Shown piece after piece: positions 1 through 64,000 of a stretch of 64,000 bases of DNA. The DNA comes from Natronolimnobius sp. AArcel1. Lineage in GTDB: Archaea; Halobacteriota; Halobacteria; Halobacteriales; Natrialbaceae. Within the stretch, counting starts at the first letter, position 1. Each line of letters begins with the position of its first letter. The notes under the pieces were generated by a model, which saw only the letters and a program-made list of their open reading frames with translations, was not told where the DNA came from and did not search any database. The stretch lies in the NCBI RefSeq assembly GCF_011043775.1, contig NZ_JAAKXY010000002.1, positions 310,001 to 374,000 on the forward strand. Reading direction: 5' to 3'. A program made the translations under genes and the position numbers.

Positions 1-1162
1 CGTTACATAGTAGGTTCTCGAGCAACTGTTTGACTCTGTTCCGGTTGGCTCGAAGCATCGTATCCGACTCGAGGCGAAGTTCGGCTTCGTCCGTCTTGAC
101 AGTCGCCCAGCAGGCGTCAGCAAGAGCCGCCAGTCGAAGCGTCTCAAACTCAGTGACTGCTTCTCCTTCTCGAGCAATGGTCAGCAGATTCTCGATCAGC
201 GTCTCCATGCGGTCGTGTGACTGTGCAACCGCAGCAAGGTGTTCGCTATCACAGTCGAGTCGGGCCTGCTCGAGATGGCCCTGCGCGACGTTCAATGGAT
301 TACGAAGGTCGTGTGAGACGATGCCCGTAAACTCCTCGAGTCGGTCGTTCTGTCGCTCGAGTTCTTGCTGGTAGCGTTTCCGGTCCGTGATCCGTTTTGT
401 CGCGCCGAAAAGTCCCTTTATCTCGCCATTTTCGTCGTACCACGGGACTTTCGAGGTGAGGTTCCACTCGTCGGCGTTTGGACTGTACTCTGCTTTGTTG
501 ATGATCGGTTCACCGGTCTCGATAACATGCATATCGTCGGCGTAGGACTGGCGCTCGTGTTCGCTGTCACCGATTTCGATGTCGGTCTTGCCAAAGATAT
601 TCGCTCGTGTGAACGCGGGAACATCGAGGGTGTCCCCTTCGTGTTCGATTTCCTCGGTGAGGTGCCTGCTCACCCGAACGTGGCGTCCCGCTGTATCTTT
701 GACGAACAGATGAATCGGAATCTGGTCAAAAATTTCGTCCAGCAGATTGCTGTCTTCGCGGCGCTGTCGGTCGTCTCGTGCCTGTTCGACGGCGGCCGCG
801 ATTCGTTCGGCGAGCGTGGCCTCGTCGGTGGCTGATTTCGGGAGATACTCGCTGACGCCCCGCGAGATTGCTTCGCTCGCAATGGCTTCGGAACCGCTGT
901 CCGTGTACAAGAGAAACGCCATCGTGGGGTCACACTGTCGAACCCACTCCAGCAGTTCAAGCCCATCGAGGTCAGCCAGTCGATACTCAGAGACGACACA
1001 GTCAATCGGCGAGTCCGATGATTTGAGCCGCTCGAGTGCAGCCTGAGCGGTCGATTCGGTCACTACTTCGAATCGAGTGGGTTCGTGGGGTGCTCGAGTG
1101 TCAGGCAGATCCAGGGTATCCGATTTCGTATTCACGTACAAAACCCGGATCGAATCAGACAT
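1..1162 (-). CDS. Sensor histidine kinase with degenerate N-terminal receiver and PAS domain (partial, C-terminus off the left edge)
   Basis: The frame opens at the ATG whose complement ends at 1162 and stays open to the window edge (387 codons), so the ATPase domain is cut off. Residues about 5-120 are receiver-like, followed by a PAS segment (about 140-265) and a HisKA dimerisation helix with the H-box SHDLRNPL, phospho-acceptor His284. The receiver lacks the usual acidic pair (Asn11-Thr12 instead of DD), and the phospho-acceptor position is Glu59 in VVSEYRL; the downstream Lys in LPKS is kept. Such a receiver should not be phosphorylated in the normal way, and Glu may mimic a constitutive on state (inference). 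Haloarchaeal kinases of this type usually act in the cytosol; no ligand can be deduced. Confidence 0.9.
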   Translation of the reverse strand, partial: MSDSIRVLYVNTKSDTLDLPDTRAPHEPTRFEVVTESTAQAALERLKSSDSPIDCVVSEYRLADLDGLELLEWVRQCDPTMAFLLYTDSGSEAIASEAISRGVSEYLPKSATDEATLAERIAAAVEQARDDRQRREDSNLLDEIFDQIPIHLFVKDTAGRHVRVSRHLTEEIEHEGDTLDVPAFTRANIFGKTDIEIGDSEHERQSYADDMHVIETGEPIINKAEYSPNADEWNLTSKVPWYDENGEIKGLFGATKRITDRKRYQQELERQNDRLEEFTGIVSHDLRNPLNVAQGHLEQARLDCDSEHLAAVAQSHDRMETLIENLLTIAREGEAVTEFETLRLAALADACWATVKTDEAELRLESDTMLRANRNRVKQLLENLLCN

Positions 1163-1289
1163 TGGTCAGCCAATATACAGGCACTGTTAAAAATATACCC
1201 ATCAATCGTTCGTGATACAGTGCAGGTACGTGGCAGAAGGGTATCGAAGTTCACGTGGTCTACCCAGTGAACTGCCTCCAGTGGCCGGC

Positions 1290-2264
1290 TTAGCGTTCAA
1301 TCTCGACCGCGCGGTCGCTGTCGGCGCTCTCGTAGATTGCATCGATGACTTCCATGTTCGCAATTGCCTCTGCCCCATCCGTTCGTGGCTGGCTGCCAGT
1401 CTCGACACACTCGACGAAGTGCTCGATCTCGAGACGGTACTGATCGACCGGATCGAACGTCTCGACGGCGTGGCGGCCATCGATTTTGTGCTCGAGTTCG
1501 ACGGAGCCGCTACCGGGGTTGAAACCGTCGTCGGCTTCGATCCAGCCGTTGTTCGCTTCGATGCGATAGCGCTGGATGTGGGTCGTATCGAAACCACAGG
1601 CGATGCGGGCGGAGGCCTCGTCGTACTCGAGGATGGCGGCGAGTTCGGTGTCGACGCCGCTGTCTTTGGTGTCTGTCGTGTAGGCGTAGGCGCTGTCGGG
1701 TTCGCCAAGGACTTGCCGAGCGAACGAAAGCGGATAGCAGCCGACGTCCATCAGGCTGCCGCCGGACAGGTCCGGTGAGAGGCGGATATTGTCCAGGTCG
1801 TCGAACAGGCCGAACTTGAACGAGGCCGTCACCGAGCGAATGTCCTCGAGTTCCTCGTCGGCGAGTTCGAGGGCGCGTTCGGTTCGCGGATGGTACTGGT
1901 ACATGAACGCCTCCATCAGGACCACGTCTCGGTCGGCGCAGTACTCGACGACCTCGCGGGCTTCAGCCGCGTCGACGGTCAGTGGCTTCTCACAGAGGAC
2001 GTGGATGCCAGCATCAGCCGCCTTTTTCGTCCACTCTGCATGAAGTGCGTTCGGCAGCGGGATGTAGACCGCGTCGACGCCAGCATTCTCGAGGAGGTCC
2101 TCATACCCTTCATACACCGTCTCGATGCCGTGTTCGTCAGCGACGGCCTGTGCGTCCGCTGCATTGCGGGAGGCGATAGCCGTCACGTTGTGCTCGGTCG
2201 GCTCGATTCCCGGAAGGAACGATCCCTGTGCGATGCCTGCCGTGCTGAGAACGCCAAAATCCAT
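1290..2264 (-). CDS. Gfo/Idh/MocA family oxidoreductase
   Basis: The protein has 324 residues, normal for the family. Its N-terminus is a Rossmann fold beginning MDFGVLSTAGIAQ, and the family signature CEKPLTVD (catalytic-site Lys in EKP) lies near residue 95. The C-terminal half is the alpha/beta substrate domain. Members use NAD(P) to oxidise or reduce sugars, inositols or related polyols in the cytosol. The gene lies 63 bp downstream of a ThuA-domain gene on the same strand, a pairing that suggests sugar or glycoside catabolism. The exact substrate cannot be read from sequence. Confidence 0.9.
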   Translation of the reverse strand: MDFGVLSTAGIAQGSFLPGIEPTEHNVTAIASRNAADAQAVADEHGIETVYEGYEDLLENAGVDAVYIPLPNALHAEWTKKAADAGIHVLCEKPLTVDAAEAREVVEYCADRDVVLMEAFMYQYHPRTERALELADEELEDIRSVTASFKFGLFDDLDNIRLSPDLSGGSLMDVGCYPLSFARQVLGEPDSAYAYTTDTKDSGVDTELAAILEYDEASARIACGFDTTHIQRYRIEANNGWIEADDGFNPGSGSVELEHKIDGRHAVETFDPVDQYRLEIEHFVECVETGSQPRTDGAEAIANMEVIDAIYESADSDRAVEIER

Positions 2265-2327
2265 GGTAGGGCATTGCTGAATGCGCTATAAATAACTAGC
2301 CGGTCCACACGTCGAGCCGTATTCGGG

Positions 2328-2993
2328 CTATGCTACCCAGCCGATGGCGTTGCGCAGCAGCGTCCGGAAACTGTCGTTTTGCAGCGCCTCGTCCGTGTGG
2401 CCGAGCGAAATGTAACAGACGCGACCGTCACCCTCGGTTCGAGTCCACGCGATTGGGTACTCCTCGAGGTCGGGGTGGTCCATGCGGGCGAGAATCGTCA
2501 GGTCGCTGTCCTCGCCCTCGTCAACATCCAACTGGTACGGTTCGTCGAAAATCTGGAAGTCCTCGACGCCTTCGGTGACTGGGTGGTCCTCGAGGATGTC
2601 GACGCCAAACTCGGACTCCTCGGGGTGGGTGAGGAAGTGGCCGCCGATCAGTTCGCGCAGTTCAGGCACGGGTTCGTCACGCGTGTCGAGCAGGTCGTCG
2701 GGGTCGTCGGGAGCCGTGCTCATCAGATCCGCGCCGCAGTGAAGCGGGAGGTAGCCGCCGCCGTTGTGGACAAACGAGAGCACGCTCTCGAGTTGGTCCT
2801 CGGAGAGGTCGCTGTCGGTCAGATAGTCGATTACGACGTCGTACTCGGAGAGATCACAGAGGGCGTCGCGGTCGGTCGTCGTCGTGACGTCTGCGGCGTC
2901 GCCGATAGCGGCGGCCAGTTCGGGTCCTTTCTCGTCAATTGAGTGAAATGGAAACGTCGTCTCGCCGATCAGGAGTGCCGTCGTGTCGGTCAT
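2328..2993 (-). CDS. ThuA domain protein (glutamine amidotransferase-like fold)
   Basis: The protein has 221 residues from the ATG at 2993; an in-frame upstream extension to 3074 does not look like family sequence. ThuA features are an N-terminal strand with ALLIGETTFPFH, the central segment GGGYLPLHCGA, and a C-terminal PIAWTRTEGDGRVCYISLGH that is strongly conserved in the family. ThuA proteins were named from a trehalose-utilisation operon and adopt a class I amidotransferase-like fold; their chemistry is poorly defined. The Gfo/Idh/MocA gene follows on the same strand, so the two probably work together on a sugar substrate. Confidence 0.85.
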   Translation of the reverse strand: MTDTTALLIGETTFPFHSIDEKGPELAAAIGDAADVTTTTDRDALCDLSEYDVVIDYLTDSDLSEDQLESVLSFVHNGGGYLPLHCGADLMSTAPDDPDDLLDTRDEPVPELRELIGGHFLTHPEESEFGVDILEDHPVTEGVEDFQIFDEPYQLDVDEGEDSDLTILARMDHPDLEEYPIAWTRTEGDGRVCYISLGHTDEALQNDSFRTLLRNAIGWVA

Positions 2994-3113
2994 ATCGGTC
3001 CGGTTGTCGCCGACTGCCAAGTAGTTTGATACCGAGCGCCATCGCGTATCATCGTACTGACCCGTCAGACGCATGCCGGACCGGTAAGAGCGTTCTCGTT
3101 GTATGGTCCCATA

Positions 3114-3683
3114 ATGTCCGTCTCAGACCGCTTGCGTCAGTTGCGACCCGATACCGAGACGACTGATCCCCTCGATTCGGACGAGCGCCGTTCGAGCGCC
3201 GACCACGTCGTCGCTGCGACCGCTCGAGGCGTTCAGGCGGGGTTCGTCGCGACGCTGATTATGACGGCGTTCCGGTTGCCGATCCTCCGCTCACTCCCGC
3301 CGTCGGCGAACTTCTGGTCGCAGTACGTTTCAGGCGGTGACCCGGACAATCACCCGTTTGCAGGCTTGGTCTTACACTTTATTTACGGCATTCAGGCCGG
3401 AGCAATCTTCGGCGGGCTTTTTGCGCTGCAAGACGCTGAGCGCTCGATCGAACCCGAACAGCGCGGGCTCGTTTGGGGGTCAGTCTACGGCATGGCCCTA
3501 TCGGCGTTTGGGTCTCAGATCATGCTCAAGGAAATGCTCGATATCCGACTCGAGGCGAACGAACTTGCGCTGTTTCACGCGGGCCATCTCGTCTATGGAC
3601 TTGCACTCGGCGCGTGGGTCGGTTCCCGGACGGAGGGTGTCGACGACCCCGAAGACGAGTACGAGTACGACGACGGCAACTGA
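3114..3683 (+). CDS. Membrane protein of unknown function
   Basis: The protein has 189 residues from the ATG at 3114 (MSVSDRL); a TTG five codons upstream is less likely. After a charged N-terminal 45 residues there are about four hydrophobic segments with small-residue packing (residues about 48-65, 90-112, 125-145 and 155-175) and an acidic C-terminal tail. I do not recognise a catalytic motif. The gene is divergent from thuA, with about 120 bp between the start codons, so a shared control region is possible. The pattern resembles conserved haloarchaeal proteins of unknown function. Confidence 0.75.
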   Translation: MSVSDRLRQLRPDTETTDPLDSDERRSSADHVVAATARGVQAGFVATLIMTAFRLPILRSLPPSANFWSQYVSGGDPDNHPFAGLVLHFIYGIQAGAIFGGLFALQDAERSIEPEQRGLVWGSVYGMALSAFGSQIMLKEMLDIRLEANELALFHAGHLVYGLALGAWVGSRTEGVDDPEDEYEYDDGN

Positions 3684-3805
3684 CGACTGCGCCGGTCAAT
3701 TTTAACACTACTCGAGTCCAAGTTACCAAGCGTTAACAGCGGTATTACGAACAGCTGATCTCGCTCATAACAACCTGTTTAGGCCGGTAGCGATGGAATT
3801 GAGGT

Positions 3806-4657
3806 ATGGAACTCGGCGTCGTTATCGGCGTGGTTGTTATCGGGTTCGTCCACGGCGTGTTGCCGGACCACGGCTGGCCTATTGCGGCGACGTACGCGCT
3901 CAACCGCCAGCGCCGGTTGCTGTACGGGTTCGTCGCTGCCTTGATTCTCGGCGTAGGACATCTCATCAGCAGCGTCGTCCTCGTCCTCGCATACTTCTGG
4001 TTCAGCGCGTTCGCCGATTTCGCGGAGGGGCCGTGGATGCGCTATATCGCCGGCACGTTGTTGATTCTGCTCGGCATTCACGAGTACCGACACGGGGGAC
4101 ACGGGAACGTGGGTCACGGACACGATCACAGCCACGAGGACGACCCCGATCATGGACACGGCCATGGGGACCACGACCACGGTCAGAAGCACGGCCACAG
4201 CCATGACCATGACCTCGGTCACGACCACCACAGCAGCCACGATCACGACGACTACAACAACCACAGTCACGGCCACGACCACAACGCCAAACCCGACGAT
4301 CGCGGCCTCCTCGAGCGCCTTCGGTCGTTTCTCCCAGGCGGCGGCCACCAGCATCTCACCGAGGAACACGCCGAGCGCGGGCTGACCGCACTGGGCGTGA
4401 CTGCCCTGCTGCTTGGCTTTGCCCACGAGGAGCCGATTCAGATTCTGGCGATCTGTGTCGGGACTGAGGCCTGCCTCGAGTTGATGCTCATTTACTCACT
4501 CGCGGTTATCGTCGCCATCGTCATCCCAACGCTCCTGTTGATCGCGGGCTACGAACACCATCGCGAGCGCGTCGAGCGAATCACGCCATACCTGCCGACG
4601 ATTACGGCAGTTGTCCTCGTTGGGATGGGGCTGGCGTTCATCAGTGGTCTCATTTGA
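3806..4657 (+). CDS. NicO/RcnA-like nickel-cobalt transporter with His-rich loop
   Basis: The protein has 283 residues. Hydrophobic segments flank a long hydrophilic loop (residues about 93-165) with roughly 25 histidines in HGH, HDH and HSH repeats. The N-terminal HGVLPDHGWP matches the metal-binding HX4DH motif of NicO-type transporters, and a second polar motif (GFAHEEP) lies after the loop. The family moves Ni2+ or Co2+, and sometimes other transition metals, across the cytoplasmic membrane; the loop probably buffers or delivers metal. RcnA members export and other NicO members import, and direction cannot be told here. No metallochaperone or urease genes are adjacent. Confidence 0.85.
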   Translation: MELGVVIGVVVIGFVHGVLPDHGWPIAATYALNRQRRLLYGFVAALILGVGHLISSVVLVLAYFWFSAFADFAEGPWMRYIAGTLLILLGIHEYRHGGHGNVGHGHDHSHEDDPDHGHGHGDHDHGQKHGHSHDHDLGHDHHSSHDHDDYNNHSHGHDHNAKPDDRGLLERLRSFLPGGGHQHLTEEHAERGLTALGVTALLLGFAHEEPIQILAICVGTEACLELMLIYSLAVIVAIVIPTLLLIAGYEHHRERVERITPYLPTITAVVLVGMGLAFISGLI

Positions 4658-4670
4658 GGGGTGCAGGTCG

Positions 4671-5735
4671 TTACTCGAGGACGTCTGCACTCGTGAGATT
4701 TTGAACATCCTCCTCGAGTCGGCCGGCATACTCGAGGCGGAGTTCACGGGCATCAGCTTGCGTCACGAATTGGCGGCCGTCGATTCGGCTGGCGATTGGG
4801 TGGTAGTTTTCGATATCGAAGCCCATTCGCTCGAGGTAGGCGGCGACTCCTGTCGCATCGAGTCCGATGTCGATAGCCGTCTCCGTGAGCTGTGAGACGA
4901 TTGCAGCCCGGGGCAAGGCGACCTCGGCGTTCGTGACGTGCCCGACAGTGATGTCGTCGGCACTGCCTGCGGCGACTGAGGACGACGACGTGGCGTATCG
5001 GCCAACGTGGACGTGGCCGCGGGCGACTCGCTCGAGGATGGCCTCGAGATCGGCTGCCAGCCGGCAGAGTTGACTGGGGAGTGCTGTATCCGGTAGTCGC
5101 CACTCGAGCATGCTCGAGTTGGTGCGTGAGTCCGCGGCGGGAGTGAACGCAATTGGCCACTCGATGGCTGCCGCGTCGGACGGATCGCTCGAGTTCGCCG
5201 GCGAAGCGGCGTCTGCGAGACTGTCGATGTACTCGAACGCGCGCGCTCCCGTCGGGATTCCGTGATGTGTTCGATAGCCGTGAGCACGCGCACTGTTTGC
5301 GACACGATTACCTCGACAATATGGGGCGGAACTGACCAACGCCAGCGCGGGCGTCAACGCAAGAAGCGTGTTCCACTGCTCGCACCCATTGCGCGCGTCG
5401 AACCGGAGGCGCGCACCAGCGCTTGCGGGCACCGAGTCAGTGCTCGAGGCGTCCTGCCCGTGCTTGCTCACTGGCCCGTTGTTGATCGGCGTCGCAAGCG
5501 GGACGAGCCGTCGATCCAACGTCGCTGCGGTCGCACAGACACTGGAGAAGCGATCAGCGATCGGGCTGCTCGCAGCCGACGGTGCGGACTCGAGGGGGCC
5601 CTTGACCGTCACCAGCGCATCAGCAGGGCCGTGGCTGATTCCGGCCTGTGCGGCGGCATCGATCAGCGGAGTAGCCGAGACGAGTTCACCGTCGCGGTCG
5701 ACGACCCAGTAGTCGGCGGCAAGTCGCAGCTGCAT
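4671..5735 (-). CDS. GCS2-like (glutamate-cysteine ligase family) protein, probable pseudoenzyme
   Basis: The protein has 354 residues. The middle and C-terminal parts resemble haloarchaeal gamma-glutamylcysteine ligases: TPALALVSSAPYCRG, SARAHGYR and EWRLPDTALPSQLCRLAADL are in family order. The N-terminus, where active enzymes have the metal-binding IEEEF-type glutamate cluster, reads LAADYWVVDRDG, so those glutamates are missing. I infer a non-catalytic or altered-function paralogue rather than the thiol biosynthesis enzyme GshA. The gene starts 12 bp after the upstream YciE-like gene and is probably the last gene of a four-gene minus-strand run from 7291. Relation to GCS2 is judged from motifs alone. 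Confidence 0.7.
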   Translation of the reverse strand: MQLRLAADYWVVDRDGELVSATPLIDAAAQAGISHGPADALVTVKGPLESAPSAASSPIADRFSSVCATAATLDRRLVPLATPINNGPVSKHGQDASSTDSVPASAGARLRFDARNGCEQWNTLLALTPALALVSSAPYCRGNRVANSARAHGYRTHHGIPTGARAFEYIDSLADAASPANSSDPSDAAAIEWPIAFTPAADSRTNSSMLEWRLPDTALPSQLCRLAADLEAILERVARGHVHVGRYATSSSSVAAGSADDITVGHVTNAEVALPRAAIVSQLTETAIDIGLDATGVAAYLERMGFDIENYHPIASRIDGRQFVTQADARELRLEYAGRLEEDVQNLTSADVLE

Positions 5736-5747
5736 GCGAACGGATCG

Positions 5748-6254
5748 TCATGCCTCCTCGCGTCTCGGTTGGGCCATCGCAAAGCCATCCTCGAGGTCCT
5801 CGAGGGTGGCACACATCGCTCGTTCGTCGGCGAGTATCGCCTCGAGCGGGTCGACCACGTCGTCGGCGTAGGCGAGCCGCCCGGCGAGTCGAACCAGCAT
5901 CTCGTAGGTCCGACTCTCGAATCGTTCGGCGAGCAACGCCGTCTCGAGTGGGGGCGGGTCAGGGGCGTCGGATTCCGGGTGGAGGTCATCGCGTCGGGCC
6001 GCTGCGAGTTCGTCCACTATTTGCGAGCGACTGGCTCGCGGCCGACGCCCGAGTGCGGCAAACACGCGCTCGAGGCGGTCGACGTGTTGTTCAGTCTCCT
6101 CGCGGTGGGTGGACAGCGCCTGCTCGAGGGCGTCGTTGCCGGCGTCAGCGGCGTCGGTCGCGAGTTCCGAGAGGAGTTCGACCTGGGTTCGCTCTGCGTA
6201 GTAGGCGTGCTGTAGCTGGAATCCGAACAGATCCTCGATAGTTTCGATGTTCAT
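5748..6254 (-). CDS. YciE/DUF892-type ferritin-like protein
   Basis: The protein has 168 residues from the ATG at 6254 (MNIETIEDLFGF); the longer upstream frame is low-complexity shadow sequence. The opening ETIEDLF..QLQHAYYAE is the hallmark of the YciE/YciF ferritin-like family, with Glu and His (THREETEQHVDRLE) placed on helices as in di-iron four-helix bundles. Family members in bacteria and haloarchaea are linked to stress, but their chemistry is uncertain. The gene sits between another DUF892-like gene and the GCS2-like gene on the same strand, with gaps of about 100 and 12 bp. Confidence 0.85.
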   Translation of the reverse strand: MNIETIEDLFGFQLQHAYYAERTQVELLSELATDAADAGNDALEQALSTHREETEQHVDRLERVFAALGRRPRASRSQIVDELAAARRDDLHPESDAPDPPPLETALLAERFESRTYEMLVRLAGRLAYADDVVDPLEAILADERAMCATLEDLEDGFAMAQPRREEA

Positions 6255-6354
6255 AGCTGAAGTGGTGATAAATCGGGTGTGGCACTGCGCGTCAGGAGCC
6301 AACCGCGGCTGGCCGGGACGGGCACTCGAGTCGCCGTCGGTCTCACGAGTGCGC

Positions 6355-6945
6355 TCACTGGTACGGATCGAGCGACGCGCGGTCGGCGTCGTCGATCTGA
6401 CTCGCTGCCAGCAGTCGGTCAACAGCCGCGCCATCGGCGAGCGACTCGAGTTCTGTCCGCACGTCACAGGCGTGTTCGTAGTTCGGTGCAATCGCATCCG
6501 CGACAGCCTCGCCAGTCTCGTCGTCGAGTGAGCGAGCCAGACCGATGACCCGCTCGTAGCGCGTACACTCGAGCGCCTCGAGTTTCAGCATCGTTTCGAC
6601 GTAGTACAGCGGCCGCAACTCGTCGTTTAAGACGACGTTGTTGAACTTCTCTTTGTCCGCGATCAGGCCGTCCAGTTCGGGCACAGGCCCGGTATCCAGA
6701 CGGTGATCAAGGACGTCGAACGCCTCCTCGAGGTGTCTGCGGCGGTCGGCCGTTTGCTCTCGTCGCTGGTCAATCGCGTACTGTAACTGCTCGCGGCACT
6801 GAAGTTCGCGCACCGTATCCAGCGTGTCGATCGCAACATCGGCTGACAGCGTCTCGAGTGCGGTGTCAATGCCCTGTTCGAGCGCGTCGAGGCGCGCCAG
6901 TTCAGCCGCAAGCGTCTCGTGTGGCGTCATGTCTCTTGGAGTCAT
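6355..6945 (-). CDS. DUF892-like helical protein
   Basis: The protein has 196 residues from the ATG at 6945; a second ATG at 6930 is also possible. It is almost entirely helical and charged, with DKEKFNNVVLNDEL and the helix YYVETMLKLEALECTRYERV resembling the second half of YciE-like ferritin-fold proteins, but the metal ligands are less clear than in the neighbour at 5748-6254. The start lies 22 bp after the DUF5789-like gene, so co-transcription is likely. The ferritin-like assignment is by resemblance. Confidence 0.65.
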   Translation of the reverse strand: MTPRDMTPHETLAAELARLDALEQGIDTALETLSADVAIDTLDTVRELQCREQLQYAIDQRREQTADRRRHLEEAFDVLDHRLDTGPVPELDGLIADKEKFNNVVLNDELRPLYYVETMLKLEALECTRYERVIGLARSLDDETGEAVADAIAPNYEHACDVRTELESLADGAAVDRLLAASQIDDADRASLDPYQ

Positions 6946-6967
6946 TATCAGAACCTCTCGAGAAGTC

Positions 6968-7291
6968 TCAGAACGACTGTTGCATCCGGGTCGTGTCGGT
7001 GTCGTGTGGGCTGTCGCCGCGGTCGCTGTATCGCGGTCGTCCCACGGCATCGCGCCGGACACCGTTGAAGATCGCCAGCTCGAGGTCATCCCGGCTTTCG
7101 TAGGTTTCGTGGCCGGAGGTCTCGAGCACCGTCTGGAGTGGATCGGATTCGTGTGGATAGACGATTTCGACGTCTGCATACCGCTCGAGCACGTCCGCCG
7201 TCGTCATCGGGAACGTTGCGTCCTCGAATAACTGGGTGATTTCTCCGACGGCAAGCGAGTGTCGCGCATCGGCATTGTCGGTGTGATTCAT
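6968..7291 (-). CDS. DUF5789 family protein
   Basis: The protein has 107 residues from the ATG at 7291. It matches the haloarchaeal small-protein pattern that I know as DUF5789: a short conserved core with FPMTTADVLERYADVEI, then ETYESRDDLELAIFNGV and a closing VGRPRYSDRGD. Function is unknown; the core resembles small helical folds used in regulation. It is the first gene of the minus-strand run DUF5789, DUF892-like, YciE-like, GCS2-like. Confidence 0.8.
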   Translation of the reverse strand: MNHTDNADARHSLAVGEITQLFEDATFPMTTADVLERYADVEIVYPHESDPLQTVLETSGHETYESRDDLELAIFNGVRRDAVGRPRYSDRGDSPHDTDTTRMQQSF

Positions 7292-7458
7292 CGTCCCCCT
7301 CCTACTGGCATCCACGACATAGTAGTGGAGCCTGCAGATGACGACCGCCTGCCCGCGTGCAGTTATCCGCCCAATCACTCACTGTCAAAACACAGTTCGA
7401 CGCGGAAACAATCAGGCGAACACCTACCTATAGGTTAACTGCCACGCTAGCCTCATCA

Positions 7459-8244
7459 ATGACCCACATCGACCGACTCACCGTCTATCCCGTGAAGGGA
7501 CTCGACGGTATCGACTGCGAGCACACGTCGATACTCGAGGGTGGCACGCTCGAGTACGACAGAGAGTTCGCCCTGTTCGATGCGGACGGCGACGTTGTCA
7601 ACGGCAAGCGAACCGACCGAATTCACGACCTCGAGACTGGATTCGATCCTGAGACGACAACGCTTACTGTCGCACCTCCCGACGGCGACAGCCTCGCGTT
7701 CGACCTCGAGTCAGCGTCCGGCCGCGAACGCGCTGCCGACTGGTTCGGCGACTTCTTCGATCTCGAGGTCACGCTCGAGCGCGACCGTTCGCTCGGTTAT
7801 GTGGATCGCCGTGAGATGGGACCGTCGGTGATCAGTACGGCCACGCTCCGCGAAGTCGCCTCCTGGTTCGACGACGCGGACCTCACCGTCGACAGCGTTC
7901 GGCGACGGATGCGAGCGAATGTCGAAGTCGGCGGCGTCGAGCCGTTCTGGGAGGACCGGTTTGTCGGCGACGACGCGCCCGCGTTCGAGGTCGACGGCAT
8001 TTGTTTCGAGGGCGTCACACCCTGCGGGCGCTGTGTCGTCCCCCAACGCGACCCCGACACGGGCGAGACACTCGAGGGCTTCAGAGAGCGCTTTATCGAG
8101 CGCCGCGAGGCGACGTTCCCCGAATGGGCCGACGAGGCGGCGTTCGACCACTACTACACGCTGATGGTCATCATGCAGATTCCGGAGACAGACCGCGGTG
8201 ACGACCTCGCAGTCGGCGATTCGATCACGATTCCACCGGCGTAG
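7459..8244 (+). CDS. MOSC domain protein (mARC-like)
   Basis: The protein has 261 residues from the ATG at 7459. Residues 1-100 form the MOSC N-terminal beta-barrel (RLTVYPVKGLDG, LEYDREFALFD), and residues about 120-255 the MOSC domain with the conserved cysteine region TPCGRCVVPQRDPDTGE. MOSC proteins bind molybdenum cofactor through that cysteine; relatives such as mARC and YcbX reduce N-hydroxylated compounds, but the substrate here is unknown. It is divergent from the DUF5789 gene. No electron-transfer partner is adjacent. Confidence 0.9.
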   Translation: MTHIDRLTVYPVKGLDGIDCEHTSILEGGTLEYDREFALFDADGDVVNGKRTDRIHDLETGFDPETTTLTVAPPDGDSLAFDLESASGRERAADWFGDFFDLEVTLERDRSLGYVDRREMGPSVISTATLREVASWFDDADLTVDSVRRRMRANVEVGGVEPFWEDRFVGDDAPAFEVDGICFEGVTPCGRCVVPQRDPDTGETLEGFRERFIERREATFPEWADEAAFDHYYTLMVIMQIPETDRGDDLAVGDSITIPPA

Positions 8245-8328
8245 CGCCCTCAAGCGTGTTCGACGACGACCACTCGCAGCATGTGCGGTGACGGAAAACA
8301 CTACCACCACCAACAGCGTAGTGACACC

Positions 8329-8907
8329 ATGGCTACGCCACCGCTGATCACCCTTTCTGGACCGCCCGCGGCCGGAACGTCGACGTGTTCGGAACTGCTC
8401 TCGATGGCGTTTGGCTACGAAGTACTCAATGGTGGCGACAGTTTCAGAGCGCTCGCCGCCGAACGCAACCTGTCTGTTGCGGAGTTTACCGCCGTCGCCG
8501 AATCAGACCCCGATATCGACCGCGAACTGGATCGTCGACTCGAGGCCGCCATCGACGCCCACCTCGCTGGCGAGCGCGACCCGACTGGCGAAGGGCTGCT
8601 CGTCGAATCCCGGCTTGCAGGGTGGCACGCCGATGGCCGCGCAACGCTGTCGGTGTGGCTCGATGCGCCGCTCGAGGTGCGTGCGGATCGACTCGGTGAT
8701 CGAGACGAGGCGCCCGCGGAACTCCGCGAACGCGAGCAAAGCGACGCCGAACGCTACCGGGAGTACTACGATATCGATATCACGGATCTGTCGCCCTACG
8801 ACCTCGTGATCGACACGGAAACGCTCTCGGCGGATGCAACGTTTCAGGTGGTGAAGACAGCAATCGACGACGTCAGCGGCGTCGAGCACACGTTCCGAGA
8901 ACTGTGA
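8329..8907 (+). CDS. Cytidylate kinase-like P-loop kinase
   Basis: The protein has 192 residues from the ATG at 8329, the usual size for archaeal CMP kinases. The P-loop GPPAAGTSTC lies at residues about 9-18, followed by LNGGDSFRALA (NMP-binding region), VESRLAGW, and a lid segment DRDEAPAELREREQSDAERYREYYDID. Archaeal Cmk converts (d)CMP to (d)CDP. The canonical haloarchaeal cmk usually lies near ribosomal genes, so this copy may be a paralogue with another nucleotide or small-molecule substrate (inference). It is convergent with the amidotransferase gene, separated by 5 bp. Confidence 0.85.
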   Translation: MATPPLITLSGPPAAGTSTCSELLSMAFGYEVLNGGDSFRALAAERNLSVAEFTAVAESDPDIDRELDRRLEAAIDAHLAGERDPTGEGLLVESRLAGWHADGRATLSVWLDAPLEVRADRLGDRDEAPAELREREQSDAERYREYYDIDITDLSPYDLVIDTETLSADATFQVVKTAIDDVSGVEHTFREL

Positions 8908-8912
8908 CGGCG

Positions 8913-9581
8913 TTACGGGCGCGTCGTTCCCATGTTGCCCGCGACCATCGACGCGAAGTTTTCGACCACTCGTGCCGCGGTCACGTCCTCGAAACCGTAC
9001 TCGTCTTCGGTCCAGCCGAAATCGGCCTCGAGTCGCTCTCGAAGCTCGGACGTAAACTCGGGATGAAACTGCACGGTCCACAGCGGCGCATCGCGGTGGC
9101 GAGTGGCGAAGGCGTGGTAGTAGTCGCTCGAGGCGATAACCTCCATTCCGTCGCCGACCTCAGTAACGACATCGCCGTGGGCGACGGGGACGATAGGTGA
9201 GACGCCGTCGAACAGTGGCTCCCCGTCTTCGACCGCCATCTCGACGGGTCGGCAAGTCGTCTCCTGCGCCTCGACGGTCCCACCGAGCGCTGCGTTGGCA
9301 ACCTGATGGCCGAAACAGACGCCGAGGGCCGGAATCTCACGTTCGACCAGTTCCTGCACGAGCACTAGCTGATCGTCGATCCACGGGTGCTTGGCACGCT
9401 CGTAAACCCCGGCCGTACTGCCCGTCAGCACGACCCCGTCGGCGGACTCGAGGTCCGGTCGCTCGCCCGTTGGAAAGTTGAGCGCTCGAGCGTTCGGAAC
9501 GAGACTCTCGAGGGCGTCACAGTGGTACTCGCTCTCGGGGTTGACCTCGTTACGGACGACGATCAGCGTCGGCTCGCTCAT
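8913..9581 (-). CDS. Class I glutamine amidotransferase domain protein
   Basis: The protein has 222 residues from the ATG at 9581. The catalytic nucleophile is Cys in GVCFGHQ (residue about 91) and the His-Glu pair is in QFHPEF near residue 169. The protein is a stand-alone GATase domain, as in GMP synthase-like or gamma-glutamyl hydrolase-like proteins; no synthetase domain is fused or adjacent. It probably releases ammonia from glutamine or hydrolyses a gamma-glutamyl bond. An 84-bp palindromic repeat lies just upstream of the start. Confidence 0.88.
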   Translation of the reverse strand: MSEPTLIVVRNEVNPESEYHCDALESLVPNARALNFPTGERPDLESADGVVLTGSTAGVYERAKHPWIDDQLVLVQELVEREIPALGVCFGHQVANAALGGTVEAQETTCRPVEMAVEDGEPLFDGVSPIVPVAHGDVVTEVGDGMEVIASSDYYHAFATRHRDAPLWTVQFHPEFTSELRERLEADFGWTEDEYGFEDVTAARVVENFASMVAGNMGTTRP

Positions 9582-9642
9582 TGGATTCCAGTGAGATTGA
9601 ACAGCGCAAAATAGTAGCGGACAACGCATATTTCGCGGCAGG

Positions 9643-9726
9643 TATAGTAGCCACTGAAAGTCAGTGCACACCCAATCGCATGACTGCTATACGATTGGTG
9701 TGTAAACAGTTTCAGTTGTTACTATA
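9643..9726. repeat. 84-bp palindromic element, copy 1
   Basis: The element starts TATAGTAGCCACTGAAAGTC and ends with CAGTTGTTACTATA. The arms are imperfect inverted repeats of about 35 nt around a central loop (CATGACTGC), with CACACCCAATCG on the left pairing with CGATTGGTGTG on the right. Copies at 15225-15308 and 59363-59446 have the same length and conserved ends. It lies between the amidotransferase start and the SDR stop. It could be a MITE-like element or a structured intergenic repeat. Confidence 0.85.
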
Positions 9727-9735
9727 GGTTCGGAG

Positions 9736-10827
9736 TCAGCGCAGCACTCGAGGCCGCGTCGTCGTCTCGCTCGAGTTATCACGTTCGCGCTCATCCGGAG
9801 GGCCGTCTCGCCGGCCACGAAGCGCTCTGTAGCCCGCGTACGCCGCCGTCGCTGCGAGACCGGCGAGGGCTGTTCCCGTCAGTCCACGACGCTGGCGCAG
9901 TCGCGTGTAGAGACTCGAGTCCGCGACGTGACCCTCGTAGCCGCCGCGTGTCTCGAGGTCTTCGGACGGACTCTCGAGGCTGTGCTCTGCGGTTGGTTCC
10001 TCGTCGGTACGCTGCTGGTTGTAGAACACTCGTTCCATCAGCGTGTCGAGTAGACCAGGCGCGATGCGGTCGAGCAGAATCATGCCTTTCCCACCGCCAC
10101 CGACGGTGATCTCGCGTTCGGGGTGCTCAGCGGCGTCGAGGATCGTTTGGGCGACCGTCTCCGGCGCGTAGACGGGAGCTGGGAGCGTCGCCTCGGCATC
10201 CATCTCGTTTTTCGCGTGTTCCGGATACGGCGTGTCGATCGCGCTCGGTTTGATGAGTGTCACAGAGACCGGCGCGCCCTCTTCCTCGAGTTCCATCCGG
10301 AGGGCGTCAGTAAAGCCCTTGACGGCATGTTTCGACGCGGAGTAGCTCCCTTGTAGGATGATCGCGCGGTCGGACACGATGCTCCCGATGTTGATGATCG
10401 CGCCTGACTCGCCGCGATTTTTGAAGTGCTGGGCGGCCGCAATCGAGCCATAGAGCAGTCCCCAGACGTTGGTTTCGAACTGCTCGCGCATGTCCTCAAT
10501 TGGGACGTCCTCGAGGCGGCCGTAGATGGAGACGGCTGCGCCGTTGATCCACGTGTCGAAGCCACCGTAGGCGTCCTCGGCAGTCGCGACAATCTCGCGG
10601 ATATCGTCACGATCACTCACGTCGGCGGCGACGTACTCGGCGCTTGCATTGCCAGCAGTGATTTCGTCGGCGAGGTCTTGCAATGCGTCCTCGCTTCGGG
10701 CCGCGAGCACGACGTTCGCGCCACGGTCGGCAGCCATCCGTGCAGTTTCCAGTCCGATACCTGATGAGGCACCGGTGATGACGATCGTCTGTTCCTCGAG
10801 TGGGCGCAGGTTCACAGTCGGATTCAT
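9736..10827 (-). CDS. Short-chain dehydrogenase/reductase with C-terminal membrane anchor-like segment
   Basis: The protein has 363 residues from the ATG at 10827 (MNPTVNLRP). The SDR core fills residues about 10-250: the cofactor motif TGASSGIG, the NGAA-type motif (INGAAVS), catalytic Ser in INIGSIVSD, and YSASK with catalytic Tyr and Lys. Beyond the core are about 110 residues: an acidic linker and the hydrophobic stretch GLTGTALAGLAATAAYAGYR near the end, followed by basic and charged residues. The extension suggests membrane association. Substrate is unknown. Confidence 0.9.
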   Translation of the reverse strand: MNPTVNLRPLEEQTIVITGASSGIGLETARMAADRGANVVLAARSEDALQDLADEITAGNASAEYVAADVSDRDDIREIVATAEDAYGGFDTWINGAAVSIYGRLEDVPIEDMREQFETNVWGLLYGSIAAAQHFKNRGESGAIINIGSIVSDRAIILQGSYSASKHAVKGFTDALRMELEEEGAPVSVTLIKPSAIDTPYPEHAKNEMDAEATLPAPVYAPETVAQTILDAAEHPEREITVGGGGKGMILLDRIAPGLLDTLMERVFYNQQRTDEEPTAEHSLESPSEDLETRGGYEGHVADSSLYTRLRQRRGLTGTALAGLAATAAYAGYRALRGRRDGPPDERERDNSSETTTRPRVLR

Positions 10828-10985
10828 GGTGTGGTGTGAAAGTGACGTCACGTCTCAGTGGACGCGACGGAATCGAGCAGCGCGGTGCCGCCGATACGGG
10901 TCGTTCACGCTCCAGACGGTGCTACATGACCCCTGTATTCGCATGGTCGGGCAGCGAGTGAGCACTCGAGCGAACGGCTGGCGAC

Positions 10986-11240
10986 TCACACAGTGCGCCG
11001 ACTGTGACACTTCGGGCAGTAGAGCGTCCCGTTCCCGATGAGGACGTACGAGCGGGTACAGCGGGTGCAGACGCTTCCGATCGATACCTCGAGATCGGAC
11101 TCTCTGGCCAGCCCTGACAGGGTGTTGTACAGCAGCGACTGTTCGTGCTCGAGTTTCGCGATCCGGCGCTCGAGCGCGTCGAATTCAGCGACGAGCGCTC
11201 GATCTCGCGGAGAGTATTGACGGCGGCTCGATCGGGTCAT
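10986..11240 (-). CDS. Small zinc-ribbon protein with coiled coil
   Basis: The protein has 84 residues. The N-terminal half is a charged helix with heptad character (LVAEFDALERRIAKLEHEQSL), and the C-terminal half is a zinc ribbon with CTRC and CPKC pairs about 15 residues apart. Small proteins of this kind in haloarchaea are often nucleic-acid or protein adaptors; no specific role can be given. It stands alone between the SDR and amidase genes. Confidence 0.75.
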   Translation of the reverse strand: MTRSSRRQYSPRDRALVAEFDALERRIAKLEHEQSLLYNTLSGLARESDLEVSIGSVCTRCTRSYVLIGNGTLYCPKCHSRRTV

Positions 11241-11324
11241 GGCTAATCGGCGTCCATACGTTACGGGTGAGCAAAAACATCGCTACTAAGGCTAGTTCGA
11301 CTGACCACCCCGATTTGTGACCAG

Positions 11325-12842
11325 TCAAGGTGCGGTCTCAGCTTGCGCTTGCTCGAGTGCGTAGCCCGCGTCGAGGGTCGTCGCATCGTCGAATCTCGAA
11401 CCGACAAACATGAGTCCAACTGGGAGGCCGTCGACCTCGCCTGCAGGGACGCTGACGGCGGGGTGGCCGGTCCGGTTGAAGGGTGAGGTGTTGCCCGGAA
11501 TCTCGAGGTTCTGAATGCGGTCGAACTCGCTTCGGTCGGGGTCGTGCTCGGGGGCGGTCACGTCGACGGTCGGCATCGCGAGGACGTCGTAGTCGGCGAG
11601 TAATTCGTCGTAGCGTTGGGCGAGGCTGACGACGAGGTTCATCCCGGCGGCATAATACCGGGAGTGGTACTCCGTGGCCATGTACGCGCCCGTCAACAGC
11701 GACAGTTTCAGCGCCGCTGGGAAGTCATCGCCCTGGGCCTGTCGGAACTTGCCGAACGATTCGATCCACGAGACGTTGTACCAGGCTTTCCAGCCGTGGC
11801 CGACACCCTGGCCCGACAGCGCGGCGACTAACCCCTCGTTCGTACAGACCGAGTGCAGCGCCGAGCCCTCATCGTGCAGCGGCGCGGAGACCTCCTCCAC
11901 TGTCGCACCGCGTTCCTCGAGCAGGTCGAGCGAATCGAGAATCTGCTCCTCGACGGCTGCATCACCGTCTGGCTTGCCAAAGGCTTCCTCGAGCACGCCA
12001 ATCGAGAGCTCGCTCGCGTCACCCTCGAGTGCGTCCTCGTAGCGCTCGACGGGAACCGGTTCCGGCCGGCGCAGATCGCGTTCGTTGCTGCCCGCAATGA
12101 CAGACAGCGTTCGAGCGACCGTCTCGACGTCACTGGCCATCGGGCCGGGGTGGTCAATCGTATGCTCGAGGCCGACACAGCCCGTGTACGGCACGAGTCC
12201 ATAGGTCGGCTTGTGCCCGACGATGCCACAGAGTGCGGCTGGAATGCGGACGCTCCCGCCCTGATCGGAGCCGATCGCCATGTCAACTTCGTCTTCGACG
12301 ACCGCCACCGCACTGCCGCCGCTCGAGCCGCCTGCCAGATGATCCTCGTCGTGTGGGTTCGTGATCGTCCCGAAGGCGCTGTGGCCAGTACGCGTGACTG
12401 CCATCTCGTCCATGTTCGTCTTGCCGACGATATCCGCGCCAGCCTCGAGCAGGCGGCTGACGACCGTCGCGTCCACGTCGGGAACGTAGCCCTCGATGAC
12501 GCGCGAGCCACAGGTCATCTCGACGCCAGCGACGCAGATGTTGTCCTTGATGGCAACGTCCCAGTCCTCGAGGTCGCCGCTGTCGTCGCCATGAACCTCA
12601 CATCGTGAGACCCACAGCTGGTGGGGATTGTCCTCGTCATCGGGCCTGGAGCCAGCCGCTCGGACGCGCGGCTCAGTGCCACCCAGACGCGGCTCGGGGT
12701 GGTACGAACGGACGGTTTCGTAGTCCTCGAGGCTCTCGACGATCTGCTCGCGAAAGAACTCGCTTTCGTCGTCTGTCAGCTCGAGAAAGAGTTCCGAACC
12801 CAGGTCCTGCAACTCGTCGACAGTCGGCGGTCGGATGGGCAT
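11325..12842 (-). CDS. Amidase (amidase signature family)
   Basis: The protein has 505 residues, typical for the family. The catalytic Lys is in VAIKDNICVAG (about residue 87), and the Gly/Ser-rich signature GGSSGGSAVAV continues to the cis-Ser and nucleophile region SDQGGSVRIPAALCG, giving a complete Ser-cisSer-Lys triad. These enzymes hydrolyse amides to acid and ammonia; the GatA subunit of the tRNA amidotransferase is a relative, but no gatB or gatC lies nearby, so a catabolic amidase is more likely. Confidence 0.9.
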   Translation of the reverse strand: MPIRPPTVDELQDLGSELFLELTDDESEFFREQIVESLEDYETVRSYHPEPRLGGTEPRVRAAGSRPDDEDNPHQLWVSRCEVHGDDSGDLEDWDVAIKDNICVAGVEMTCGSRVIEGYVPDVDATVVSRLLEAGADIVGKTNMDEMAVTRTGHSAFGTITNPHDEDHLAGGSSGGSAVAVVEDEVDMAIGSDQGGSVRIPAALCGIVGHKPTYGLVPYTGCVGLEHTIDHPGPMASDVETVARTLSVIAGSNERDLRRPEPVPVERYEDALEGDASELSIGVLEEAFGKPDGDAAVEEQILDSLDLLEERGATVEEVSAPLHDEGSALHSVCTNEGLVAALSGQGVGHGWKAWYNVSWIESFGKFRQAQGDDFPAALKLSLLTGAYMATEYHSRYYAAGMNLVVSLAQRYDELLADYDVLAMPTVDVTAPEHDPDRSEFDRIQNLEIPGNTSPFNRTGHPAVSVPAGEVDGLPVGLMFVGSRFDDATTLDAGYALEQAQAETAP

Positions 12843-12951
12843 ACGCTTGCCTCACCGGCAACAGGGAAATGAGTTCGTTCAGTGATTGCGGATCATCGTC
12901 GGCTCGAGAACGTCTGGTCACTCTTGTTGCCGCCGCCGACAACAGTCTGTC

Positions 12952-13665
12952 TTAGCTTGACTTTGCGGTACCGTATCCGAACGCGATGGGACCGCCGAGA
13001 AACACTGCGAGAACGACCAGACTGACTCCAAGAGACGTCTCGTACCAGATAGTTGGCCCGACGATGAGTGCGGCTGGAAGAAGTGCCCATACGACGGCGC
13101 GGTGCCAGCCGTGTCGGGCCGCGACAGTCCCGACGACCATCGCGAGAACGGCAGCCAACGCGCCGAACTGCGGTGGCCCTAGTTCGGCGTGAACGACCTG
13201 CGACGCGTGGAACTCAAGCGGTGCCTCGGCAGTCCACCAGCCGATTGGCAGCCCGTGAACCCACTCATACGTGAATACCGCGACTCCAGCGCCGATGGCG
13301 AACAGGCCAAGTACCGGTGCCAGAAGCGCCCGCCGAACGGTTAACGGCGCAACTGCTCGATGGCGAACCGCGAACACGCCCCAGGTGACGAGTAGTGCCC
13401 CACCAATCGCACTGACGTACACAACGAACGGATGCGTCGGCTCGAGGGAGTGACTGTACCCCGGAATCCACTCGGCGGGTACGAGCGGATACACGACGGG
13501 CCGCGCCAGGGGATAGATCAGCAGCAGTGCCAGCCCCACGATTGCCACCAACATACCACCGATTCGAGTGAGGGTCGGCTCGAGCCGCTGCGAATCCGGA
13601 CAAGGGCCAGTGATAGTTACCCATAGTAACCACTCATGGTAGCTTTTTTGAATGATTGAGTCCAT
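12952..13665 (-). CDS. Multi-pass membrane protein of unknown function
   Basis: The protein has up to 237 residues if the ATG at 13665 is used; an internal start at MLVAIVGLALLL is possible. About five hydrophobic segments are visible (residues about 37-55, 82-100, 115-135, 165-182 and 190-230), with WVHGLPIGWWTAEAPLEFHASQ between the third and fourth. No catalytic motif is recognised. The gene stands alone, about 110 bp from the amidase start. Confidence 0.65.
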   Translation of the reverse strand: MDSIIQKSYHEWLLWVTITGPCPDSQRLEPTLTRIGGMLVAIVGLALLLIYPLARPVVYPLVPAEWIPGYSHSLEPTHPFVVYVSAIGGALLVTWGVFAVRHRAVAPLTVRRALLAPVLGLFAIGAGVAVFTYEWVHGLPIGWWTAEAPLEFHASQVVHAELGPPQFGALAAVLAMVVGTVAARHGWHRAVVWALLPAALIVGPTIWYETSLGVSLVVLAVFLGGPIAFGYGTAKSS

Positions 13666-13744
13666 GAACTGCAGAACGAAGACACGGGTAGTCGACTAAC
13701 GACCGCTGAAAACGAAATTCGCCGGTTGACTGCCGATCAGGTCG

Positions 13745-13978
13745 TTAGACCGGACTCGAGTCCGCGTTCCTTGAGTTGGAGTCGCCGCCGCGAATCAGCG
13801 ACAGCAGTCCCTGTGCGACCAGCGCGATCACGGCCCACTTCCAGGCAAGGACAGCGATGCCGAGAAAGACGAGCATACGCAGGTGCTTCCCGCGGTCCAA
13901 CGAGCGTTTCGCTTCCTTGAGCACTGAGACGACCGCCAGCGAGCGCGTTGCACTCGAGCCGATGAGTTTTTTGAGCAT
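13745..13978 (-). CDS. Small membrane protein
   Basis: The protein has 77 residues. A basic amphipathic N-terminal region (MLKKLIGSSATRSLAVVSVLKEAKRSL) is followed by one long hydrophobic segment at residues about 34-62 and an acidic tail. The pattern is that of conserved haloarchaeal single-pass peptides. A neighbouring gene on the same strand encodes the DUF368 protein, with 110 bp between them. No function is recognised. Confidence 0.6.
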   Translation of the reverse strand: MLKKLIGSSATRSLAVVSVLKEAKRSLDRGKHLRMLVFLGIAVLAWKWAVIALVAQGLLSLIRGGDSNSRNADSSPV

Positions 13979-14088
13979 ACCTGTCCTTGTGACGGCGACG
14001 GGATAACGCCAGACCCGGAGCGCGCAAGCCGAGAGCGCACTCGACGACTGAACGCGAACGCGAAGAATGAAATCGACGACTCAGCGCC

Positions 14089-15060
14089 CTATTCGGGATC
14101 GAACCCACCGACGAGATACTCGAGGGCGAACAGCGCAAGCGCGCCAAGGAGCATCCAGCCGGCGGTGATTGCGGCCGTATCAGTGGTCCAGACGGTCGCT
14201 CTCGCGGTGTGCTCGCTGATATTGTGCAACGGTGCGGGCGTCGACCCCGCGATGAGGCTGACGAGGAAAATCAGCGTCAACTCGCGTTGGCGAGCCATCG
14301 CGGCGCGGACGACGCGGGCAATCGTAAAGAGGCCGACGAAGCCGCCGGTGACGAAGACGACCACGGTCGTTCCGGGGTCGACGAGGGCAGCGACTTCGCC
14401 ACCTGTGGGAAGTCCGCCGAGTGCGCTGACGAACGCGCTCAACTGATCGGAGAGGTAGACGTACTGGCCGAACAGGATCAGAATGAGCGCGCCCGAAATG
14501 CCGGGAAGGATCATCGCACTGATCGCGATTGCGCCCGCGACGAAGATGACGGCCGGACCGCTGCCCGGCAACGAGACGATGTCTGCGGCGACGAGCAGTG
14601 CCAGTCCACCGCCAACCGCCGCGACCGCGACGTGGCGCCACGTGGCAAACTCGAGGCTCTTCCCAAGTGCAATCGCCGAGGCGGCAATCAGGCCGGCGAA
14701 GAAGCCAAACATGGGATACGGATTCGACTCTGCGAGCGAAGAGACGACGCCGGCGATGAGCACGACGGCGGTGACCATTCCGACCCCGAGCGGGAGCAGG
14801 AACTGCAGATCCATCTCGAGGAGTGCCTCGCGGGCCTCCTCGCGCCGGTCGGGCTGATAACCAGAGAGGACGGTCGCAGCACGTCGTGGCGTCAGCGCCG
14901 TAATCGCGGCAAGCAGTTGGCCGTAGAAGCCAAGCAGGAGGGCAACGGTACCGCCCGAAACGCCGGGTAGGGCGTCCGCTGTGCCCATACAGAGCCCGTA
15001 GCCGTACGACCGGAGGAGTTGCAAGCGATCCACGACGAGGTCGACGCGCTCATACCCCAT
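14089..15060 (-). CDS. DUF368 polytopic membrane protein (polyprenyl-phosphate translocase candidate)
   Basis: The protein has 323 residues and about eight to nine hydrophobic segments. The N-terminal signature GTADALPGVSGGTVALLLGFY and an internal repeat of it, ILPGISGALILILFGQY, are the hallmark of DUF368. Bacterial DUF368 proteins (PopT) have been shown to recycle undecaprenyl phosphate across the membrane; here the substrate would be a dolichyl-type carrier used for archaeal glycosylation (inference). No glycosylation genes are adjacent. Confidence 0.9.
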   Translation of the reverse strand: MGYERVDLVVDRLQLLRSYGYGLCMGTADALPGVSGGTVALLLGFYGQLLAAITALTPRRAATVLSGYQPDRREEAREALLEMDLQFLLPLGVGMVTAVVLIAGVVSSLAESNPYPMFGFFAGLIAASAIALGKSLEFATWRHVAVAAVGGGLALLVAADIVSLPGSGPAVIFVAGAIAISAMILPGISGALILILFGQYVYLSDQLSAFVSALGGLPTGGEVAALVDPGTTVVVFVTGGFVGLFTIARVVRAAMARQRELTLIFLVSLIAGSTPAPLHNISEHTARATVWTTDTAAITAGWMLLGALALFALEYLVGGFDPE

Positions 15061-15224
15061 CTGTGTACTCCGGGACCCCGATGGGTTCGTCCTGGCGCTG
15101 ACGCAGTCGGCTCCATCGCCTCGAGCCCGCCGCTCGAGGATCGCGCTGTCGCTGCATGTCTCTCACCGCAACCTCGAGTGGCATAAATGTGCGAGACCTG
15201 CCTCAGCGTGTGGACCCTTGCGTC

Positions 15225-15308
15225 TATAGTAGCCACTGCAAGTCAATGCACACCTGATCGCCAGACAGGTCGGCGGTCAGTGTGTAAATAGTTGCAGTGG
15301 CTACTATA
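15225..15308. repeat. 84-bp palindromic element, copy 2
   Basis: The element starts TATAGTAGCCACTGCAAGTC and ends GTTGCAGTGGCTACTATA, and is exactly as long as the copies at 9643 and 59363. The outer 20 nt of each arm pair almost perfectly. The inner arms differ from copy 1, but each side has changed in a way that keeps pairing in part (CACACCTGATCGCC against GGCGGTCAGTGTG). It lies in the 402-bp gap between the DUF368 and Fic genes and runs directly into a partial copy. Confidence 0.85.
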
Positions 15309-15333
15309 GTAACAACTGGAACTGTTTACTATC
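15305..15333. repeat. Partial palindromic element abutting copy 2
   Basis: TATAGTAACAACTGGAACTG followed by TTTAC is nearly identical to the reverse complement of the right arm of copy 1, then homology stops. It shares the terminal TATA (15305-15308) with copy 2, as if an element inserted at, or recombined through, the TATA end of another. The rest of the gap to 15462 contains only the short direct repeats noted separately. Confidence 0.65.
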
Positions 15334-15420
15334 GAAACAACCTCACGGATTGAAACGATCAGTGACACTCTCCCAGTCAAGAGTTCTTGTCCGCCGATGA
15401 CGCAGCGCATTTTGAAACTA

Positions 15421-15482
15421 CTCTAAGTCAATTCATAACCCATTCAGTAGACTTAGATAGGAGTGAGTACAACTCTAAGTCA
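15421..15482. promoter_or_regulatory. Repeated CTAAGTC sites at the fic start (candidate operator)
   Basis: CTCTAAGTCA occurs at 15421-15430 and again at 15473-15482 directly before the internal ATG of fic, with the inverted form GACTTAG at 15450-15456 between them. Three copies in 62 bp around the start suggest an operator, perhaps for the protein's own C-terminal winged helix. No regulator gene is adjacent. The function is inferred from repetition alone. Confidence 0.4.
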
Positions 15483-16626
15483 AATGGATCCAGACGATTT
15501 TGAGGATGGACCGGGGACGATCACCCCGTATGAAGGGCTTCCCTGCTATCGTCCAGCAAGCCTTCCCCCGGAGATTGAGTACACCGATGATATCATCCGG
15601 GTATACGGGGATGCTCAGTACGCATTAGGGCGGCTGGCGACACTTCACCGGGACGTAGATAACGAGAACCTATTGATCGCCCCGTTCGTGGTGCGTGAAG
15701 CAGCAATGAGTTCACAAATTGAGGGAACGAACGTTACAGTCTCGGATATCGTCCTTCACGATGTCGACGGGACTCCACAACGATCTGCTGCTGAGTCAGC
15801 TGATGTTCGCGAAGCGTACAACTACGTTGACGCAATCCACGAGGGCTTTGAGCGAATTGAGGCTGGGGAGTCGCTTTCGGTTGAGCTAATTTGCGACCTC
15901 CACGAGACGATGCTGAAAGACGTTCGTGGTGAGGAAAACCGCCCTGGAGAACTACGAGATGTGCCGGTCTATATTGGTTCTCCTGATAGATCAGCGCAGT
16001 CTGCCCGGTTCATTCCAGCCAATCCTCAGACAGTTGACCTCCTGTTGGAACAGCTCGTATCTTACATGAACGGCGGGTCGTATCCGTCGGTAGTTGACGT
16101 GGCGATTACGCACTACCAATTCGAGACGATTCACCCGTTCCGGGATGGGAACGGTCGCCTTGGACGACTGCTGATCATGTTACAACTGTATGATGCTGGA
16201 CTACTGCCGAAGCCGTATCTCTATCTGAGTGCGTACTTCAACAGATACCGGCAACAGTACCTTGATTACTTGCTTGCGGTGAGTCGTGATGGTAACTGGG
16301 AGCAGTGGATTACGTTCGTCCTGAACGCAATCGCTGAACAAGCGATTGATGCCTATAATTGCGGCATAAAACTCGTCGGTCTTCGGGAACAGTATTACTC
16401 TCCGTTCCCGAACAGTCCTGCTGTTCGAGACGTCGTTGATTTCATCTTTGAGGAACCGTATCTCACGGCTCCTCGAGCAATCGACGTCACCAACCGGTCA
16501 CGCCAGGCTGTCTACGACGCGATCAAAGCGCTCGAAGCAGCAGAAATTATCGAGGAAATCTCGGGTTCGGAACGATATCAGGTATACAGAGCACCGGCAA
16601 TCCTCAGTATCGTGGAGTCACCCTAA
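15463..16626 (+). CDS. Fic family protein with N-terminal inhibitory helix and C-terminal winged helix
   Basis: The protein has 387 residues from a GTG at 15463, or 380 from the ATG at 15484. The Fic core motif HPFRDGNGRLGR (catalytic His, phosphate-binding GNGR) lies near residue 225. An inhibitory motif SSQIEGT near residue 86 precedes the core, as in class II Fic proteins that are auto-inhibited. Residues about 320-380 form a winged-helix-like domain (VTNRSRQAVYDAIKALEAAEII). Fic enzymes usually transfer AMP from ATP to hydroxyl side chains. Codon use is more AT-rich than in neighbours, consistent with transfer. No antitoxin gene is adjacent. Confidence 0.9.
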   Translation: MSTTLSQMDPDDFEDGPGTITPYEGLPCYRPASLPPEIEYTDDIIRVYGDAQYALGRLATLHRDVDNENLLIAPFVVREAAMSSQIEGTNVTVSDIVLHDVDGTPQRSAAESADVREAYNYVDAIHEGFERIEAGESLSVELICDLHETMLKDVRGEENRPGELRDVPVYIGSPDRSAQSARFIPANPQTVDLLLEQLVSYMNGGSYPSVVDVAITHYQFETIHPFRDGNGRLGRLLIMLQLYDAGLLPKPYLYLSAYFNRYRQQYLDYLLAVSRDGNWEQWITFVLNAIAEQAIDAYNCGIKLVGLREQYYSPFPNSPAVRDVVDFIFEEPYLTAPRAIDVTNRSRQAVYDAIKALEAAEIIEEISGSERYQVYRAPAILSIVESP

Positions 16627-16764
16627 CAGTTGGATTACGTAACCAATGAAGTAGGTTATATGTCGGCCGTGAATAATGAACGCTATAACTGCTAACACAC
16701 AACAACTGGGCGAATTGGGGCGGGAACTTTTTCTCGCTTCGGTTTGATAGCTCCGCGAGAAGCA

Positions 16765-18825
16765 ATGGACCTCGAGTCGATCCCGGGCGTGGGCGAAAAG
16801 ACCGCGCGGGCGCTGTCGGACCTCGATGACCCCGAGCACGCGCTGCGCGCGGGCGACGTGGCGACGATTGCGACCGCACCCGGGATCAGCCAGGGGCGGG
16901 CCGCCCGCATCGCCCGTGGCGCAATTCGGGATGAACACGACGACCCCGGCGGCTTCCTCGCAACCGACCGCGCGCGCGAGATCTACCGCGAGGTCCTCGG
17001 ACTGCTCAAAGACCGAACCGTCACGAACTACGCCGCTGCCCGCCTCGAGACGATCTATCCGAGTCCCTGCCGCTCGCGCATCGAGGAGGTTCGAACGTTC
17101 GCCCGCGACGCACTCGAGCGCGATCCAGATCCGGACGTCCTCGCAGCACTCGAGGGCGTTGAACCCCTCCGAGACCCGGGCGACGTGCGCGTCCGCGAGC
17201 GCTGTCTGGCGACGATGGACGCCGAGCGCTACACCGAGGCTCGAGAGGCGGTGCCGGAACTCTCCGTCGAGGTCATCGAGGACGCACAGGGACTTGCGGA
17301 ACTCGCACGCGGCTACTCGACGGTAATCGCACTCGACGAGTCCTTCACTGGCGTCACCATCGACGGCGACGTACAGGTTCGCCCCGACGCCCTCGAGACG
17401 CCCGCCGAGGTCGTTCCCGAGCGCCCGCTCGCCTTTTTCGCGCGCAACCGAAGCCGACTGCGCGCCGCGATTGACGTCCATCGCGTGGCCGACCTCGAGA
17501 CCGACTGCGATCTGGACGCCTTAGAGGACGGCCTCTCGCGACTCGAGGACGACGGAACTGTCGCGGGCGACGACGAGTTGGATCGGCTGACGACGGCTGT
17601 AGACGACCTCGACGTAGCTGCAGGCGCAGCCGAAAGTGTCGCGAACGACCACCTGCGCGAGGCGATCCGCGAGGAGGACGTGACCATCGAGGGCGCAGAC
17701 CTGCTCTCGCTGGTCGAACGCGGCGCTGGCGTCGATTCGCTCCTCTCTCGAGAACTGGCCGACGAGTACGCCGCAGCCATCGAAGCGGCCCGTGAGCACC
17801 TGATCGACGCGCTGGATCTTGACACCGGCGAGGCAGAAATCGCCCGACGTGCGTTCAGCGACGAGCCGACGTTTCCGGTCGAGCGCGACGAGGATGCCGT
17901 CAGCCGCCTTCGGGAAGAACTCACCGCTGCCAAAGAGCGCCGCGCCGGACGGCTCAAACGCGACCTCGCAGCCGATCTGGCCGACCAGCGCGCGGACGCC
18001 CGCGATCTCGTCCACACCGCCCTCGAGTTGGATGTCGAACTCGCGGTTGCCCGATTTGCGGACGAATACGAGTGTGAAATGCCCGAGTTCGTCTGGGACG
18101 AGACGGCCACCGCGACCGGCTTCGACATCGACGCCGGCTGCTCACCATTACTGCCAGAGCCACTCGAGAAGATCGACCCCGTCGACTACGAGGTCTCAGG
18201 CGTTGCCTTGCTGTCGGGCGTCAACAGCGGTGGCAAGACCTCGCTGCTCGACCTCGTCGCGAGCGTCGTCGTCCTCGCACACATGGGGCTGCCGGTCCCC
18301 GCCGAGGACGCCGAACTGCGGCGATTCGACGATCTGCACTACCACGCAAAAACGCAGGGGACCCTCGACGCAGGTGCGTTCGAGTCCACAGTCCGGGAGT
18401 TCGCCGACCTCGCGCAGGGCGGCGAGGGCTCGCTCGTCCTCGTGGACGAACTCGAGAGCATCACCGAACCGGGGGCCTCTGCGAAGATCATCGCAGGAAT
18501 TCTCGAGGCGCTCGCGGAAAACGATGCGACGGCGGTGTTCGTCTCGCACCTGGCCGACGAGATCCGCGAGATGGCGAACTACGAGGTGACCGTCGACGGC
18601 ATCGAAGCAGTCGGGTTAGTCGACGGCGAACTCGAGGTGAATCGCTCACCAGTCAAAGATCACCTCGCTCGCTCGACACCAGAGCTAATCGTCGAGAAAC
18701 TGGCGACGGAAGCCGGTGCTGGCGGCGACGCGAGTGCAGCGGCGCACACAAACGGTGGCTCGCCTGCAGATGGTGGGCCGTCAGAGCCACTGTTTTACGA
18801 GCGACTGCTCGAGAAGTTCGACTGA
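16765..18825 (+). CDS. MutS-family ATPase with N-terminal helix-hairpin-helix (MutS5-like)
   Basis: The protein has 686 residues from the ATG at 16765. The N-terminus is a helix-hairpin-helix (LESIPGVGEKTARALSDL). The middle is a long helical lever region, and the C-terminus is a MutS ABC ATPase: Walker A SGVNSGGKTSLLD near residue 492, Walker B LVLVDELESITEPGASA near residue 560, and a switch His in FVSHLADE. The mismatch-recognition domain I is absent, so it is not a classical MutS. Archaeal MutS5-type proteins have been linked to branched DNA or recombination. No mutL is adjacent. Confidence 0.88.
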   Translation: MDLESIPGVGEKTARALSDLDDPEHALRAGDVATIATAPGISQGRAARIARGAIRDEHDDPGGFLATDRAREIYREVLGLLKDRTVTNYAAARLETIYPSPCRSRIEEVRTFARDALERDPDPDVLAALEGVEPLRDPGDVRVRERCLATMDAERYTEAREAVPELSVEVIEDAQGLAELARGYSTVIALDESFTGVTIDGDVQVRPDALETPAEVVPERPLAFFARNRSRLRAAIDVHRVADLETDCDLDALEDGLSRLEDDGTVAGDDELDRLTTAVDDLDVAAGAAESVANDHLREAIREEDVTIEGADLLSLVERGAGVDSLLSRELADEYAAAIEAAREHLIDALDLDTGEAEIARRAFSDEPTFPVERDEDAVSRLREELTAAKERRAGRLKRDLAADLADQRADARDLVHTALELDVELAVARFADEYECEMPEFVWDETATATGFDIDAGCSPLLPEPLEKIDPVDYEVSGVALLSGVNSGGKTSLLDLVASVVVLAHMGLPVPAEDAELRRFDDLHYHAKTQGTLDAGAFESTVREFADLAQGGEGSLVLVDELESITEPGASAKIIAGILEALAENDATAVFVSHLADEIREMANYEVTVDGIEAVGLVDGELEVNRSPVKDHLARSTPELIVEKLATEAGAGGDASAAAHTNGGSPADGGPSEPLFYERLLEKFD

Positions 18826-18843
18826 GCGCGTCTTCATCCTTGC

Positions 18844-19155
18844 CTACGAGACCGGCTCGAATCGATGCAACACTGCAGTTCGGTCGTCGTCCCACTCGAG
18901 GTCGTGCGTTCGTTCGATTCGGTCTTTGTACGCCTCGAGATCGGACGACCCCTCTGCCTGGGCATCTTCGTCAGTCAATTCGCCGAGTCGTTCCTCGCGG
19001 ACCTCGACGACTTCGAACGTTGTGTTCTCGATGTCGAACGTATCGCCCTCGCTGGCGTGTTTGTCGCCGCGGTGGAGTTGGGTGACCTCGCCCTCGAGAG
19101 CGGCGGTTTGGAGTCGGTCGGCTGGCAGCAAGTCGCTTGCGTCAATCGTTCCCAT
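18844..19155 (-). CDS. ASCH domain protein
   Basis: The protein has 103 residues. The beta-rich core ALEGEVTQLHRGDKHASEGDTFDIENTTFEVVEV has the ASCH arrangement, in which a small barrel binds RNA or modified nucleosides. Related proteins include transcription coactivator domains and small amidohydrolases such as YqfB. The polar pocket residues are only partly conserved, so activity is uncertain. The gene is convergent with the MutS-like gene. Confidence 0.75.
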   Translation of the reverse strand: MGTIDASDLLPADRLQTAALEGEVTQLHRGDKHASEGDTFDIENTTFEVVEVREERLGELTDEDAQAEGSSDLEAYKDRIERTHDLEWDDDRTAVLHRFEPVS

Positions 19156-19193
19156 ACGAACGCTTTCGGCCGCGTATTGGTAACTGTAGCGGT

Positions 19194-19772
19194 TCAGTTA
19201 ACAACCTGCTGGCTGTCGGCCTTCGATCCACGTCGGAGATACTCGAGGCCGGGACAGCCGTCGAGGTACCAGAGCATGAGTGCGAGGACGAAGAGGACAC
19301 CCTCGAGTGCGAGGAACGTCGTCGAATCGGTCAGTGGGGTAACGACTGTCTCGACGAGTGCGGGCGGTTCGAACCACCGCTCGCTGAAGGTGAACGTAAA
19401 GTGCGGGAGCACCGGCCAGAACAGGAACTCGGTGCCGAATGGATAGCCAAGCAGCGCTCGCGGCGGGATGTCTGCAGCTAGATGTGAGAGGTGGGCGATG
19501 ACGAACGCAGTCGCCGTTTCGGTCCGTCCTCGAGCGATCCCGATGGCGTAGACGACGACAATCAGCGCAGCGGCGAAAAACAGCGAGTGCGCGAGGTCGC
19601 GGCCGGTCGGAAAGACGCCGAGCCACCACAGCGGCTTATCAATCAGGTCGGCGAACTGCGAGCCGATGAGCACCGCAAGCGCGGGTTCCGCTCCCGGCGC
19701 TCGGCGGAATCGTCCATGGGCGTACAGCGAGTACAACAGGTAGGCAACACCGAAGTGCCCTGGCGGTAACAC
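19194..19772 (-). CDS. Membrane-bound metal-dependent hydrolase-like protein (DUF457/YdjM-like)
   Basis: From a GTG at 19772 the protein has 192 residues and begins LPPGHFGVAYLLYSLYAHGR, the typical family start; an ATG at 19874 would add 34 residues of weak sequence. His and Asp positions GHFGVAYL, GSQFADLIDKP, DLAHSLFF and AHLSHLAAD fit YdjM-like membrane proteins, with about five hydrophobic segments. The family has proposed hydrolase activity, largely unproven. It is divergent from the amidohydrolase gene. Confidence 0.75.
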   Translation of the reverse strand: MLPPGHFGVAYLLYSLYAHGRFRRAPGAEPALAVLIGSQFADLIDKPLWWLGVFPTGRDLAHSLFFAAALIVVVYAIGIARGRTETATAFVIAHLSHLAADIPPRALLGYPFGTEFLFWPVLPHFTFTFSERWFEPPALVETVVTPLTDSTTFLALEGVLFVLALMLWYLDGCPGLEYLRRGSKADSQQVVN

Positions 19773-19887
19773 GTATGGCGAGAATCCGTCCGACGGCAAA
19801 GCGATGTCGCCGCGTTTCACGACCTGCGACCTGCTCACAGCGCGACCGACCGGGCATCTTTTCGGCCGCGCCACCCGTCGTCAGGGT

Positions 19888-21312
19888 ATGGACCTCGCGA
19901 TCACGGACACACTCGCGCTGACGATGCGAGACGACCGACTTGGCATCCTCGAGAACGCGACAATCGCTATCCAAGACGGTGAGATTGCCTTCGTCGGACC
20001 GACAGCCGAGTTCGACGGCGACGCAGATCGAACGATCGACGCCAGCGGCCGCGTAGCGATGCCGGGACTGGTGAACGTCCACGCCCACACCGACCTGACG
20101 CTGCTGCGGGGCGGCGCACAGGACGTCCCCGAGATCGAGTGGATGAACCGGGCGCTCGGCCCGCTGACGGAGGCACTGACGCCGGATGATCGAATCGCGG
20201 GGGCGCGTCTGGGCGTTCTCGAGGCGCTGCGCTCGGGCGTCACCACCGTTGGCGAGTACGCGGCGAACGTCGACCGTCTCGTCGAGGAAGTCTACGAACC
20301 GGCGGGCGTTCGTGTCGTCGCCGCGGAGACCATCAACGCCGTCGATGACGCAGCAGCCGACCTCGGCCCGGACGAGCCATATCCGTTCAATGAGACGCAG
20401 GGTCGGGAGGCACTCGAGCGAAACGAGCGGCTGTTCGAATCGTACGCCGACCACGACCGCGTTTCGTGTCTGTACGGGCCGCAGGCGGTCGATATGGTTC
20501 CTCCCGAGTTGCTCGACGTGATTCGCGACCGGGCAGCCAAGCATAATCGCGGAATCCACATGCACGTCGCACAGGGCGAGCGTGAGGCCCGCCAGATTGC
20601 GGCTCGCTACGGGGCGGGCGAGACGACGGTGAGCGTCCTCGCTGATCTCGGCCTCGTCTCGGATCGCCTGCTGGCGGCACATCTCCACGGTGCGACGGCT
20701 GCGGAGCGCGAACGACTGGCCGAGGCGGGCGTCCGGATGGCCGCGAATCCGAGTTCGATTGCCGCCATCGATGGGGTGATGCCGCCGCTCGTCGACTACC
20801 GCGAGTACGGCGGTGTTGCAGGACTTGGCACGGACCAAGCACCTGGTGGCGGCGGTCACGACTTCTTGCGGGAGCTTCGGACAACAGCACTCCTCGCGAA
20901 AACGAACCGCGGCGATCCGACAGCCTTCCCAGCATGGGCCGCGCTTCGCGTCGCTACAATTGAGGGCGCACGAACGCTCGGCATTGCCGACCGCGTTGGC
21001 TCGCTCGAGGCAGGCAAACGAGCCGACATTCTTCTGCTCGACCTCGAGCATCCCTCGACGGCCCCAATTGTTAGCGACCCACTGCACACGGTAGTCCCGA
21101 ATCTCGTCTACGGAGCAAACACTGGACTCGTCGATGCGGTTCTCGTCGAGGGCGAACTTCTCGTACAGGATGGCACCGTACAGACGATCGACGAGGATCA
21201 CGTCCTCGAGACGGCAACTGAGCGAGCAACGGCCGTGTTCGATCGGGCCGGAAACGCATGGCGTGAGGCGGATTCGGCGCTCGTCGACCGCGTTGAGACC
21301 GGCTGGCTTTAA
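19888..21312 (+). CDS. Amidohydrolase of the SAH/MTA deaminase (Atz/Trz) type
   Basis: The protein has 474 residues from the ATG at 19888. Metal ligands lie in NVHAHTDLTLLRGG, MHVAQGE, AAHLHGAT and LGTDQAPGGGGHD, in the order expected for subtype III amidohydrolases that deaminate S-adenosylhomocysteine, methylthioadenosine, 5'-deoxyadenosine or cytosine/triazine-like compounds. The C-terminus returns to the urease-like beta-sandwich (LEAGKRADILLLDL). The exact base or nucleoside is not certain. Confidence 0.88.
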   Translation: MDLAITDTLALTMRDDRLGILENATIAIQDGEIAFVGPTAEFDGDADRTIDASGRVAMPGLVNVHAHTDLTLLRGGAQDVPEIEWMNRALGPLTEALTPDDRIAGARLGVLEALRSGVTTVGEYAANVDRLVEEVYEPAGVRVVAAETINAVDDAAADLGPDEPYPFNETQGREALERNERLFESYADHDRVSCLYGPQAVDMVPPELLDVIRDRAAKHNRGIHMHVAQGEREARQIAARYGAGETTVSVLADLGLVSDRLLAAHLHGATAAERERLAEAGVRMAANPSSIAAIDGVMPPLVDYREYGGVAGLGTDQAPGGGGHDFLRELRTTALLAKTNRGDPTAFPAWAALRVATIEGARTLGIADRVGSLEAGKRADILLLDLEHPSTAPIVSDPLHTVVPNLVYGANTGLVDAVLVEGELLVQDGTVQTIDEDHVLETATERATAVFDRAGNAWREADSALVDRVETGWL

Positions 21313-21393
21313 CGCTGCTTGCACCCGCGTTTCCCTTTTTCAGCCGACACCTGCAAGTATCACGCCTACTTCCCGAGACACCGAAATACGGAT

Positions 21394-21561
21394 ATGCCAT
21401 ACCGATTCGTCTGCTCTGATCACAACTGTGCGTTTCTGGTCCACTCGAGTAGCACGGACGAAATCGAACGACTCGTTCGCGCACACGTCCGCATGGCCCA
21501 CGGCGGCCGGATCGACCCGGCTGACCTCGAGCGCGGTATCGAGCGCATCGAACCGGCCTGA
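21394..21561 (+). CDS. DUF1059 small protein
   Basis: The protein has 55 residues from the ATG at 21394 (MPYRFVCSD). Cysteines in CSDHNC and histidines in HVRMAHG give a C-x4-C with distant His pattern typical of DUF1059, which probably binds zinc. It is short enough to be missed by length filters. The role is unknown. It lies 81 bp after the amidohydrolase gene, in the same direction. Confidence 0.75.
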   Translation: MPYRFVCSDHNCAFLVHSSSTDEIERLVRAHVRMAHGGRIDPADLERGIERIEPA

Positions 21562-21587
21562 CCAGTACCGAGTTGTGCGTCGACGCC

Positions 21588-22679
21588 TTACTTCGGGAAC
21601 GACTCTGGCAGCGCCGCTGGCTGCGAACAGCCATGCTCGAGCGTGACGTGACTCTCCTGCTCCGCGGCCGTCCGAAGCCCGGCCATGATCTCGAGGCCGT
21701 GCAGCGCGCGCTGGCCGCTGGTGCGGTGACTCCAGTCGTCGTCTCGAGCCGCTCGCGCGAGGTCGGCGACGCCCGCGCCGCGACCGGCGGTGTAGTCGTG
21801 GGTGTGCTCGAGGGTCTCGAACGCGTCGCGGCTGCTGTTTCGAACGCGGACCTCGCCATCGAAGTTGTTCGGATCGGGGACCTGTAGCGTGCCCTCGGTG
21901 CCGTAGATTTCGAACAGCGGGAACGGCCCCGAGGAGCCACCCGTCGCGTCGAAACTGAACTGGAGATTCGCGATTGCGCCGTTGTCGAAGGTGACGACGC
22001 CAGCCTCGTGTGTTGGCACCTCGACGTCGATTGTCTCGCCAGCGCGGTCGCCGCTGCCAATCGTGCGCTCGTCGAACGCCTGCCCGACGGCCCCCGTGAC
22101 GGTTGTCGCCGATCCCAACAGTGTGATGAGCGCGCCGACGTAGTACGGCCCCATATCGAACAGTGGCCCGCCACCCTCCTGATAGTACAGATCCGGATTC
22201 GGGTGCCACACCTCGTGACCGCCGGTCATCCAGTGGGCCGTCGCCCCGATTGGCCGGCCGATCCGTCCCGACTCGAGTGCTGCGCGTGCAGATTGGATAC
22301 CCGCACCGAGGACCGTATCCGGCGCGGAGCCGACCAGCTTGTCGGTTTCCGCGGCGGCCTCGAGAATCCGCTCGGCGTCCGCGACGGTCGTCGCGAGTGG
22401 CTTCTCGGTGTAGACGTGGTTGCCGGCCTCGAGCGCATCGACGAGCACGTCGGCGTGGACGCTCGGCGGCGTCAGATTGATCACGATGTCGATATCGGGG
22501 CCTGCAACGAGGTCTGCGACGGGCCGGGCCTCGAGGCCGTGCTCGTCGGCTTTCTGTTCGGCGAGGTCCTGTTGCAGATCGCCACAGGCGACGATTTCGT
22601 AGTCCTCGAAGCGGTCTTTCGCGGCAAAGTAGGCGTCGGCGATATTGCCACAGCCGACGACGGCGGCATTGAGAGTCAT
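21588..22679 (-). CDS. Gfo/Idh/MocA family oxidoreductase (second copy)
   Basis: The protein has 363 residues. The Rossmann motif VGCGNIADAYF is at the start and the signature TEKPLATT lies near residue 94. HWMTGGHEVWHPNPDLYYQEGG and FDMGPYYVGALITLLG match the C-terminal substrate domain, and the conserved D-x-x-x-H-type region is recognisable. It is not a close duplicate of the copy at 1290-2264. The first 23 codons and upstream DNA are repeated, with differences, at about 23089-23226. Confidence 0.9.
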   Translation of the reverse strand: MTLNAAVVGCGNIADAYFAAKDRFEDYEIVACGDLQQDLAEQKADEHGLEARPVADLVAGPDIDIVINLTPPSVHADVLVDALEAGNHVYTEKPLATTVADAERILEAAAETDKLVGSAPDTVLGAGIQSARAALESGRIGRPIGATAHWMTGGHEVWHPNPDLYYQEGGGPLFDMGPYYVGALITLLGSATTVTGAVGQAFDERTIGSGDRAGETIDVEVPTHEAGVVTFDNGAIANLQFSFDATGGSSGPFPLFEIYGTEGTLQVPDPNNFDGEVRVRNSSRDAFETLEHTHDYTAGRGAGVADLARAARDDDWSHRTSGQRALHGLEIMAGLRTAAEQESHVTLEHGCSQPAALPESFPK

Positions 22680-22746
22680 GCGCTCGCGTTTCCGTTCGGT
22701 GCGGTAAAGTGAACCGATTCGATTCGTGGCGGACGGTGGTCACATC
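22611..22746. repeat. 5' end of Gfo gene duplicated downstream (left copy)
   Basis: This tract covers the first 23 codons of the 22-kb Gfo gene and about 67 bp upstream of its start. It matches 23089-23224 with a constant offset of 478 bp and roughly 85 percent identity by eye. The copies enclose AT-rich DNA with a small membrane-protein gene. Confidence 0.8.
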
Positions 22747-22855
22747 TCGACTGAGTAGATAGTATACTTCAAAATGATACTCAGCCACTTCCTATTGCGT
22801 GTGTGATGATATCTAATCAACATACTTTAGTGGCTGAAATAAAAATAGGAACAAA

Positions 22856-23071
22856 ATGATTGGCCCCTCGCTTCAACGCTTTGCAATCTTTTTACTGATA
22901 TTTGGCGGGTTTGAACGAATAACAATGGCACAGTCATCTGTTAGTGGCGTCGGAATGTCTGTGTCACAAGTTCATTCTATAATGCTAGCAGCCTTCATAA
23001 TTGCAGCACTGGGACTGGTAATTGATATCTCTCTATTCCTAACCGCCGAGGAACACACTCGAACAGAATAA
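22856..23071 (+). CDS. Small two-helix membrane protein
   Basis: The protein has 71 residues from the ATG at 22856. Two hydrophobic segments are visible, residues about 8-20 and 41-62. Base composition is much lower in GC than neighbouring genes. An 8-bp inverted repeat (CAGCCACT at 22782, AGTGGCTG at 22829) lies just upstream. The gene sits between two copies of the Gfo gene's 5' end and looks like inserted cargo. No function is recognised. Confidence 0.5.
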   Translation: MIGPSLQRFAIFLLIFGGFERITMAQSSVSGVGMSVSQVHSIMLAAFIIAALGLVIDISLFLTAEEHTRTE

Positions 23072-23088
23072 GACACTATTCAATCATT

Positions 23089-23157
23089 TCGGTCTTTTTC
23101 GGCAAAGTAAGCGTCGGCGATGTTGCCACAGCCGACGACGGCGGCGGTGAGAGTCAT
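23089..23157 (-). pseudogene. Fragment of a Gfo/Idh/MocA gene (start codon plus 22 codons)
   Basis: From an ATG at 23157 the frame reads MTLTAAVVGCGNIADAYFAE, nearly the same as the intact gene's start at 22679, then homology ends near 23089. Upstream DNA to about 23224 also matches. The differences suggest that the fragment came from a related strain rather than a recent tandem duplication. Confidence 0.75.
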
Positions 23158-23252
23158 GCACTCACGTTCCCGTTCGATGCCGTAAAGTGAACCCATTCGT
23201 ATAGTGACGGACGCCAGTCAGGTCACTGGCTGCCACCAGTGTTTCAACACTT

Positions 23253-23528
23253 TTGATTCGAGAGAGATTATGTTTGAATAGAATAGAAAACTACGCAATA
23301 TTGAAACGAACTTCAATTTCACTCGGCGTTGGGATAGTGAATCCCATGCTCATCTATGGTAATGTGGTCGTCCTCTTATCGGCCAACTTGATGCCACTCC
23401 TTCACCGACACGTTCTCGTCGGGACTCCGCTTGTCCTGATCGCTTCGGTTCCCATCTATCCACGTCTTCGTCTCGATAAAAATTATAGTCTTTCAACAAG
23501 AATAACCAATAGGAATAATGGTAACTAA
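23253..23528 (+). CDS. Small membrane protein, start uncertain
   Basis: The open frame gives up to 91 residues from a TTG; an ATG at 23346 would give a shorter protein. Two hydrophobic segments (SISLGVGIVNPMLIYG and residues about 57-70) are visible. The stop overlaps the start of the next small membrane gene by 11 bp, which suggests translational coupling. The DNA is AT-rich. It may be real or chance. Confidence 0.35.
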   Translation: MIRERLCLNRIENYAILKRTSISLGVGIVNPMLIYGNVVVLLSANLMPLLHRHVLVGTPLVLIASVPIYPRLRLDKNYSLSTRITNRNNGN

Positions 23529-23754
23529 ATATGGAAAAATATTGAAACCGACTTTTCTTCTAATGACTCTAATAGTAGTAGTCGCTACGCCTACTTCATG
23601 GTGGATCTGGCGTAGTGTTCATACATTTGTAGGGATGGGTTCCTATGAAATCGACAATCAATTATCGTATCTGATCTTCGCTATCGCATTCGCAGCTATC
23701 TCTATTGTAATAATGTATTGTATTCATCAAGGATACCGAGCTTCCCAAGAATAG
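23518..23754 (+). CDS. Small two-helix membrane protein
   Basis: The protein has 78 residues with two hydrophobic segments at residues about 12-30 and 50-66, separated by a short polar loop. It overlaps the preceding small reading frame by 11 bp. Codon use is AT-rich. I do not recognise the family; paired two-helix proteins of this type are frequent in haloarchaea. Confidence 0.5.
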   Translation: MVTKYGKILKPTFLLMTLIVVVATPTSWWIWRSVHTFVGMGSYEIDNQLSYLIFAIAFAAISIVIMYCIHQGYRASQE

Positions 23755-23949
23755 GATGTCTAGTCGGTATTGATAATAAGTGTGAGTTTATCCATCCGAC
23801 TAATTGTATGATAACAGTTTCAGCCGGAGAAAATAATCAATCGGTTACATAGCTGTGCCAACTCTGTGAGGGAGTCGCGGTGATAGTCAAGCCACCAATC
23901 TCGGGTTCGCTACGAACAACTAAGTAGCTTCGAGAGCGTGGTGAAAGTG

Positions 23950-25080
23950 ATGGGTGACGATCCCGAGGGCGGGATGTTGTCGTGGGACGAATCCGTGTTT
24001 AGAGACGAGCACGTCTTCGAGATCGACTACGTCCCCGAGACGTTCAAACACCGCGATAGTCAGATGCAGAGTCTGACCTACGCGCTTCGCCCGGCAGTCC
24101 GAGGCTCGAGGCCGCTGAACGTCATGGTCCGTGGACCACCCGGCACCGGCAAGACGACCTCGCTACAGAAACTGTTCGACGAGGTCGGGGCCCAGACCAG
24201 CGACGTGCGGACGATCCGGGTCAACTGCCAGGTCAACGCCACGCGCTACTCGGTGTTCTCGAGGCTGTTCGAAGGAACGTTCGACTACGAGCCGCCCTCG
24301 TCCGGAATCTCCTTTAAGAAACTGTTCGGCCAGATCGCCGAGAAACTCGTCGAGGAGGACAAGGTACTCGTCGTCGCGCTGGACGACGTGAACTACCTCT
24401 TTTATGAAAACGAAGCCTCCGATACGCTGTACTCACTGCTTCGCGCTCACGAGGAACACCCCGGCGCGAAAATCGGCGTCATCGTCGTCTCCTCCGATCC
24501 CGCCCTCGACGTGATCGACGAACTTGACTCGCGCGTCCAGAGCGTCTTCCGGCCCGAAGACGTCTACTTCCCGGTCTACGACCAGCCTGAAATCGTCGGC
24601 ATTCTCGAGGAACGCGTCACACGCGGCTTTCACGACGGCGTCATCTCACGCGAGACCCTCGAGTACGTCGCGACACTCACCGCCGAAAGCGGCGACCTGC
24701 GGGTGGGAATCGACCTCCTGCGCCGGGCGGGACTCAACGCCGAAATGCGCGCAAGTCGCACGGTCGAGCGCGAAGATGTCGAGGAAGCCTACGAGAAATC
24801 CAAGTACATCAATCTCTCGCGTAGTTTGTCGGGGCTGGCCGACACCGAGGAGGCACTCCTCGAGGTGATCGCTCACCACGACGGCAAGCAGGCCGGCGAC
24901 ATCTACGAGGCGTTCCACGACCAGACTGACCTTGGCTACACCAGATACTCCGAAATCGTCAACAAACTCGATCAGTTGGGGCTGATCGACGCCGAATACG
25001 CCGAGGTCGATGGCCGTGGGCGCTCGCGCTCGCTGACGCTTTCCTACGAAAAAGACGCGATTCTCGAGCGCCTCGAGTAA
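23950..25080 (+). CDS. Orc1/Cdc6-type replication initiator
   Basis: The protein has 376 residues from the ATG at 23950; in-frame GTGs lie just upstream. Walker A is GPPGTGKTT near residue 65 and Walker B is VVALDDVNYL near residue 145. Sensor 2 (GDLRVGIDLLRRAG) and the C-terminal winged helix (TRYSEIVNKLDQLGLI) are present. The family marks origins by binding ORB sites, but haloarchaea carry several copies, not all at active origins. The 195 bp upstream are AT-rich, but I do not see clear ORB repeats there. Confidence 0.92.
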   Translation: MGDDPEGGMLSWDESVFRDEHVFEIDYVPETFKHRDSQMQSLTYALRPAVRGSRPLNVMVRGPPGTGKTTSLQKLFDEVGAQTSDVRTIRVNCQVNATRYSVFSRLFEGTFDYEPPSSGISFKKLFGQIAEKLVEEDKVLVVALDDVNYLFYENEASDTLYSLLRAHEEHPGAKIGVIVVSSDPALDVIDELDSRVQSVFRPEDVYFPVYDQPEIVGILEERVTRGFHDGVISRETLEYVATLTAESGDLRVGIDLLRRAGLNAEMRASRTVEREDVEEAYEKSKYINLSRSLSGLADTEEALLEVIAHHDGKQAGDIYEAFHDQTDLGYTRYSEIVNKLDQLGLIDAEYAEVDGRGRSRSLTLSYEKDAILERLE

Positions 25081-25376
25081 GCCCTATTCGAACCGTCGTC
25101 GATGCGATTCTCGAGTACATGACGCCGAGGAGTTCGAGCCAGGTGTGCGGAACCGAGTGGGAAGTTGTGTTGCTCTTGGTAGACTGCTTTGTCGGTGAGG
25201 GGGTGGTCGGTACAGGAAAACAGTATATGGTCGGGATTGACGATCTATGCACAAACTGGGAAGTGGTCAGTGTAAGAGAGAGTCGATATAGCAGCACCGT
25301 CTGGCAAACCGATCTCCAATTGTAGATTTCACAGGGCCAAAAGCCTCAAAAGAGGGGCCTCTCAAAATCACACATA

Positions 25377-25904
25377 ATGTATTTTGAAACTGAAGCGTTT
25401 ATCGACGAATATGTCATTGATGGCGAAAATATTGGTATCTTTGCTGGAGATGACTCCCATATTACGTACACCCCGAAAAATACGGACACATCGTCGGCAG
25501 TATCTCTCCCAACAGATGACATTACAAGCGTCACATTCACGCGTGACACATCGCTGTACCGTAACAACCTTCTCGGATGGTTCTTCGCGATCATCACTGT
25601 CGGACTCATCTTCGGTATCTACATGCTGTCATTCGCTGGTCGACTCACAGACCCAGACGTGGACCTCTTTACGGTCTTTGTGTCGCTCCTGATTATCGGC
25701 GGTATTTCCACCACGTATGACTACTTCAACGGTGAAGATTACGACATTGTTGTCATCACTATCAGAACCACTGAGGACGAATCCCACGTCTTCACTGGCC
25801 GAATAAAACACACAGAATTCGTTGAGGCATGCGGCGAACTCATCGAGTCAGACCTCGAAACAAGAAATCAGAACAAGAAACTTAAAGCCAAATTTCGTAA
25901 CTGA
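25377..25904 (+). CDS. Membrane protein of unknown function
   Basis: The protein has 175 residues from the ATG at 25377. An N-terminal beta-rich domain of about 60 residues is followed by two hydrophobic segments (about 65-87 and 97-112) and a C-terminal soluble domain ending in a basic, glutamine- and asparagine-containing tail. This layout resembles bacterial-type PH-domain membrane proteins, without certainty. Composition is AT-rich relative to neighbours. The 296 bp between the Orc gene and this start show no other feature. Confidence 0.6.
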   Translation: MYFETEAFIDEYVIDGENIGIFAGDDSHITYTPKNTDTSSAVSLPTDDITSVTFTRDTSLYRNNLLGWFFAIITVGLIFGIYMLSFAGRLTDPDVDLFTVFVSLLIIGGISTTYDYFNGEDYDIVVITIRTTEDESHVFTGRIKHTEFVEACGELIESDLETRNQNKKLKAKFRN

Positions 25905-25972
25905 CACTCCTCCTATATGGACCGCAGCCAATTCGTCTCATCTACAGCGTTTCATTCGAGCACCAGCTTTGA

Positions 25973-26326
25973 TTACGTCCCGGGGACGCCCGCTGCGTCG
26001 AACGTCGTAATGTCGGCGGCAGCGAGGGCGTACAGGACGACGAGGACGGCAATCCACGCGACGAGCGTGATGCCGGCAGCATCGATCCAGCCGCCGGGAT
26101 AGCGTCGCTTGATCACCGCGAGGTACGCGAGCAGGACAATCGCTGGCCCAAGGAGTGGAATCCATCCGAACAGGAAGCCGACGACGCTCCAGACGATTGC
26201 ACCAATGAGCGCGGTGAAAAAGGCGTATGTGTAGTCGCTCACGTCGGCGATGACGACTGCGCCGATGTGAATCCCGAGTCCACCGATCAGAAAACTGGCG
26301 ATGAAGACGACGAGGCTGTTGAGCAT
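25973..26326 (-). CDS. Small four-helix membrane protein
   Basis: The protein has 117 residues from the ATG at 26326 (MLNSLVVF). Four hydrophobic segments are visible, at residues about 2-25, 32-50, 54-72 and 85-102, with GGWIDAAGITLVAWIAVLVVL near the end. I do not recognise a motif. The gene is followed on the same strand by nothing close, and lies 64 bp downstream of the DUF7553-like gene. Confidence 0.7.
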   Translation of the reverse strand: MLNSLVVFIASFLIGGLGIHIGAVVIADVSDYTYAFFTALIGAIVWSVVGFLFGWIPLLGPAIVLLAYLAVIKRRYPGGWIDAAGITLVAWIAVLVVLYALAAADITTFDAAGVPGT

Positions 26327-26390
26327 ACGCCTCGTACGTCGTACTGGCGAAAAATACCTTGGATCCCACACGACTCCGGTTCCACCGTTC

Positions 26391-26657
26391 TCAGGCCTGA
26401 TCAACCTGCTCGCGATAGTCCTCGATTGTCTCGATGGCCGACTCGACTTTTCGCTCGGTGTTGCCCTCCGCCTGCTGGCTCACCTGTCGAAGCGTATTGA
26501 GTCGCTCGTCGAGCATCGCGTGATCCGGTGTCGTGTCGCCCATGACGTAATCAGCGAACGCGTCAGTCGTCTCGCGGATATCGTCGCGAACGTCGTCGTC
26601 CGCCGATTTCGCGGCTTCCTCTAAGTCGTCTCGAGCCTGTTGCAGGTGCTTTGTCAT
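26391..26657 (-). CDS. DUF7553-like helical protein
   Basis: The protein has 88 residues from the ATG at 26657 (MTKHLQQARDDLEE); a start three codons earlier is possible. It is highly charged and helical, with DDDVRDDIRETTDAFADYV, then LDERLNTLRQVSQQAEG and a final helix. I know this layout as a conserved haloarchaeal family of unknown function. No partner is recognised. Confidence 0.75.
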   Translation of the reverse strand: MTKHLQQARDDLEEAAKSADDDVRDDIRETTDAFADYVMGDTTPDHAMLDERLNTLRQVSQQAEGNTERKVESAIETIEDYREQVDQA

Positions 26658-26781
26658 GGTCGAATGCATCACGAGGCGACCCATAACGGTTGGGCGGGCA
26701 TTGTCTACGTTCGCTCGTGTGGCTCTACTGGAGATGTCGTTTACTGGCTTCTTCTCGAGTCTGTACTAGCCAATATCACCA

Positions 26782-27039
26782 CGAAAGCCCCTGCCGTGCT
26801 CAACCATCCGGGTCTCGCTGCGCTCCTCACTCCGTTGCGGTGCTTACATCGCCCGGGATGGATCGACCACGGCAGCCCCTTTCAGTCCCACCCGTGTCGG
26901 CTGGCCGGTCGAGCCACTGCAGGGTGGGACTGAAAGGGGCTGGCACTCTCGAGGAAGGCCGACGACGCAAGCACTGGAGCGAACGAAGTGAACGAAGCGC
27001 GCAGCGAGTCGCCTGACTCGAGAGTGTCAGGGGCTTTCG
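26782..27039. repeat. Nested inverted-repeat region upstream of uvrB
   Basis: The outer pair CGAAAGCCCCTG (26782-26793) and its reverse complement (27028-27039) enclose a middle pair CACTCTCGAG/CTCGAGAGTG (26944-26953 and 27017-27026) and a perfect 21-bp pair at 26873-26893 and 26922-26942 (start CAGCCCCTTTCAGTCC) around a 28-nt loop. The 479-bp gap between the DUF7553-like gene and uvrB holds this and no convincing gene. It could be a decayed mobile element or a haloarchaeal dispersed repeat. Confidence 0.75.
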
Positions 27040-27136
27040 GGGTGTTGGTGGTCGTCCCGCATCTTCCGACATCGATTCCAAACATTCCGTCGAGTAATGC
27101 GAGCGCGTCAAGTGTCTCGAGTCCCTGCTATGGATA

Positions 27137-29200
27137 ATGAGCGACTCCGATTCTCGAGGCCCGCTGCAGCCGGATCGTCCCGATGCTGCCCAGCCGTTTG
27201 CGGTGGATGCGCCCTTCGAGCCGGCGGGCGATCAGCCCGAGGCAATCGAGCAGTTAGCCGACGGGTTCCAGCAGGGAATGGACACCCAGACGCTGCTCGG
27301 TGTCACCGGATCGGGAAAGACCAACACCGTCTCGTGGGCACTCGAGGAGGTCCAGAAGCCGACGCTCGTCATCGCCCACAACAAGACGCTTGCGGCGCAG
27401 TTGTACGAGGAGTTTCGGAATCTCTTCCCGGACAACGCCGTCGAGTACTTCGTCTCCTACTACGACTACTACCAGCCCGAGGCCTACGTCGAACAGAGCG
27501 ACACCTACATCGACAAAGACGCCTCGATCAACGACGAAATCGACCGGCTGCGCCACTCCGCGACGCGCTCGCTGCTGACCCGCGAGGATGTCATCGTCGT
27601 CGCGAGCGTCTCCGCGATCTACGGCCTCGGTGACCCGCGAAACTACATCGACATGTCGCTGCGACTCGAGGTCGGCGAGGAAATCGGCCGCGACGAGTTG
27701 CTCGCGCAACTCGTGGACCTCAATTACGAGCGCAACGACGTCGACTTCACGCAGGGCACGTTCCGCGTCCGGGGCGACACAGTCGAGATCTACCCGATGT
27801 ACGGCCGCTATGCCGTCCGCGTCGAACTCTGGGGCGACGAAATCGACCGCATGGTCAAAGTCGACCCGCTCGAGGGGAAAACGCAGGGTGACCAGCAAGC
27901 AGTCTTGATCCACCCCGCAGAGCACTATTCGATTCCGGAAACCAAACTCGAGCGGGCGATGGACGAGATTCGCACCGACCTCGATAGTCGAATCTCCTAT
28001 TTTGAGCGCGCAGGCGACATGATCGCCGCCCAGCGCATCGAGGAACGGACGACGTTCGACCTCGAGATGATGCAGGAAACGGGCTACTGTTCGGGGATCG
28101 AGAACTACTCAGTCTATCTCTCGGATCGCGACTCCGGCGACGCGCCGTACACGCTGCTGGATTACTTCCCCGAGGATTTCCTGACCGTCGTCGACGAGTC
28201 TCACCAGACGCTGCCCCAGATCCGCGGGCAGTACGCCGGCGACAAATCGCGCAAGGACTCACTGGTCGAGAACGGCTTTCGCCTGCCGACAGCGTACGAC
28301 AACCGACCACTCACGTTCGAGGAGTTTCAGGAAAAGACCGACCAGACGCTGTACGTCTCGGCAACGCCGAGCGACTACGAACGCGACGAGAGCGACCAGA
28401 TCGTCGAACAGATCGTTCGGCCCACGCACCTCGTCGACCCCGAAATCGAGGTGTCAGAGGCCACCGGCCAGATCGACGACCTGATGGCCCGAATTGACGA
28501 GCGCATTGAGCGCGACGAGCGAACGCTCGTGACGACGCTCACCAAGCGCATGGCCGAGGACCTCACCGAGTATCTCGAGGAGGCGGGCGTCAACGTCGAG
28601 TACATGCACGACGAGACCGACACGCTCGAGCGCCACGAGATCATCCGCTCGCTTCGCCTCGGGGAAATCGACGTGCTCGTGGGGATCAACCTCCTCCGGG
28701 AGGGCCTGGACATTCCGGAAGTCTCGCTCGTCGGCATTCTCGACGCTGACCAAGAGGGCTTCCTGCGCAGCGAGACGACGCTCGTCCAGACCATGGGCCG
28801 AGCGGCCCGCAACGTCAACGGCGAGGTCGTCCTCTACGCCGACGACCCCTCGAATGCGATGGAGTCGGCCATCGAGGAAACCAAGCGCCGCCGCGAGATC
28901 CAACAGGAGTACAACGAAGAACACGGCTTCGAACCGACGACCATCGAGAAAGCCGTCGGCGAGACCAACCTCCCCGGTTCCAAGACTGAGACCACGCAGG
29001 TCTCTGGCCGCGAACTCGAGGACGACGAGGAAGCCGCCCGCTACATCGCCGAACTCGAGGACCGCATGGAGGAGGCCGCGAGCAACCTCGAGTTCGAGTT
29101 GGCAGCAGATATTCGAGATCGAATTCGCGAGGTTCGCGAGGAGTTCGACGTTGCTGGCGACGAGGATGAGGGCGTGGTGCCGCCGTCAGAGGAGTTCTAG
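27137..29200 (+). CDS. uvrB: UvrB, excinuclease ABC subunit B
   Basis: The protein has 687 residues. It shows Walker [11 protein letters not shown] near residue 55, the helicase motif TVVDESHQT, the beta-hairpin region [10 protein letters not shown] (damage strand separation), motif VI-like QTMGRAARN and the C-terminal UVR domain ([23 protein letters not shown]) that binds UvrC. The bacterial-type excinuclease repairs bulky DNA lesions; haloarchaea acquired it from bacteria. uvrC lies about 4 kb away on the other strand; uvrA is not in the window. The complete motif set makes this secure. Confidence 0.98.
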
Positions 29201-29367
29201 CTACTCGAGGCGGCGTTTTCGCGATCCGGTGTATAGGTTCCTACACCATTGCCCCGAAGCGGGAGCGTCAACGAGACACTCGAGTGTGCGAAAAATCTAA
29301 CTACTTTTACAGTAAATATTTATGTGTTATTCAGCGTACTAACACTAACGCACCACTGGGGGATGCA

Positions 29368-29907
29368 ATGAATGTACTTCACACTCGAGCACACACTGCT
29401 GAATCAGACGGTAACTACACCGATGCCGCGGCGTCGTTTTTCACACTCGGGATGTATCAGTTCGCCACTGAGATGTACCGGAACACCCGAACGTACCGCA
29501 ACGGCGTCGGGAACCTACTGCGCTCGATCGAACTCGATGACCGGGCGGGAAACGAACAACGCGCGACCCGAACAGCAGGATTCGTCTGCGATCGGTGTCG
29601 CTCGATCATCTCAGAAGGCCATACTGCAATCGTGCGCGGACTCGGTTGTGAATGGCTCGCCGATGCGCTGGTGATGACCGACAACGCCGACGCTCGAGTA
29701 CACTACGAGCGGGCAGCAAACCTCTTTGCCAGACTGGATTTTGAGACACAACTGCACTGGGGGAATCGATCGGCCTACAAGCACGCAACACGCGCACTCG
29801 AGCAGTTTCTCGAGCGGCGTGAAATTGAGTACTACGACGCTCACGCGATCGATTTTGCCGGACGAATCGACTGGAAACTCACGATGTGTGCTGACGGCTG
29901 CGAGTGA
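29368..29907 (+). CDS. Helical repeat protein of unknown function
   Basis: The protein has 179 residues from the ATG at 29368 (MNVLHTRAHT), preceded by GGGGGA; an upstream in-frame start at 29284 is less likely. Helical pairs such as YTDAAASFFTLGMYQFATEMY and ARVHYERAANLFARL resemble TPR units, and a CDRC motif may be a lone metal-binding half. I do not recognise the family. The gene is on the same strand as uvrB, with a 167-bp gap. Confidence 0.65.
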   Translation: MNVLHTRAHTAESDGNYTDAAASFFTLGMYQFATEMYRNTRTYRNGVGNLLRSIELDDRAGNEQRATRTAGFVCDRCRSIISEGHTAIVRGLGCEWLADALVMTDNADARVHYERAANLFARLDFETQLHWGNRSAYKHATRALEQFLERREIEYYDAHAIDFAGRIDWKLTMCADGCE

Positions 29908-29918
29908 GGGAGTCGTCG

Positions 29919-30215
29919 TTATTCGCGAACGTCGAATCCCCGTTCGCGGAGTAAGTCGGGCACACGGTCGCGATGATCGCCTTGCAGTTCGATTCGGTTG
30001 TCGCCAACCGTGCCGCCGGTACCAAGCGAACTTTTGAGTTCGGAGGCGGTTGATTTGAGCTCCGATTTCGACAGGTCAAAGCCCTCGATGATCGTCACCG
30101 GCTTGTTGTAGCGTCGGCTCTCGGTTCGGATGGACAGGACCTGCTGGGAGGTCTCGAGGTCGCCCTGGCTGTCGAGTTCATCGAGCAAGTCGTCGAGGTC
30201 GTCGTCGTTTGACAC
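29919..30215 (-). CDS. Translation initiation factor aIF1 (SUI1)
   Basis: The protein has 98 residues from a GTG at 30215. The SUI1 core YNKPVTIIEGFDL, then LKSSLGTGGTV and a basic/hydrophobic end, matches eIF1. The N-terminal 20 residues are acidic, a haloarchaeal feature. aIF1 acts on the 30S subunit to ensure correct start-codon choice. The upstream gene encodes a DUF192 lipoprotein; the two are probably not functionally linked. Confidence 0.92.
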   Translation of the reverse strand: MSNDDDLDDLLDELDSQGDLETSQQVLSIRTESRRYNKPVTIIEGFDLSKSELKSTASELKSSLGTGGTVGDNRIELQGDHRDRVPDLLRERGFDVRE

Positions 30216-30287
30216 GTGCTAGCATTAGATTGGACACGTCGATAGGGCTGTCCTTGCGCGTGCCGGTGTCACCGCTGCAGACAGTGA

Positions 30288-30893
30288 TCACGACTCGAGA
30301 TCGAACTCGAGCGTATCGCCGACGTGGACGTCGTGGTCGACGGTCCAGTCGTAGACGGTCTCGAGGACGTACTGGCCGTAGCCGACGTAGACCTGATAGC
30401 TTCCCTCCTCACGTTCTCTGGGCGCGGGCGCGTGGTGGATGCCGGTGATCGTCCCATCTGAATCGGCGTAGATGATGTCGATGCCGAAGTCCATGTCGCG
30501 CATGACGAACTGGCGTTCGTCCGCCTCGTCGTAGACGAACAGCATGCCACGGTCGTCGGGCAAGTCCTCAGTCTCGCTCAATCCTCGCACCAGTTCCTCG
30601 TCGGTTTCGGCAATCGCTGCGGTCACGGACTCGAGGTCGTCGCCGTCGGCTGAAACCGCCTGCACCTCGGTCGTATCGTACTCGGCGTGCAGGTCCTCAT
30701 CGTCTGTCTCAGCGTCGTCGTCACCGTCTCCGTCACCCTCGCTTGCACTCTCGTCGCTCGTGTCATCGACCGCCCCATCAGCGCCCGGGTCGCCGATAGA
30801 CTCATCGCGCGAGTCATCCAGATTCGCACAGCCAGCAAGTGCGACTGTCCCAGCGAGACCGAGAACGTGTCGTCGAGACCACGTCTCTACCAT
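30288..30893 (-). CDS. DUF192 lipoprotein with Tat signal
   Basis: The protein has 201 residues from the ATG at 30893. The N-terminus has a twin-arginine motif (SRRHVLG), a hydrophobic stretch and lipobox ALAGC, so it is likely exported folded and lipid-anchored. A long Asp/Glu-rich linker (about residues 27-80) precedes the DUF192 domain, with VRGLSETEDLPDDRGMLFVY, FVMRDMDFGIDIIY and a C-terminal VLETVYDWT. The domain's function is unknown. A GTG at 30902 would add three residues. Confidence 0.85.
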   Translation of the reverse strand: MVETWSRRHVLGLAGTVALAGCANLDDSRDESIGDPGADGAVDDTSDESASEGDGDGDDDAETDDEDLHAEYDTTEVQAVSADGDDLESVTAAIAETDEELVRGLSETEDLPDDRGMLFVYDEADERQFVMRDMDFGIDIIYADSDGTITGIHHAPAPREREEGSYQVYVGYGQYVLETVYDWTVDHDVHVGDTLEFDLES

Positions 30894-31017
30894 ATCGGTC
30901 ACTGCATTGATCGACAGTAAATCAGTTCTGCAGGCAAACCGCGAGTGTCACGAGAGCTGGACTGTCCCAGCAGTTCATATCGAACAGTCAAGCAGTACGT
31001 CCCTATTCGTGGTGCGG

Positions 31018-32067
31018 TCAGAGGAGTTCACTGAGAAACGCCCTGTGTTCGCGAACGAGGGTTTCGGGGCTGTCCGGGCCGACGACCATCCCGCTCTTGA
31101 AAAACGCAAGCATCGGCAGTCGAGCGACCAGACGGTATAGGTCCCGCCGCGCCGCAAATGCGCTGTCGCGGATCAGTCCGTTCGTCTCTTCGTACCCCTC
31201 GTACACAGCGTCCCGGACACGGCGGCGTCGGGCCGAACCGAGCGGTGCAAGCGCGCTGAGACTGTCAATTGCCGCCGCGAGGTCGTATTCCGCACAGCCG
31301 ACCTGCTGGTCCTCGAAGTCGAGGACGGCAGTCGTCTCGCCGGTATTTGGGTCCACGAGCGTATTCCAGTAGGTGTACTCGTCGTGCATCAATACCGGGT
31401 TCGGGTCATTGAGGACGTCGCATCGTTCGTCGAGCGTCTTTCGAATTGGACCCTCGAGATCGACAAACCGGTCGTCGAGATTCGAAAGAAAGAACGTCGC
31501 CAGCCCGACCAAGGCATCAGCCCACTCGTCGTGGGCGTTTTCGGCCACAGTGAGCGTCACGTTGGGCGTCTCGAGTCCGCTCCCGTTGTGGTCGACGTCC
31601 CGTCCGAGCCTGACAGCGCCGAACCGGTCGAACGAGCCAAGGTCATGGATTTGACCGAGATACCGACCAGCGTCGCGGGCGATCCGCTCGCGGATGGCGG
31701 GCTCGAGTTCTCGAGCCCGCGTCGCGACGCCCTCTCCATCGCACTGCTCCATCACGAACAGGGGACCAGCGTCCTCAGAGTCGTCTTCGACCACGGCGAG
31801 CACCGCTGGAACGGGGACGGTCGTGCGACGGCTGATTGCCTCGAGGAGATACGGCTCGGGTCGGAAAGCCACTGGAGCGGTGTTCTGGCTGCACTTGCAG
31901 ATCACCGTCCGCTCACGGTTCGCACTCGAGAGGTCGACGGCATAGAGGCTGTTCGCGCTCCCTGGAATGCCGTCTACGCCTGTCACCGTCCACTCGTCTC
32001 TGCAGTCGGAGACGACTCGGCGAACCGCAGATTCGGTGAGACGCAGTGACCGGAAGTGTTCGACCAT
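31018..32067 (-). CDS. Aminoglycoside phosphotransferase-family kinase-like protein
   Basis: The protein has 349 residues from the ATG at 32067 (MVEHFRSLRL). The protein-kinase-like fold is seen in ICKCS (ATP-binding Lys region), PLFVMEQCDGE (hinge), the Brenner-type motif LMHDEYTYWNTL (catalytic Asp and Asn) and LDFEDQQVG (metal-binding Asp). The family phosphorylates small molecules such as aminoglycosides, choline or homoserine; substrate here is unknown. It is followed by the uvrC-derived fragment and a small zinc-finger gene. Confidence 0.85.
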   Translation of the reverse strand: MVEHFRSLRLTESAVRRVVSDCRDEWTVTGVDGIPGSANSLYAVDLSSANRERTVICKCSQNTAPVAFRPEPYLLEAISRRTTVPVPAVLAVVEDDSEDAGPLFVMEQCDGEGVATRARELEPAIRERIARDAGRYLGQIHDLGSFDRFGAVRLGRDVDHNGSGLETPNVTLTVAENAHDEWADALVGLATFFLSNLDDRFVDLEGPIRKTLDERCDVLNDPNPVLMHDEYTYWNTLVDPNTGETTAVLDFEDQQVGCAEYDLAAAIDSLSALAPLGSARRRRVRDAVYEGYEETNGLIRDSAFAARRDLYRLVARLPMLAFFKSGMVVGPDSPETLVREHRAFLSELL

Positions 32068-32184
32068 TGATCGGTAACAATAATCGAGTGACACAAAAAT
32101 CCCTCCCTGCCATCGGAGTAACTGTGTACCCTGCACTCACTAGGACTTCACGAATTGGAAGTAGAATCCATTCACCAACGACAC

Positions 32185-32259
32185 TCACAATCGCGACTTG
32201 ATCGTCTCGGCCGTCTTTTCGCCGATACCGGAAACGCTCTGGAGATCCTCGAGGAAGCC
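32185..32259 (-). pseudogene. Fragment of uvrC 3' end
   Basis: The frame reads [20 protein letters not shown] and ends RL then TGA, nearly identical in protein to the C-terminal helix-hairpin-helix of the complete uvrC at 32817-34607 (offset 632 bp). DNA identity is about 88 percent by eye, with different stop codons. It encodes only the last 24 codons and no start. It looks like a divergent gene end left by recombination. Confidence 0.85.
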
Positions 32260-32338
32260 GTTAGCGAGTAACCGATAAAACAACCCAACCGAAAAAATTG
32301 CCACCGTCCAATCCCGACTCCCACAGGTCCGCCGGCCT

Positions 32339-32497
32339 CTACTCGTCGAACTCGAGAGCGGGCGGAACGACGCGACAGCCACACGGTCTGGCGGTGCCAA
32401 CCGCTGGCTCGGAGACGACGGTGACGACGACCGATTCGCCGCAGGTGGGACACTTGGGGAACGACTGTCCTGACTCCTGGTCGTTCTCAGTCGTCAT
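32339..32497 (-). CDS. Small CPxCG-type zinc-finger protein
   Basis: The protein has 52 residues from the ATG at 32497 and ends at the TAG at 32339, too short for usual length filters. The motif KCPTCGES followed by PCGCRV supplies four cysteines, as in the small haloarchaeal zinc-finger proteins with CPxCG boxes. Such proteins often act in stress or motility regulation. It is placed between the uvrC fragment and the intact uvrC and may be cargo of that event. Confidence 0.75.
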   Translation of the reverse strand: MTTENDQESGQSFPKCPTCGESVVVTVVSEPAVGTARPCGCRVVPPALEFDE

Positions 32498-32590
32498 CGC
32501 TCCTCGAGTGCGATAGCTGCCGCTGTTGATTGGTGTCGATACGTCACTCGTGCGGGATGTTTATATCCCGGTAGAATGTACGGATTCATG

Positions 32591-32674
32591 GCTTCAAGCC
32601 GTTCGGCTGGAAGCCCGCCTCGGGTGCTCTGACACCCGGGGCATTTGCGTGCCCCCGCGGAGACCGGCTTCCGT
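32591..32674. other. Strongly folded segment, possible IS605/IS1341-type right-end or TnpB guide-RNA-like remnant
   Basis: An 84-nt stretch can fold with GCTTCAAGCC against GGCTGGAAGC (9 of 10), then a long-range stem GGAAGCC (32609-32615) with GGCTTCC (32667-32673) that encloses hairpins CGGGTG/CACCCG and GGGGCA/TGCCCC. The plus frame through its start reads AGSPPRVL then stop, which resembles tails of haloarchaeal TnpB proteins, but no TnpB gene is present. It could be a solitary remnant of such an element. The gap 32498-32816 holds this and a repeat fragment, with no other gene. Confidence 0.35.
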
Positions 32675-32792
32675 GTAATTTGTTGACTTGTTGTGACTTA
32701 TATCTACTGGTGTGGATGGTAATTCGGGCGCTGTGGCAGGTGCGGGGTGGGAACACTCGCTCGAGGCGAGCACTCGGTCGCGGTCGAGATAC

Positions 32793-32819
32793 TATAGTCG
32801 CCACTGTAAGGAGGTGTTA
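32793..32819. repeat. Fragment of the 84-bp palindromic element
   Basis: TATAGTCGCCACTGTAAG matches the left arm of the family (TATAGTAGCCACTGCAAG) with two differences; after that GGTGTTAC recalls the right half. It abuts the uvrC stop codon (32817-32819). It is a deleted or decayed copy, judged by short identity only. Confidence 0.5.
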
Positions 32820-34607
32820 CAATCGCGACTTGATCGTCTCTGCCGTCTTCTCACCCACGCCGGACACGCTCTGGAGATCCTCGAGGCTCGCTTCTCGAAC
32901 GTTCTCGATGCTCCCAAACCGGCCGAGCAGTTGGCTGCGGGTTTCGGGGCCGATACCGGGAACGTCGTCGAGGACGGTTTTCACGTCGTCACGAATCGTC
33001 TGATGGTACTGGACCGCAAAGCGATGGGATTCGTCGCGCACGCGCTGGAGCAGATGCAGGTGGGGTGCGTCGCTCGGCCACGAGTATTCCCGGTCGGGAG
33101 TCACGACGCGCTCTTCGGCTTTCGCAAGCGCGACCGCGGGCACGTCCCACCCAACCGCCGCGAGTGCGTCTCGAGCGGCCTCGAGTTGGCCCTCACCGCC
33201 GTCGATCAACAGCAGGCCGGGGTCCGGCCGATCGTCTCGGCCCTCGACGGCGCGACGGGCACGCCACTCGAGGAGCGCGTGCATGTTATCGTAGTCGTCG
33301 TTCTGATCCGTCAACTTCTTCCGGCGGTAGTCGGCCGTTTCGGCGCTGCCATCCACGAACGTAACGTTGCTGCCGACTGCGGATTTCCCCTGGGCGTGGC
33401 TCACGTCGAAGCCCTCAATCCGCCGAGCCGAGTCGATCTCGAGGGCGTCTGCGAGCATCCCACACTCGTCGCGCCGACCCACGTTTCGCCGGGCGTTCTT
33501 GAGCGCGAGTTCGACGAGTTTCGCCTCGCGACCGGCACCGGGAATGCGGACGGAGACGCCTTCGGCCTCGAGCCACGCCGCTACTTCGTCGTCGCCGTGG
33601 CGTTCGGGCAAGAGCAGGGCGTCTGGCAACTGGCGCTCGGCGTAGTACTGGACGATAAACGCGGCGAGAACCGCGGGCACGCCGCCTGTCTGTGTTGGTG
33701 TCGACTCCTCGCTTGCATCCTCCGTTGGTGCCTCGAGCGTGTGTCGCTCGCGATCCACGAGTTTGCCATCCTCCGCACGCAGGCGGGCGACGGTTGCGTC
33801 TTCGCCTTCGATGGCGACGCCGAGCACGTCGACTGCGCGTTCGTCGCCGACCGACTGGACCGCCTCGCCGCCCTCGCCGTGGAACGCTTCGACGGTCTCG
33901 AGGCGATCCCGTAAATTTGCAGCGCGCTCGAAGTTTTTGTCTTCGGCAGCGGCCTCCATCTCGCGGCGCAACGGATCGGCGAGGATTCCCGTCTCGCCCT
34001 CGAGAAAGCGCTCGACCGCAGTCACGTCCTCTGTGTAGCTCTCGAGGTCGATTTCGCGGGTACAGGGGGCCGTACACAGCCCCATTTCGTAGTCGAGACA
34101 CGGCCGATCTCGTCCCGAGTACTTGTGGTCCGAACAGCCACGCACGCCGTACGTTTCCCGCAGGGCTTTCACGACGGTCTCGACCTGCCCTTTGTTCGTG
34201 TAGGGACCGAAAACGGTCGGCCCGCCCGTACTCGAGTCACCCTTGGCCTCGCCGTCCGGATCACGAGTAATCTCGATCCGCGGGGCCTCGTGGCTCGTCA
34301 GTTGCACCATCGGGTAGGACTTGTCGTCTTTCAGCCGGACGTTGTAGCGGGGCTGGTGGCGCTTGATCAGGTTCGCCTCGAGCAAGAGCGCCTGTGTTTC
34401 GGTGTCTGTGACCGCGATGTCAATCGTTTCGGCGCGTTCGACCATGCGGCGAATGCGAGCGCTTCGCGGATCGGCGTAAGAGCCGACTCGACTCCGCAGG
34501 TCGACCGCCTTCCCGACGTACAGCGTCGTTCCGTTCTCCTGAAACTGGTAGACGCCGGGCTCTCGCGGCAACGAGCTGGCTCGGTCGCGAACCCCGTCGG
34601 CATTCAT
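32817..34607 (-). CDS. uvrC: UvrC, excinuclease ABC subunit C
   Basis: The protein has 596 residues. The N-terminal GIY-YIG nuclease domain ([17 protein letters not shown]) makes the 3' incision, followed by a Cys-rich region ([21 protein letters not shown]), a UVR motif ([20 protein letters not shown]) that binds UvrB, the RNase H-like 5' nuclease ([19 protein letters not shown]) and a C-terminal double HhH ending TAETIKSRL. The gene follows the PH-like membrane-protein gene by 26 bp. Its 3' end has a divergent partial copy at 32185-32259. Confidence 0.97.
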
Positions 34608-34633
34608 CGGCGGGCCTAGGGCGTGCGCGAAGT

Positions 34634-35356
34634 TTAGCCTGACTCCTCGCGCCCGCGCTCACCCGGCCCGAACGTATCCGCGTGGTCGCCAGCGGAGTCG
34701 CGCTCAGTTGCATGTGTGGCACGTCGGCTCTCGAGGCCGTCCGGTTGCTCCTCGAGCAGTGCGTGGTTCTGGCCGCCCGGTTCAATCGCGGCGGTTAGTG
34801 CGGTTACACGCCCGTTCTCGATGTCGATATCGCTCACAGGAAAGGTAATGTCGTCGTCACCGTGGACAGTGAGGCGGACGGCTCGAGACCTCGAGCGGGC
34901 GTAGCGCGCACAGAAGAACAGTCCGCCACAGAGTGCGAGCGCGCCGAGTGAGAGAAGCCCGAGTTCGAACGCTGAAAGCAGCATTTCTGCCGCCTCGAAG
35001 ACGCTGTCGAGTGCGGATGGCAAACCGGTTGTCTCGCTGCCGCCGTCACTCACTGACTCTGCGGCCGACCGGAGACCGAGATCGATCGACGCGGCGAGTG
35101 CGCTGACGGCGAGCAAGAGCGCACCGATCAGGCCAGGAACGAGCGCGTGAAGCAGGTGCCGTGGCTCACCACCCACGTCAACAACGACGCGGCCGACGTT
35201 CGGGCGGTCGACGTGGCGATATGCCGGCCCGTCGCCGTCAGTAAAGACGAACACCCGGTGGTTCGTGACGGCCGCTGTCGCGTATGCGAACTCGAGGCGA
35301 TGGCGCTCGGTCTCACCATCGTACAACAGTTCGTCGACGTGACTGGTCCAAGCCAT
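34634..35356 (-). CDS. PH-domain-like membrane protein
   Basis: The protein has 240 residues from the ATG at 35356 ([11 protein letters not shown]). Residues 1-65 have the beta-rich look of a bacterial PH-like domain ([33 protein letters not shown]), then two long hydrophobic segments (about 73-95 and 125-150), and a second soluble region with [20 protein letters not shown]. The tail is charged. It is upstream of uvrC on the same strand and probably co-transcribed; a functional link is not evident. Confidence 0.7.
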
Positions 35357-35474
35357 TGGGTTCGGTCCTGCTGTGTGGCTCACCGGCGACGGCTAAGTAC
35401 GTCCGGGTGGGTTTCGCAAGGAGAGACCGACGACACGCGGTACTTTCTCGGTGCTCGAGGGCGAAGCACTGGCT

Positions 35475-35744
35475 ATGAGTGAGTCGACGCAGCAGTGCTG
35501 GCTCGTCGAGCGAGAGTTCGGGGCGCGCAATATCGTGACGATCATCTACGCAACGCCGGATGGCTCGCAGTACCAACAGCGCGAGCGCTCATCCACGTCG
35601 CTACGAACTGGATCACCAGTCACCGCCGCCGTCGAGGTTCCAGCAAGCGAACTCGAGGACGTGACGGACCACGAAACTCGTGAACGGTACGCAACAGAAG
35701 CACAGCGGACCGCCGAGCAGTACGACCCTGACGACTCAATCTGA
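35475..35744 (+). CDS. Conserved haloarchaeal small protein
   Basis: The protein has 89 residues from the ATG at 35475 (MSESTQQC). It has a beta-rich core (QCWLVEREFGARNIVTIIYATPDG) and a helical acidic tail (ETRERYATEAQRTAEQYDPDD). No motif is recognised. The coding bias and acidic composition match neighbouring genes, which supports a real gene. It lies 59 bp upstream of the ABC ATPase gene, in the same direction. Confidence 0.7.
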   Translation: MSESTQQCWLVEREFGARNIVTIIYATPDGSQYQQRERSSTSLRTGSPVTAAVEVPASELEDVTDHETRERYATEAQRTAEQYDPDDSI

Positions 35745-35803
35745 GAGTCAAGCGGACTCCAAAAGTGGTAAGTCTTATCGGCGAACGGCCAGAGTACACA
35801 GCC

Positions 35804-36736
35804 ATGCCCGCGATCACGGTCGATGACGTGACGAAAACCTACGGTCAAACCCTCGCGCTCGAGGCGTTGTCGTTCGAGGTTCGTGAGGGCGAAGTGTTTG
35901 GATTCCTGGGACCGAACGGGGCCGGCAAATCGACGACGATCAACATCCTGCTCGATTTCATCCGCCCCACACACGGTCAGGTGTCCGTTCTCGGGATGGA
36001 CGCCCAGACCAGCAGCCGCGAGATTCGCTCGCGGACCGGCGTCCTCCCCGAAGGCGTCGAGGCCTACGACCGCCTCACCGCGCGCCAGCACCTCGAGTTC
36101 GCTATCGACTCGAAAGGCGCGGACGACGACCCCGAAGAACTCCTCGAGCGGGTCGGTCTCGCCGACGCCATCGACAAGAAGGCCGGCGGCTACTCGAAAG
36201 GGATGGCCCAGCGACTGATGCTCGCGATGGCACTCGTCGGCGACCCCGACCTGCTGATCCTGGACGAGCCCTCGACCGGTCTCGACCCAAACGGCGCACG
36301 CGAGATGCGCGAGATCGTCCGCGAGGAAAACGCCCGCGGCGCGACCGTCTTCTTCTCGAGTCACAGCATGGAACAGGTCGAAGCCGTCTGTGATCGGGTC
36401 GGCATCCTGCGCGAGGGTGAGATGGTCGCCGTCGACTCCGTGTCCGGACTGCGCGACTCGATTAGCGGTGGGACGGCACTCGAGATCGTCGTCGACCGGA
36501 TCGATGACGACGCATTGGGAGCGGTTCGAAGCCTGCCCGACGTGACCGATGCCACCGCTGACCGCGATGAGCCGCCGACGCTCACCGTCCAAGTGGAGGG
36601 CTCGAAAACCGCCGTTCTCGGTGAACTCGAGGACCGGGGAATCGACGTGCAAGACTTCTCGACGCGAGAGGCGAGCCTCGAGGACGTGTTCCAGTCATAT
36701 ACAACGGACGCAGGAACGGAGGTGCACGCACGATGA
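35804..36736 (+). CDS. ABC transporter ATP-binding protein
   Basis: The protein has 310 residues from the ATG at 35804. It shows Walker A GPNGAGKSTT, Q-loop region (GVLPEGVEAYD), signature YSKGMAQR, Walker B LLILDEPSTG and the switch His in FSSHSM. The C-terminal 90 residues form the extra domain typical of exporters that work with ABC-2 permeases, such as antibiotic or Na+ exporters. The stop overlaps the permease start by 4 bp (ATGA). Transported substrate cannot be deduced. Confidence 0.95.
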   Translation: MPAITVDDVTKTYGQTLALEALSFEVREGEVFGFLGPNGAGKSTTINILLDFIRPTHGQVSVLGMDAQTSSREIRSRTGVLPEGVEAYDRLTARQHLEFAIDSKGADDDPEELLERVGLADAIDKKAGGYSKGMAQRLMLAMALVGDPDLLILDEPSTGLDPNGAREMREIVREENARGATVFFSSHSMEQVEAVCDRVGILREGEMVAVDSVSGLRDSISGGTALEIVVDRIDDDALGAVRSLPDVTDATADRDEPPTLTVQVEGSKTAVLGELEDRGIDVQDFSTREASLEDVFQSYTTDAGTEVHAR

Positions 36737-37677
36737 GTACCGAAACGGAAACGGGCGCGGAAACAGCTGAGACGGAGCCAGCACAGTCCTCGAGCGCGCT
36801 TGACATCAATCCTGAAAGCGTCCTTGCCGTGGCGCGAAAGGACTTCCAGGACTCGGTTCGATCGTGGCTGTTCTGGGTCCTCAGCGCCTTCTTCTTTATC
36901 CTGCTAGTCACGCTGACGGGCACAATTGCGTACTTCGATGGAGATGCAGTTCTGGCCGAGGGAGCAACGACGGACGTGCTCGTCAGTCTGGTCTTCAGCG
37001 CCGGTTCGTTCATCATCCCCGCAATCGCAATCGTGCTTGGCTGGAAAGCAATCGTCGGCGAACGCGAGTCCGGCAGCATCAAGATTCTGCTCGCGCTGCC
37101 TCACTCCCGGACCGACGTACTTCTCGGGAAACTCGTTGGGCGGGCGAGCGTCCTCTCGCTCTCGCTCATCATCGGCTTTGTCCTCGCGGCGATTCCGGTC
37201 GCCGTCTTGCTCGGCACGTTCGACGTGACCGACTATCTCGGCTTGCTGTTGATCTCGGTCCTGTACGGCATTGCCTACACGAGCGTCACTATCGCCGTCT
37301 CCTCGCTGCTTCGTTCGACGACGTTCGCAGCCGCCGCAGCCTTCGGTGTCTTCGCCCTCTTTTACGTCTTCTGGGGAACCGTCGTCGGCGTCGTCGGTAT
37401 GCTGATCTCGTATGACTACCTTCCCGAGAGTGACACGCTCGTTGAAGCCGCGATGTTCTATCAAAGCGTCAATCCAAATGCAGCATACGGGAACGCGCTC
37501 TCGTTCGTCACGTCGGCTCCCGATCTCGAGGATCAGGGTGCCCCCATGCTCGAGATGTTCTTCGACGGCTCGCTTCCGTTCTATCTGCAGGACTGGTTCG
37601 CGTTTATTGTCCTCTTGTTCTGGATTGTCGTCCCAATTGGCCTCGCGATCTATCGGTTCAATCGCGTCGACCTGTAA
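36733..37677 (+). CDS. ABC-2 type permease
   Basis: The protein has 314 residues. After a soluble N-terminus (residues 1-40) containing AVARKDFQDSVRSWLFW, there are about six hydrophobic segments (about 45-62, 80-98, 135-155, 165-185, 195-225 and 285-305). ESGSIKILLALPHSRTDVLLGK is the conserved ABC-2 loop. It overlaps the ATPase gene by 4 bp, so translational coupling and a two-component exporter are expected. Substrate is unknown. Confidence 0.93.
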   Translation: MSTETETGAETAETEPAQSSSALDINPESVLAVARKDFQDSVRSWLFWVLSAFFFILLVTLTGTIAYFDGDAVLAEGATTDVLVSLVFSAGSFIIPAIAIVLGWKAIVGERESGSIKILLALPHSRTDVLLGKLVGRASVLSLSLIIGFVLAAIPVAVLLGTFDVTDYLGLLLISVLYGIAYTSVTIAVSSLLRSTTFAAAAAFGVFALFYVFWGTVVGVVGMLISYDYLPESDTLVEAAMFYQSVNPNAAYGNALSFVTSAPDLEDQGAPMLEMFFDGSLPFYLQDWFAFIVLLFWIVVPIGLAIYRFNRVDL

Positions 37678-37704
37678 CGAGCCGAAGCCACTCGAGCAGG
37701 CCTC

Positions 37705-37710
37705 TTTTTT
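37705..37710 (+). terminator. T-tract after ABC permease
   Basis: Six T residues follow the permease stop by 28 bp. Archaeal RNA polymerase often terminates at such tracts, and there is no other gene immediately following in this direction. Confidence 0.4.
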
Positions 37711-37746
37711 CAAAGACTATTCAATACCATACTCTGTACCCATCGT

Positions 37747-37899
37747 ATGGGAACTCCTCGGTTCATCGACTGGTTTATCGCAGTCGGTGTAGGGACACTG
37801 TTAGTCTGGCTCGAGCCAACGTTACTGCTCTTTACGTTCGTCGTCGCCGGAATCGGCTGGTTAGGCCAATTTCTTGTACAGGATAGTTTGTTTTCGTAA
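37747..37899 (+). CDS. Small membrane protein
   Basis: The protein has 50 residues from the ATG at 37747 (MGTPRFIDWFIAVG) to TAA. Two hydrophobic segments meet around WLEP: IDWFIAVGVGTLLVWL and TLLLFTFVVAGIGWL. It is too short for most gene finders. It lies immediately before the ligA-derived fragment. Composition supports a two-helix membrane peptide; function is unknown. Confidence 0.5.
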   Translation: MGTPRFIDWFIAVGVGTLLVWLEPTLLLFTFVVAGIGWLGQFLVQDSLFS

Positions 37900-37942
37900 C
37901 CGAACGCTCTCACGCGAGCGAGTAATGACTAGCGCAGAACGG

Positions 37943-38060
37943 CTACTCGAGAGCAACTCCCCACTATGCGAGAAACTCCCGAAACTCGCCCTCATCGATG
38001 ATCGAAACGTCATTATCGTCGGCATCGTCGCGTTTACGCGGTGTCTGGATTGGGAGCCGA
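37943..38060 (-). pseudogene. Fragment of ligA 3' end
   Basis: The minus frame reads [18 protein letters not shown], then REFLA and a stop, and aligns with the C-terminal region of LigA ([18 protein letters not shown]) at 38652-38769 with a 709-bp offset. DNA identity is roughly 75 to 80 percent by eye. The fragment contains a premature stop and no start. It flanks the hicBA pair and is probably a recombination scar. Confidence 0.8.
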
Positions 38061-38096
38061 ACGCTTATGCAAATCGTCCTCCAAGAACGGGATGTA

Positions 38097-38366
38097 ATGG
38101 CCAGTTCAGCGAGCGACGGTGACGTTCAAGACAGCGAGATCCGTCTCTGGCGAGAGGACGACCAGTGGATCGCCACAGATCTCGAGACTGGCGTGACGAG
38201 TCAGGGGTCGTCTCGCGATGTCGCCCTGGAAAACCTCGACAAGGCGCTCGCGCTCCACAACGGCGAGCGAGGCCGAGAGCCGACGAAGGACGACCTCCGC
38301 GAACTGGGAATCGATCCTGCGGACAATACGACCGGCGACGAAGAACCGCCCGACGTCCTCGAGTAG
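38097..38366 (+). CDS. HicB-like antitoxin
   Basis: The protein has 89 residues from the ATG at 38097. The core IRLWREDDQWIATDLETGVTSQG plus ALENLDKALALHNGE is the partial RNase H-like HicB fold; the C-terminal part is a charged linker rather than an obvious ribbon-helix-helix. HicB binds and neutralises HicA and usually represses the operon. It is 1 bp from hicA, antitoxin first, the reverse of many bacterial pairs. The pair sits between the ligA fragment and intact ligA. Confidence 0.85.
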   Translation: MASSASDGDVQDSEIRLWREDDQWIATDLETGVTSQGSSRDVALENLDKALALHNGERGREPTKDDLRELGIDPADNTTGDEEPPDVLE

Positions 38367-38367
38367 G

Positions 38368-38619
38368 ATGGCACGACGGACGTTCTCGGGTGCGGAAGTC
38401 GTGAAAGTATTGGTCAACGCCGGGGGCTTCGAGTGGCGTCAAACAACCGGCGATCACGCGCAACTGTACTACGAACACCCAACGAACGAGGACGACCGTC
38501 GACGGGTAACGGTTCCGCTGCACGACGAACTTCGGACGGGGACCCTCAGATCAGTCGCTGACAGTGCCGGTGCGCGGGATTTCGAGGAGTTCTGTGCGTG
38601 GATTGAGCGCAATTCGTAG
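38368..38619 (+). CDS. HicA-like mRNA interferase toxin
   Basis: The protein has 83 residues from the ATG at 38368. It has the small double-stranded-RNA-binding-like fold of HicA: FSGAEVVKVLVNAGGFEWRQ, the catalytic His in TTGDHAQLYYEHP, RRVTVPLHDELRTGTLRSV. HicA cleaves mRNA when freed from HicB. The gene begins 1 bp after hicB and ends 32 bp before the ligA stop codon (convergent). It is probably cargo of the insertion that duplicated the ligA end. Confidence 0.85.
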   Translation: MARRTFSGAEVVKVLVNAGGFEWRQTTGDHAQLYYEHPTNEDDRRRVTVPLHDELRTGTLRSVADSAGARDFEEFCAWIERNS

Positions 38620-38651
38620 TGCTCGTTCGTGCGAAACGGAACCGTTCTTTG

Positions 38652-40763
<2,112 letters not shown>

Positions 40764-41010
40764 TTAACCTTACTGTCGTCGGCTGGCCTGGCTTGTGGTG
40801 GTCTCCCGGCATCCGTTTACAGACACAATACCACGGGCCGCTAGGACATGGGGGAGTCAACTGCTGCGCTCGCCACTGTCGGACGTCGATTCTGCGGTAG
40901 ACAGACGAGGGGTCCAAACAGTGAAACGAGCAAGAGAAACACCGCCAGGAGTCAATGAACGAGTAATTCTCTCAATATTGAGGAATGTAGGCATGACGAT
41001 TTCTGTACAC

Positions 41011-42636
41011 TCACACAGAGATAAACGCTGCAAGTCGTTCGATTGCTTCCTCACTCCCTCCTACAATGAGAATATCTCCTTGTTGGACGACAACATCTGA
41101 ATCAAGGTTTGTTAATAATTCCTCACCTCGCTCAATAGCGATTACTGTACATCCTGTCTTCGCTCGTAGGTCTATGTCACTGAGACTTTTCCCAGTGAGC
41201 GGCGGGGCCTCTGTTCGGACAAAATCAAACTCGTCCTGTGGAGTGATAATTTCAATTTCATCGATTAAATATGAGGCGAGAATTTCACCGGTGATCGTTG
41301 GAAGCGATAAGACGTAGTCGGCACCGGCATTGTATAATTTCCAGACGGTACCTGGATCATCTGCGCGAGCAATGATCTCGATGTCTGGATCTAATTGTTT
41401 AATGACCAATGCCGCGAAGATGGTTGTCGTATCGTCATCAAGTGACAGTACGATTGTTTCAGCAGTATCAAGGTCAACAGCAGAATACGTTTGTGGATTA
41501 GTCGCATCACCAACAACGTCAACGCCGTCTCGATCGTTATAGTCCATTACGCTTACCGTGATTCCTTCTTCTCGGAGAGTTTCGGTAACTGACCACCCCA
41601 CTGTACCATATCCACAGACAATGACGTGTGATGGGTGGTGATGTGTTGGAATCGAACGAGCAGTCACCTGTTCGAAATCTTCATGTTCACCCAAAACGAG
41701 GAAAATCGTATTTTCCTCGAGGACTGTATCTGGGTCGGGTGAGACAACAAATTTGCCACCGAGCCACACGCCGACAATCGTCATGTCTCCGCCACCGAAG
41801 ATATTTGCCTCTCTGATCGTCTGTCCGATGAAATCGCTTTCCTCTTCGATCAGCAGTTCCGTTATCTCGTGAGAATTCTCGACGTGGATTACACTGCGAA
41901 GTTGCTCAGCAAACGAAGTCATGGCTCGCATTCCAAACGCTTCACCGAGTTGCTGGCGGGCAAGGACGACTTCGTCAGCACCAGAATACCGGTGATAGGA
42001 TGCATTGTTGTAATCCCGAACGACGCTAACGATTTTCAGCGAGGAGTTCACACGAAGTGCCGAAAGGATTACCGTTGGGTTTGCTTCGTCACTTACATCT
42101 GCAACGAGTGAGCGAGCAGCAGAGACGTTCGCTGCACGAAGTGTTTCGATCTCTTCTGGATCACCATAGATGGCGTTGATACCGTCGTTCGTAAGTTCCG
42201 TCACCAGGTCTGGATCCTGTTCAACGAAGAGATAAGGGATCCCGACTTCACCGAGTTCCTTTCGTAAGACATCATCTCGAGCGGAATGGCCACAGATGAT
42301 GACGTGATCGGTCAGGTCGCTCGTCGTTGGTGGGCCAGATTCAAGCGCTTGTCGGATAAGTGGGAGAGCAAACAGTGGGAGTCCAAGAAAGACAAGCAGA
42401 ACACCAGAGATGTTCATCCCTATCACCATGAGATTCAGCACTGCGCTTTCCCACGGTGCATGACCGCCGAATCCGGCAGTAGTGAGTGATTCAATAACGA
42501 CCTGGATAGCCTCGTAGAACGGAACCTCTTGGCCCTCAAACGTGGCCATCGCCCATTGATAGAGCGTCGAATACGTGACGACGATAGCAGAGATTACAAA
42601 GAGTGCAACCGCACTTCGGCGTCGCCAACCTTCCAT
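41011..42636 (-). CDS. Potassium channel/RCK protein (TrkA-N and TrkA-C domains)
   Basis: The protein has 541 residues. The N-terminus has two transmembrane segments around a pore loop with ESLTTAGFGGHAPW (filter TAGFG), then two RCK units: VIICGHSARDD with TrkA-N and TrkA-C, and a second beginning HVIVCGYGTVGWSV (GxGxxG). The combination fits an MthK-like channel gated by nucleotide or ions binding the RCK ring. The gene's codon use is AT-rich compared with ligA and rio1, suggesting transfer. No trkH is nearby. Confidence 0.9.
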   Translation of the reverse strand: MEGWRRRSAVALFVISAIVVTYSTLYQWAMATFEGQEVPFYEAIQVVIESLTTAGFGGHAPWESAVLNLMVIGMNISGVLLVFLGLPLFALPLIRQALESGPPTTSDLTDHVIICGHSARDDVLRKELGEVGIPYLFVEQDPDLVTELTNDGINAIYGDPEEIETLRAANVSAARSLVADVSDEANPTVILSALRVNSSLKIVSVVRDYNNASYHRYSGADEVVLARQQLGEAFGMRAMTSFAEQLRSVIHVENSHEITELLIEEESDFIGQTIREANIFGGGDMTIVGVWLGGKFVVSPDPDTVLEENTIFLVLGEHEDFEQVTARSIPTHHHPSHVIVCGYGTVGWSVTETLREEGITVSVMDYNDRDGVDVVGDATNPQTYSAVDLDTAETIVLSLDDDTTTIFAALVIKQLDPDIEIIARADDPGTVWKLYNAGADYVLSLPTITGEILASYLIDEIEIITPQDEFDFVRTEAPPLTGKSLSDIDLRAKTGCTVIAIERGEELLTNLDSDVVVQQGDILIVGGSEEAIERLAAFISV

Positions 42637-42851
42637 GCCTACTCAATACCAAAGAAAGGTCAATAGAACTTTCGAAAACGAACTATAACACCATATTACT
42701 AACAGATACCGAATTGTAGCAGGAAGTTTGATATTTTGTTGGCCAGATGAACCGCAGTATTCTTCCACTGATCCATGTGATCATGGTATTGGATTACTCT
42801 ATATAACTGCAGAAGCTATGTTGACACTGACCGACGACTATCCACTCTCGA

Positions 42852-43232
42852 TTAACTCCACGGACTATCGCCGACTTCCGACCGAACCATCGGCCCGACC
42901 CGAACGCGACAATCTGTCTGTGGCATAGCGATGCATAAGAGAACGTAGCCAGCGCCGCGTTCGCGCTCCGTCAGGGCTGCGGGTCGGCGTCGGTAATCGA
43001 ATGCTGCTGCCGCGTCGGCGGATTCGGAGTCATCGTCGCCGCGCTCGTTCTCATCGCCATCCTCGAGTCCAACTACCTGCCCGACACACGTGATACACGT
43101 CCCTTTCCGACAGTCTGCAGGCAATCGCACACCCTCGCGACCGGCGGCCTCGAGCACCGACTCTCGAGGCGAGACCGAGATCGGTTCGCTGCGGCCGTCC
43201 GGCCACTCGAGGGTGAGCTCGTGCTCGGTCAT
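42852..43232 (-). CDS. 2Fe-2S ferredoxin-like protein
   Basis: The protein has 126 residues. Cysteines in CRKGTCITC (C-x4-C-x2-C) near residue 41 and a distant Cys in LLCIAMP near residue 99 are placed as in plant-type [2Fe-2S] ferredoxins. Between them is an acidic insert of about 45 residues (EDGDENERGDDDSESADAAA) that is unlike typical ferredoxins and may be a halophile adaptation. It should carry electrons; no partner enzyme is adjacent. Confidence 0.88.
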   Translation of the reverse strand: MTEHELTLEWPDGRSEPISVSPRESVLEAAGREGVRLPADCRKGTCITCVGQVVGLEDGDENERGDDDSESADAAAAFDYRRRPAALTERERGAGYVLLCIAMPQTDCRVRVGPMVRSEVGDSPWS

Positions 43233-43406
43233 TGGTCGCCTCCGAGTGCGAGACGCTCGAGGTGGGTGTCCATAGCACCACTTTGGAAGCGGGAGGCAAA
43301 AGCCTGAAGGTGGCGATTGCAGCCGTCATAGCTGTCGGTAGCGAGAGGATGCGTTCGAGCGCCAGATACCCAGTCTTTACCCGCACCCACCCCGTACGTG
43401 CAGAGA

Positions 43407-44273
43407 ATGGGAGAGGGACAATTCGGACTGGTCGATCTCGAGGAGGTCGACACGCCAGGCGACGAATGGGAAGAGATCGACGTTTCAGAAACCGAAGCGG
43501 ACAGGATCGCCCGCAAGCGCGACCGCAAGTTCGAGCAGTTCGAGGAGCGGATCAAAGACGCCGATCAGTTCAAAGTTGAACAATCGGTGTTCGACGACGC
43601 GACACTGGCGGCGCTGTATAAACTCGTCCAAGATGGCTACGTCGAGGCCTTCGGCGGGCCGCTCTCGACAGGCAAAGAGGCGAACGTCTACCACGCACAG
43701 GGCGACGACCGCGAGGTCGCCGTCAAAGTGTACCGGATCAACGCCTCGAACTTCCGTCAGATGCGCGACTATCTCGAGGGCGACCCACGATTCGAGGGTC
43801 TTGGCGGCAAAAAGAAAGACGTCGTCCTCGCCTGGACGAGAAAAGAACTAGCAAATCTCCGACGCGCTCAGAACGCAGGCGTCCGCGTTCCGGAGCCACT
43901 CGCCGCCGAGCGCAACGTCCTCGTCATGGAGTACATCGGCAACGAGGAGGGTCGTGCAAAGCGCCTCGGTGAGGTCCACATCGAGAATCCCGAAACTGCC
44001 TACGAGGTCATGCGCGAGTACATGCGCCGACTCTACTCCGCGGGCATCATCCACGGCGACCTGAGCGAGTACAACGTCGTCTTCGACGACGGCCAACTCG
44101 TCATCATCGACGTCGGCCAAGCCGTCACCGTCCACCACCCCAACAGCCGCGACTTCCTCGAGCGCGATTGTGAGAACGTCGCGAGTTTCTTCTCGCGGCA
44201 GGGCCTCGAGACCGATCCCGACGAACTGCTCGAGTTCGTCACGAGTCCGGAGCCTGATCCCTCTCGAGACTGA
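43407..44273 (+). CDS. rio1: Rio1-family atypical protein kinase
   Basis: The protein has 288 residues from the ATG at 43407 (three codons after a GTG). It has the RIO flexible-loop form of the P-loop STGKEANVYHA, catalytic Lys in VAVKVYRI, catalytic loop HGDLSEYN (Asp and Asn) and metal motif IIDVGQAV. Rio1 takes part in late 40S/30S maturation. The RNA ligase gene follows after 2 bp and the KH/Pno1-like gene, another small-subunit biogenesis factor, lies 4 kb away on the same strand. Confidence 0.95.
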   Translation: MGEGQFGLVDLEEVDTPGDEWEEIDVSETEADRIARKRDRKFEQFEERIKDADQFKVEQSVFDDATLAALYKLVQDGYVEAFGGPLSTGKEANVYHAQGDDREVAVKVYRINASNFRQMRDYLEGDPRFEGLGGKKKDVVLAWTRKELANLRRAQNAGVRVPEPLAAERNVLVMEYIGNEEGRAKRLGEVHIENPETAYEVMREYMRRLYSAGIIHGDLSEYNVVFDDGQLVIIDVGQAVTVHHPNSRDFLERDCENVASFFSRQGLETDPDELLEFVTSPEPDPSRD

Positions 44274-44275
44274 CG

Positions 44276-45127
44276 ATGAAGGAGTATCCGACCATTCCAT
44301 CGGTCGAGGCCGCTCCAGACGGGCTCGTCGACGACGGACACCTGTGGCTGCTCGAGAAGATCGACGGCGTACACCTTCGATTTCAACTCCAGCAGTCAGG
44401 GCTTATCCGGTTCGGTGATCGACACAGTGTCTACGACGATGCCGACGATGTGCCCGATCCCTCCCAGCACGCCGTTCGATACGTCCGGGAACACCTCGAC
44501 CGCGAGGCGCTCCGGAACGCAGTCGACGACGTCGAGGACGTCGTCTTCTTTGGCGAGGTGACCAGCTACCAGACGATCGATTACGAGTGGGATCGTATCC
44601 CGTCGTTTCTCGGGTTCGACATCTGGTCGGCCGACACGGAAACATTCCGCCCGCCGGACGCAGTGCATGCGATTTTCGACGGGATTGGACTCGAGTCGGT
44701 GACCGTCTTCGAACGGGAACGGCGCGCACGGGATTTCGACCCTGAGTCGTACACGATCCCGCAGTCGGAGTGGAACGATGGACCAGCCGAAGGCGTCGTG
44801 ATCCGGGACAAACGAGGCCAGCGTGCGAAACTTCTTCATCCCGATGCCGGAGACGCTGACACACCGACGCCAGTCGATGCACCCGCTGAGAAGTTGGCGG
44901 CGCAGTACGCGACCCGGGAACGACTCGAGCGCCTTGCAACGCAACTCGAGGACAACGGTCGACCAGTGACGTTTGAGACGCACTACGAGCGCGTTCTCGA
45001 GGACATCCTTCGGGAGGCTCATGGACGGCTGTCCCACGGCGAGAGCACCCTCGAGATGAGCGAGTTTCGCGCCGAGGTCGGCGCACTCACGCGAGCGTTT
45101 CTCGACGACCGAACAGCCGGCTCCTAA
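44276..45127 (+). CDS. RNA ligase (nucleotidyltransferase superfamily)
   Basis: The protein has 283 residues. The adenylation Lys is in LEKIDGVHLRF (motif I, KxDG), with FFGEVTSYQ (motif III region), AEGVVIRDKRG (motif IV) and AKLLH (motif V). This matches Rnl2/DraRnl-like RNA ligases, which join RNA ends with ATP; substrate in haloarchaea is unknown. The gene starts 2 bp after rio1's stop (TGACGATG), so they are probably co-transcribed. The C-terminal 80 residues are helical and of uncertain role. Confidence 0.85.
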   Translation: MKEYPTIPSVEAAPDGLVDDGHLWLLEKIDGVHLRFQLQQSGLIRFGDRHSVYDDADDVPDPSQHAVRYVREHLDREALRNAVDDVEDVVFFGEVTSYQTIDYEWDRIPSFLGFDIWSADTETFRPPDAVHAIFDGIGLESVTVFERERRARDFDPESYTIPQSEWNDGPAEGVVIRDKRGQRAKLLHPDAGDADTPTPVDAPAEKLAAQYATRERLERLATQLEDNGRPVTFETHYERVLEDILREAHGRLSHGESTLEMSEFRAEVGALTRAFLDDRTAGS

Positions 45128-45189
45128 CAGCGCTCGAGCAGGGGCAAAACACTCTTTATTGGTCCGAACTGATACCGACTTGATGACGG

Positions 45190-45234
45190 CCGCTCTCGAG
45201 TGGCAGTGGCGCTGGCCCCCATCCTCGAGAGCGG
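45190..45234. promoter_or_regulatory. Inverted repeat upstream of trpS
   Basis: CCGCTCTCGAG at 45190-45200 and its reverse complement at 45224-45234 are separated by 23 nt and lie about 120 bp before the trpS ATG, between the RNA ligase gene and trpS. It could be a transcript hairpin or regulator site. No further support is seen. Confidence 0.3.
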
Positions 45235-45352
45235 ATAGTATCGTTGCGGCGGGCGACGCGGCCTAACCCGTCACCGCGGCGACGGCTGCTCCCTCCGTTC
45301 GTTTTCTGCCGTATTGTGCGCCAGCCACTGCAGCCCCAGTCACTCGAGACGA

Positions 45353-46588
45353 ATGTCTGAGAACCCACCCCACGACGACGAATCGAATTCGAACCAACAT
45401 GTCGATACCGCGAACGGAAACTCGAGCGACGATGACGACTTCATCGTCACGCCCTACTCCGTTTCCGGCGAGGTCGACTACGAGAAACTGCTCGAGCGCT
45501 TCGGTGCCGATCCCCTTACGGACAGCCAGATCGAGCGCTTTCCCGACCACCCAATGCTCCGTCGGCGGACGTTCTACGCCGGCCGAGACATAGATCGGTA
45601 TCTCGAGGCTTCTGAATCCGGCGAGTCACACGCACTCGTGACCGGCCGCGGTCCCTCGGGGCCGATGCACTTGGGCCACGTCCTGCCGCTATATCTCGCG
45701 AAGTGCTTCCAGCGAGAGACGGGTGCGACGGTCTACATCCCACTCTCGGACGACGAGAAGCTCCTCGCAAAGGAGCAGTCGTTCGACTCCATCGGCGAGC
45801 ACACGCGCGACAACCTCCGCGATATCCTCGCGGTCGGGTTCGACCCGGAGCGAACGCGAATCGTGGTCGACACTGCCGACGCAGATGTGATCTACCCGAT
45901 TGCGGTTCGCCTCGCGAAGCACCTCACGCCCGCAACTGTCGAAGCAGTCTACGGCGAGCAAGGCACTGTCGGCTTGCAGTTCTATCCTGCCGTGCAGGCA
46001 ACGCACCTCCTGCTCCCGCAGCTTGTGGCTGGCCGACAGCCGACGCTCGTTCCCATCGCCATCGATCAGGACCCCCACGTTCGCGTCTGTCGCGACGTGG
46101 CCGCCAAGGAGGCGCTGCCCGTCGACAAACCCGGCGCGTTGCTTGGACGCTTTCTCCCGAGTCTCGAGGGGCCGGGGAAGATGAGCGCCTCCGACGAGGC
46201 GGCGTCGATTGACCTGACTGACGATCCTGACACCGTTGCCGAGACGATCCGCACGCACGCCTACACGGGCGGACAGGCGTCGCTTGAGGCCCACCGCGAG
46301 CAGGGTGGCGACCCGAGCGTCGACGTGCCGTTCCAGTACCTGCGATTCTTCTTCGAGGCGGATGACGAGGAACTCGAGCGCATTGCAGAACAGTATCGCT
46401 CGGGCAACCTCCTGAGCGGCGAGTTGAAAGAGATTGCAATCGAGCGGATCACGGACTTTCTGGGGGCACATCAGCGCCGCCGGGCAGAACTGGGCGACCT
46501 CGAGGACGAACTCGAGCCCTATCGACTCACTGACGAGGAGTGCAGACAGGCACTCGAGCGTGCTGGCGTTCCGCCGTCGCCGTTCTGA
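45353..46588 (+). CDS. trpS: Tryptophanyl-tRNA synthetase (archaeal/eukaryal type)
   Basis: The protein has 411 residues from the ATG at 45353 (MSENPPHDD). The HIGH motif is GPSGPMHLGHVLP and the KMSKS motif is GKMSASDE, both class I; DDEKLLAKEQ and QDPHVRVCRD are typical of archaeal and eukaryal TrpRS. The N-terminal 30 residues are low-complexity acidic (haloarchaeal). It charges tRNA-Trp in the cytosol. Haloarchaea can carry a second TrpRS; no duplicate is seen here. Confidence 0.93.
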   Translation: MSENPPHDDESNSNQHVDTANGNSSDDDDFIVTPYSVSGEVDYEKLLERFGADPLTDSQIERFPDHPMLRRRTFYAGRDIDRYLEASESGESHALVTGRGPSGPMHLGHVLPLYLAKCFQRETGATVYIPLSDDEKLLAKEQSFDSIGEHTRDNLRDILAVGFDPERTRIVVDTADADVIYPIAVRLAKHLTPATVEAVYGEQGTVGLQFYPAVQATHLLLPQLVAGRQPTLVPIAIDQDPHVRVCRDVAAKEALPVDKPGALLGRFLPSLEGPGKMSASDEAASIDLTDDPDTVAETIRTHAYTGGQASLEAHREQGGDPSVDVPFQYLRFFFEADDEELERIAEQYRSGNLLSGELKEIAIERITDFLGAHQRRRAELGDLEDELEPYRLTDEECRQALERAGVPPSPF

Positions 46589-46643
46589 CTCGCTGAGTCT
46601 CACCGTCCGAACGAATTAGTAGCTCGCCCGCGGGCGTTGACGT

Positions 46644-47147
46644 ATGAACATCGGGATCATTGCCGATACGCACGACAACGTCGAGGCGGCCGAGCGAGCG
46701 GCCGAGATCTTCACCGAAGCGGGCGTCGAGATCGTCATCCACTGCGGCGATTTCGTCGCCCCGCCGCTGCTTTCTACTCTCGAGGGCTTCGAGGTCCACG
46801 GTGTCCTCGGAAACAACGACGGCGAGATTTCGGGGCTCGAGGCGGCGTTCGACGCTTTGGGGAACGAAAGCGAACTCCACGGCCGATTTGCCACACTCGA
46901 GTTCGACGGCCTCTCCTTTGCGGTGTTACACGGCGAGTCAAAGAGCGAAGTCGACGCGCTTGCGGCTGCGGAAACGTACGATTTCGTCTGCTATGGGCAT
47001 CATCACGAGCGCGAGGTGACGGAAACGGGGCGAACGACGATCGTCAATCCCGGCGGACACTTCCCGACGATTCCGCCAGAGCACCGGACGGTTGCACTCG
47101 TCGACACGCTCGAGGCGTCAGTTCGATTCCGGTCGGTCCTCGAGTAA
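46644..47147 (+). CDS. YfcE/MJ0936-type metallophosphoesterase
   Basis: The protein has 167 residues. Metal ligands in IADTHDN (D-x-H), HCGDFV, LGNNDG and GHHHERE are complete, as in the YfcE/Vps29 group. These enzymes hydrolyse phosphodiesters such as cyclic nucleotides, using two metal ions. It follows trpS by 55 bp on the same strand. Substrate is not known. Confidence 0.9.
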   Translation: MNIGIIADTHDNVEAAERAAEIFTEAGVEIVIHCGDFVAPPLLSTLEGFEVHGVLGNNDGEISGLEAAFDALGNESELHGRFATLEFDGLSFAVLHGESKSEVDALAAAETYDFVCYGHHHEREVTETGRTTIVNPGGHFPTIPPEHRTVALVDTLEASVRFRSVLE

Positions 47148-47327
47148 TGGTCGATATATTATATTGGGATTAAAAGCAACTATGTATACTGTTAATGTAA
47201 CTATCAGATGGTAGCTAATATCCTTTGTATTTAGCTATTGTGGCCAATAATCGCCTTTTTGAGCTGGTCTAGCTGAACTCTATCGACTACTTACGTAAGC
47301 GCTCGAGATTGTATAGCTTTTAGTCAT

Positions 47328-47921
47328 ATGAGTTTTAATGGAGAGACGATGTCTGAACACGACGGCCAATCGGAAGGGGCAACGTCAACAGAATCCGTCG
47401 CCGATGGCGGAGTGGCACAGGAGTCCCAACAGCCAGTTACAGAGACACCTGATGAAAGCGTCACCGACATAATCAACAAGGAATCAACGAAGACGCAGTT
47501 GATGGTTATCGTCGGTGTGTTCGCCGGTGTTGGGATCGGTATGGGCATAACTGGCTATTTCACCTTCGATATGTTCGCCAGTGGGGAGGAAGGAGTCGAT
47601 GCAATGACGGGAGCGATAATCGGTATTGCTGCGTTCATGGGTGTTGCAATCGCGACGCCGATTCTCGGTGCCTTACTGGCTGTTCGAGCGTCGAGTGTTC
47701 TCCAGTCTGAGCCAGATAACCAAGTGTTTGCGACCGTCGGTGCCGGCGCTTTCGTTGGTCACGTCCTCGCATTTATTCTCGCGTCGTTCATTATCACTCA
47801 ACAGTTGGGTGAGGGAAGCGGCTTCGAGTTTGGCGAAATGATTGTTGATACAGTACTGGCTGCTGTCGGTGCTGCACTTGCAAGCGTCGTTGCAGTCTAC
47901 CTCGTTCGGAACCAAGAGTAA
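47328..47921 (+). CDS. Membrane protein with acidic N-terminal tail
   Basis: The protein has 197 residues from the ATG at 47328, or 190 from the one at 47349. An acidic, Ser/Thr-rich N-terminal domain of about 50 residues precedes four hydrophobic segments (about 60-82, 92-115, 133-152 and 168-187). I do not recognise the family. The 180 bp upstream are AT-rich without another gene. Confidence 0.65.
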   Translation: MSFNGETMSEHDGQSEGATSTESVADGGVAQESQQPVTETPDESVTDIINKESTKTQLMVIVGVFAGVGIGMGITGYFTFDMFASGEEGVDAMTGAIIGIAAFMGVAIATPILGALLAVRASSVLQSEPDNQVFATVGAGAFVGHVLAFILASFIITQQLGEGSGFEFGEMIVDTVLAAVGAALASVVAVYLVRNQE

Positions 47922-48039
47922 TCGAGTCGATCGAACGAGAAGTTCGAAGACACTCGTTCTACGTCTGTTTTTTCGAGCGAAAACAACAGTCTGTCGTGAG
48001 GACCAAGGTCTTAACCCCTCCCAGCCAGTAGCGTCTTCT

Positions 48040-48606
48040 ATGCAACACGTGAAGATTCCGCAGGACCGGATTGGGGTTCTTATCGGCCAAGGCGGTGAGA
48101 CGATGCGCGAAATCGAAGCCGAAGCGGAGGTGCGACTCGATATCGACTCGGAGAACGGCTCCGTTGCCGTCGAAACCGTCGGCGATCCCGTTCTCGGCCT
48201 CAAAGGGCCAGAAATCGTCCAGGCGATTGGACGTGGCTTCGCCCCCGACGCGGCACTGCGACTGCTCGAGGACGAGATGATGATGTTCGACGTCGTCGAC
48301 ATCGACGCCGCCTCGAGAAACAAGAACGATCTGCAGCGACAGAAAGGTCGCCTCATCGGTGAGGACGGTCGAACGCGCGAACTGATGGAAGAACTCGCGG
48401 GTGCCGACATCGTCATCTACGGGACGACACTCGGGATTATTGGTACGCCGGAGCAGGTCGACGCCGCCCGAACGGCCGCCGAGATGCTGCTGGATGGTGC
48501 CCCACACGGCACCGTCTACTCATTCCTCGAGGAACGGCACAACGACATGAAACACCAGGGACTCAACTACCACCGCTTCCCTGGCTCGGGCTCCGAAGAG
48601 GCCTAA
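48040..48606 (+). CDS. KH-domain protein (Dim2/Pno1/Krr1-like)
   Basis: The protein has 188 residues from the ATG at 48040. The first KH signature VLIGQGGETMREIEAEAE (GxxG loop) lies near residue 15 and a second KH unit has GRLIGEDGRTRELMEEL. The archaeal version corresponds to Dim2/Pno1, which works with Rio kinases in small-subunit assembly. rio1 lies on the same strand 4 kb upstream. It ends 203 bp before the thermosome start. Confidence 0.9.
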   Translation: MQHVKIPQDRIGVLIGQGGETMREIEAEAEVRLDIDSENGSVAVETVGDPVLGLKGPEIVQAIGRGFAPDAALRLLEDEMMMFDVVDIDAASRNKNDLQRQKGRLIGEDGRTRELMEELAGADIVIYGTTLGIIGTPEQVDAARTAAEMLLDGAPHGTVYSFLEERHNDMKHQGLNYHRFPGSGSEEA

Positions 48607-48623
48607 GCCACGAACTAACGCTG

Positions 48624-48628
48624 TTTTT
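48624..48628 (+). terminator. T-tract after KH gene
   Basis: Five Ts lie 18 bp after the KH gene stop, before the thermosome promoter. The position fits an archaeal T-tract terminator. Confidence 0.35.
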
Positions 48629-48773
48629 GCGGTCTTTCGGGATGTCAAGAAGTGTAGTCGCTCTTTCATCGCACATCACACGGGAACTGAGTATAAATGC
48701 CACTGACAGGGCTTGGAGGGAACCCCCGTTCTACACTGTCGTCGTGGGATTTCTGACGCTCGGACTCAAAAGA

Positions 48774-48781
48774 TTTATATA
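48774..48781 (+). promoter_or_regulatory. TATA box of the thermosome gene
   Basis: TTTATATA lies 28 nt before the ATG at 48809, so the transcript would be leaderless or nearly so. This is the strongest TATA match seen upstream of a housekeeping gene in the window, as expected for an abundant, heat-inducible chaperone. Confidence 0.7.
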
Positions 48782-48808
48782 GAATCACAAACAATCCTTC
48801 GGCTGACT

Positions 48809-50482
48809 ATGGCACAACAGCAGATGGGCAACCAGCCCCTCATCGTTCTCTCGGATGACAGTCAGCGGACATCCGGTAAAGATGCGCAGTCGATGAACAT
48901 TCAGGCCGGAAAGGCCGTTGCCGAGTCCGTCCGAACCACGCTCGGACCCAAGGGGATGGACAAGATGCTCGTCGATTCGACGGGGAACGTCATCGTCACG
49001 AACGACGGTGTCACGCTCCTCTCGGAGATGGATATCGACCACCCTGCTGCAGACATGATCGTCGAAGTCGCCGAAACGCAGGAAGACGAAGTCGGCGACG
49101 GCACGACGAGCGCCGTCGTCATCTCCGGTGAACTCCTCAGTCAGGCCGAAGAGCTCCTCGAGCAGGATATCCACGCAACCACGCTCGCACAGGGATACCG
49201 ACAGGCCGCCGAGGAAGCCACGGAAGCACTCGAGGAAATCGCCATCGACGTCGACGAAGACGATGACGAAATCCTCCACCAGATTGCCGCGACGGCGATG
49301 ACTGGCAAGGGCGCAGAGAACGCTCGAGACCTGCTTTCGGATCTGGTCGTTCAGTCCGTCCAGACCGTCGCGGACGACGACGGCATCGACACGGACAACA
49401 TCAAAGTCGAGAAAGTTGTCGGCGGCTCCATCGAGAACTCCGAACTCGTCGAAGGTGTCATCGTCGACAAGGAGCGCGTCTCCGAGAACATGCCGTACTT
49501 CGCCGAGGACGCCAACGTCGCCGTCGTCGACGGGGCCCTCGAGATTCAGGAGACCGAAATCGACGCCGAAGTTAACGTCACCGACCCAGACCAGCTCGAG
49601 CAGTTCCTCGAACAGGAAGAGGCACAGCTCAAGGAGATGGCCGAGCAGGTCGCAGACGCCGGTGCCGACGTACTGTTCGTCAGCAGCGGTATCGACGACA
49701 TGGCCCAGCACTACCTCGCACAGGAAGGCATTCTCGCAGTCCGTCGCGTCAAATCCAGCGACGTCACGCAGCTGGCCCGTGCAACCGGCGCAACGCCAGT
49801 CACGTCCGTTGACGACCTGAGCGAGGAGAACCTCGGCTTCGCCGGCAGCGTCGCCCAGAAAGAAATCGCCGGCGACCAGCGCATCTTCGTCGAGGATGTC
49901 GAGGACGCACAGGCTGTCACGATGATCCTCCGCGGTGGCACCGAGCACGTCATCGACGAGGTCGACCGCGCAATCGAAGACTCGCTGGGCGTTGTCCGCA
50001 CCACGCTCGAGGACGGCAAGGTCCTCGCCGGCGGCGGTGCCCCCGAAGTCGAACTCTCGCTTGCACTGCGTGACTACGCTGACTCCGTTGGCGGCCGCGA
50101 ACAGCTCGCCGTCGAAGCCTTCGCCGACGCACTCGAGGTCATCCCACGCACGCTCGCCGAGAACGCCGGTCTCGATCCAATCGACTCGCTCGTCGAACTG
50201 CGCGCCGACCACGACGGCGGCAACGAGGCCGCAGGTCTCGACGCGTTCACCGGCGACACGATTGATATGTCCGAGGAAGGCGTCTACGAGCCGCTTCGCG
50301 TGAAGACCCAGGCAATCGAGTCCGCAACCGAAGCCGCAGTCATGCTGCTTCGCATCGACGACGTCATCGCAGCCGGCGACCTCGCCGTCCAAGACAACGA
50401 CGACGAGGATGAGATGCCACCAGGCGGCGGTGGCATGGGCGGCATGGGCGGTATGGGTGGCGGCATGGGCGGCATGATGTAA
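48809..50482 (+). CDS. Thermosome (group II chaperonin) subunit
   Basis: The protein has 557 residues from the ATG at 48809. It has group II signatures: [19 protein letters not shown] (ATP-binding, catalytic Asp), the apical domain with a helical protrusion region, [13 protein letters not shown] near the C-terminus, and a GGM-rich tail (residues about 535-557). It assembles into a double ring of eight-fold subunits that folds proteins with ATP. Haloarchaea have two or three paralogues; which one this is cannot be told. The TATA box is 28 nt upstream. Confidence 0.97.
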
Positions 50483-50576
50483 CTGGTCCGGCCAGCAACA
50501 TACGCCCCACCGACACCGATTTGGCTGACTCGAGACGACAGGGGGTCGATCCACCTGTCGAAGCGATGTTTTGCCG

Positions 50577-50581
50577 TTTTT
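50577..50581 (+). terminator. T-tract after thermosome gene
   Basis: Five Ts about 95 bp after the stop lie in the space before the convergent asparaginase gene. A smaller T-tract (TTTT) is at 50569-50572. Either may end transcription. Confidence 0.3.
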
Positions 50582-50620
50582 CCCGCCAGCGTGACTGCCC
50601 CTCGAGCCGTGGCTACCGAC

Positions 50621-51604
50621 TTACTCAGCCGCGACACCGCGCTGGCGCTCGAACGCCGTCTGTACGTCGGGACCGTCGGCTGCCGACAGCGCCAGCATGA
50701 GTTTGATCCGCGCTTTCCAGGGCGGGAGATCGCCAGCCGGAATCGCGCCGTGATCGCGCAGCGTCTGGCCGCCGCCGGAGCCGCCGTATCGCGCGGCGAC
50801 ACCACCTTCGAAACAGCGCGTCGCAACGACGACAGGGATACCCGAATCAACGAGGTCACCAACTGCATCGCCGATTTCGGGCGTCGTGTTCCCGATGCCG
50901 CTCGCGGCCAACACGATTCCATCAACGTCATCCTCGCGAGCGCGCTCGAGTGCGCGACTATCGACACCTAACCCGGTGTTATGGATCTCGACTCGAGCAG
51001 TCGGTTCAACGGCCGGCAGCGAGACGGACTCGCTTTTTGGCTCGCGTGTGAGGGAGAGTCCATCAGCAGTCAGTTCCGCGACGGGGCCTGAATCAGGCGA
51101 GGCGTACGCGTTCGGCCGACTCGAGCGTGCTTTCGTCACCCACCGGGCGGCGTGGATCTGGTCGGCGAACGCGACGTACACACCGGAGTCGAAGCGGTCG
51201 TCGGCCGCCGTTTGAACGGCGGCGAGGAGGTTTGCCGGCCCATCCGCACCGGGTGCGTCGGCCGGTCGCTGTGCGCCGGTGAACACGACGGGAAGTGACT
51301 CCTCGAGCACCAGATCGAGATAGTATGCCGACTCTTCCATGGTGTCCGTGCCGTGGGTGATGACCACGCCATCGACGCCGTCGGCAGCCGCCTGCTCAAC
51401 CCCCTCGAGCATTGAGCGAACGTTCGCCATCGAGAGATGAAAGCTCAGTTCGTCACAGACCGACTCGACGTCTATGGGTGCTAGTTCCTCGAGTTCGGGG
51501 ACCGCCTCGACGAGGTCAGTTCCGCTTTTGCCGGGTGTCGCACCGCCTGGGCCTGCTGTCGATGCAATCGTCCCGCCGGTACTCAGCACGCGAACGTGTG
51601 GCAT
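50621..51604 (-). CDS. L-asparaginase
   Basis: The protein has 327 residues, typical for the bacterial-type family. The nucleophile Thr is in STGGTIAS near residue 12, and the second triad THGTDTMEES near residue 85 supplies Thr-Asp and, with Lys in WVTKARSS, completes the site. It hydrolyses asparagine to aspartate and ammonia. The gene is convergent with the thermosome gene. GatD-type tRNA amidotransferase subunits are related, but no gatE is nearby. Confidence 0.9.
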   Translation of the reverse strand: MPHVRVLSTGGTIASTAGPGGATPGKSGTDLVEAVPELEELAPIDVESVCDELSFHLSMANVRSMLEGVEQAAADGVDGVVITHGTDTMEESAYYLDLVLEESLPVVFTGAQRPADAPGADGPANLLAAVQTAADDRFDSGVYVAFADQIHAARWVTKARSSRPNAYASPDSGPVAELTADGLSLTREPKSESVSLPAVEPTARVEIHNTGLGVDSRALERAREDDVDGIVLAASGIGNTTPEIGDAVGDLVDSGIPVVVATRCFEGGVAARYGGSGGGQTLRDHGAIPAGDLPPWKARIKLMLALSAADGPDVQTAFERQRGVAAE

Positions 51605-51702
51605 ACGTCCTCTTCTCGATCCAGCTACTTCGAGTATCGCCTCGCTCGAGATGGGCCTGCAAGCCGAACGCCTTCCAGCGTCTCGGTGGTTATATCGTAC
51701 GC

Positions 51703-52380
51703 ATGGCGGGTGTTCGGAGCCAGCTCAAGCAGTGGTTGATAAACGGAGTCGCCATTACGATTCCGCTGGTCGTGACGCTGCTCGTCCTCATTGTCGTCGT
51801 CGACGTCGTGCTTGGTGTCCTTTCGCCGCTCATCGAGGGGATTATCTATCTCTGGCCGACCGACCCACCTCGAGTGGTCGTCCAGTCGGTGACGCTTGCC
51901 TCGCTCGTTGCCTTCTTCCTCGTCGTCGGGGCTGTTGCAGAGTATACGCCCGGTCGCTATCTCTCCCAGCGCGTCCACCGCGCGATGGAGACGATTCCCG
52001 GCATCCGAACCGTCTACGAGAGCGTCCGCCGCGCAGCGAACATGCTCGTCGACGACGACACCACCCAGTTCCAGGAAGTCAAACTCGTCGAATTCCCCCA
52101 CGAGAACGCCTACATGCTCGGCTTTCTCACTGCCGATACGCCACCCCGAATCGAAGCTACCGTCTCGAACGGCTCGCTCGAGACCATCATGGTCCCGCTC
52201 GGGCCGAATCCGACGACCAACGGCTTCGTCATGCACGTCCCCCGCGAGAACATCCATGATATCGACATCACCGTTGAGGAAGCGATTCGCTCCATCGCAA
52301 CGCTCGGCGTCGCGACCGACGATCTTACGGACTCGAGCGAGGATCCTTCAGAGACCACTATAAACGACAACAAACAATAG
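51703..52380 (+). CDS. DUF502 membrane protein
   Basis: The protein has 225 residues from the ATG at 51703 (MAGVRSQL), with the upstream frame being shadow. Two hydrophobic segments at residues about 13-38 and 60-80 precede a soluble domain with the DUF502 pattern IPGIRTVYESVRRAANML, VKLVEFPHENAYMLGFLT and PLGPNPTTNGFVMHVPRENI. The family's function is unknown. It is divergent from the asparaginase gene and 289 bp ahead of mcm. Confidence 0.88.
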   Translation: MAGVRSQLKQWLINGVAITIPLVVTLLVLIVVVDVVLGVLSPLIEGIIYLWPTDPPRVVVQSVTLASLVAFFLVVGAVAEYTPGRYLSQRVHRAMETIPGIRTVYESVRRAANMLVDDDTTQFQEVKLVEFPHENAYMLGFLTADTPPRIEATVSNGSLETIMVPLGPNPTTNGFVMHVPRENIHDIDITVEEAIRSIATLGVATDDLTDSSEDPSETTINDNKQ

Positions 52381-52637
52381 TTTCATCGGCGAATACCAAA
52401 ATAAATTGGCCTCAGATACATAACCTATGCAGTGGAACATAGCAACTGGCCACGAAGACACCAACAGGGACAGCGTGCGGCGTGTGTGTTCCGTCGGTCG
52501 GAACAGGAGTTCAACTGGTGTTCGCTGTGGCCGGTGTCACTGCCGAGTACGCAGTCTATTCTCGCCAGTCGCGACTCGTTGAGCGCTGCCTGCCAGTCGT
52601 GATCGCCTGCGTTCAGTTTCAGCCTGCTTTGCGACCA

Positions 52638-52643
52638 TTTATA
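52638..52643 (+). promoter_or_regulatory. TATA box of mcm
   Basis: TTTATA ends 26 nt before the mcm ATG at 52670, matching leaderless archaeal spacing. The rest of the 289-bp gap shows no gene. Confidence 0.55.
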
Positions 52644-52669
52644 CGCCATGGCGACCCTATAACAGTGCA

Positions 52670-55600
52670 ATGGCGCAAGCGGGAAATACAGAACTCGTCG
52701 ACTCCTTCGAGCAGTTCTTCCGCAACTACTACGACAACGAGATCAAGCAGCTTGCGCAGCGATACCCCAACGAACAGCGGTCGCTCCACGTCGACTGGCA
52801 GGAACTCTATCGGTACGACCCGGATCTGGCCGATGACTTTCTGAACCAGCCAGAGCAACTCCAGCGCTACGCCGAAGAAGCGCTGCGACTGTACGACCTG
52901 CCAATCGACGTCAGCCTCGGACAGGCACACGTCCGCGTCCGAAACCTCCCCGACACGGAGTCACCCGAAATCCGGGAGATTCGCGCGCTGGACATGAACT
53001 CGCTCGTCGAAGTGCATGGCATCGTCCGGAAGGCAACTGACGTGCGCCCAAAAATCGAAGACGCCGCCTTCGAGTGCCAACTCTGTGGCACCCTCACTCG
53101 CGTCCCCCAATCCAGCGGGAACTTCCAGGAACCCCACGAGTGCCAGGGCTGTGAACGACAGGGCCCCTTCCAGGTCAACTTCGACCAATCCGAGTTCGTC
53201 GACTCCCAGAAACTGCGTATTCAGGAAAGCCCCGAAGGCCTGCGCGGCGGCGAAACCCCACAGGCCCTCGACGTCCACGTCGAAGACGACATCACAGGCG
53301 AAGTCACCCCCGGCGACCACGTCTCCGCCGCTGGTGTCCTCCGGCTCGAGCAACAGGGCAACGAACAGGACAAATCGCCCGTCTTCGACTTCTACATGGA
53401 AGGCATGTCCGTCGACATCGACGAAGAACAGTTCGAAGACATGGACATCACCGAGGAGGACAAACAGGAAATATACGAAATCTCCAATCAGGACGACGTC
53501 TACGAGCAGATGGTCGGCTCCATCGCACCATCGATCTACGGCTACGACCAAGAAAAACTCGCGATGATCCTCCAGTTGTTCTCGGGCGTTACAAAGCAGT
53601 TACCCGACGGCTCGAGGATTCGTGGGGACCTCCATATGCTTCTCATCGGTGATCCTGGTACCGGAAAGAGCCAGATGCTCGGCTATATCCAGAATATTGC
53701 ACCACGATCCGTCTATACGTCCGGGAAGGGGTCGTCCTCGGCGGGACTTACCGCTGCGGCCGTGCGGGACGACTTTGGTGACGGCCAGCAGTGGACGCTC
53801 GAGGCCGGCGCGCTCGTTCTTGCTGATCAAGGGATCGCAGCAGTTGACGAGCTAGATAAGATGCGGTGTGTCACGGGAGACACACTATTTCATACTGGGA
53901 GTGGGATTAAACCAATACGAGAGTTCGCCCACGAAGCAGTAGTTGATGGGTCAGTCGAAGAACTCGAAACTGGGCGGACAATTCGGGACATCGATATGGA
54001 TGTCTGGACGATGACCGAAGACGGACGCATCACCAAACGCGACGTATTGGCGGTGCATGAGTACGATGCGCCTGAGGAACTTCACGAAATCACACTAGAA
54101 AGTGGAGAACAACTGACTACAACCGCCGATCACCCATTCTTCGTTTTAGACGATGGAAAGCGGAAGGAACGACAGGCACAAGATCTGAACGACGATGACT
54201 GGATCTTCGTACCTAATACGATACCTACCGGGATTACGGACGGTGGAGCCAGTGTATTGCCTTCGAACGCAGGCGAAACAGACACAAACCAACTATCCCA
54301 CTCCCACGGTGCAATTTTAGGATATATTGCCGGAGATGGTAACATTTTCTATGACCGAACCGAAGGTGTCTACGGATTCCGCTTTACGAACAAGGAAACA
54401 GAGTTGCTACGTGACTTCGAAGATGCGTGCACAAGCGCGTTTGACACACAAGCCGTTCGCCATCCAAGCGAACAGCGAGATGATGGTGTCGAAACAGTAC
54501 GGGTCCATGGAAAACAATATGTTGATGAACTCCTTGAGTTGGGAGCGAATCTCGAGATCTATGATGGAAAACGACTCCCAGACGCAGTAACTAACTCATC
54601 ACGGGAGACAAAAGCTGCCTTTATTCGGGCGCTTTCAGATTCAGAAGGGACAGTCGATGACCGTGCCGTCAAAATATACTCTTCAAGTTACGAGTTGCTG
54701 CTCGGAACAAAAATGCTGTTGCTCGAGTTCGGAATTTCCAGTCAGATTCAAACTCGAACTCGAGATGAAGGACGTAATCTGTACATACTTGCGATTACAT
54801 CGAATCACTCACTCGATGCGTTCGAACGACACATCGGATTTACACTTGGTCGAAAGCAGCGCGCGTTAGAACACGCCTGCGAACGAACGACAGGAGATCG
54901 TACTATCATTGATGTACTCCCAGAATGTGGTGAACTCTTCGAACAAGCCCGCGGAGCTCTTCGTCTTCACCAGTCAGAATGTGGCCTTGAAAATGATTCG
55001 ACCTACTGTAACTTCGAAAATGGAGATGCGAACGCATCACTGCGACTCTCAAAAACGATACTCAACGAATTCAAAGAACGGAAAGCAAAAGCAGACGTCC
55101 ATTATGCTGAACTCAGCACGGAGACATCATGGGAACAACTTGCTGAACTTCGAGAGCGATACCACGTCTCTCAGCGAGAGTTAGCCACAGAAATGGCTGT
55201 CTCCCAGCAGCAACTCTCGAGTCGCTGGGGAACGGATTCTGATCTTCGAGAGCAGGTTCGACATCGGCTTCGTGAACTACTCGAAACACCAGCTTCAGTC
55301 GATCTTGACCCACTTCAAAAGCTAATTGAAGGCGACGTGAAGTGGCGACGGGTGGAAACCGTTCGACAGATCAATTCGCGAGAGCATACTGACACTAGGG
55401 TGCAGGTTCTCGAGCAACACCTCGCAGATACAATTGGCACGAAAACCGTTAATTCAGTCAGAGAGCAGGCACGATCACTGATTGAGAACGACAACCACAC
55501 CGAAACGTGGAACGAACTCCGAGAGCAACTTGAACAGTATGGAATCTCGTTCCAGCAGGTCGCTTCGGAGATGAATGTCGCAGGCTCGACCGTCTCGCGG

Positions 55601-56698
55601 TGGTTCTCTGGAGCTGTCGACATCGGGAACTTTGAGACTGTCCAATCCGTCTGTGAGGAACTGCTCGAAACAAAGCGACGACAAATTACGGATCTTCTCG
55701 AGAAAATTGAACGACGTGACCAACCGCGGGTGTATGACCTCACGGTCGAAGGCACTCATAATTTCATCGCGAACGGTATGGTCGTTCACAACTCCGAAGA
55801 TCGCAGTGCCATGCACGAAGCGCTCGAGCAACAGAAAATCTCGGTTTCGAAGGCAGGGATCAATGCCACGCTCAAATCGCGCTGTTCGCTGCTTGGGGCG
55901 GCAAACCCCAAATACGGCCGCTTCGACCACTACGAGCCGATTAGCGAGCAGATCGATCTCGAGCCAGCGCTTATCTCTCGTTTCGACCTGATCTTTACGG
56001 TGACAGACGACCCCGATGAGGAAAAAGACAAGAATCTGGCGGACCACATTCTGACAACGAACTACGCCGGTGAGTTGACCACCCAGCGCGAGCAGATGAC
56101 GAATCTCGAGGTCAGCGAGGCCGAAATCGAGGAGATGACCGAGCAGGTCGATCCGGTCATCGATGCTGAACTCCTCCGAAAGTACATTGCATTCTCGAAG
56201 CAGAACTGCCACCCGCGGATGACCGAGGAAGCCCGCGAAGCCATTCGAGACTTCTACGTTGATCTTCGTTCGAAGGGAACCGACGAAGATGCGGCGGTGC
56301 CGGTGACAGCCCGTAAACTCGAGGCGCTGGTTCGGTTGTCGGAAGCCAGCGCTCGGGTTCGTCTTTCGGATACAGTCGAGTATCACGATGCCGAACGGGT
56401 GATCGAGATCGTCCACTCCTGTCTCCAAGATATCGGTGTCGACCCCGAAACGGGCGAGTTCGACGCGGATATCGTCGAAGCGGGGACCTCAAAGTCACAG
56501 CGCGACCGGATCAAGAACCTGAAACAGCTGATTAGCGATATCGAAGAGGAGTACGACGAGGGCGCGCCAGTCGATATCGTCCTCGAGCGCGCAGAAGAGG
56601 TTGGGATGGACCACTCGAAAGCCGAGCACGAAATTGACAAGCTCAAACAGAAAGGAGAGGTCTACGAGCCGAGTACGGACAATTTGCGGACGACATAA
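52670..56698 (+). CDS. mcm: MCM replicative helicase precursor with intein
   Basis: The precursor has 1342 residues; removal of the 642-residue intein leaves a 700-residue MCM, the usual haloarchaeal size. The mature protein shows a zinc-binding N-terminal domain (CQLCG, CQGCER), Walker A GDPGTGKSQ near residue 326, Walker B IAAVDELDKM just before the splice site, the arginine finger region SRFDL, and a C-terminal winged helix. The MCM ring unwinds DNA at replication forks. The intein interrupts the AAA+ module between Walker B and sensor 1, residues 400-1041. Codons just upstream of the insertion differ in style from the first 300 codons. Confidence 0.98.
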   Translation: MAQAGNTELVDSFEQFFRNYYDNEIKQLAQRYPNEQRSLHVDWQELYRYDPDLADDFLNQPEQLQRYAEEALRLYDLPIDVSLGQAHVRVRNLPDTESPEIREIRALDMNSLVEVHGIVRKATDVRPKIEDAAFECQLCGTLTRVPQSSGNFQEPHECQGCERQGPFQVNFDQSEFVDSQKLRIQESPEGLRGGETPQALDVHVEDDITGEVTPGDHVSAAGVLRLEQQGNEQDKSPVFDFYMEGMSVDIDEEQFEDMDITEEDKQEIYEISNQDDVYEQMVGSIAPSIYGYDQEKLAMILQLFSGVTKQLPDGSRIRGDLHMLLIGDPGTGKSQMLGYIQNIAPRSVYTSGKGSSSAGLTAAAVRDDFGDGQQWTLEAGALVLADQGIAAVDELDKMRCVTGDTLFHTGSGIKPIREFAHEAVVDGSVEELETGRTIRDIDMDVWTMTEDGRITKRDVLAVHEYDAPEELHEITLESGEQLTTTADHPFFVLDDGKRKERQAQDLNDDDWIFVPNTIPTGITDGGASVLPSNAGETDTNQLSHSHGAILGYIAGDGNIFYDRTEGVYGFRFTNKETELLRDFEDACTSAFDTQAVRHPSEQRDDGVETVRVHGKQYVDELLELGANLEIYDGKRLPDAVTNSSRETKAAFIRALSDSEGTVDDRAVKIYSSSYELLLGTKMLLLEFGISSQIQTRTRDEGRNLYILAITSNHSLDAFERHIGFTLGRKQRALEHACERTTGDRTIIDVLPECGELFEQARGALRLHQSECGLENDSTYCNFENGDANASLRLSKTILNEFKERKAKADVHYAELSTETSWEQLAELRERYHVSQRELATEMAVSQQQLSSRWGTDSDLREQVRHRLRELLETPASVDLDPLQKLIEGDVKWRRVETVRQINSREHTDTRVQVLEQHLADTIGTKTVNSVREQARSLIENDNHTETWNELREQLEQYGISFQQVASEMNVAGSTVSRWFSGAVDIGNFETVQSVCEELLETKRRQITDLLEKIERRDQPRVYDLTVEGTHNFIANGMVVHNSEDRSAMHEALEQQKISVSKAGINATLKSRCSLLGAANPKYGRFDHYEPISEQIDLEPALISRFDLIFTVTDDPDEEKDKNLADHILTTNYAGELTTQREQMTNLEVSEAEIEEMTEQVDPVIDAELLRKYIAFSKQNCHPRMTEEAREAIRDFYVDLRSKGTDEDAAVPVTARKLEALVRLSEASARVRLSDTVEYHDAERVIEIVHSCLQDIGVDPETGEFDADIVEAGTSKSQRDRIKNLKQLISDIEEEYDEGAPVDIVLERAEEVGMDHSKAEHEIDKLKQKGEVYEPSTDNLRTT
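53867..55792 (+). mobile_element. Intein with LAGLIDADG homing endonuclease and HTH-like inserts
   Basis: The intein runs from Cys400 (CVTGDTLF, block A) to His1040-Asn1041 (VVHN), followed by Ser as the first C-extein residue. Block B is TADHPFF (His488). The endonuclease motifs are LGYIAGDGN (about 550-557) and FIRALSDSEGT (about 651-661). Between endonuclease and C-terminal splicing block are about 300 residues, including HTH-like segments (HVSQRELATEMAVSQQQLSS near 830 and ISFQQVASEMNVAGSTVSRW near 960). It should self-splice and may home into intein-less mcm alleles. Confidence 0.95.
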
Positions 56699-56765
56699 GC
56701 GGACGATTGGCAGTCAATACCGGTGCAACACGGGTCCGTCGTGGAACGTTGTGTATCGTCTCGAA

Positions 56766-57671
56766 TTAGGCAGAAAGTGACTGTATCAGTTCGACTGTGG
56801 AGCGAATCGTTACTGGTGCAACATCGGCAACGTCGGCAACGGCTGCCTGCGTGAGCGAGGGCGCGTCGTCGCAGTCCTGGGCTGCTTTGTAGAGACACCC
56901 ACCCGCGATACCGCTGGGATTGCGTCCGCTGACGCGTTCAGCATCGACTAAGGCGTTTGCATATCCGTGAGCACGTCGTTCGACAGTCGAACCCACATCG
57001 AGTTCCGAGGCATACCGGGGTAGATAATTGACTGGATTAATCGGTCCGGTCTCGAGTCCGAGTTCACGATTCAACGCGCTGTAGGCGGCGTTGAGTTCGC
57101 GTTCGTCAGCGTAGGCGATGGCCGTCACTTCGCCGATAGTCCGAGGATTCGAACGCGTTCGTGCGGTCGCGTAGACGGCAGCTGCGGCAAAGCCCTCGAG
57201 TGAGCGGCCCTGAAAGAGTCCGGCAGATTGTGCGGATTTAAACAGTGCACAGGCTTGGTCACGAACGTACGTTGGCAACGAGAGACGGGTTATGAGGCGT
57301 CGGATCTCGGAATTGCCAAACACCTGATTGCGTTCGGTTTTCGAGGAGACGCGTGCGCGATTGTGTTCGCGTCGTAGTCGAGCGATCTGTCGTCGTTTCC
57401 GTCCAGTGAGTCGTGTCTGATAGCTCGAGTTTGTGCTGTTGCCGTAGCCGATTTCGGTCGAGAGGCCGCGGTCGTGTCGTGATCGGGTAAGGGGGGCACC
57501 AGTTCGGCGACGATTGGACGACGAATCATCGAATGATCGCCACTCAGGGCCGCGATCAATTGCATCTTCGTCGGAAACAAGGCCGCAATTCTCACAGACA
57601 ATTTCTGTATTCAACCGTCGTAGTCTACCATTGCATTCGGGGCAGTTCCCGTTCGAATCAGATTTGGACAT
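56766..57671 (-). CDS. tfb: Transcription factor B (TFB)
   Basis: The protein has 301 residues. The N-terminal zinc ribbon is CPECNG and CENCGL, then the B-linker GAPLTRSRHDRGLSTEIGYG and two cyclin-like repeats (SAGLFQGRSLEGFAAAAVYA; GRNPSGIAGGCLYKAAQDC). TFB brings RNA polymerase to TBP-bound promoters. Haloarchaea carry several TFBs and it cannot be told which this is. It is convergent with mcm. Confidence 0.95.
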   Translation of the reverse strand: MSKSDSNGNCPECNGRLRRLNTEIVCENCGLVSDEDAIDRGPEWRSFDDSSSNRRRTGAPLTRSRHDRGLSTEIGYGNSTNSSYQTRLTGRKRRQIARLRREHNRARVSSKTERNQVFGNSEIRRLITRLSLPTYVRDQACALFKSAQSAGLFQGRSLEGFAAAAVYATARTRSNPRTIGEVTAIAYADERELNAAYSALNRELGLETGPINPVNYLPRYASELDVGSTVERRAHGYANALVDAERVSGRNPSGIAGGCLYKAAQDCDDAPSLTQAAVADVADVAPVTIRSTVELIQSLSA

Positions 57672-57850
57672 ACTAAATGTCTCTTAGTTAATGGTTGTTT
57701 TCCAACAGTATTTAAATTACACGGTAATATCTAAAATAATAGTGTTTTGGCATGGAATGACTGGTGTAGCGGGCGTGAATAGGTATTGGCGACATCCCCT
57801 AGACACAGTCGTTCGAAGTAACTACGGAAGGTATAGACGGTTGAGGAGAC

Positions 57851-58108
57851 CTACGGAACGAACGCGACTCCGAACAGTGAGAGTAAGATCACCAGCAGGG
57901 AGCCAGGAAAGCCACCGATGGCGACGATTGCGAGGGCGATCGGTGTGACGGCAACTTGTAATCCGAACATCGCCTGTGCAAGGAATAAAACGAGGAGTCC
58001 AACTGCAGCGTTCACGATAAACGGACGGACTGTCTGGATAATCGTCGACGCGCCGAGGACGACAACCAACACGACGATCAAGAGGAGGATCTCGAGTCCG
58101 GTGACCAT
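57851..58108 (-). CDS. BofA-like small membrane protein
   Basis: The protein has 85 residues from the ATG at 58108 (MVTGLEILLLIVV). Three hydrophobic segments with VRPFIVNAAVGLLVLF and IGGFPGSLLVILLSLFGVAF match the pro-sigma-K processing inhibitor BofA pattern found in many haloarchaea. No sporulation protease exists there, so the role is unknown, perhaps a membrane-protease regulator. The gene stands alone. Confidence 0.8.
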   Translation of the reverse strand: MVTGLEILLLIVVLVVVLGASTIIQTVRPFIVNAAVGLLVLFLAQAMFGLQVAVTPIALAIVAIGGFPGSLLVILLSLFGVAFVP

Positions 58109-58318
58109 GGGCGACACGATACTACCAACTGCAACTACTTACGCCGTTCGCACGACTGCAGAGGTTGCATCACAGCCACCCGCTGTGTGCTGATTAGTGA
58201 ATCATGTTCGTCTCACACCCACTCTTTCGCGAACTGTCTACGATACCGAGAGGATGGCCCAGTCGATCAGAGACGACATCTGTCGGATGGATACTGTTTA
58301 TCGGCGCAGAACGAAACC

Positions 58319-58327
58319 CTTTATAAT
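58319..58327 (+). promoter_or_regulatory. TATA box of tRNA-Pro
   Basis: TTTATAATC about 24-32 nt before the tRNA start fits an archaeal TATA element, with CG-poor flanks. Confidence 0.6.
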
Positions 58328-58350
58328 CTCCGCACGCAATCAAGATGTAC

Positions 58351-58423
58351 GGGATCGTGGGTTAGCCTGGTATACTTCGGGCCTTGGGTGCCCGTGACCC
58401 CGGTTCAAATCCGGGCGATCCCA
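58351..58423 (+). tRNA. tRNA-Pro (anticodon TGG)
   Basis: The 73-nt cloverleaf is complete: acceptor GGGATCG/CGATCCC, D arm, anticodon stem CGGGC/GCCCG with the 7-nt loop CTTGGGT (T33, anticodon TGG, G37) and T arm CCCGG-TTCAAAT-CCGGG. The discriminator is A and CCA is not encoded. A TATA-like element lies about 30 nt upstream. Anticodon TGG reads CCN proline codons ending A or G. Confidence 0.95.
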
Positions 58424-58672
58424 TATTTCTGCTGTACGTAACTCACTGAGTGCCAGCGATCGAAAACATGGTTCTGAATGCTTGCTTGATAGCACCTCGT
58501 GAGTCACGAGTCTTGAGGCGGATCCGAACGTAAGCGATACACACCCTATCGTAACGTCGCCTGAAATCGGGTGTGTCGTGTCTGAAAAGAGCGGCTATAC
58601 GAGAGTGTTCCACTCGAAGAGAGGGGGTTCAGCGGCGGAAACTGGAGGTACTGTGGCCGCGACGAAATCGTA

Positions 58673-58963
58673 TCAGTGGCCGGTAGAAACGGGTTCAGTC
58701 TGGGTCCCGGTGACGCCAGCCTCGGTCACGCTGATCGCGTCTGGACCGTCGACACGGATGCTGTATCCACAGTAGGTGAATTCAACCGTTGGAGTCTCCC
58801 AACTACCGGTCGTGTTTCGAAAGAGGGCCTCGAGTGCGTCAGTATCGACTGCGGTATGCAGTGGTGGCTGCATCGTTTCGGGTGCGACCCCCTCGTGTTC
58901 GGCGACTGTTGCAACGACGTTGTAACAGATCGACTGCTCCCCATCCATATGCTTCGGTGCCAC
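58673..58963 (-). CDS. HalOD1 output-domain protein
   Basis: The protein has 96 residues from a GTG at 58963, or 91 from the ATG at 58948. The pattern VVATVAEHEGVAPETM, then VDTDALEALFRNT and VEFTYCGYSIRVDGPDAISV is the HalOD1 domain, found at the end of haloarchaeal signalling proteins or alone. A similar gene lies at 59524-59805. The domain probably interacts with other signalling proteins. Confidence 0.85.
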   Translation of the reverse strand: MAPKHMDGEQSICYNVVATVAEHEGVAPETMQPPLHTAVDTDALEALFRNTTGSWETPTVEFTYCGYSIRVDGPDAISVTEAGVTGTQTEPVSTGH

Positions 58964-59103
58964 AAGTCAATATATAAATATCAGTGATTGTACCGTGACA
59001 AGTGTATGACGCCCGTCAGACGAGCCACAGTTGCTGGTCGTGTCTTGCAGGAGTAGGAATAGTTAAGTTCTGTTAGCCGAGGTACAGTAAACAAGAGCAT
59101 CGA

Positions 59104-59355
59104 ATGGCCGTCAGTGATCATGCCACCACTCCGCGGACAAAACTACGATTGTATCACACCGCGCGGTGGATGGGGCGTCTGTACGTAAGTGCTGTGGTCG
59201 TGACGCTTGCGTACGCCAGTATCTGGGCGGTCAACACTGCAGGACTCATCCCCGACGGCTACATTGGGACGCTCTGGGCTAGTCTCTCGGTACTACTCGT
59301 CATTATTGGTGCTGTACTCATCCCATTACTGCTGGCGACGACTCCCAACGCGTAG
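59104..59355 (+). CDS. Small two-helix membrane protein
   Basis: The protein has 83 residues from the ATG at 59104. Two hydrophobic segments (about 27-45 and 57-80) lie after a basic N-terminus with RTKLRLYHTARWMGRLY. No motif is recognised. The gene lies between two HalOD1 genes on the opposite strand and is followed by the third 84-bp palindrome. Confidence 0.6.
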   Translation: MAVSDHATTPRTKLRLYHTARWMGRLYVSAVVVTLAYASIWAVNTAGLIPDGYIGTLWASLSVLLVIIGAVLIPLLLATTPNA

Positions 59356-59362
59356 GACCGTT

Positions 59363-59446
59363 TATAATAGTCACTGCAAGTCAGTGCACACCTACTCGCA
59401 CGATGGCTGTGTGAGTCGTGTGTTCACAGGTTCAGTTGTTACTATA
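59363..59446. repeat. 84-bp palindromic element, copy 3
   Basis: It begins TATAATAGTCACTGCAAGTC and ends GGTTCAGTTGTTACTATA, with the same length as copies 1 and 2. The central arms CACACCTACTCGCAC and GTGTGAGTCGTGTG pair imperfectly and differ from the other copies. It lies between a small membrane gene and a HalOD1 gene, in convergent position. Confidence 0.85.
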
Positions 59447-59523
59447 GAGGTGACGAGCCATCAGCGCGGTTGCAGAACAGTTTTCGGTTGTGTCAGAGTA
59501 ACACACAGTAGTCCGTCTAACGG

Positions 59524-59805
59524 TTAGCCTTCACCGTCGGCGGGTTCCTGGGTGGCCCGTATTTTGCCCGTGGCGGTAACCCGGACAGTACAATCGAGAT
59601 AGGAGAATTCGATGTACCCATTCGAGTGCTCCTGGAAGATGGTCTCGAGTGCGTCAGGATCGATTGCGTCGAAAAGTGGGTCAGATAACTCGAGCACAGA
59701 TTCTTCACGGGCGTCGGCGACGACGCGAAGGATGGCGTGGGACAACGATTCATCGGCTTGTACATGATCGACAACAGGCTCTTCGCGGGCACCAGATCCA
59801 CTCAT
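59524..59805 (-). CDS. HalOD1 output-domain protein
   Basis: The protein has 93 residues. It follows the HalOD1 pattern: SLSHAILRVVADAREE, then FDAIDPDALETIFQEH and YIEFSYLDCTVRVTATGKI. It is a paralogue of the gene at 58673-58963. The N-terminus is acidic and free of other domains. The next gene upstream on this strand is not close; the Bat-like regulator ends 93 bp beyond the start. Confidence 0.85.
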   Translation of the reverse strand: MSGSGAREEPVVDHVQADESLSHAILRVVADAREESVLELSDPLFDAIDPDALETIFQEHSNGYIEFSYLDCTVRVTATGKIRATQEPADGEG

Positions 59806-59898
59806 GGCTGTACAAACAGAACCAGAGAGACGCGGATAGTCGTTTACCCTGTATGAATAACTGCTAGCGGGGACAGCGGTTAATGTTGATAAATCCGC

Positions 59899-62316
59899 TC
59901 AGTTGGCTTCGAAAAGCAGCGTCACCAGTTTTCGCTCGGCGGCGCGAATGTTCTCGGTCACCGTTGGCTGGGAGACGCCGAGTTGGTCAGCGATATCCTG
60001 GCCGGTGCTCTCTCGAGGTTTGTCAAAATACCCACTGTAGTAGGCTGCTCGCAACACTTCCTTTTGCCTGTCGCTCAACGTCTCCTCAAACGCCTGCTTA
60101 AATTCATCACGAACGTGAAAGTCACGCTCTCGAGACTCCTGTGCGGTGATAGAGACCGTCTCGAATCGCTGCTCGAGCATCGAAATAAACGAGCGGGTCG
60201 AGATGCTTTTGGGGAGTTCAACCGTGATGTTCGCTCGCTCGGCGGAGACGTCCATCGTATCGGGAACACCGCCGCGCTCGAGGACATGTTGGAACAGACA
60301 TGGGTTGTCGATGAGGCTGGTGTACAGATGGCCGTTCTCCCGTTCGACGACGTGTGAGACGTCGTCAATGCCGTAGCAACGTGTTGCTGCGGCTTCGACC
60401 GTTTCGCGATCACGGTCTCGAACGGTAAAGTACGTCTGTGGCAGCCCATTTTCCTGAGAAACGATCTCCTCAAAGTGGATTGACGTGCCAAGTTCTGCAG
60501 CGAGGCCGATACTCGGAAGTGAGCGATCCTCGATTTGTAGCTCTAACACGGTGAGTTCGCCGCTGATCAGTGCCTGTTGTTTCTCGCGTGCGTTGATCGC
60601 GTGACCGACGCTTTCGCCGATAGTTTCGATCGCCGCCGTCACCTGCTCATCGAACGCATTCAGACGTGCGGAATACATTGTGAGAACACCATACGTCGAT
60701 TCCTGGTAGATAACGGGAACGCTGGCGATTGAGCGATAGCCACGCCGGAGTGCATGACTTCGCCACGGTTCGAACGGTGGTTCACTGACTATCTCGTTGA
60801 TGATCGTTGTTTGCCCCGTCTCATACGTCGTCACTGCCGGCTCGAGTGCAGACTGCGTCTCGTTGGCAGTCACTGACTCGAGGTAGGTCTCGCCGGACGG
60901 GCCCGAGTGAGTCGGTGAGAGTGTCGTCGCACCATCGGACGGCCGTCCGAACCAGGCGAACTCGAGGAACGACGTTCGGGCGAGTTGCGTACAGACCATG
61001 CGTTCGATGTCGGCCCGCGATGTGGCATCAACCAGTTCCTGTGTCGCTCGCTGAAGCAAGGAGATGAGCTCCTCGAGTTCCTGAATCTGGTGTTGCTGGC
61101 GCTCGAGTGTCGATGCCTGTGTGTCAATCGTGTCACGATGTGTGGTCGTATCGAAGATTGCCTGTACCGTCGTCTGTATCGTCTGCAAGAATGCCTCGTC
61201 GGTGTCGGTCAGTGAAACGTATGCGGGATGAACAAGCATCAACACGCCGTGGCGGCCAAGCGGAACGAAGGTGAGACTGTCGATGGGGAGGTCACAAACG
61301 GCATCGGAGACGGCTGCTGATGGGAGCGGGATCGTCGAAATTACGTTATCACCGGAGTACGCGTCCCATGCGTGCTCAGAGACAGCAGACGGGAGCGACT
61401 CAAGTGTGGCAAGCGCCGGCTGTGAGTCGGTCTCTGGTTTGAGTTGACCTGCTGCGTTGTCATAGAGCCAACCGGTCGACAGCGTCGGGGAAAACAGTGT
61501 TTCGAGCAGCGAGATGGTAGACTCGAGGACCCGTGAGCGACAGTCAGTCTGGGTCCGCGTGATCGATTCGGCAAATCCGGTGAGGACGTCCAGTTGTCTG
61601 GACCGTGCGATGTGGTTGCTGAGCGTTTTTAGCACCTGGATGAGGTGATCGAGATCGGTCTCACCAGCGGGTGTAGACAAAGCGGTATCGGCTAACTCAT
61701 CAATGGCGACGTTCGAATACGCACCTATCGGCGTTCGGTACGTCGGATGCTGTGTGAGCGCTGTTTGAAGCATTGCGTCCGAAAACGCTGCCCGATCATA
61801 GAGACACAACGCGTGTACGGCGTGTTGCTCGACCAGCGTCTCAACCCGGCGTTCATATTCCTCGAGAATGGCTGGCTCGAGTGCGGCCGAAATAGGTTCG
61901 GAAAGTCGACCGACGACTCGGATCGGGTCGCCGTTCAAGTCATCAATATACTCAAGCAGCCAGCGAGCCATCGAGTCGGCGGTCACCGGTTCACTGGCCA
62001 GATACGTCTCCTCGAGTGGAACCAATAAGAGATCACCGCGATCGGTCGCCGCCGAGACGTCGATGCCGCGGGCTTTGAGCGCGGCCTCGAGGTCGGTTAG
62101 AAACGACGATGTGCCGGTTGCAATGCAAGTTTCGCCGATGTGAAGTCCACGAGAGAGCGACGCCGTCGCAGTCGCAAGTGTTTCTTGCAGCGTCTCACAA
62201 ACAGCGATGCTGTGGGCCGAGTCTTGGTCACCGGGTGACCCAAGCGGTGCCGTGCGGTAGTGTCGTCGGTGGTCACCGTCCTGTCGTGAGTCGATTCGCG
62301 CGTTCGTATCATCCAT
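59899..62316 (-). CDS. Bat-like multi-domain transcriptional regulator (MEDS/DICT, GAF, HTH_10)
   Basis: The protein has 805 residues. An N-terminal MEDS/DICT-like segment (LHIGETCIATGTSSFLTDLEAAL, LLLVPLEETYLA) is followed by GAF-like sensor domains (residues about 230-390 and 430-580), a Bat-associated region and a C-terminal HTH_10 (LSDRQKEVLRAAYYSGYFDKPRESTGQDIADQLGVSQPTV). Proteins of this type are named after the bacterio-opsin activator and respond to light, oxygen or small ligands. No opsin gene is adjacent. The target genes are unknown. Confidence 0.9.
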   Translation of the reverse strand: MDDTNARIDSRQDGDHRRHYRTAPLGSPGDQDSAHSIAVCETLQETLATATASLSRGLHIGETCIATGTSSFLTDLEAALKARGIDVSAATDRGDLLLVPLEETYLASEPVTADSMARWLLEYIDDLNGDPIRVVGRLSEPISAALEPAILEEYERRVETLVEQHAVHALCLYDRAAFSDAMLQTALTQHPTYRTPIGAYSNVAIDELADTALSTPAGETDLDHLIQVLKTLSNHIARSRQLDVLTGFAESITRTQTDCRSRVLESTISLLETLFSPTLSTGWLYDNAAGQLKPETDSQPALATLESLPSAVSEHAWDAYSGDNVISTIPLPSAAVSDAVCDLPIDSLTFVPLGRHGVLMLVHPAYVSLTDTDEAFLQTIQTTVQAIFDTTTHRDTIDTQASTLERQQHQIQELEELISLLQRATQELVDATSRADIERMVCTQLARTSFLEFAWFGRPSDGATTLSPTHSGPSGETYLESVTANETQSALEPAVTTYETGQTTIINEIVSEPPFEPWRSHALRRGYRSIASVPVIYQESTYGVLTMYSARLNAFDEQVTAAIETIGESVGHAINAREKQQALISGELTVLELQIEDRSLPSIGLAAELGTSIHFEEIVSQENGLPQTYFTVRDRDRETVEAAATRCYGIDDVSHVVERENGHLYTSLIDNPCLFQHVLERGGVPDTMDVSAERANITVELPKSISTRSFISMLEQRFETVSITAQESRERDFHVRDEFKQAFEETLSDRQKEVLRAAYYSGYFDKPRESTGQDIADQLGVSQPTVTENIRAAERKLVTLLFEAN

Positions 62317-62446
62317 AGTGAATCGTCGAGGTGACCAACCTTCCGTTCCTGCCGGTCTGGGAAGTCGAGGTACGGTACTGGTTCAACCGCGTAAAGGGTA
62401 ACGGATTAGGACTTTATAAAAGAACAGAACCAAATATATTTGTATG

Positions 62447-63094
62447 TTAGTCGTCCGACACCAGTGTCGATCGCACTAAATGCTGGGTTCCTCGCCGGAG
62501 GAGGCCGCTTGCTGAGGGTGCCGAAATACCGAACTCATCCGCCAGTTCCTGTAACGAAACGTCGCGTGGTTCCTCGAAGTAGCCCGTTTCCACGGCACTG
62601 ACAAGCAGTTCTCGCTGACGCGGTGTCAGCCCATAGCCAAGCGAGGAATCCAACGCTGACAATGAGTACAGGTGTCGAAGCACGAAGTGTAACCCGCAGT
62701 CGAGACACTGACTGCTAAACGTCGACAACCGATCATCACTGGGAAATCGAATCTCGAACTCCCAACCAGTCTCACGCCCACAGGCACCGAGCAAAACGGC
62801 ATCGCTCGCTTGCAATCCGTCGCACAAATCAGTCACCCGATCTGTCCACGTTGCATGGTACAGTCGACTATCACTCTCAGTCATCAGCGACTCGAGTGTC
62901 TCGAGAGCGGGATCTGAGCGCGCAAGCCGCTCGAATTCGTCGAATTTAGTTCCCCAGACCCAAAAAAGCGCCATTGTTGACAGCTGGGTTGGCACGATAC
63001 GTTCGAACTCGACGCGATCAACGCTCGGAAGCACAAGCGCTTCCTCGAGAACAAAAGATTCGGGTTCTAGTTCGAACTCGGCTATGATCCCCAT
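62447..63094 (-). CDS. HTH_10 (Bat-type) DNA-binding regulator
   Basis: The protein has 215 residues. The C-terminal HTH_10 reads LTPRQRELLVSAVETGYFEEPRDVSLQELADEFGISAPSASGLLRRG, typical of the haloarchaeal Bat family. The N-terminal 130 residues are a sensor-like domain with EFELEPESFVLEEAL. It lies 131 bp before the start of the large Bat-like gene, same strand, and is divergent from the OCD-like gene, which it could regulate. Confidence 0.88.
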   Translation of the reverse strand: MGIIAEFELEPESFVLEEALVLPSVDRVEFERIVPTQLSTMALFWVWGTKFDEFERLARSDPALETLESLMTESDSRLYHATWTDRVTDLCDGLQASDAVLLGACGRETGWEFEIRFPSDDRLSTFSSQCLDCGLHFVLRHLYSLSALDSSLGYGLTPRQRELLVSAVETGYFEEPRDVSLQELADEFGISAPSASGLLRRGTQHLVRSTLVSDD

Positions 63095-63270
63095 CGGCTA
63101 CCCCGACAACTAGAGCCTATACGAATAGGTTTGTCGAATCGGATAGTTATACTAATAAGCGACTCTCAGCGTCGTTGACGTAGTCGAAGAAAGTGGTGTT
63201 TCATTGCATTCAGAGTGATCGAGAGTCACGAAGTACAACGAGTTAAGTACACACACCAATATTTCCCAAT

Positions 63271-64000
63271 ATGAACACGCTATTATTAGACAGTAACGAT
63301 GTCGACGAGTATGCTACCCTCCCTGCAGTGATCGATGCTGTCGAAGATGCGTTCGCGGCGTTTGAACGTGGAACGACACAGATGCCAGCGAAGTCCTACA
63401 TTGATCTTCCGCAGTACAACGGCGATTTTCGCTCGATGCCGGCGTACCTCGATGCCGGCGACTGGGACGCTGCCGGTCTCAAGTGGGTAAACGTTCATCC
63501 AAACAATCCGACTGACCATGACCTGCCAACCGTTATCGGGACGATGATCTATTCCGATCCCGAAACCGCGTTTCCGCTCGCGATTATGGACGGGACGAGT
63601 CTGACAATGAAACGAACCGGCGCTGCCGCCGCCGTCGCAACGGACTACCTCGCACGCGAGGACGCAACAAGCCTTGGGATCGTCGGTGCCGGTGTTCAGT
63701 CGTACACCCAGTTACGTGCAATCAGTGAGGTCCGCCAGATCGAGACTGTCATCGTCTCCGATCAAGACGACGAGCGCGCCACGCGACTCGTCGAGACGTT
63801 CGACGCGGAGTTCGACATCCGTACCGGTTCGATCACCGAAGCGGGCCACTGCGACGTCCTCTCGACGGTGACCCCGGTCGACGACCCGATTATCTCTCGC
63901 GAGGATGTCGGCGAACAGACCCACATCAACGCGATCGGCGCCGACGCCGAGGGCAAACACGAACTCGCTGATTCTCTGCTCGAGGCGGCACGAATCGTGA
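63271..64000 (+). CDS. Ornithine cyclodeaminase/alanine dehydrogenase (OCD/Mu-crystallin family, partial)
   Basis: The frame opens at the ATG at 63271 and is still open at the right edge (243 codons visible). Family features are LKWVNVHPNNP (substrate Lys), MDGTSLTMKRTGAAAAVATDYLA, LGIVGAGVQSYTQLRAIS (GxGxxx nucleotide-binding) and TVTPVDDPII. The family includes ornithine cyclodeaminase and archaeal alanine dehydrogenase; which one cannot be decided. It is divergent from the HTH_10 regulator. Confidence 0.9.
   Translation, partial: MNTLLLDSNDVDEYATLPAVIDAVEDAFAAFERGTTQMPAKSYIDLPQYNGDFRSMPAYLDAGDWDAAGLKWVNVHPNNPTDHDLPTVIGTMIYSDPETAFPLAIMDGTSLTMKRTGAAAAVATDYLAREDATSLGIVGAGVQSYTQLRAISEVRQIETVIVSDQDDERATRLVETFDAEFDIRTGSITEAGHCDVLSTVTPVDDPIISREDVGEQTHINAIGADAEGKHELADSLLEAARIV

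What the first reader, a model, noticed from the sequence alone, without database searches (positions are those of the whole stretch)
9643..9726. A family of 84-bp TATA-ended palindromes
Copies at 9643, 15225 and 59363 are all exactly 84 bp. The outer arms are conserved while inner arms differ between copies but still pair in part, which suggests selection for folding. TATA at both ends could be a duplicated palindromic target, as for TA-targeting MITEs, or part of the arms. Short palindromic intergenic repeats are known from haloalkaliphilic archaea, so the family may be partly described.
Basis: partly seen in the sequence, partly recalled or inferred. Interest (0 to 1): 0.65.

Follow-up and report, generated by a model that had tools for sequence, protein, structure and literature searches.

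The report
Haloarchaeal 84-bp foldback mini-transposon (MITE)
The 84-bp palindromes are copies of a tiny transposon that makes no protein, is most likely moved by the transposase of an IS630-type insertion sequence, occurs in dozens of copies per genome across many salt-loving archaea, and keeps a hairpin shape through paired changes.

Summary
The three window copies are exactly 84 bp. They belong to a family with 43 strong covariance-model sites, plus about 15 weaker, deleted or enlarged copies, in the same genome. The family occurs in 80 of 194 sampled genomes of the class (28 of 65 genera). Paired changes support the hairpin in outer and inner arms, while an unpaired internal loop is nearly invariant.

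TATA is not the duplicated target. At two clean empty sites one extra TA is gained (target C-TA-G, net gain 82 bp), so TATA is a TA duplication plus the TA of the element's end.

The partner was found: 1059-bp IS630 elements (ISNma7/ISNpe3 type) with ends TATAGTARNCRTTAGAA and the same C..G flanks. Three contigs of the window's own assembly end inside identical copies of one. A profile of the IS630 ends, run over all TA sites in the window, ranks the palindrome ends first to fifth.

Best reading: an IS630-dependent MITE, a haloarchaeal counterpart of RUP and Correia elements. It is a new member of a known kind. No transposition assay exists. Two Halomicrobium sites do not fit a simple empty site, and end similarity beyond base 8 is moderate. 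What maintains the inner hairpin is open.

The parts
9643..9726 (+). 84-bp MITE copy, subfamily CAATCG; left outer arm/TIR 9643-9657, right outer arm/TIR 9712-9726; duplicated TA at 9643-9644 and 9725-9726
9665..9704 (+). inner stem-loop of this copy (alignment columns 23-40 pair with 46-62), with compensatory changes between copies
15225..15308 (+). 84-bp MITE copy, subfamily TGATCG, nearly perfect outer arms
15305..15332 (-). about 28-bp remnant of a second copy in opposite orientation that shares the TATA of the first (TATAGTAACAACTGGAACTGTTTACTAT)
   Evidence: and direct reading of the sequence
59363..59446 (+). 84-bp MITE copy, subfamily TACTCG, more decayed (weak fold)

Best explanation
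The palindromes are a non-autonomous transposable element (MITE) moved in trans by an IS630/Tc1-mariner-type transposase of the ISNma7/ISNpe3 group. The transposase recognises the terminal TAGTA-R... repeats, cuts the element out and joins it to a TA, preferably in CTAG, and the TA is duplicated. Shown here: copy number, exact length, terminal repeats, TA duplication at two empty sites, C..G flanks like those of the IS630, the IS630 in the same genome, and the hairpin with paired changes. Inferred: that this transposase acts on the element, and that it moves by cut-and-paste. The copies sit mostly between genes, plausibly because the net gain of 82 bp shifts reading frames. The foldback shape is kept either because the folded strand matters for transposition or RNA, or because hairpins correct themselves during replication; this step is not resolved.
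For: Many copies: 45 matches and 43 strong CM sites in the own genome; 80 of 194 genomes and 28 of 65 genera of the class, in five families. Empty sites: Haloarcula hispanica pHH400 copy 233083 against H. sinaiiensis and H. marismortui (AAAC-TA-GAAGT versus GAGC-TA[..]TA-GAAGT); own-genome copy C7:16248 against G001, ungapped when one TA is restored. IS630 ends: 69 loci in genome contigs with recognisable ends, 49 of them exactly 1059 bp, consensus TATAGTARNCRTTAGAA, C before in 52 and G after in 53; the MITE has G after in 71 and C before in 50 of 90. A position matrix of 126 IS630 ends ranks five palindrome ends 1-5 among 3139 TA sites of the window. Three contigs of the own assembly (C1, C9, C16) end inside identical IS630 copies with TIR TATAGTAGGAGTTAGAA. 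DDE_3 and HTH domains in the IS. Inside coding-like ORFs: 8 of 50 copies against 56% of random positions.
Against: Beyond base 8 the ends differ from the IS630 consensus (own-genome copies score about 0 bits or below over bases 8-17; Haloarcula copies 2-4.5 bits). MITE and DDE_3 presence do not correlate over 16 genomes of the family (p 0.6); several MITE-rich genomes show no DDE_3. Two Halomicrobium sites lack 86 bp rather than 82 in strain LC1Hm, which needs a later deletion between flanking TC or GC repeats. The right-G and left-C preferences are unequal (p 0.001), unlike the IS630. No transposition was observed.
Confidence: 0.85

Rival explanations
1. It is a MITE, but it is moved by a different, unsampled transposase (another IS630 subgroup, or another TA-targeting family), and the ISNma7 group only shares the terminal TATAGTA.
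For: Only bases 1-8 and a few inner positions agree; MITE-rich genomes without a DDE_3 hit exist.
Against: Same CTAG target and same seven terminal bases; ISNma7-type IS present in three or more identical copies in the own genome; other IS630 types found here have different ends.
Confidence: 0.2
2. It belongs to the orphan small mobile repeats (SMR-A/B) of Haloquadratum: terminal repeats unrelated to transposons, no target duplication, inserting in palindromes of IS605-type elements.
For: Similar size and copy number; haloarchaeal; no coding capacity (PMC3119063).
Against: TA duplication at two empty sites and ends shared with an IS630.
Confidence: 0.05
3. It is a REP/RAYT-like or IS200/IS605-derived hairpin moved as single-stranded DNA by a Y1 transposase.
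For: Strong hairpin, conserved asymmetric internal loop, GTAG near the foot.
Against: Terminal inverted repeats and a TA duplication, which Y1 elements lack by established knowledge; IS630 partner.
Confidence: 0.03
4. Its present role is a folded RNA (terminator, processing site or small RNA) kept by selection, with transposition only its origin.
For: Inner-arm covariation outside the IS630-like end; internal-loop bases T19, C20, G67 and T69 invariant in 72 distinct copies, and A21 and T68 in at least 70; intergenic bias.
Against: No Rfam family found; no clear preference for convergent gene ends in the crude context count (18 tandem, 10 convergent, 7 divergent); hairpin self-correction or TIR co-evolution could give paired changes.
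Confidence: 0.2

Closest known systems
RUP of Streptococcus pneumoniae (IS630-Spn1 dependent; review PMC2229807)
   Same: About 100 bp, no ORF, TA target, terminal repeats similar to an IS630 in the same genome, about 100 copies between genes
   Different: Different sequence and domain of life; here a CTAG preference and a strongly covarying hairpin with enlarged-centre forms
Correia/NEMIS elements of Neisseria (PMC2229807, PMC2649163)
   Same: TIR begins TATAG (own knowledge), TA termini, short and long forms differing by an internal insert, hairpin transcripts
   Different: Sequence unrelated beyond the first bases; IHF and promoter functions not tested here
ISNma7/ISNpe3-type IS630 insertion sequences of haloarchaea
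   Same: Terminal TATAGTAR, C-TA-G target, same hosts, three or more identical copies in the own genome
   Different: 1059 bp with a transposase in two frames; inner TIR bases differ; interior unrelated
SMR-A/SMR-B small mobile repeats of Haloquadratum walsbyi (PMC3119063)
   Same: 80-110 bp repeats with inverted ends in a haloarchaeon, many copies, no gene
   Different: SMRs reported to have no target duplication and no related transposon; this element has both
Sulfolobus MITEs such as SMN1 with ISC1048 (own knowledge, not tested)
   Same: Archaeal MITE paired with an IS630-family IS
   Different: Unrelated host and sequence

Membership tests
IS630-dependent MITE | Short, non-coding, many copies with fixed ends | tested here: met
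   78 of 90 copies exactly 84 bp
IS630-dependent MITE | Duplicated TA at the insertion site | tested here: met
   Two clean empty sites; two Halomicrobium sites discordant and read as later deletions
IS630-dependent MITE | Terminal repeats shared with an IS630 element | tested here: met
   Bases 1-8 agree, partial agreement inside; window ends rank 1-5 of 3139 TA sites
IS630-dependent MITE | Partner IS in the same genome | tested here: met
   Three contig ends inside identical ISNma7-type copies; full-length element in same-genus G001
IS630-dependent MITE | Transposase acts on the element | not testable with these tools
   Needs an excision assay
Haloquadratum SMR-A | No target duplication | tested here: not met
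   TA duplicated
Haloquadratum SMR-A | Ends not related to a known transposon | tested here: not met
   IS630 ends match
Haloquadratum SMR-A | Inserts in near-terminal palindromes of IS605-type elements | not tested
   HqIRS sequences are in supplements that could not be read
REP/RAYT or IS200/IS605-derived repeat | No terminal inverted repeats and no target duplication | tested here: not met
   TIRs and TA duplication present

The most novel reading that the evidence does not exclude
The element carries a selected, folded-strand function (an RNA or single-stranded hairpin with a conserved asymmetric internal loop TCA/GTT) beyond serving as an IS630 substrate, spread as a mobile regulatory hairpin over at least 28 haloarchaeal genera.
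Probability: 0.2. Interest if true: 0.65.

Novelty: new member of a known kind. Interest (0 to 1): 0.42.

Why it matters
It assigns one of the commonest short repeats of haloarchaeal genomes to a transposon family, with a candidate transposase in the same genome. That makes the stated enigma of how such haloarchaeal mini-repeats move directly testable, and gives a marker (present or absent sites) and a mobile hairpin that may alter nearby genes. I found no description of it in the papers searched.

Tried and rejected
TATA as a 4-bp target duplication: rejected, since the empty sites keep a single TA. A 2-bp duplication outside TATA, suggested by two Halomicrobium sites (TC..TC, GC..GC): over 90 copies flanking dinucleotides match no more than chance (10 against 7.8, p 0.24), so read as later deletions between short repeats. 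Tandem copies in G020: scaffold joins with an N between. Viral carriers: no match in phage records or in IMG/VR with a gapped pattern. G001 as source of empty sites for the three window copies: flanks too diverged or rearranged. pHH400 against Haloarcula sp. CBA1115: all copies shared, no information. Genus g9 site (L072): the gene left of the element is deleted, no clean empty site. Association of MITE and DDE_3 presence over 16 genomes: not significant. Literature: no paper naming ISNma7 and none combining haloarchaea, MITE and IS630; the Natrialba magadii genome paper mentions no such repeat.

Full report
Observation. The three window copies are exactly 84 bp, begin TATAGTAGCCACTG (one slightly decayed) and end ...TACTATA. 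In the own genome (4.56 Mb, 22 contigs; window = C2:310001-374000) the first copy finds 45 matches, the second 61 counting both strands. A covariance model from 33 copies gives 43 distinct sites above 75 bits and several weaker ones. Seven further forms have the same ends and enlarged centres of 151-220 bp. The centre of one of these matches hairpin repeats elsewhere in the genome that are not inside the 84-bp element, so these look like nested repeats in the loop.

Distribution. Among 40 relatives, 17 genomes of the same family have matches. In a class-wide sample 80 of 194 genomes and 28 of 65 genera match at E <= 1e-6, in five families. Annotated plasmids of Natrialba, Natronorubrum, Natrinema, Haloarcula, Halomicrobium and others carry it, nearly always where no gene is annotated. 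Phage records have none.

Structure. The consensus is an outer stem (columns 1-15 with 70-84), an unpaired 7+7 internal loop (16-22, 63-69) and an inner stem-loop (23-62). In the own genome 61 cells change on both sides and keep pairing, against 20.7 in shuffles and at most 3 in slid controls. Over 34 copies of several genera the numbers are 53 against 14.7 and at most 6. Changes include C-G to T-A and G-C at 12/73, A-T to C-G at 15/70, and C-G to T-A at 31/55. In 72 distinct copies T19, C20, G67 and T69 of the unpaired loop are invariant, and A21 and T68 nearly so. Cells count sequences, not events, and subfamilies are inherited, so the number of independent paired changes is perhaps eight or more (my estimate).

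Insertion site. Haloarcula hispanica pHH400 carries nine full copies, all shared with strain CBA1115. H. marismortui and H. sinaiiensis have the homologous region and are empty at copy 233083: GTGTCGAAAC-TA-GAAGT against GCACCGGAGC-TA[element]TA-GAAGT. The own-genome copy C7:16248 lies in a sequence with homologues in G001 and G033; with a single TA restored it aligns to G001 without a gap across the junction. Both give a net gain of 82 bp with target C-TA-G. Over 90 copies the base after the element is G in 71 and the base before is C in 50. Two Halomicrobium mukohataei copies are absent in LC1Hm together with one copy of a flanking TC or GC; I read these as losses between short direct repeats flanking a palindrome, since dinucleotide repeats are not enriched overall.

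Partner. A scan for DDE_3 transposases in relatives found 1059-bp elements with ends TATAGTAGTCGTTAGAA or TATAGTAACCGTTAGAA; the domains are HTH and DDE_3, and annotated relatives are called ISNma7 and ISNpe3. Of 80 loci from public genomes, 69 gave recognisable ends, 49 of them 1059 bp long, with C before in 52 and G after in 53. A position matrix of 126 such ends, scored on all 3139 TA sites of the window, ranks palindrome ends first to fifth; the matrix carries most of its agreement in bases 3-7. The Haloarcula version (TATAGTAGCCATTGAAA) is closer to the IS630 (TATAGTAGCCATTAGAA is within its consensus) than the own-genome version. In the own assembly three contigs (C1, C9, C16) end inside one identical IS630 sequence, with TIR TATAGTAGGAGTTAGAA and flanks A, G and G: the IS is present in at least three identical copies, which probably broke the assembly.

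Mechanism. IS630/Tc1-mariner transposases excise their element and join it to a TA target that becomes duplicated (established knowledge of the family; abstract of PMC2170065). The element has the ends, the target and a resident enzyme, so mobilisation in trans is the best-supported account. The copies avoid coding sequence (8 of 50 against 56% of random positions by a crude gene call). The inner arms lie outside the IS630-like ends, so their paired changes are not explained by end recognition alone. Either the folded strand is selected, or palindromes correct themselves during replication; the invariant unpaired loop argues mildly for selection.

Known or new. The best match in kind is RUP of pneumococcus, proposed to be moved by IS630-Spn1 at TA targets, and Correia/NEMIS of Neisseria with its short and long forms (PMC2229807). 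In haloarchaea the Haloquadratum study describes MITEs, PATEs and orphan SMRs (PMC3119063); the present element fails the SMR definition on target duplication and on related transposon. No paper found describes this family. It is therefore a new member of a known kind, though an entry in ISfinder or a non-open paper cannot be excluded.

Noticed in passing
window 15305-16716: The 15225 copy lies at the exact left border of a ~1.4-kb segment carrying a Fic-like gene (15463-16626 +) that same-genus G001 lacks; a 28-bp remnant of a second copy shares its TATA.
   Followed up: partly
G000:C16:1-200 (L238): A 3.6-kb contig starts with CRISPR-like repeats (GTTGCAACAGACCGAAAACCCAGTACGGGATTGAAAC) and ends in the IS630.
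   Followed up: no
L229/L233 and L232/L234: Two Halomicrobium sites where the element plus one copy of a flanking TC or GC is missing in LC1Hm, as expected from slippage deletion of a palindrome between short direct repeats.
   Followed up: partly
G000:C1:280746-280879 and similar: Branched hairpin inserts in the loop of long forms; related hairpin repeats elsewhere in the genome (C3:288297, C6:454085, C6:288627, C5:539235), perhaps a separate IS605-type (PATE-like) repeat.
   Followed up: partly
L072 (G009:C15:33028-33111): A copy marks the breakpoint of a deletion in a transporter-like gene that is complete in related genomes.
   Followed up: partly
window 22612-22742 and 23090-23220: A 131-bp direct repeat, 85% identical, 478 bp apart.
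   Followed up: no
G020:C84:74447-74619, C50:7395-7570, C15:51838-52010: Apparent tandem copies separated by 5-8 bases containing an N: scaffold joins, not biology.
   Followed up: yes

Follow-up and report, generated by a model that had tools for sequence, protein, structure and literature searches.

Directly behind rio1, the gene of the serine/threonine kinase Rio1, the window (the whole stretch of 64,000 nucleotides analysed here) carries a gene for an RNA ligase-like protein. Does this ligase serve Rio1-dependent maturation of the small ribosomal subunit, as its position might suggest, or is it an accessory enzyme that came to lie beside rio1?

The rio1–ligase locus

The rio1 gene (43407–44273, + strand) encodes 288 amino acids counted from its ATG and matches NF041310 Prot_Kin_Rio1_Halo, the NCBIfam equivalog for haloarchaeal Rio1, at 512.8 bits (cut-off 480). 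A 2-bp spacer (44274–44275, +), read TGA-CG-ATG from stop to start, separates it from the ATP-dependent RNA ligase-like protein of 283 amino acids (44276–45127, +), which is followed by trpS, the gene for tryptophan–tRNA ligase (45353–46588, +; NF008927, 571 bits). The placement of the ligase 2 bp behind rio1 in the sequence-only reading is therefore confirmed, and to judge from this spacing the two genes are probably read as one transcript. Two further frames in the window were noted by eye: 38652–40733 (−), a few kilobases upstream of the RNA ligase, resembles an NAD-dependent DNA ligase, which is probably a coincidence, and 52670–56698 (+) is a reading frame of 1,342 amino acids with an MCM helicase-like start, whose length suggests one or more inteins.

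The ligase belongs to PF09414 (RNA_ligase), the family that holds T4 Rnl2, RNA-editing ligases and others, with an E value of 8e-18 and 65.6 bits against the curated cut-off of 27, and it also matches phrog_548 RNA ligase (2.7e-13). Motif I reads E27-K28-I-D30-G31, its core K28-I-D30-G31 with the AMP-accepting lysine lying at 44357–44368; R49 stands in motif Ia, E94 (within FFGE; 44555–44557) in motif III, F114-D115 in motif IIIa, E172-G173 (E172 at 44789–44791) in motif IV and K185 (44828–44830) in motif V, all on the + strand. The motif names are those that we take to apply to these residues, and F114 and R49 presumably have the ATP-binding roles of their counterparts in T4 Rnl2. The four residues by which the covalent nucleotidyltransferase (ligase) superfamily is recognized, the lysine of motif I, the glutamates of motifs III and IV and the lysine of motif V, are all present, as the first reading of the motifs had it. 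The nucleotidyltransferase part spans roughly residues 1–190 and a helical C-terminal part roughly residues 204–282. Residue roles rest on the motif alignment, because the one structural model is of low quality (mean pLDDT 46, with the helices at 204–282 as its confident part) and the best PDB sequence-profile match, 3qwu, reaches an E value of only 0.014, a Naegleria RNA ligase and Pab1020 coming next with 0.14; further PDB sequence searches with A1, A2 or single proteins as the query returned nothing relevant, giving no matches or chance matches.

The gene is real rather than a chance frame, given one significant copy in the host genome (a second match, with an E value of 0.23, is noise) and a dN/dS of 0.14 against its closest relative. 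Since the protein keeps all of the catalytic residues, it is probably an active enzyme. As a stand-alone PF09414 ligase, it would adenylate itself on K28 using ATP, pass the AMP to an RNA 5′-phosphate and then seal that end to a 3′-OH. Unlike the PF09414 proteins named above, it falls in a short haloarchaeal subfamily. The same genome also encodes one RtcB, likewise an RNA ligase but of a different family and in a separate gene; RtcB joins 2′,3′-cyclic-phosphate or 3′-phosphate ends to 5′-OH ends.

Linkage to rio1 among relatives

A DNA query spanning rio1 and the ligase, run on 125 genomes of the host's taxonomic family, gave a single match across both genes in eight of them (G000, G122, G112, G232, G609, G578, G580 and G623), distributed over four genera as 2 of 2 genomes in g1, 3 of 5 in g9, 2 of 3 in g178 and 1 of 10 in g13. 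Wherever the junction of a linked genome was read, which covers six including that of the window (all but G609 and G623), it has the same sequence, TGA-CG-ATG, and the ligases of these six form one clade in a tree of 23 ligases, with support of 100/99. Linkage therefore needs one change, and among the six genomes examined it goes back to one insertion event between rio1 and trpS. The idea that the pair would be conserved in haloarchaea thus holds in so far as linkage extends outside this strain, and fails in so far as it is limited to a few genera and one event.

A wider sample gives the same impression. In genomes of the order for which both positions were listed, ligase and rio1 stand side by side in 4 of 65, and of 130 ligase-family loci searched, four have rio1 within the flank that was retrieved; six of the loci have less than 2.5 kb on one side and one (L032) is a 3.7-kb contig. 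A rio1-associated ribosome biogenesis operon with the pair conserved across haloarchaea was rejected on these counts (8/125 genomes and 4/130 loci). At one locus (L144), the strand opposite the ligase carries, some 3 kb away, a kinase that looks Rio2-like by eye.

The position behind rio1 is itself variable. In relatives lacking the ligase, trpS follows rio1 directly (G140 and G229), or the place is taken by a histidine kinase (G220), a 5′-nucleotidase (G189 and G217) or, in G145, a group of four genes, among them those for a cupredoxin and a molybdopterin oxidoreductase. Window positions 44274–45352 and the equivalent rio1–trpS interval of these relatives thus make up a variable slot within one taxonomic family.

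These data bear on the explanation with which we began, a functional rio1–ligase operon in which sealing or repair of rRNA by the ligase would accompany or follow Rio1-dependent maturation of the small subunit. The 2-bp spacing conserved in all six linked genomes read, the occurrence of linkage in four genera and the purifying selection on linked copies (dN/dS of 0.14–0.20 in pairs among the window copy, L033, L034 and L035) are what such an operon would predict. Elsewhere, four genomes have the ligase upstream of rps15 and three have it next to a β-CASP RNase, and in Thermococcus kodakarensis deletion of a different ligase, Rnl3, leaves rRNA fragments and affects C/D box RNA circles (PMC9014305). 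However, rio1 is near-universal in the order (285 of 293 genomes), whereas the ligase is found in 153 of the same 293, the searched flank of 126 of 130 ligase loci has no rio1, the linkage has a single origin and unrelated genes fill the slot elsewhere. Moreover, three of the six linked ligases have lost a catalytic glutamate (E172A in G112; E94A in G578 and G580), so ligation may be dispensable in the linked clade too. We consider this operon very unlikely. The proposal that tied the ligase to Rio1 and small-subunit maturation draws no support from the linkage, given the patchy ligase, the near-universal rio1, the variable slot and the one event. More probably, the ligase is an accessory gene that was inserted once between rio1 and trpS, in the ancestor of a few related genera, and acts outside Rio1-dependent ribosome maturation.

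Distribution, neighbours and relatives of the ligase family

The 153 genomes with the ligase, from a sample spread evenly over the order, represent 56 of 87 genera. In a sample of the phylum, 32 of 344 genomes match the family, 31 of them within the order. The match outside the order (G558; L202, at about 6864–7613 on the minus strand), overlooked by the gene caller and absent from our trees, is an open frame with 25% identity that keeps all four catalytic residues; this distant relative could provide a root for the family. A scan of genome contigs with the single window protein added one relative only (L032). Gene calls and gene starts in all relatives come from a simple caller based on codon usage.

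No conserved operon partner emerged: the commonest neighbour cluster within four genes of the ligase occurs at just 7 of 95 loci with a called ligase. Local associations do recur. The four genomes with the ligase upstream of rps15 belong to one genus, three other genomes of which carry the gene at other places. In another genus, a β-CASP RNase with an RMMBL domain adjoins or overlaps the ligase in three genomes and lies two genes away in a fourth (G171), the four ligases (L083, L099, L157 and L163) reading KEAK or KEKK at the catalytic positions K28, E94, E172 and K185 (motifs I, III, IV and V), in the four-letter signature used throughout. On a plasmid of Haloterrigena turkmenica the ligase adjoins orc1/cdc6, and that orc1/cdc6 gene cluster recurs near the ligase at four loci. 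Twelve plasmid records carry the ligase, and TnpB or IS genes lie near it at several loci. Three genomes (L042:6866–7105, L040:6628–6870 and L045:6886–7125) have a gene for a protein of 79–80 amino acids just ahead of the ligase, at a distance of 1–12 bp; the protein is a possible small partner, and the one copy scanned has no Pfam match. PADLOC models gave no match for the window protein, and a link to defence was set aside; among 52 family members one matched, a type I specificity subunit model with an E value of 0.0082.

The characterized archaeal RNA ligase, Rnl3 (Pab1020/MthRnl type, TIGR01209), resembles the window protein as an ATP-dependent nucleotidyltransferase that is also patchy in the order (85 of 293 genomes). 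Unlike Rnl3, however, the window protein has no NCBIfam match and so falls outside TIGR01209, and the host genome has no TIGR01209 match at all. Pairing of the two was rejected: both occur in 35 genomes, the short family alone in 118, Rnl3 alone in 50 and neither in 90, an odds ratio of 0.53 with a Fisher p of 0.02 towards fewer joint occurrences, uncorrected for phylogeny. The co-occurrence of HARP with Rnl3 described in PMC12153264 concerns Rnl3 and not the window family.

A longer haloarchaeal ligase subfamily of about 358 amino acids, which 27 of the order's 293 sampled genomes carry, is homologous and joins the same tree as an outgroup, and one member that was scanned lies just below the PF09414 cut-off (25.7 against 27 bits). 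At three loci a longer homologue of 357–359 amino acids stands directly behind or near the short ligase (L040:6875–8814, L045:7138–9084 and L049). In the phage collection, the sole ligase match is to Halogranum tailed virus 1 (two records), with 26% identity over 81% of the query. The protein, gp217, has two relatives in viral contigs and, like one of them (L200), shows all four catalytic residues of the window ligase; it differs in its length of 320 amino acids, in its motif V surroundings and in being viral. A viral origin was rejected, as the evidence comprises this one phage-collection ligase at 26% identity and one distant viral piece (L198, a partial row reading KD and two gaps), with no close copy in viral contigs; the viral connection is at most an old relation.

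Loss of catalytic residues under continued selection

Alignment of the family reveals widespread loss of the residues on which ligation depends. The alignment comprises 131 family rows, drawn from 129 of the 153 matching sample genomes and supplemented by L032 and by L205, a further copy in G158. The set of four catalytic residues is complete in 28 rows, missing altogether in 66 and mixed in the other 37. K28 is kept in 47 rows and lost in 84, and in the latter E172 is never retained (0/84), E94 and K185 in 9 rows each, F114 in 26% and R49 in 38%. Eight further loci overlooked by the gene caller (L050, L114, L115, L118, L125, L141, L185 and L192), which stand outside the 131 rows and the trees, are all open frames, one reading KEEK and seven lacking all four residues. 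PF09414 is detected at an E value of 1e-3 or better in 25 of 52 aligned members, several members lacking the catalytic residues falling below its cut-off.

The copies of Haloferax gibbonsii (YVAL) and Natronomonas pharaonis (LMAT), both labelled hypothetical, have none of the four residues, that of H. turkmenica reads KEEK, and a plasmid copy from Halomicrococcus gelatinilyticus labelled RNA ligase seems to correspond to L087, which reads SVAA; public labels of such proteins are ‘RNA ligase family protein’ or ‘hypothetical protein’. The rps15-adjoining copies, from four species of one genus, read KEEK, KEEM, KVAM and LAKK. This set may not be strictly one lineage, since the tree places two ligases from elsewhere (L074 and L032) among its rows and three congeners carry the gene at other positions. 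A search of open-licence papers for haloarchaeal or catalysis-less RNA ligases found no paper on this family.

The loss also seems to have occurred repeatedly. On a tree of 120 rows, the state of K28 changes 11 times, at least six of these changes being forced by starred branches. This tree was built without the four catalytic columns, left out nine long-branch rows as well as any row that shared its signature and more than 80% identity with one already included, and has a bootstrap that had not settled. State-change counts cannot separate loss from gain, and the direction of change therefore rests on the outgroup: in another tree of the family, which left out fragments of fewer than 200 amino acids, nine outgroup rows (viral, the long subfamily and L193, which falls with the outgroup and is counted there) keep all four residues, the partial viral row L198 reading KD and two gaps.

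Three lines of evidence indicate that the proteins without catalytic residues are nevertheless retained by selection.

First, the frame is full-length in most of the K28-less copies, and G21, H22, E148 and P162 are kept in 84 of 84.

Second, the 104 other columns that are conserved among K28-keeping rows are retained in the K28-less rows at a median of 80%. The residues kept include a set specific to this family, H22, W24, E148, W166, K179 and R246, which is missing in the nine outgroup rows whose catalytic residues are intact.

Third, 37 close pairs in which both members lack K28 have dN/dS values of 0.18–0.51 (median 0.25), compared with 0.11–0.28 (median 0.20) for 19 KEEK pairs (NG86; pairs more than 72% identical and not independent of one another). 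The proteins without catalysis are thus still under selection, perhaps less tightly.

As controls, two ligase groups of the same order keep what the short family loses. The motif I lysine, motif IV glutamate and motif V lysine are present in 15 of 15 Rnl3 sequences examined (from 85 genomes with a match), and the catalytic residues of the long subfamily are invariant in 12 of 12 (from 27 genomes with a match), so that among the three families compared the decay is peculiar to the short one.

Could the pattern reflect neutral decay, in which a mobile ligase is repeatedly acquired and then degrades, the copies without catalysis being functionless pseudogenes in progress? The patchy presence, the 12 plasmid records, the nearby TnpB or IS genes and a few genomes with copies in pieces (L208 in G033, L189 in G278 and L182 in G172) all speak for mobility and decay, and the somewhat higher dN/dS without K28 leaves room for slow decay as a partial explanation. 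Yet most K28-less copies are full-length with four residues invariant, dN/dS is well below 1 in 37 of 37 pairs and the non-catalytic columns persist as described. As a full account of the family, we regard neutral decay as unlikely.

A different possibility is that proteins lacking K28 are unable to use ATP yet can still seal pre-adenylated RNA supplied by another enzyme, which would leave them with step 3 alone. The motif I lysine mutant of the Methanothermobacter thermautotrophicus ligase MthRnl keeps step 3 only, with pre-adenylated donors, whereas a double mutant in motifs I and V has lost every step (PMC3514331). Of the 84 K28-less members, 75 also lack the motif V lysine, so by analogy with the double mutant these should be inactive; all 84 lack the motif IV glutamate as well. 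Nor does the family accompany Rnl3 (35, 118, 50 and 90 genomes for both, family alone, Rnl3 alone and neither, as above). A few members might be step-3-only ligases by this analogy, but we give little credence to the idea as an explanation of the family.

What, then, would hold these proteins in place? That the catalytic residues are lost while the protein is kept suggests a second job that needs no catalysis. We find it reasonably probable that the window encodes an accessory ligase, active in this host and inserted beside rio1, from a family in which pseudo-enzymes have formed recurrently and a non-catalytic role has been retained. Most family members examined have lost the adenylation pocket, namely the lysine of motif I, the glutamates of motifs III and IV, the lysine of motif V and often the phenylalanine of motif IIIa and the arginine of motif Ia, while selection holds many other conserved residues. 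The conserved task of the family is most likely binding, whether to RNA ends, to RNA structures or to a partner; going by selection and loss, RNA ends or structures would be the likeliest targets. Ligation would be the ancestral activity, kept in some hosts including this one and dispensable in many. A stronger form of the proposal, to which we lend somewhat less than even confidence, is that the family, although built on the ligase fold, conserves a function other than ligation: its members would have discarded the pocket several times independently, in some cases at the same chromosomal position within one genus, kept their specific residues and bound RNA ends or structures, with the intact copies representing an ancestral dual-function state.

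For the host, these results correct the link to rio1: proximity in a few genera reflects one insertion and not a pathway. For the family, if the pattern of loss holds, the passage from enzyme to pseudo-enzyme could be followed as a natural series within individual genera. Haloarchaea include genetically tractable species, and the role of an RNA-ligase fold without ligation would then become testable.
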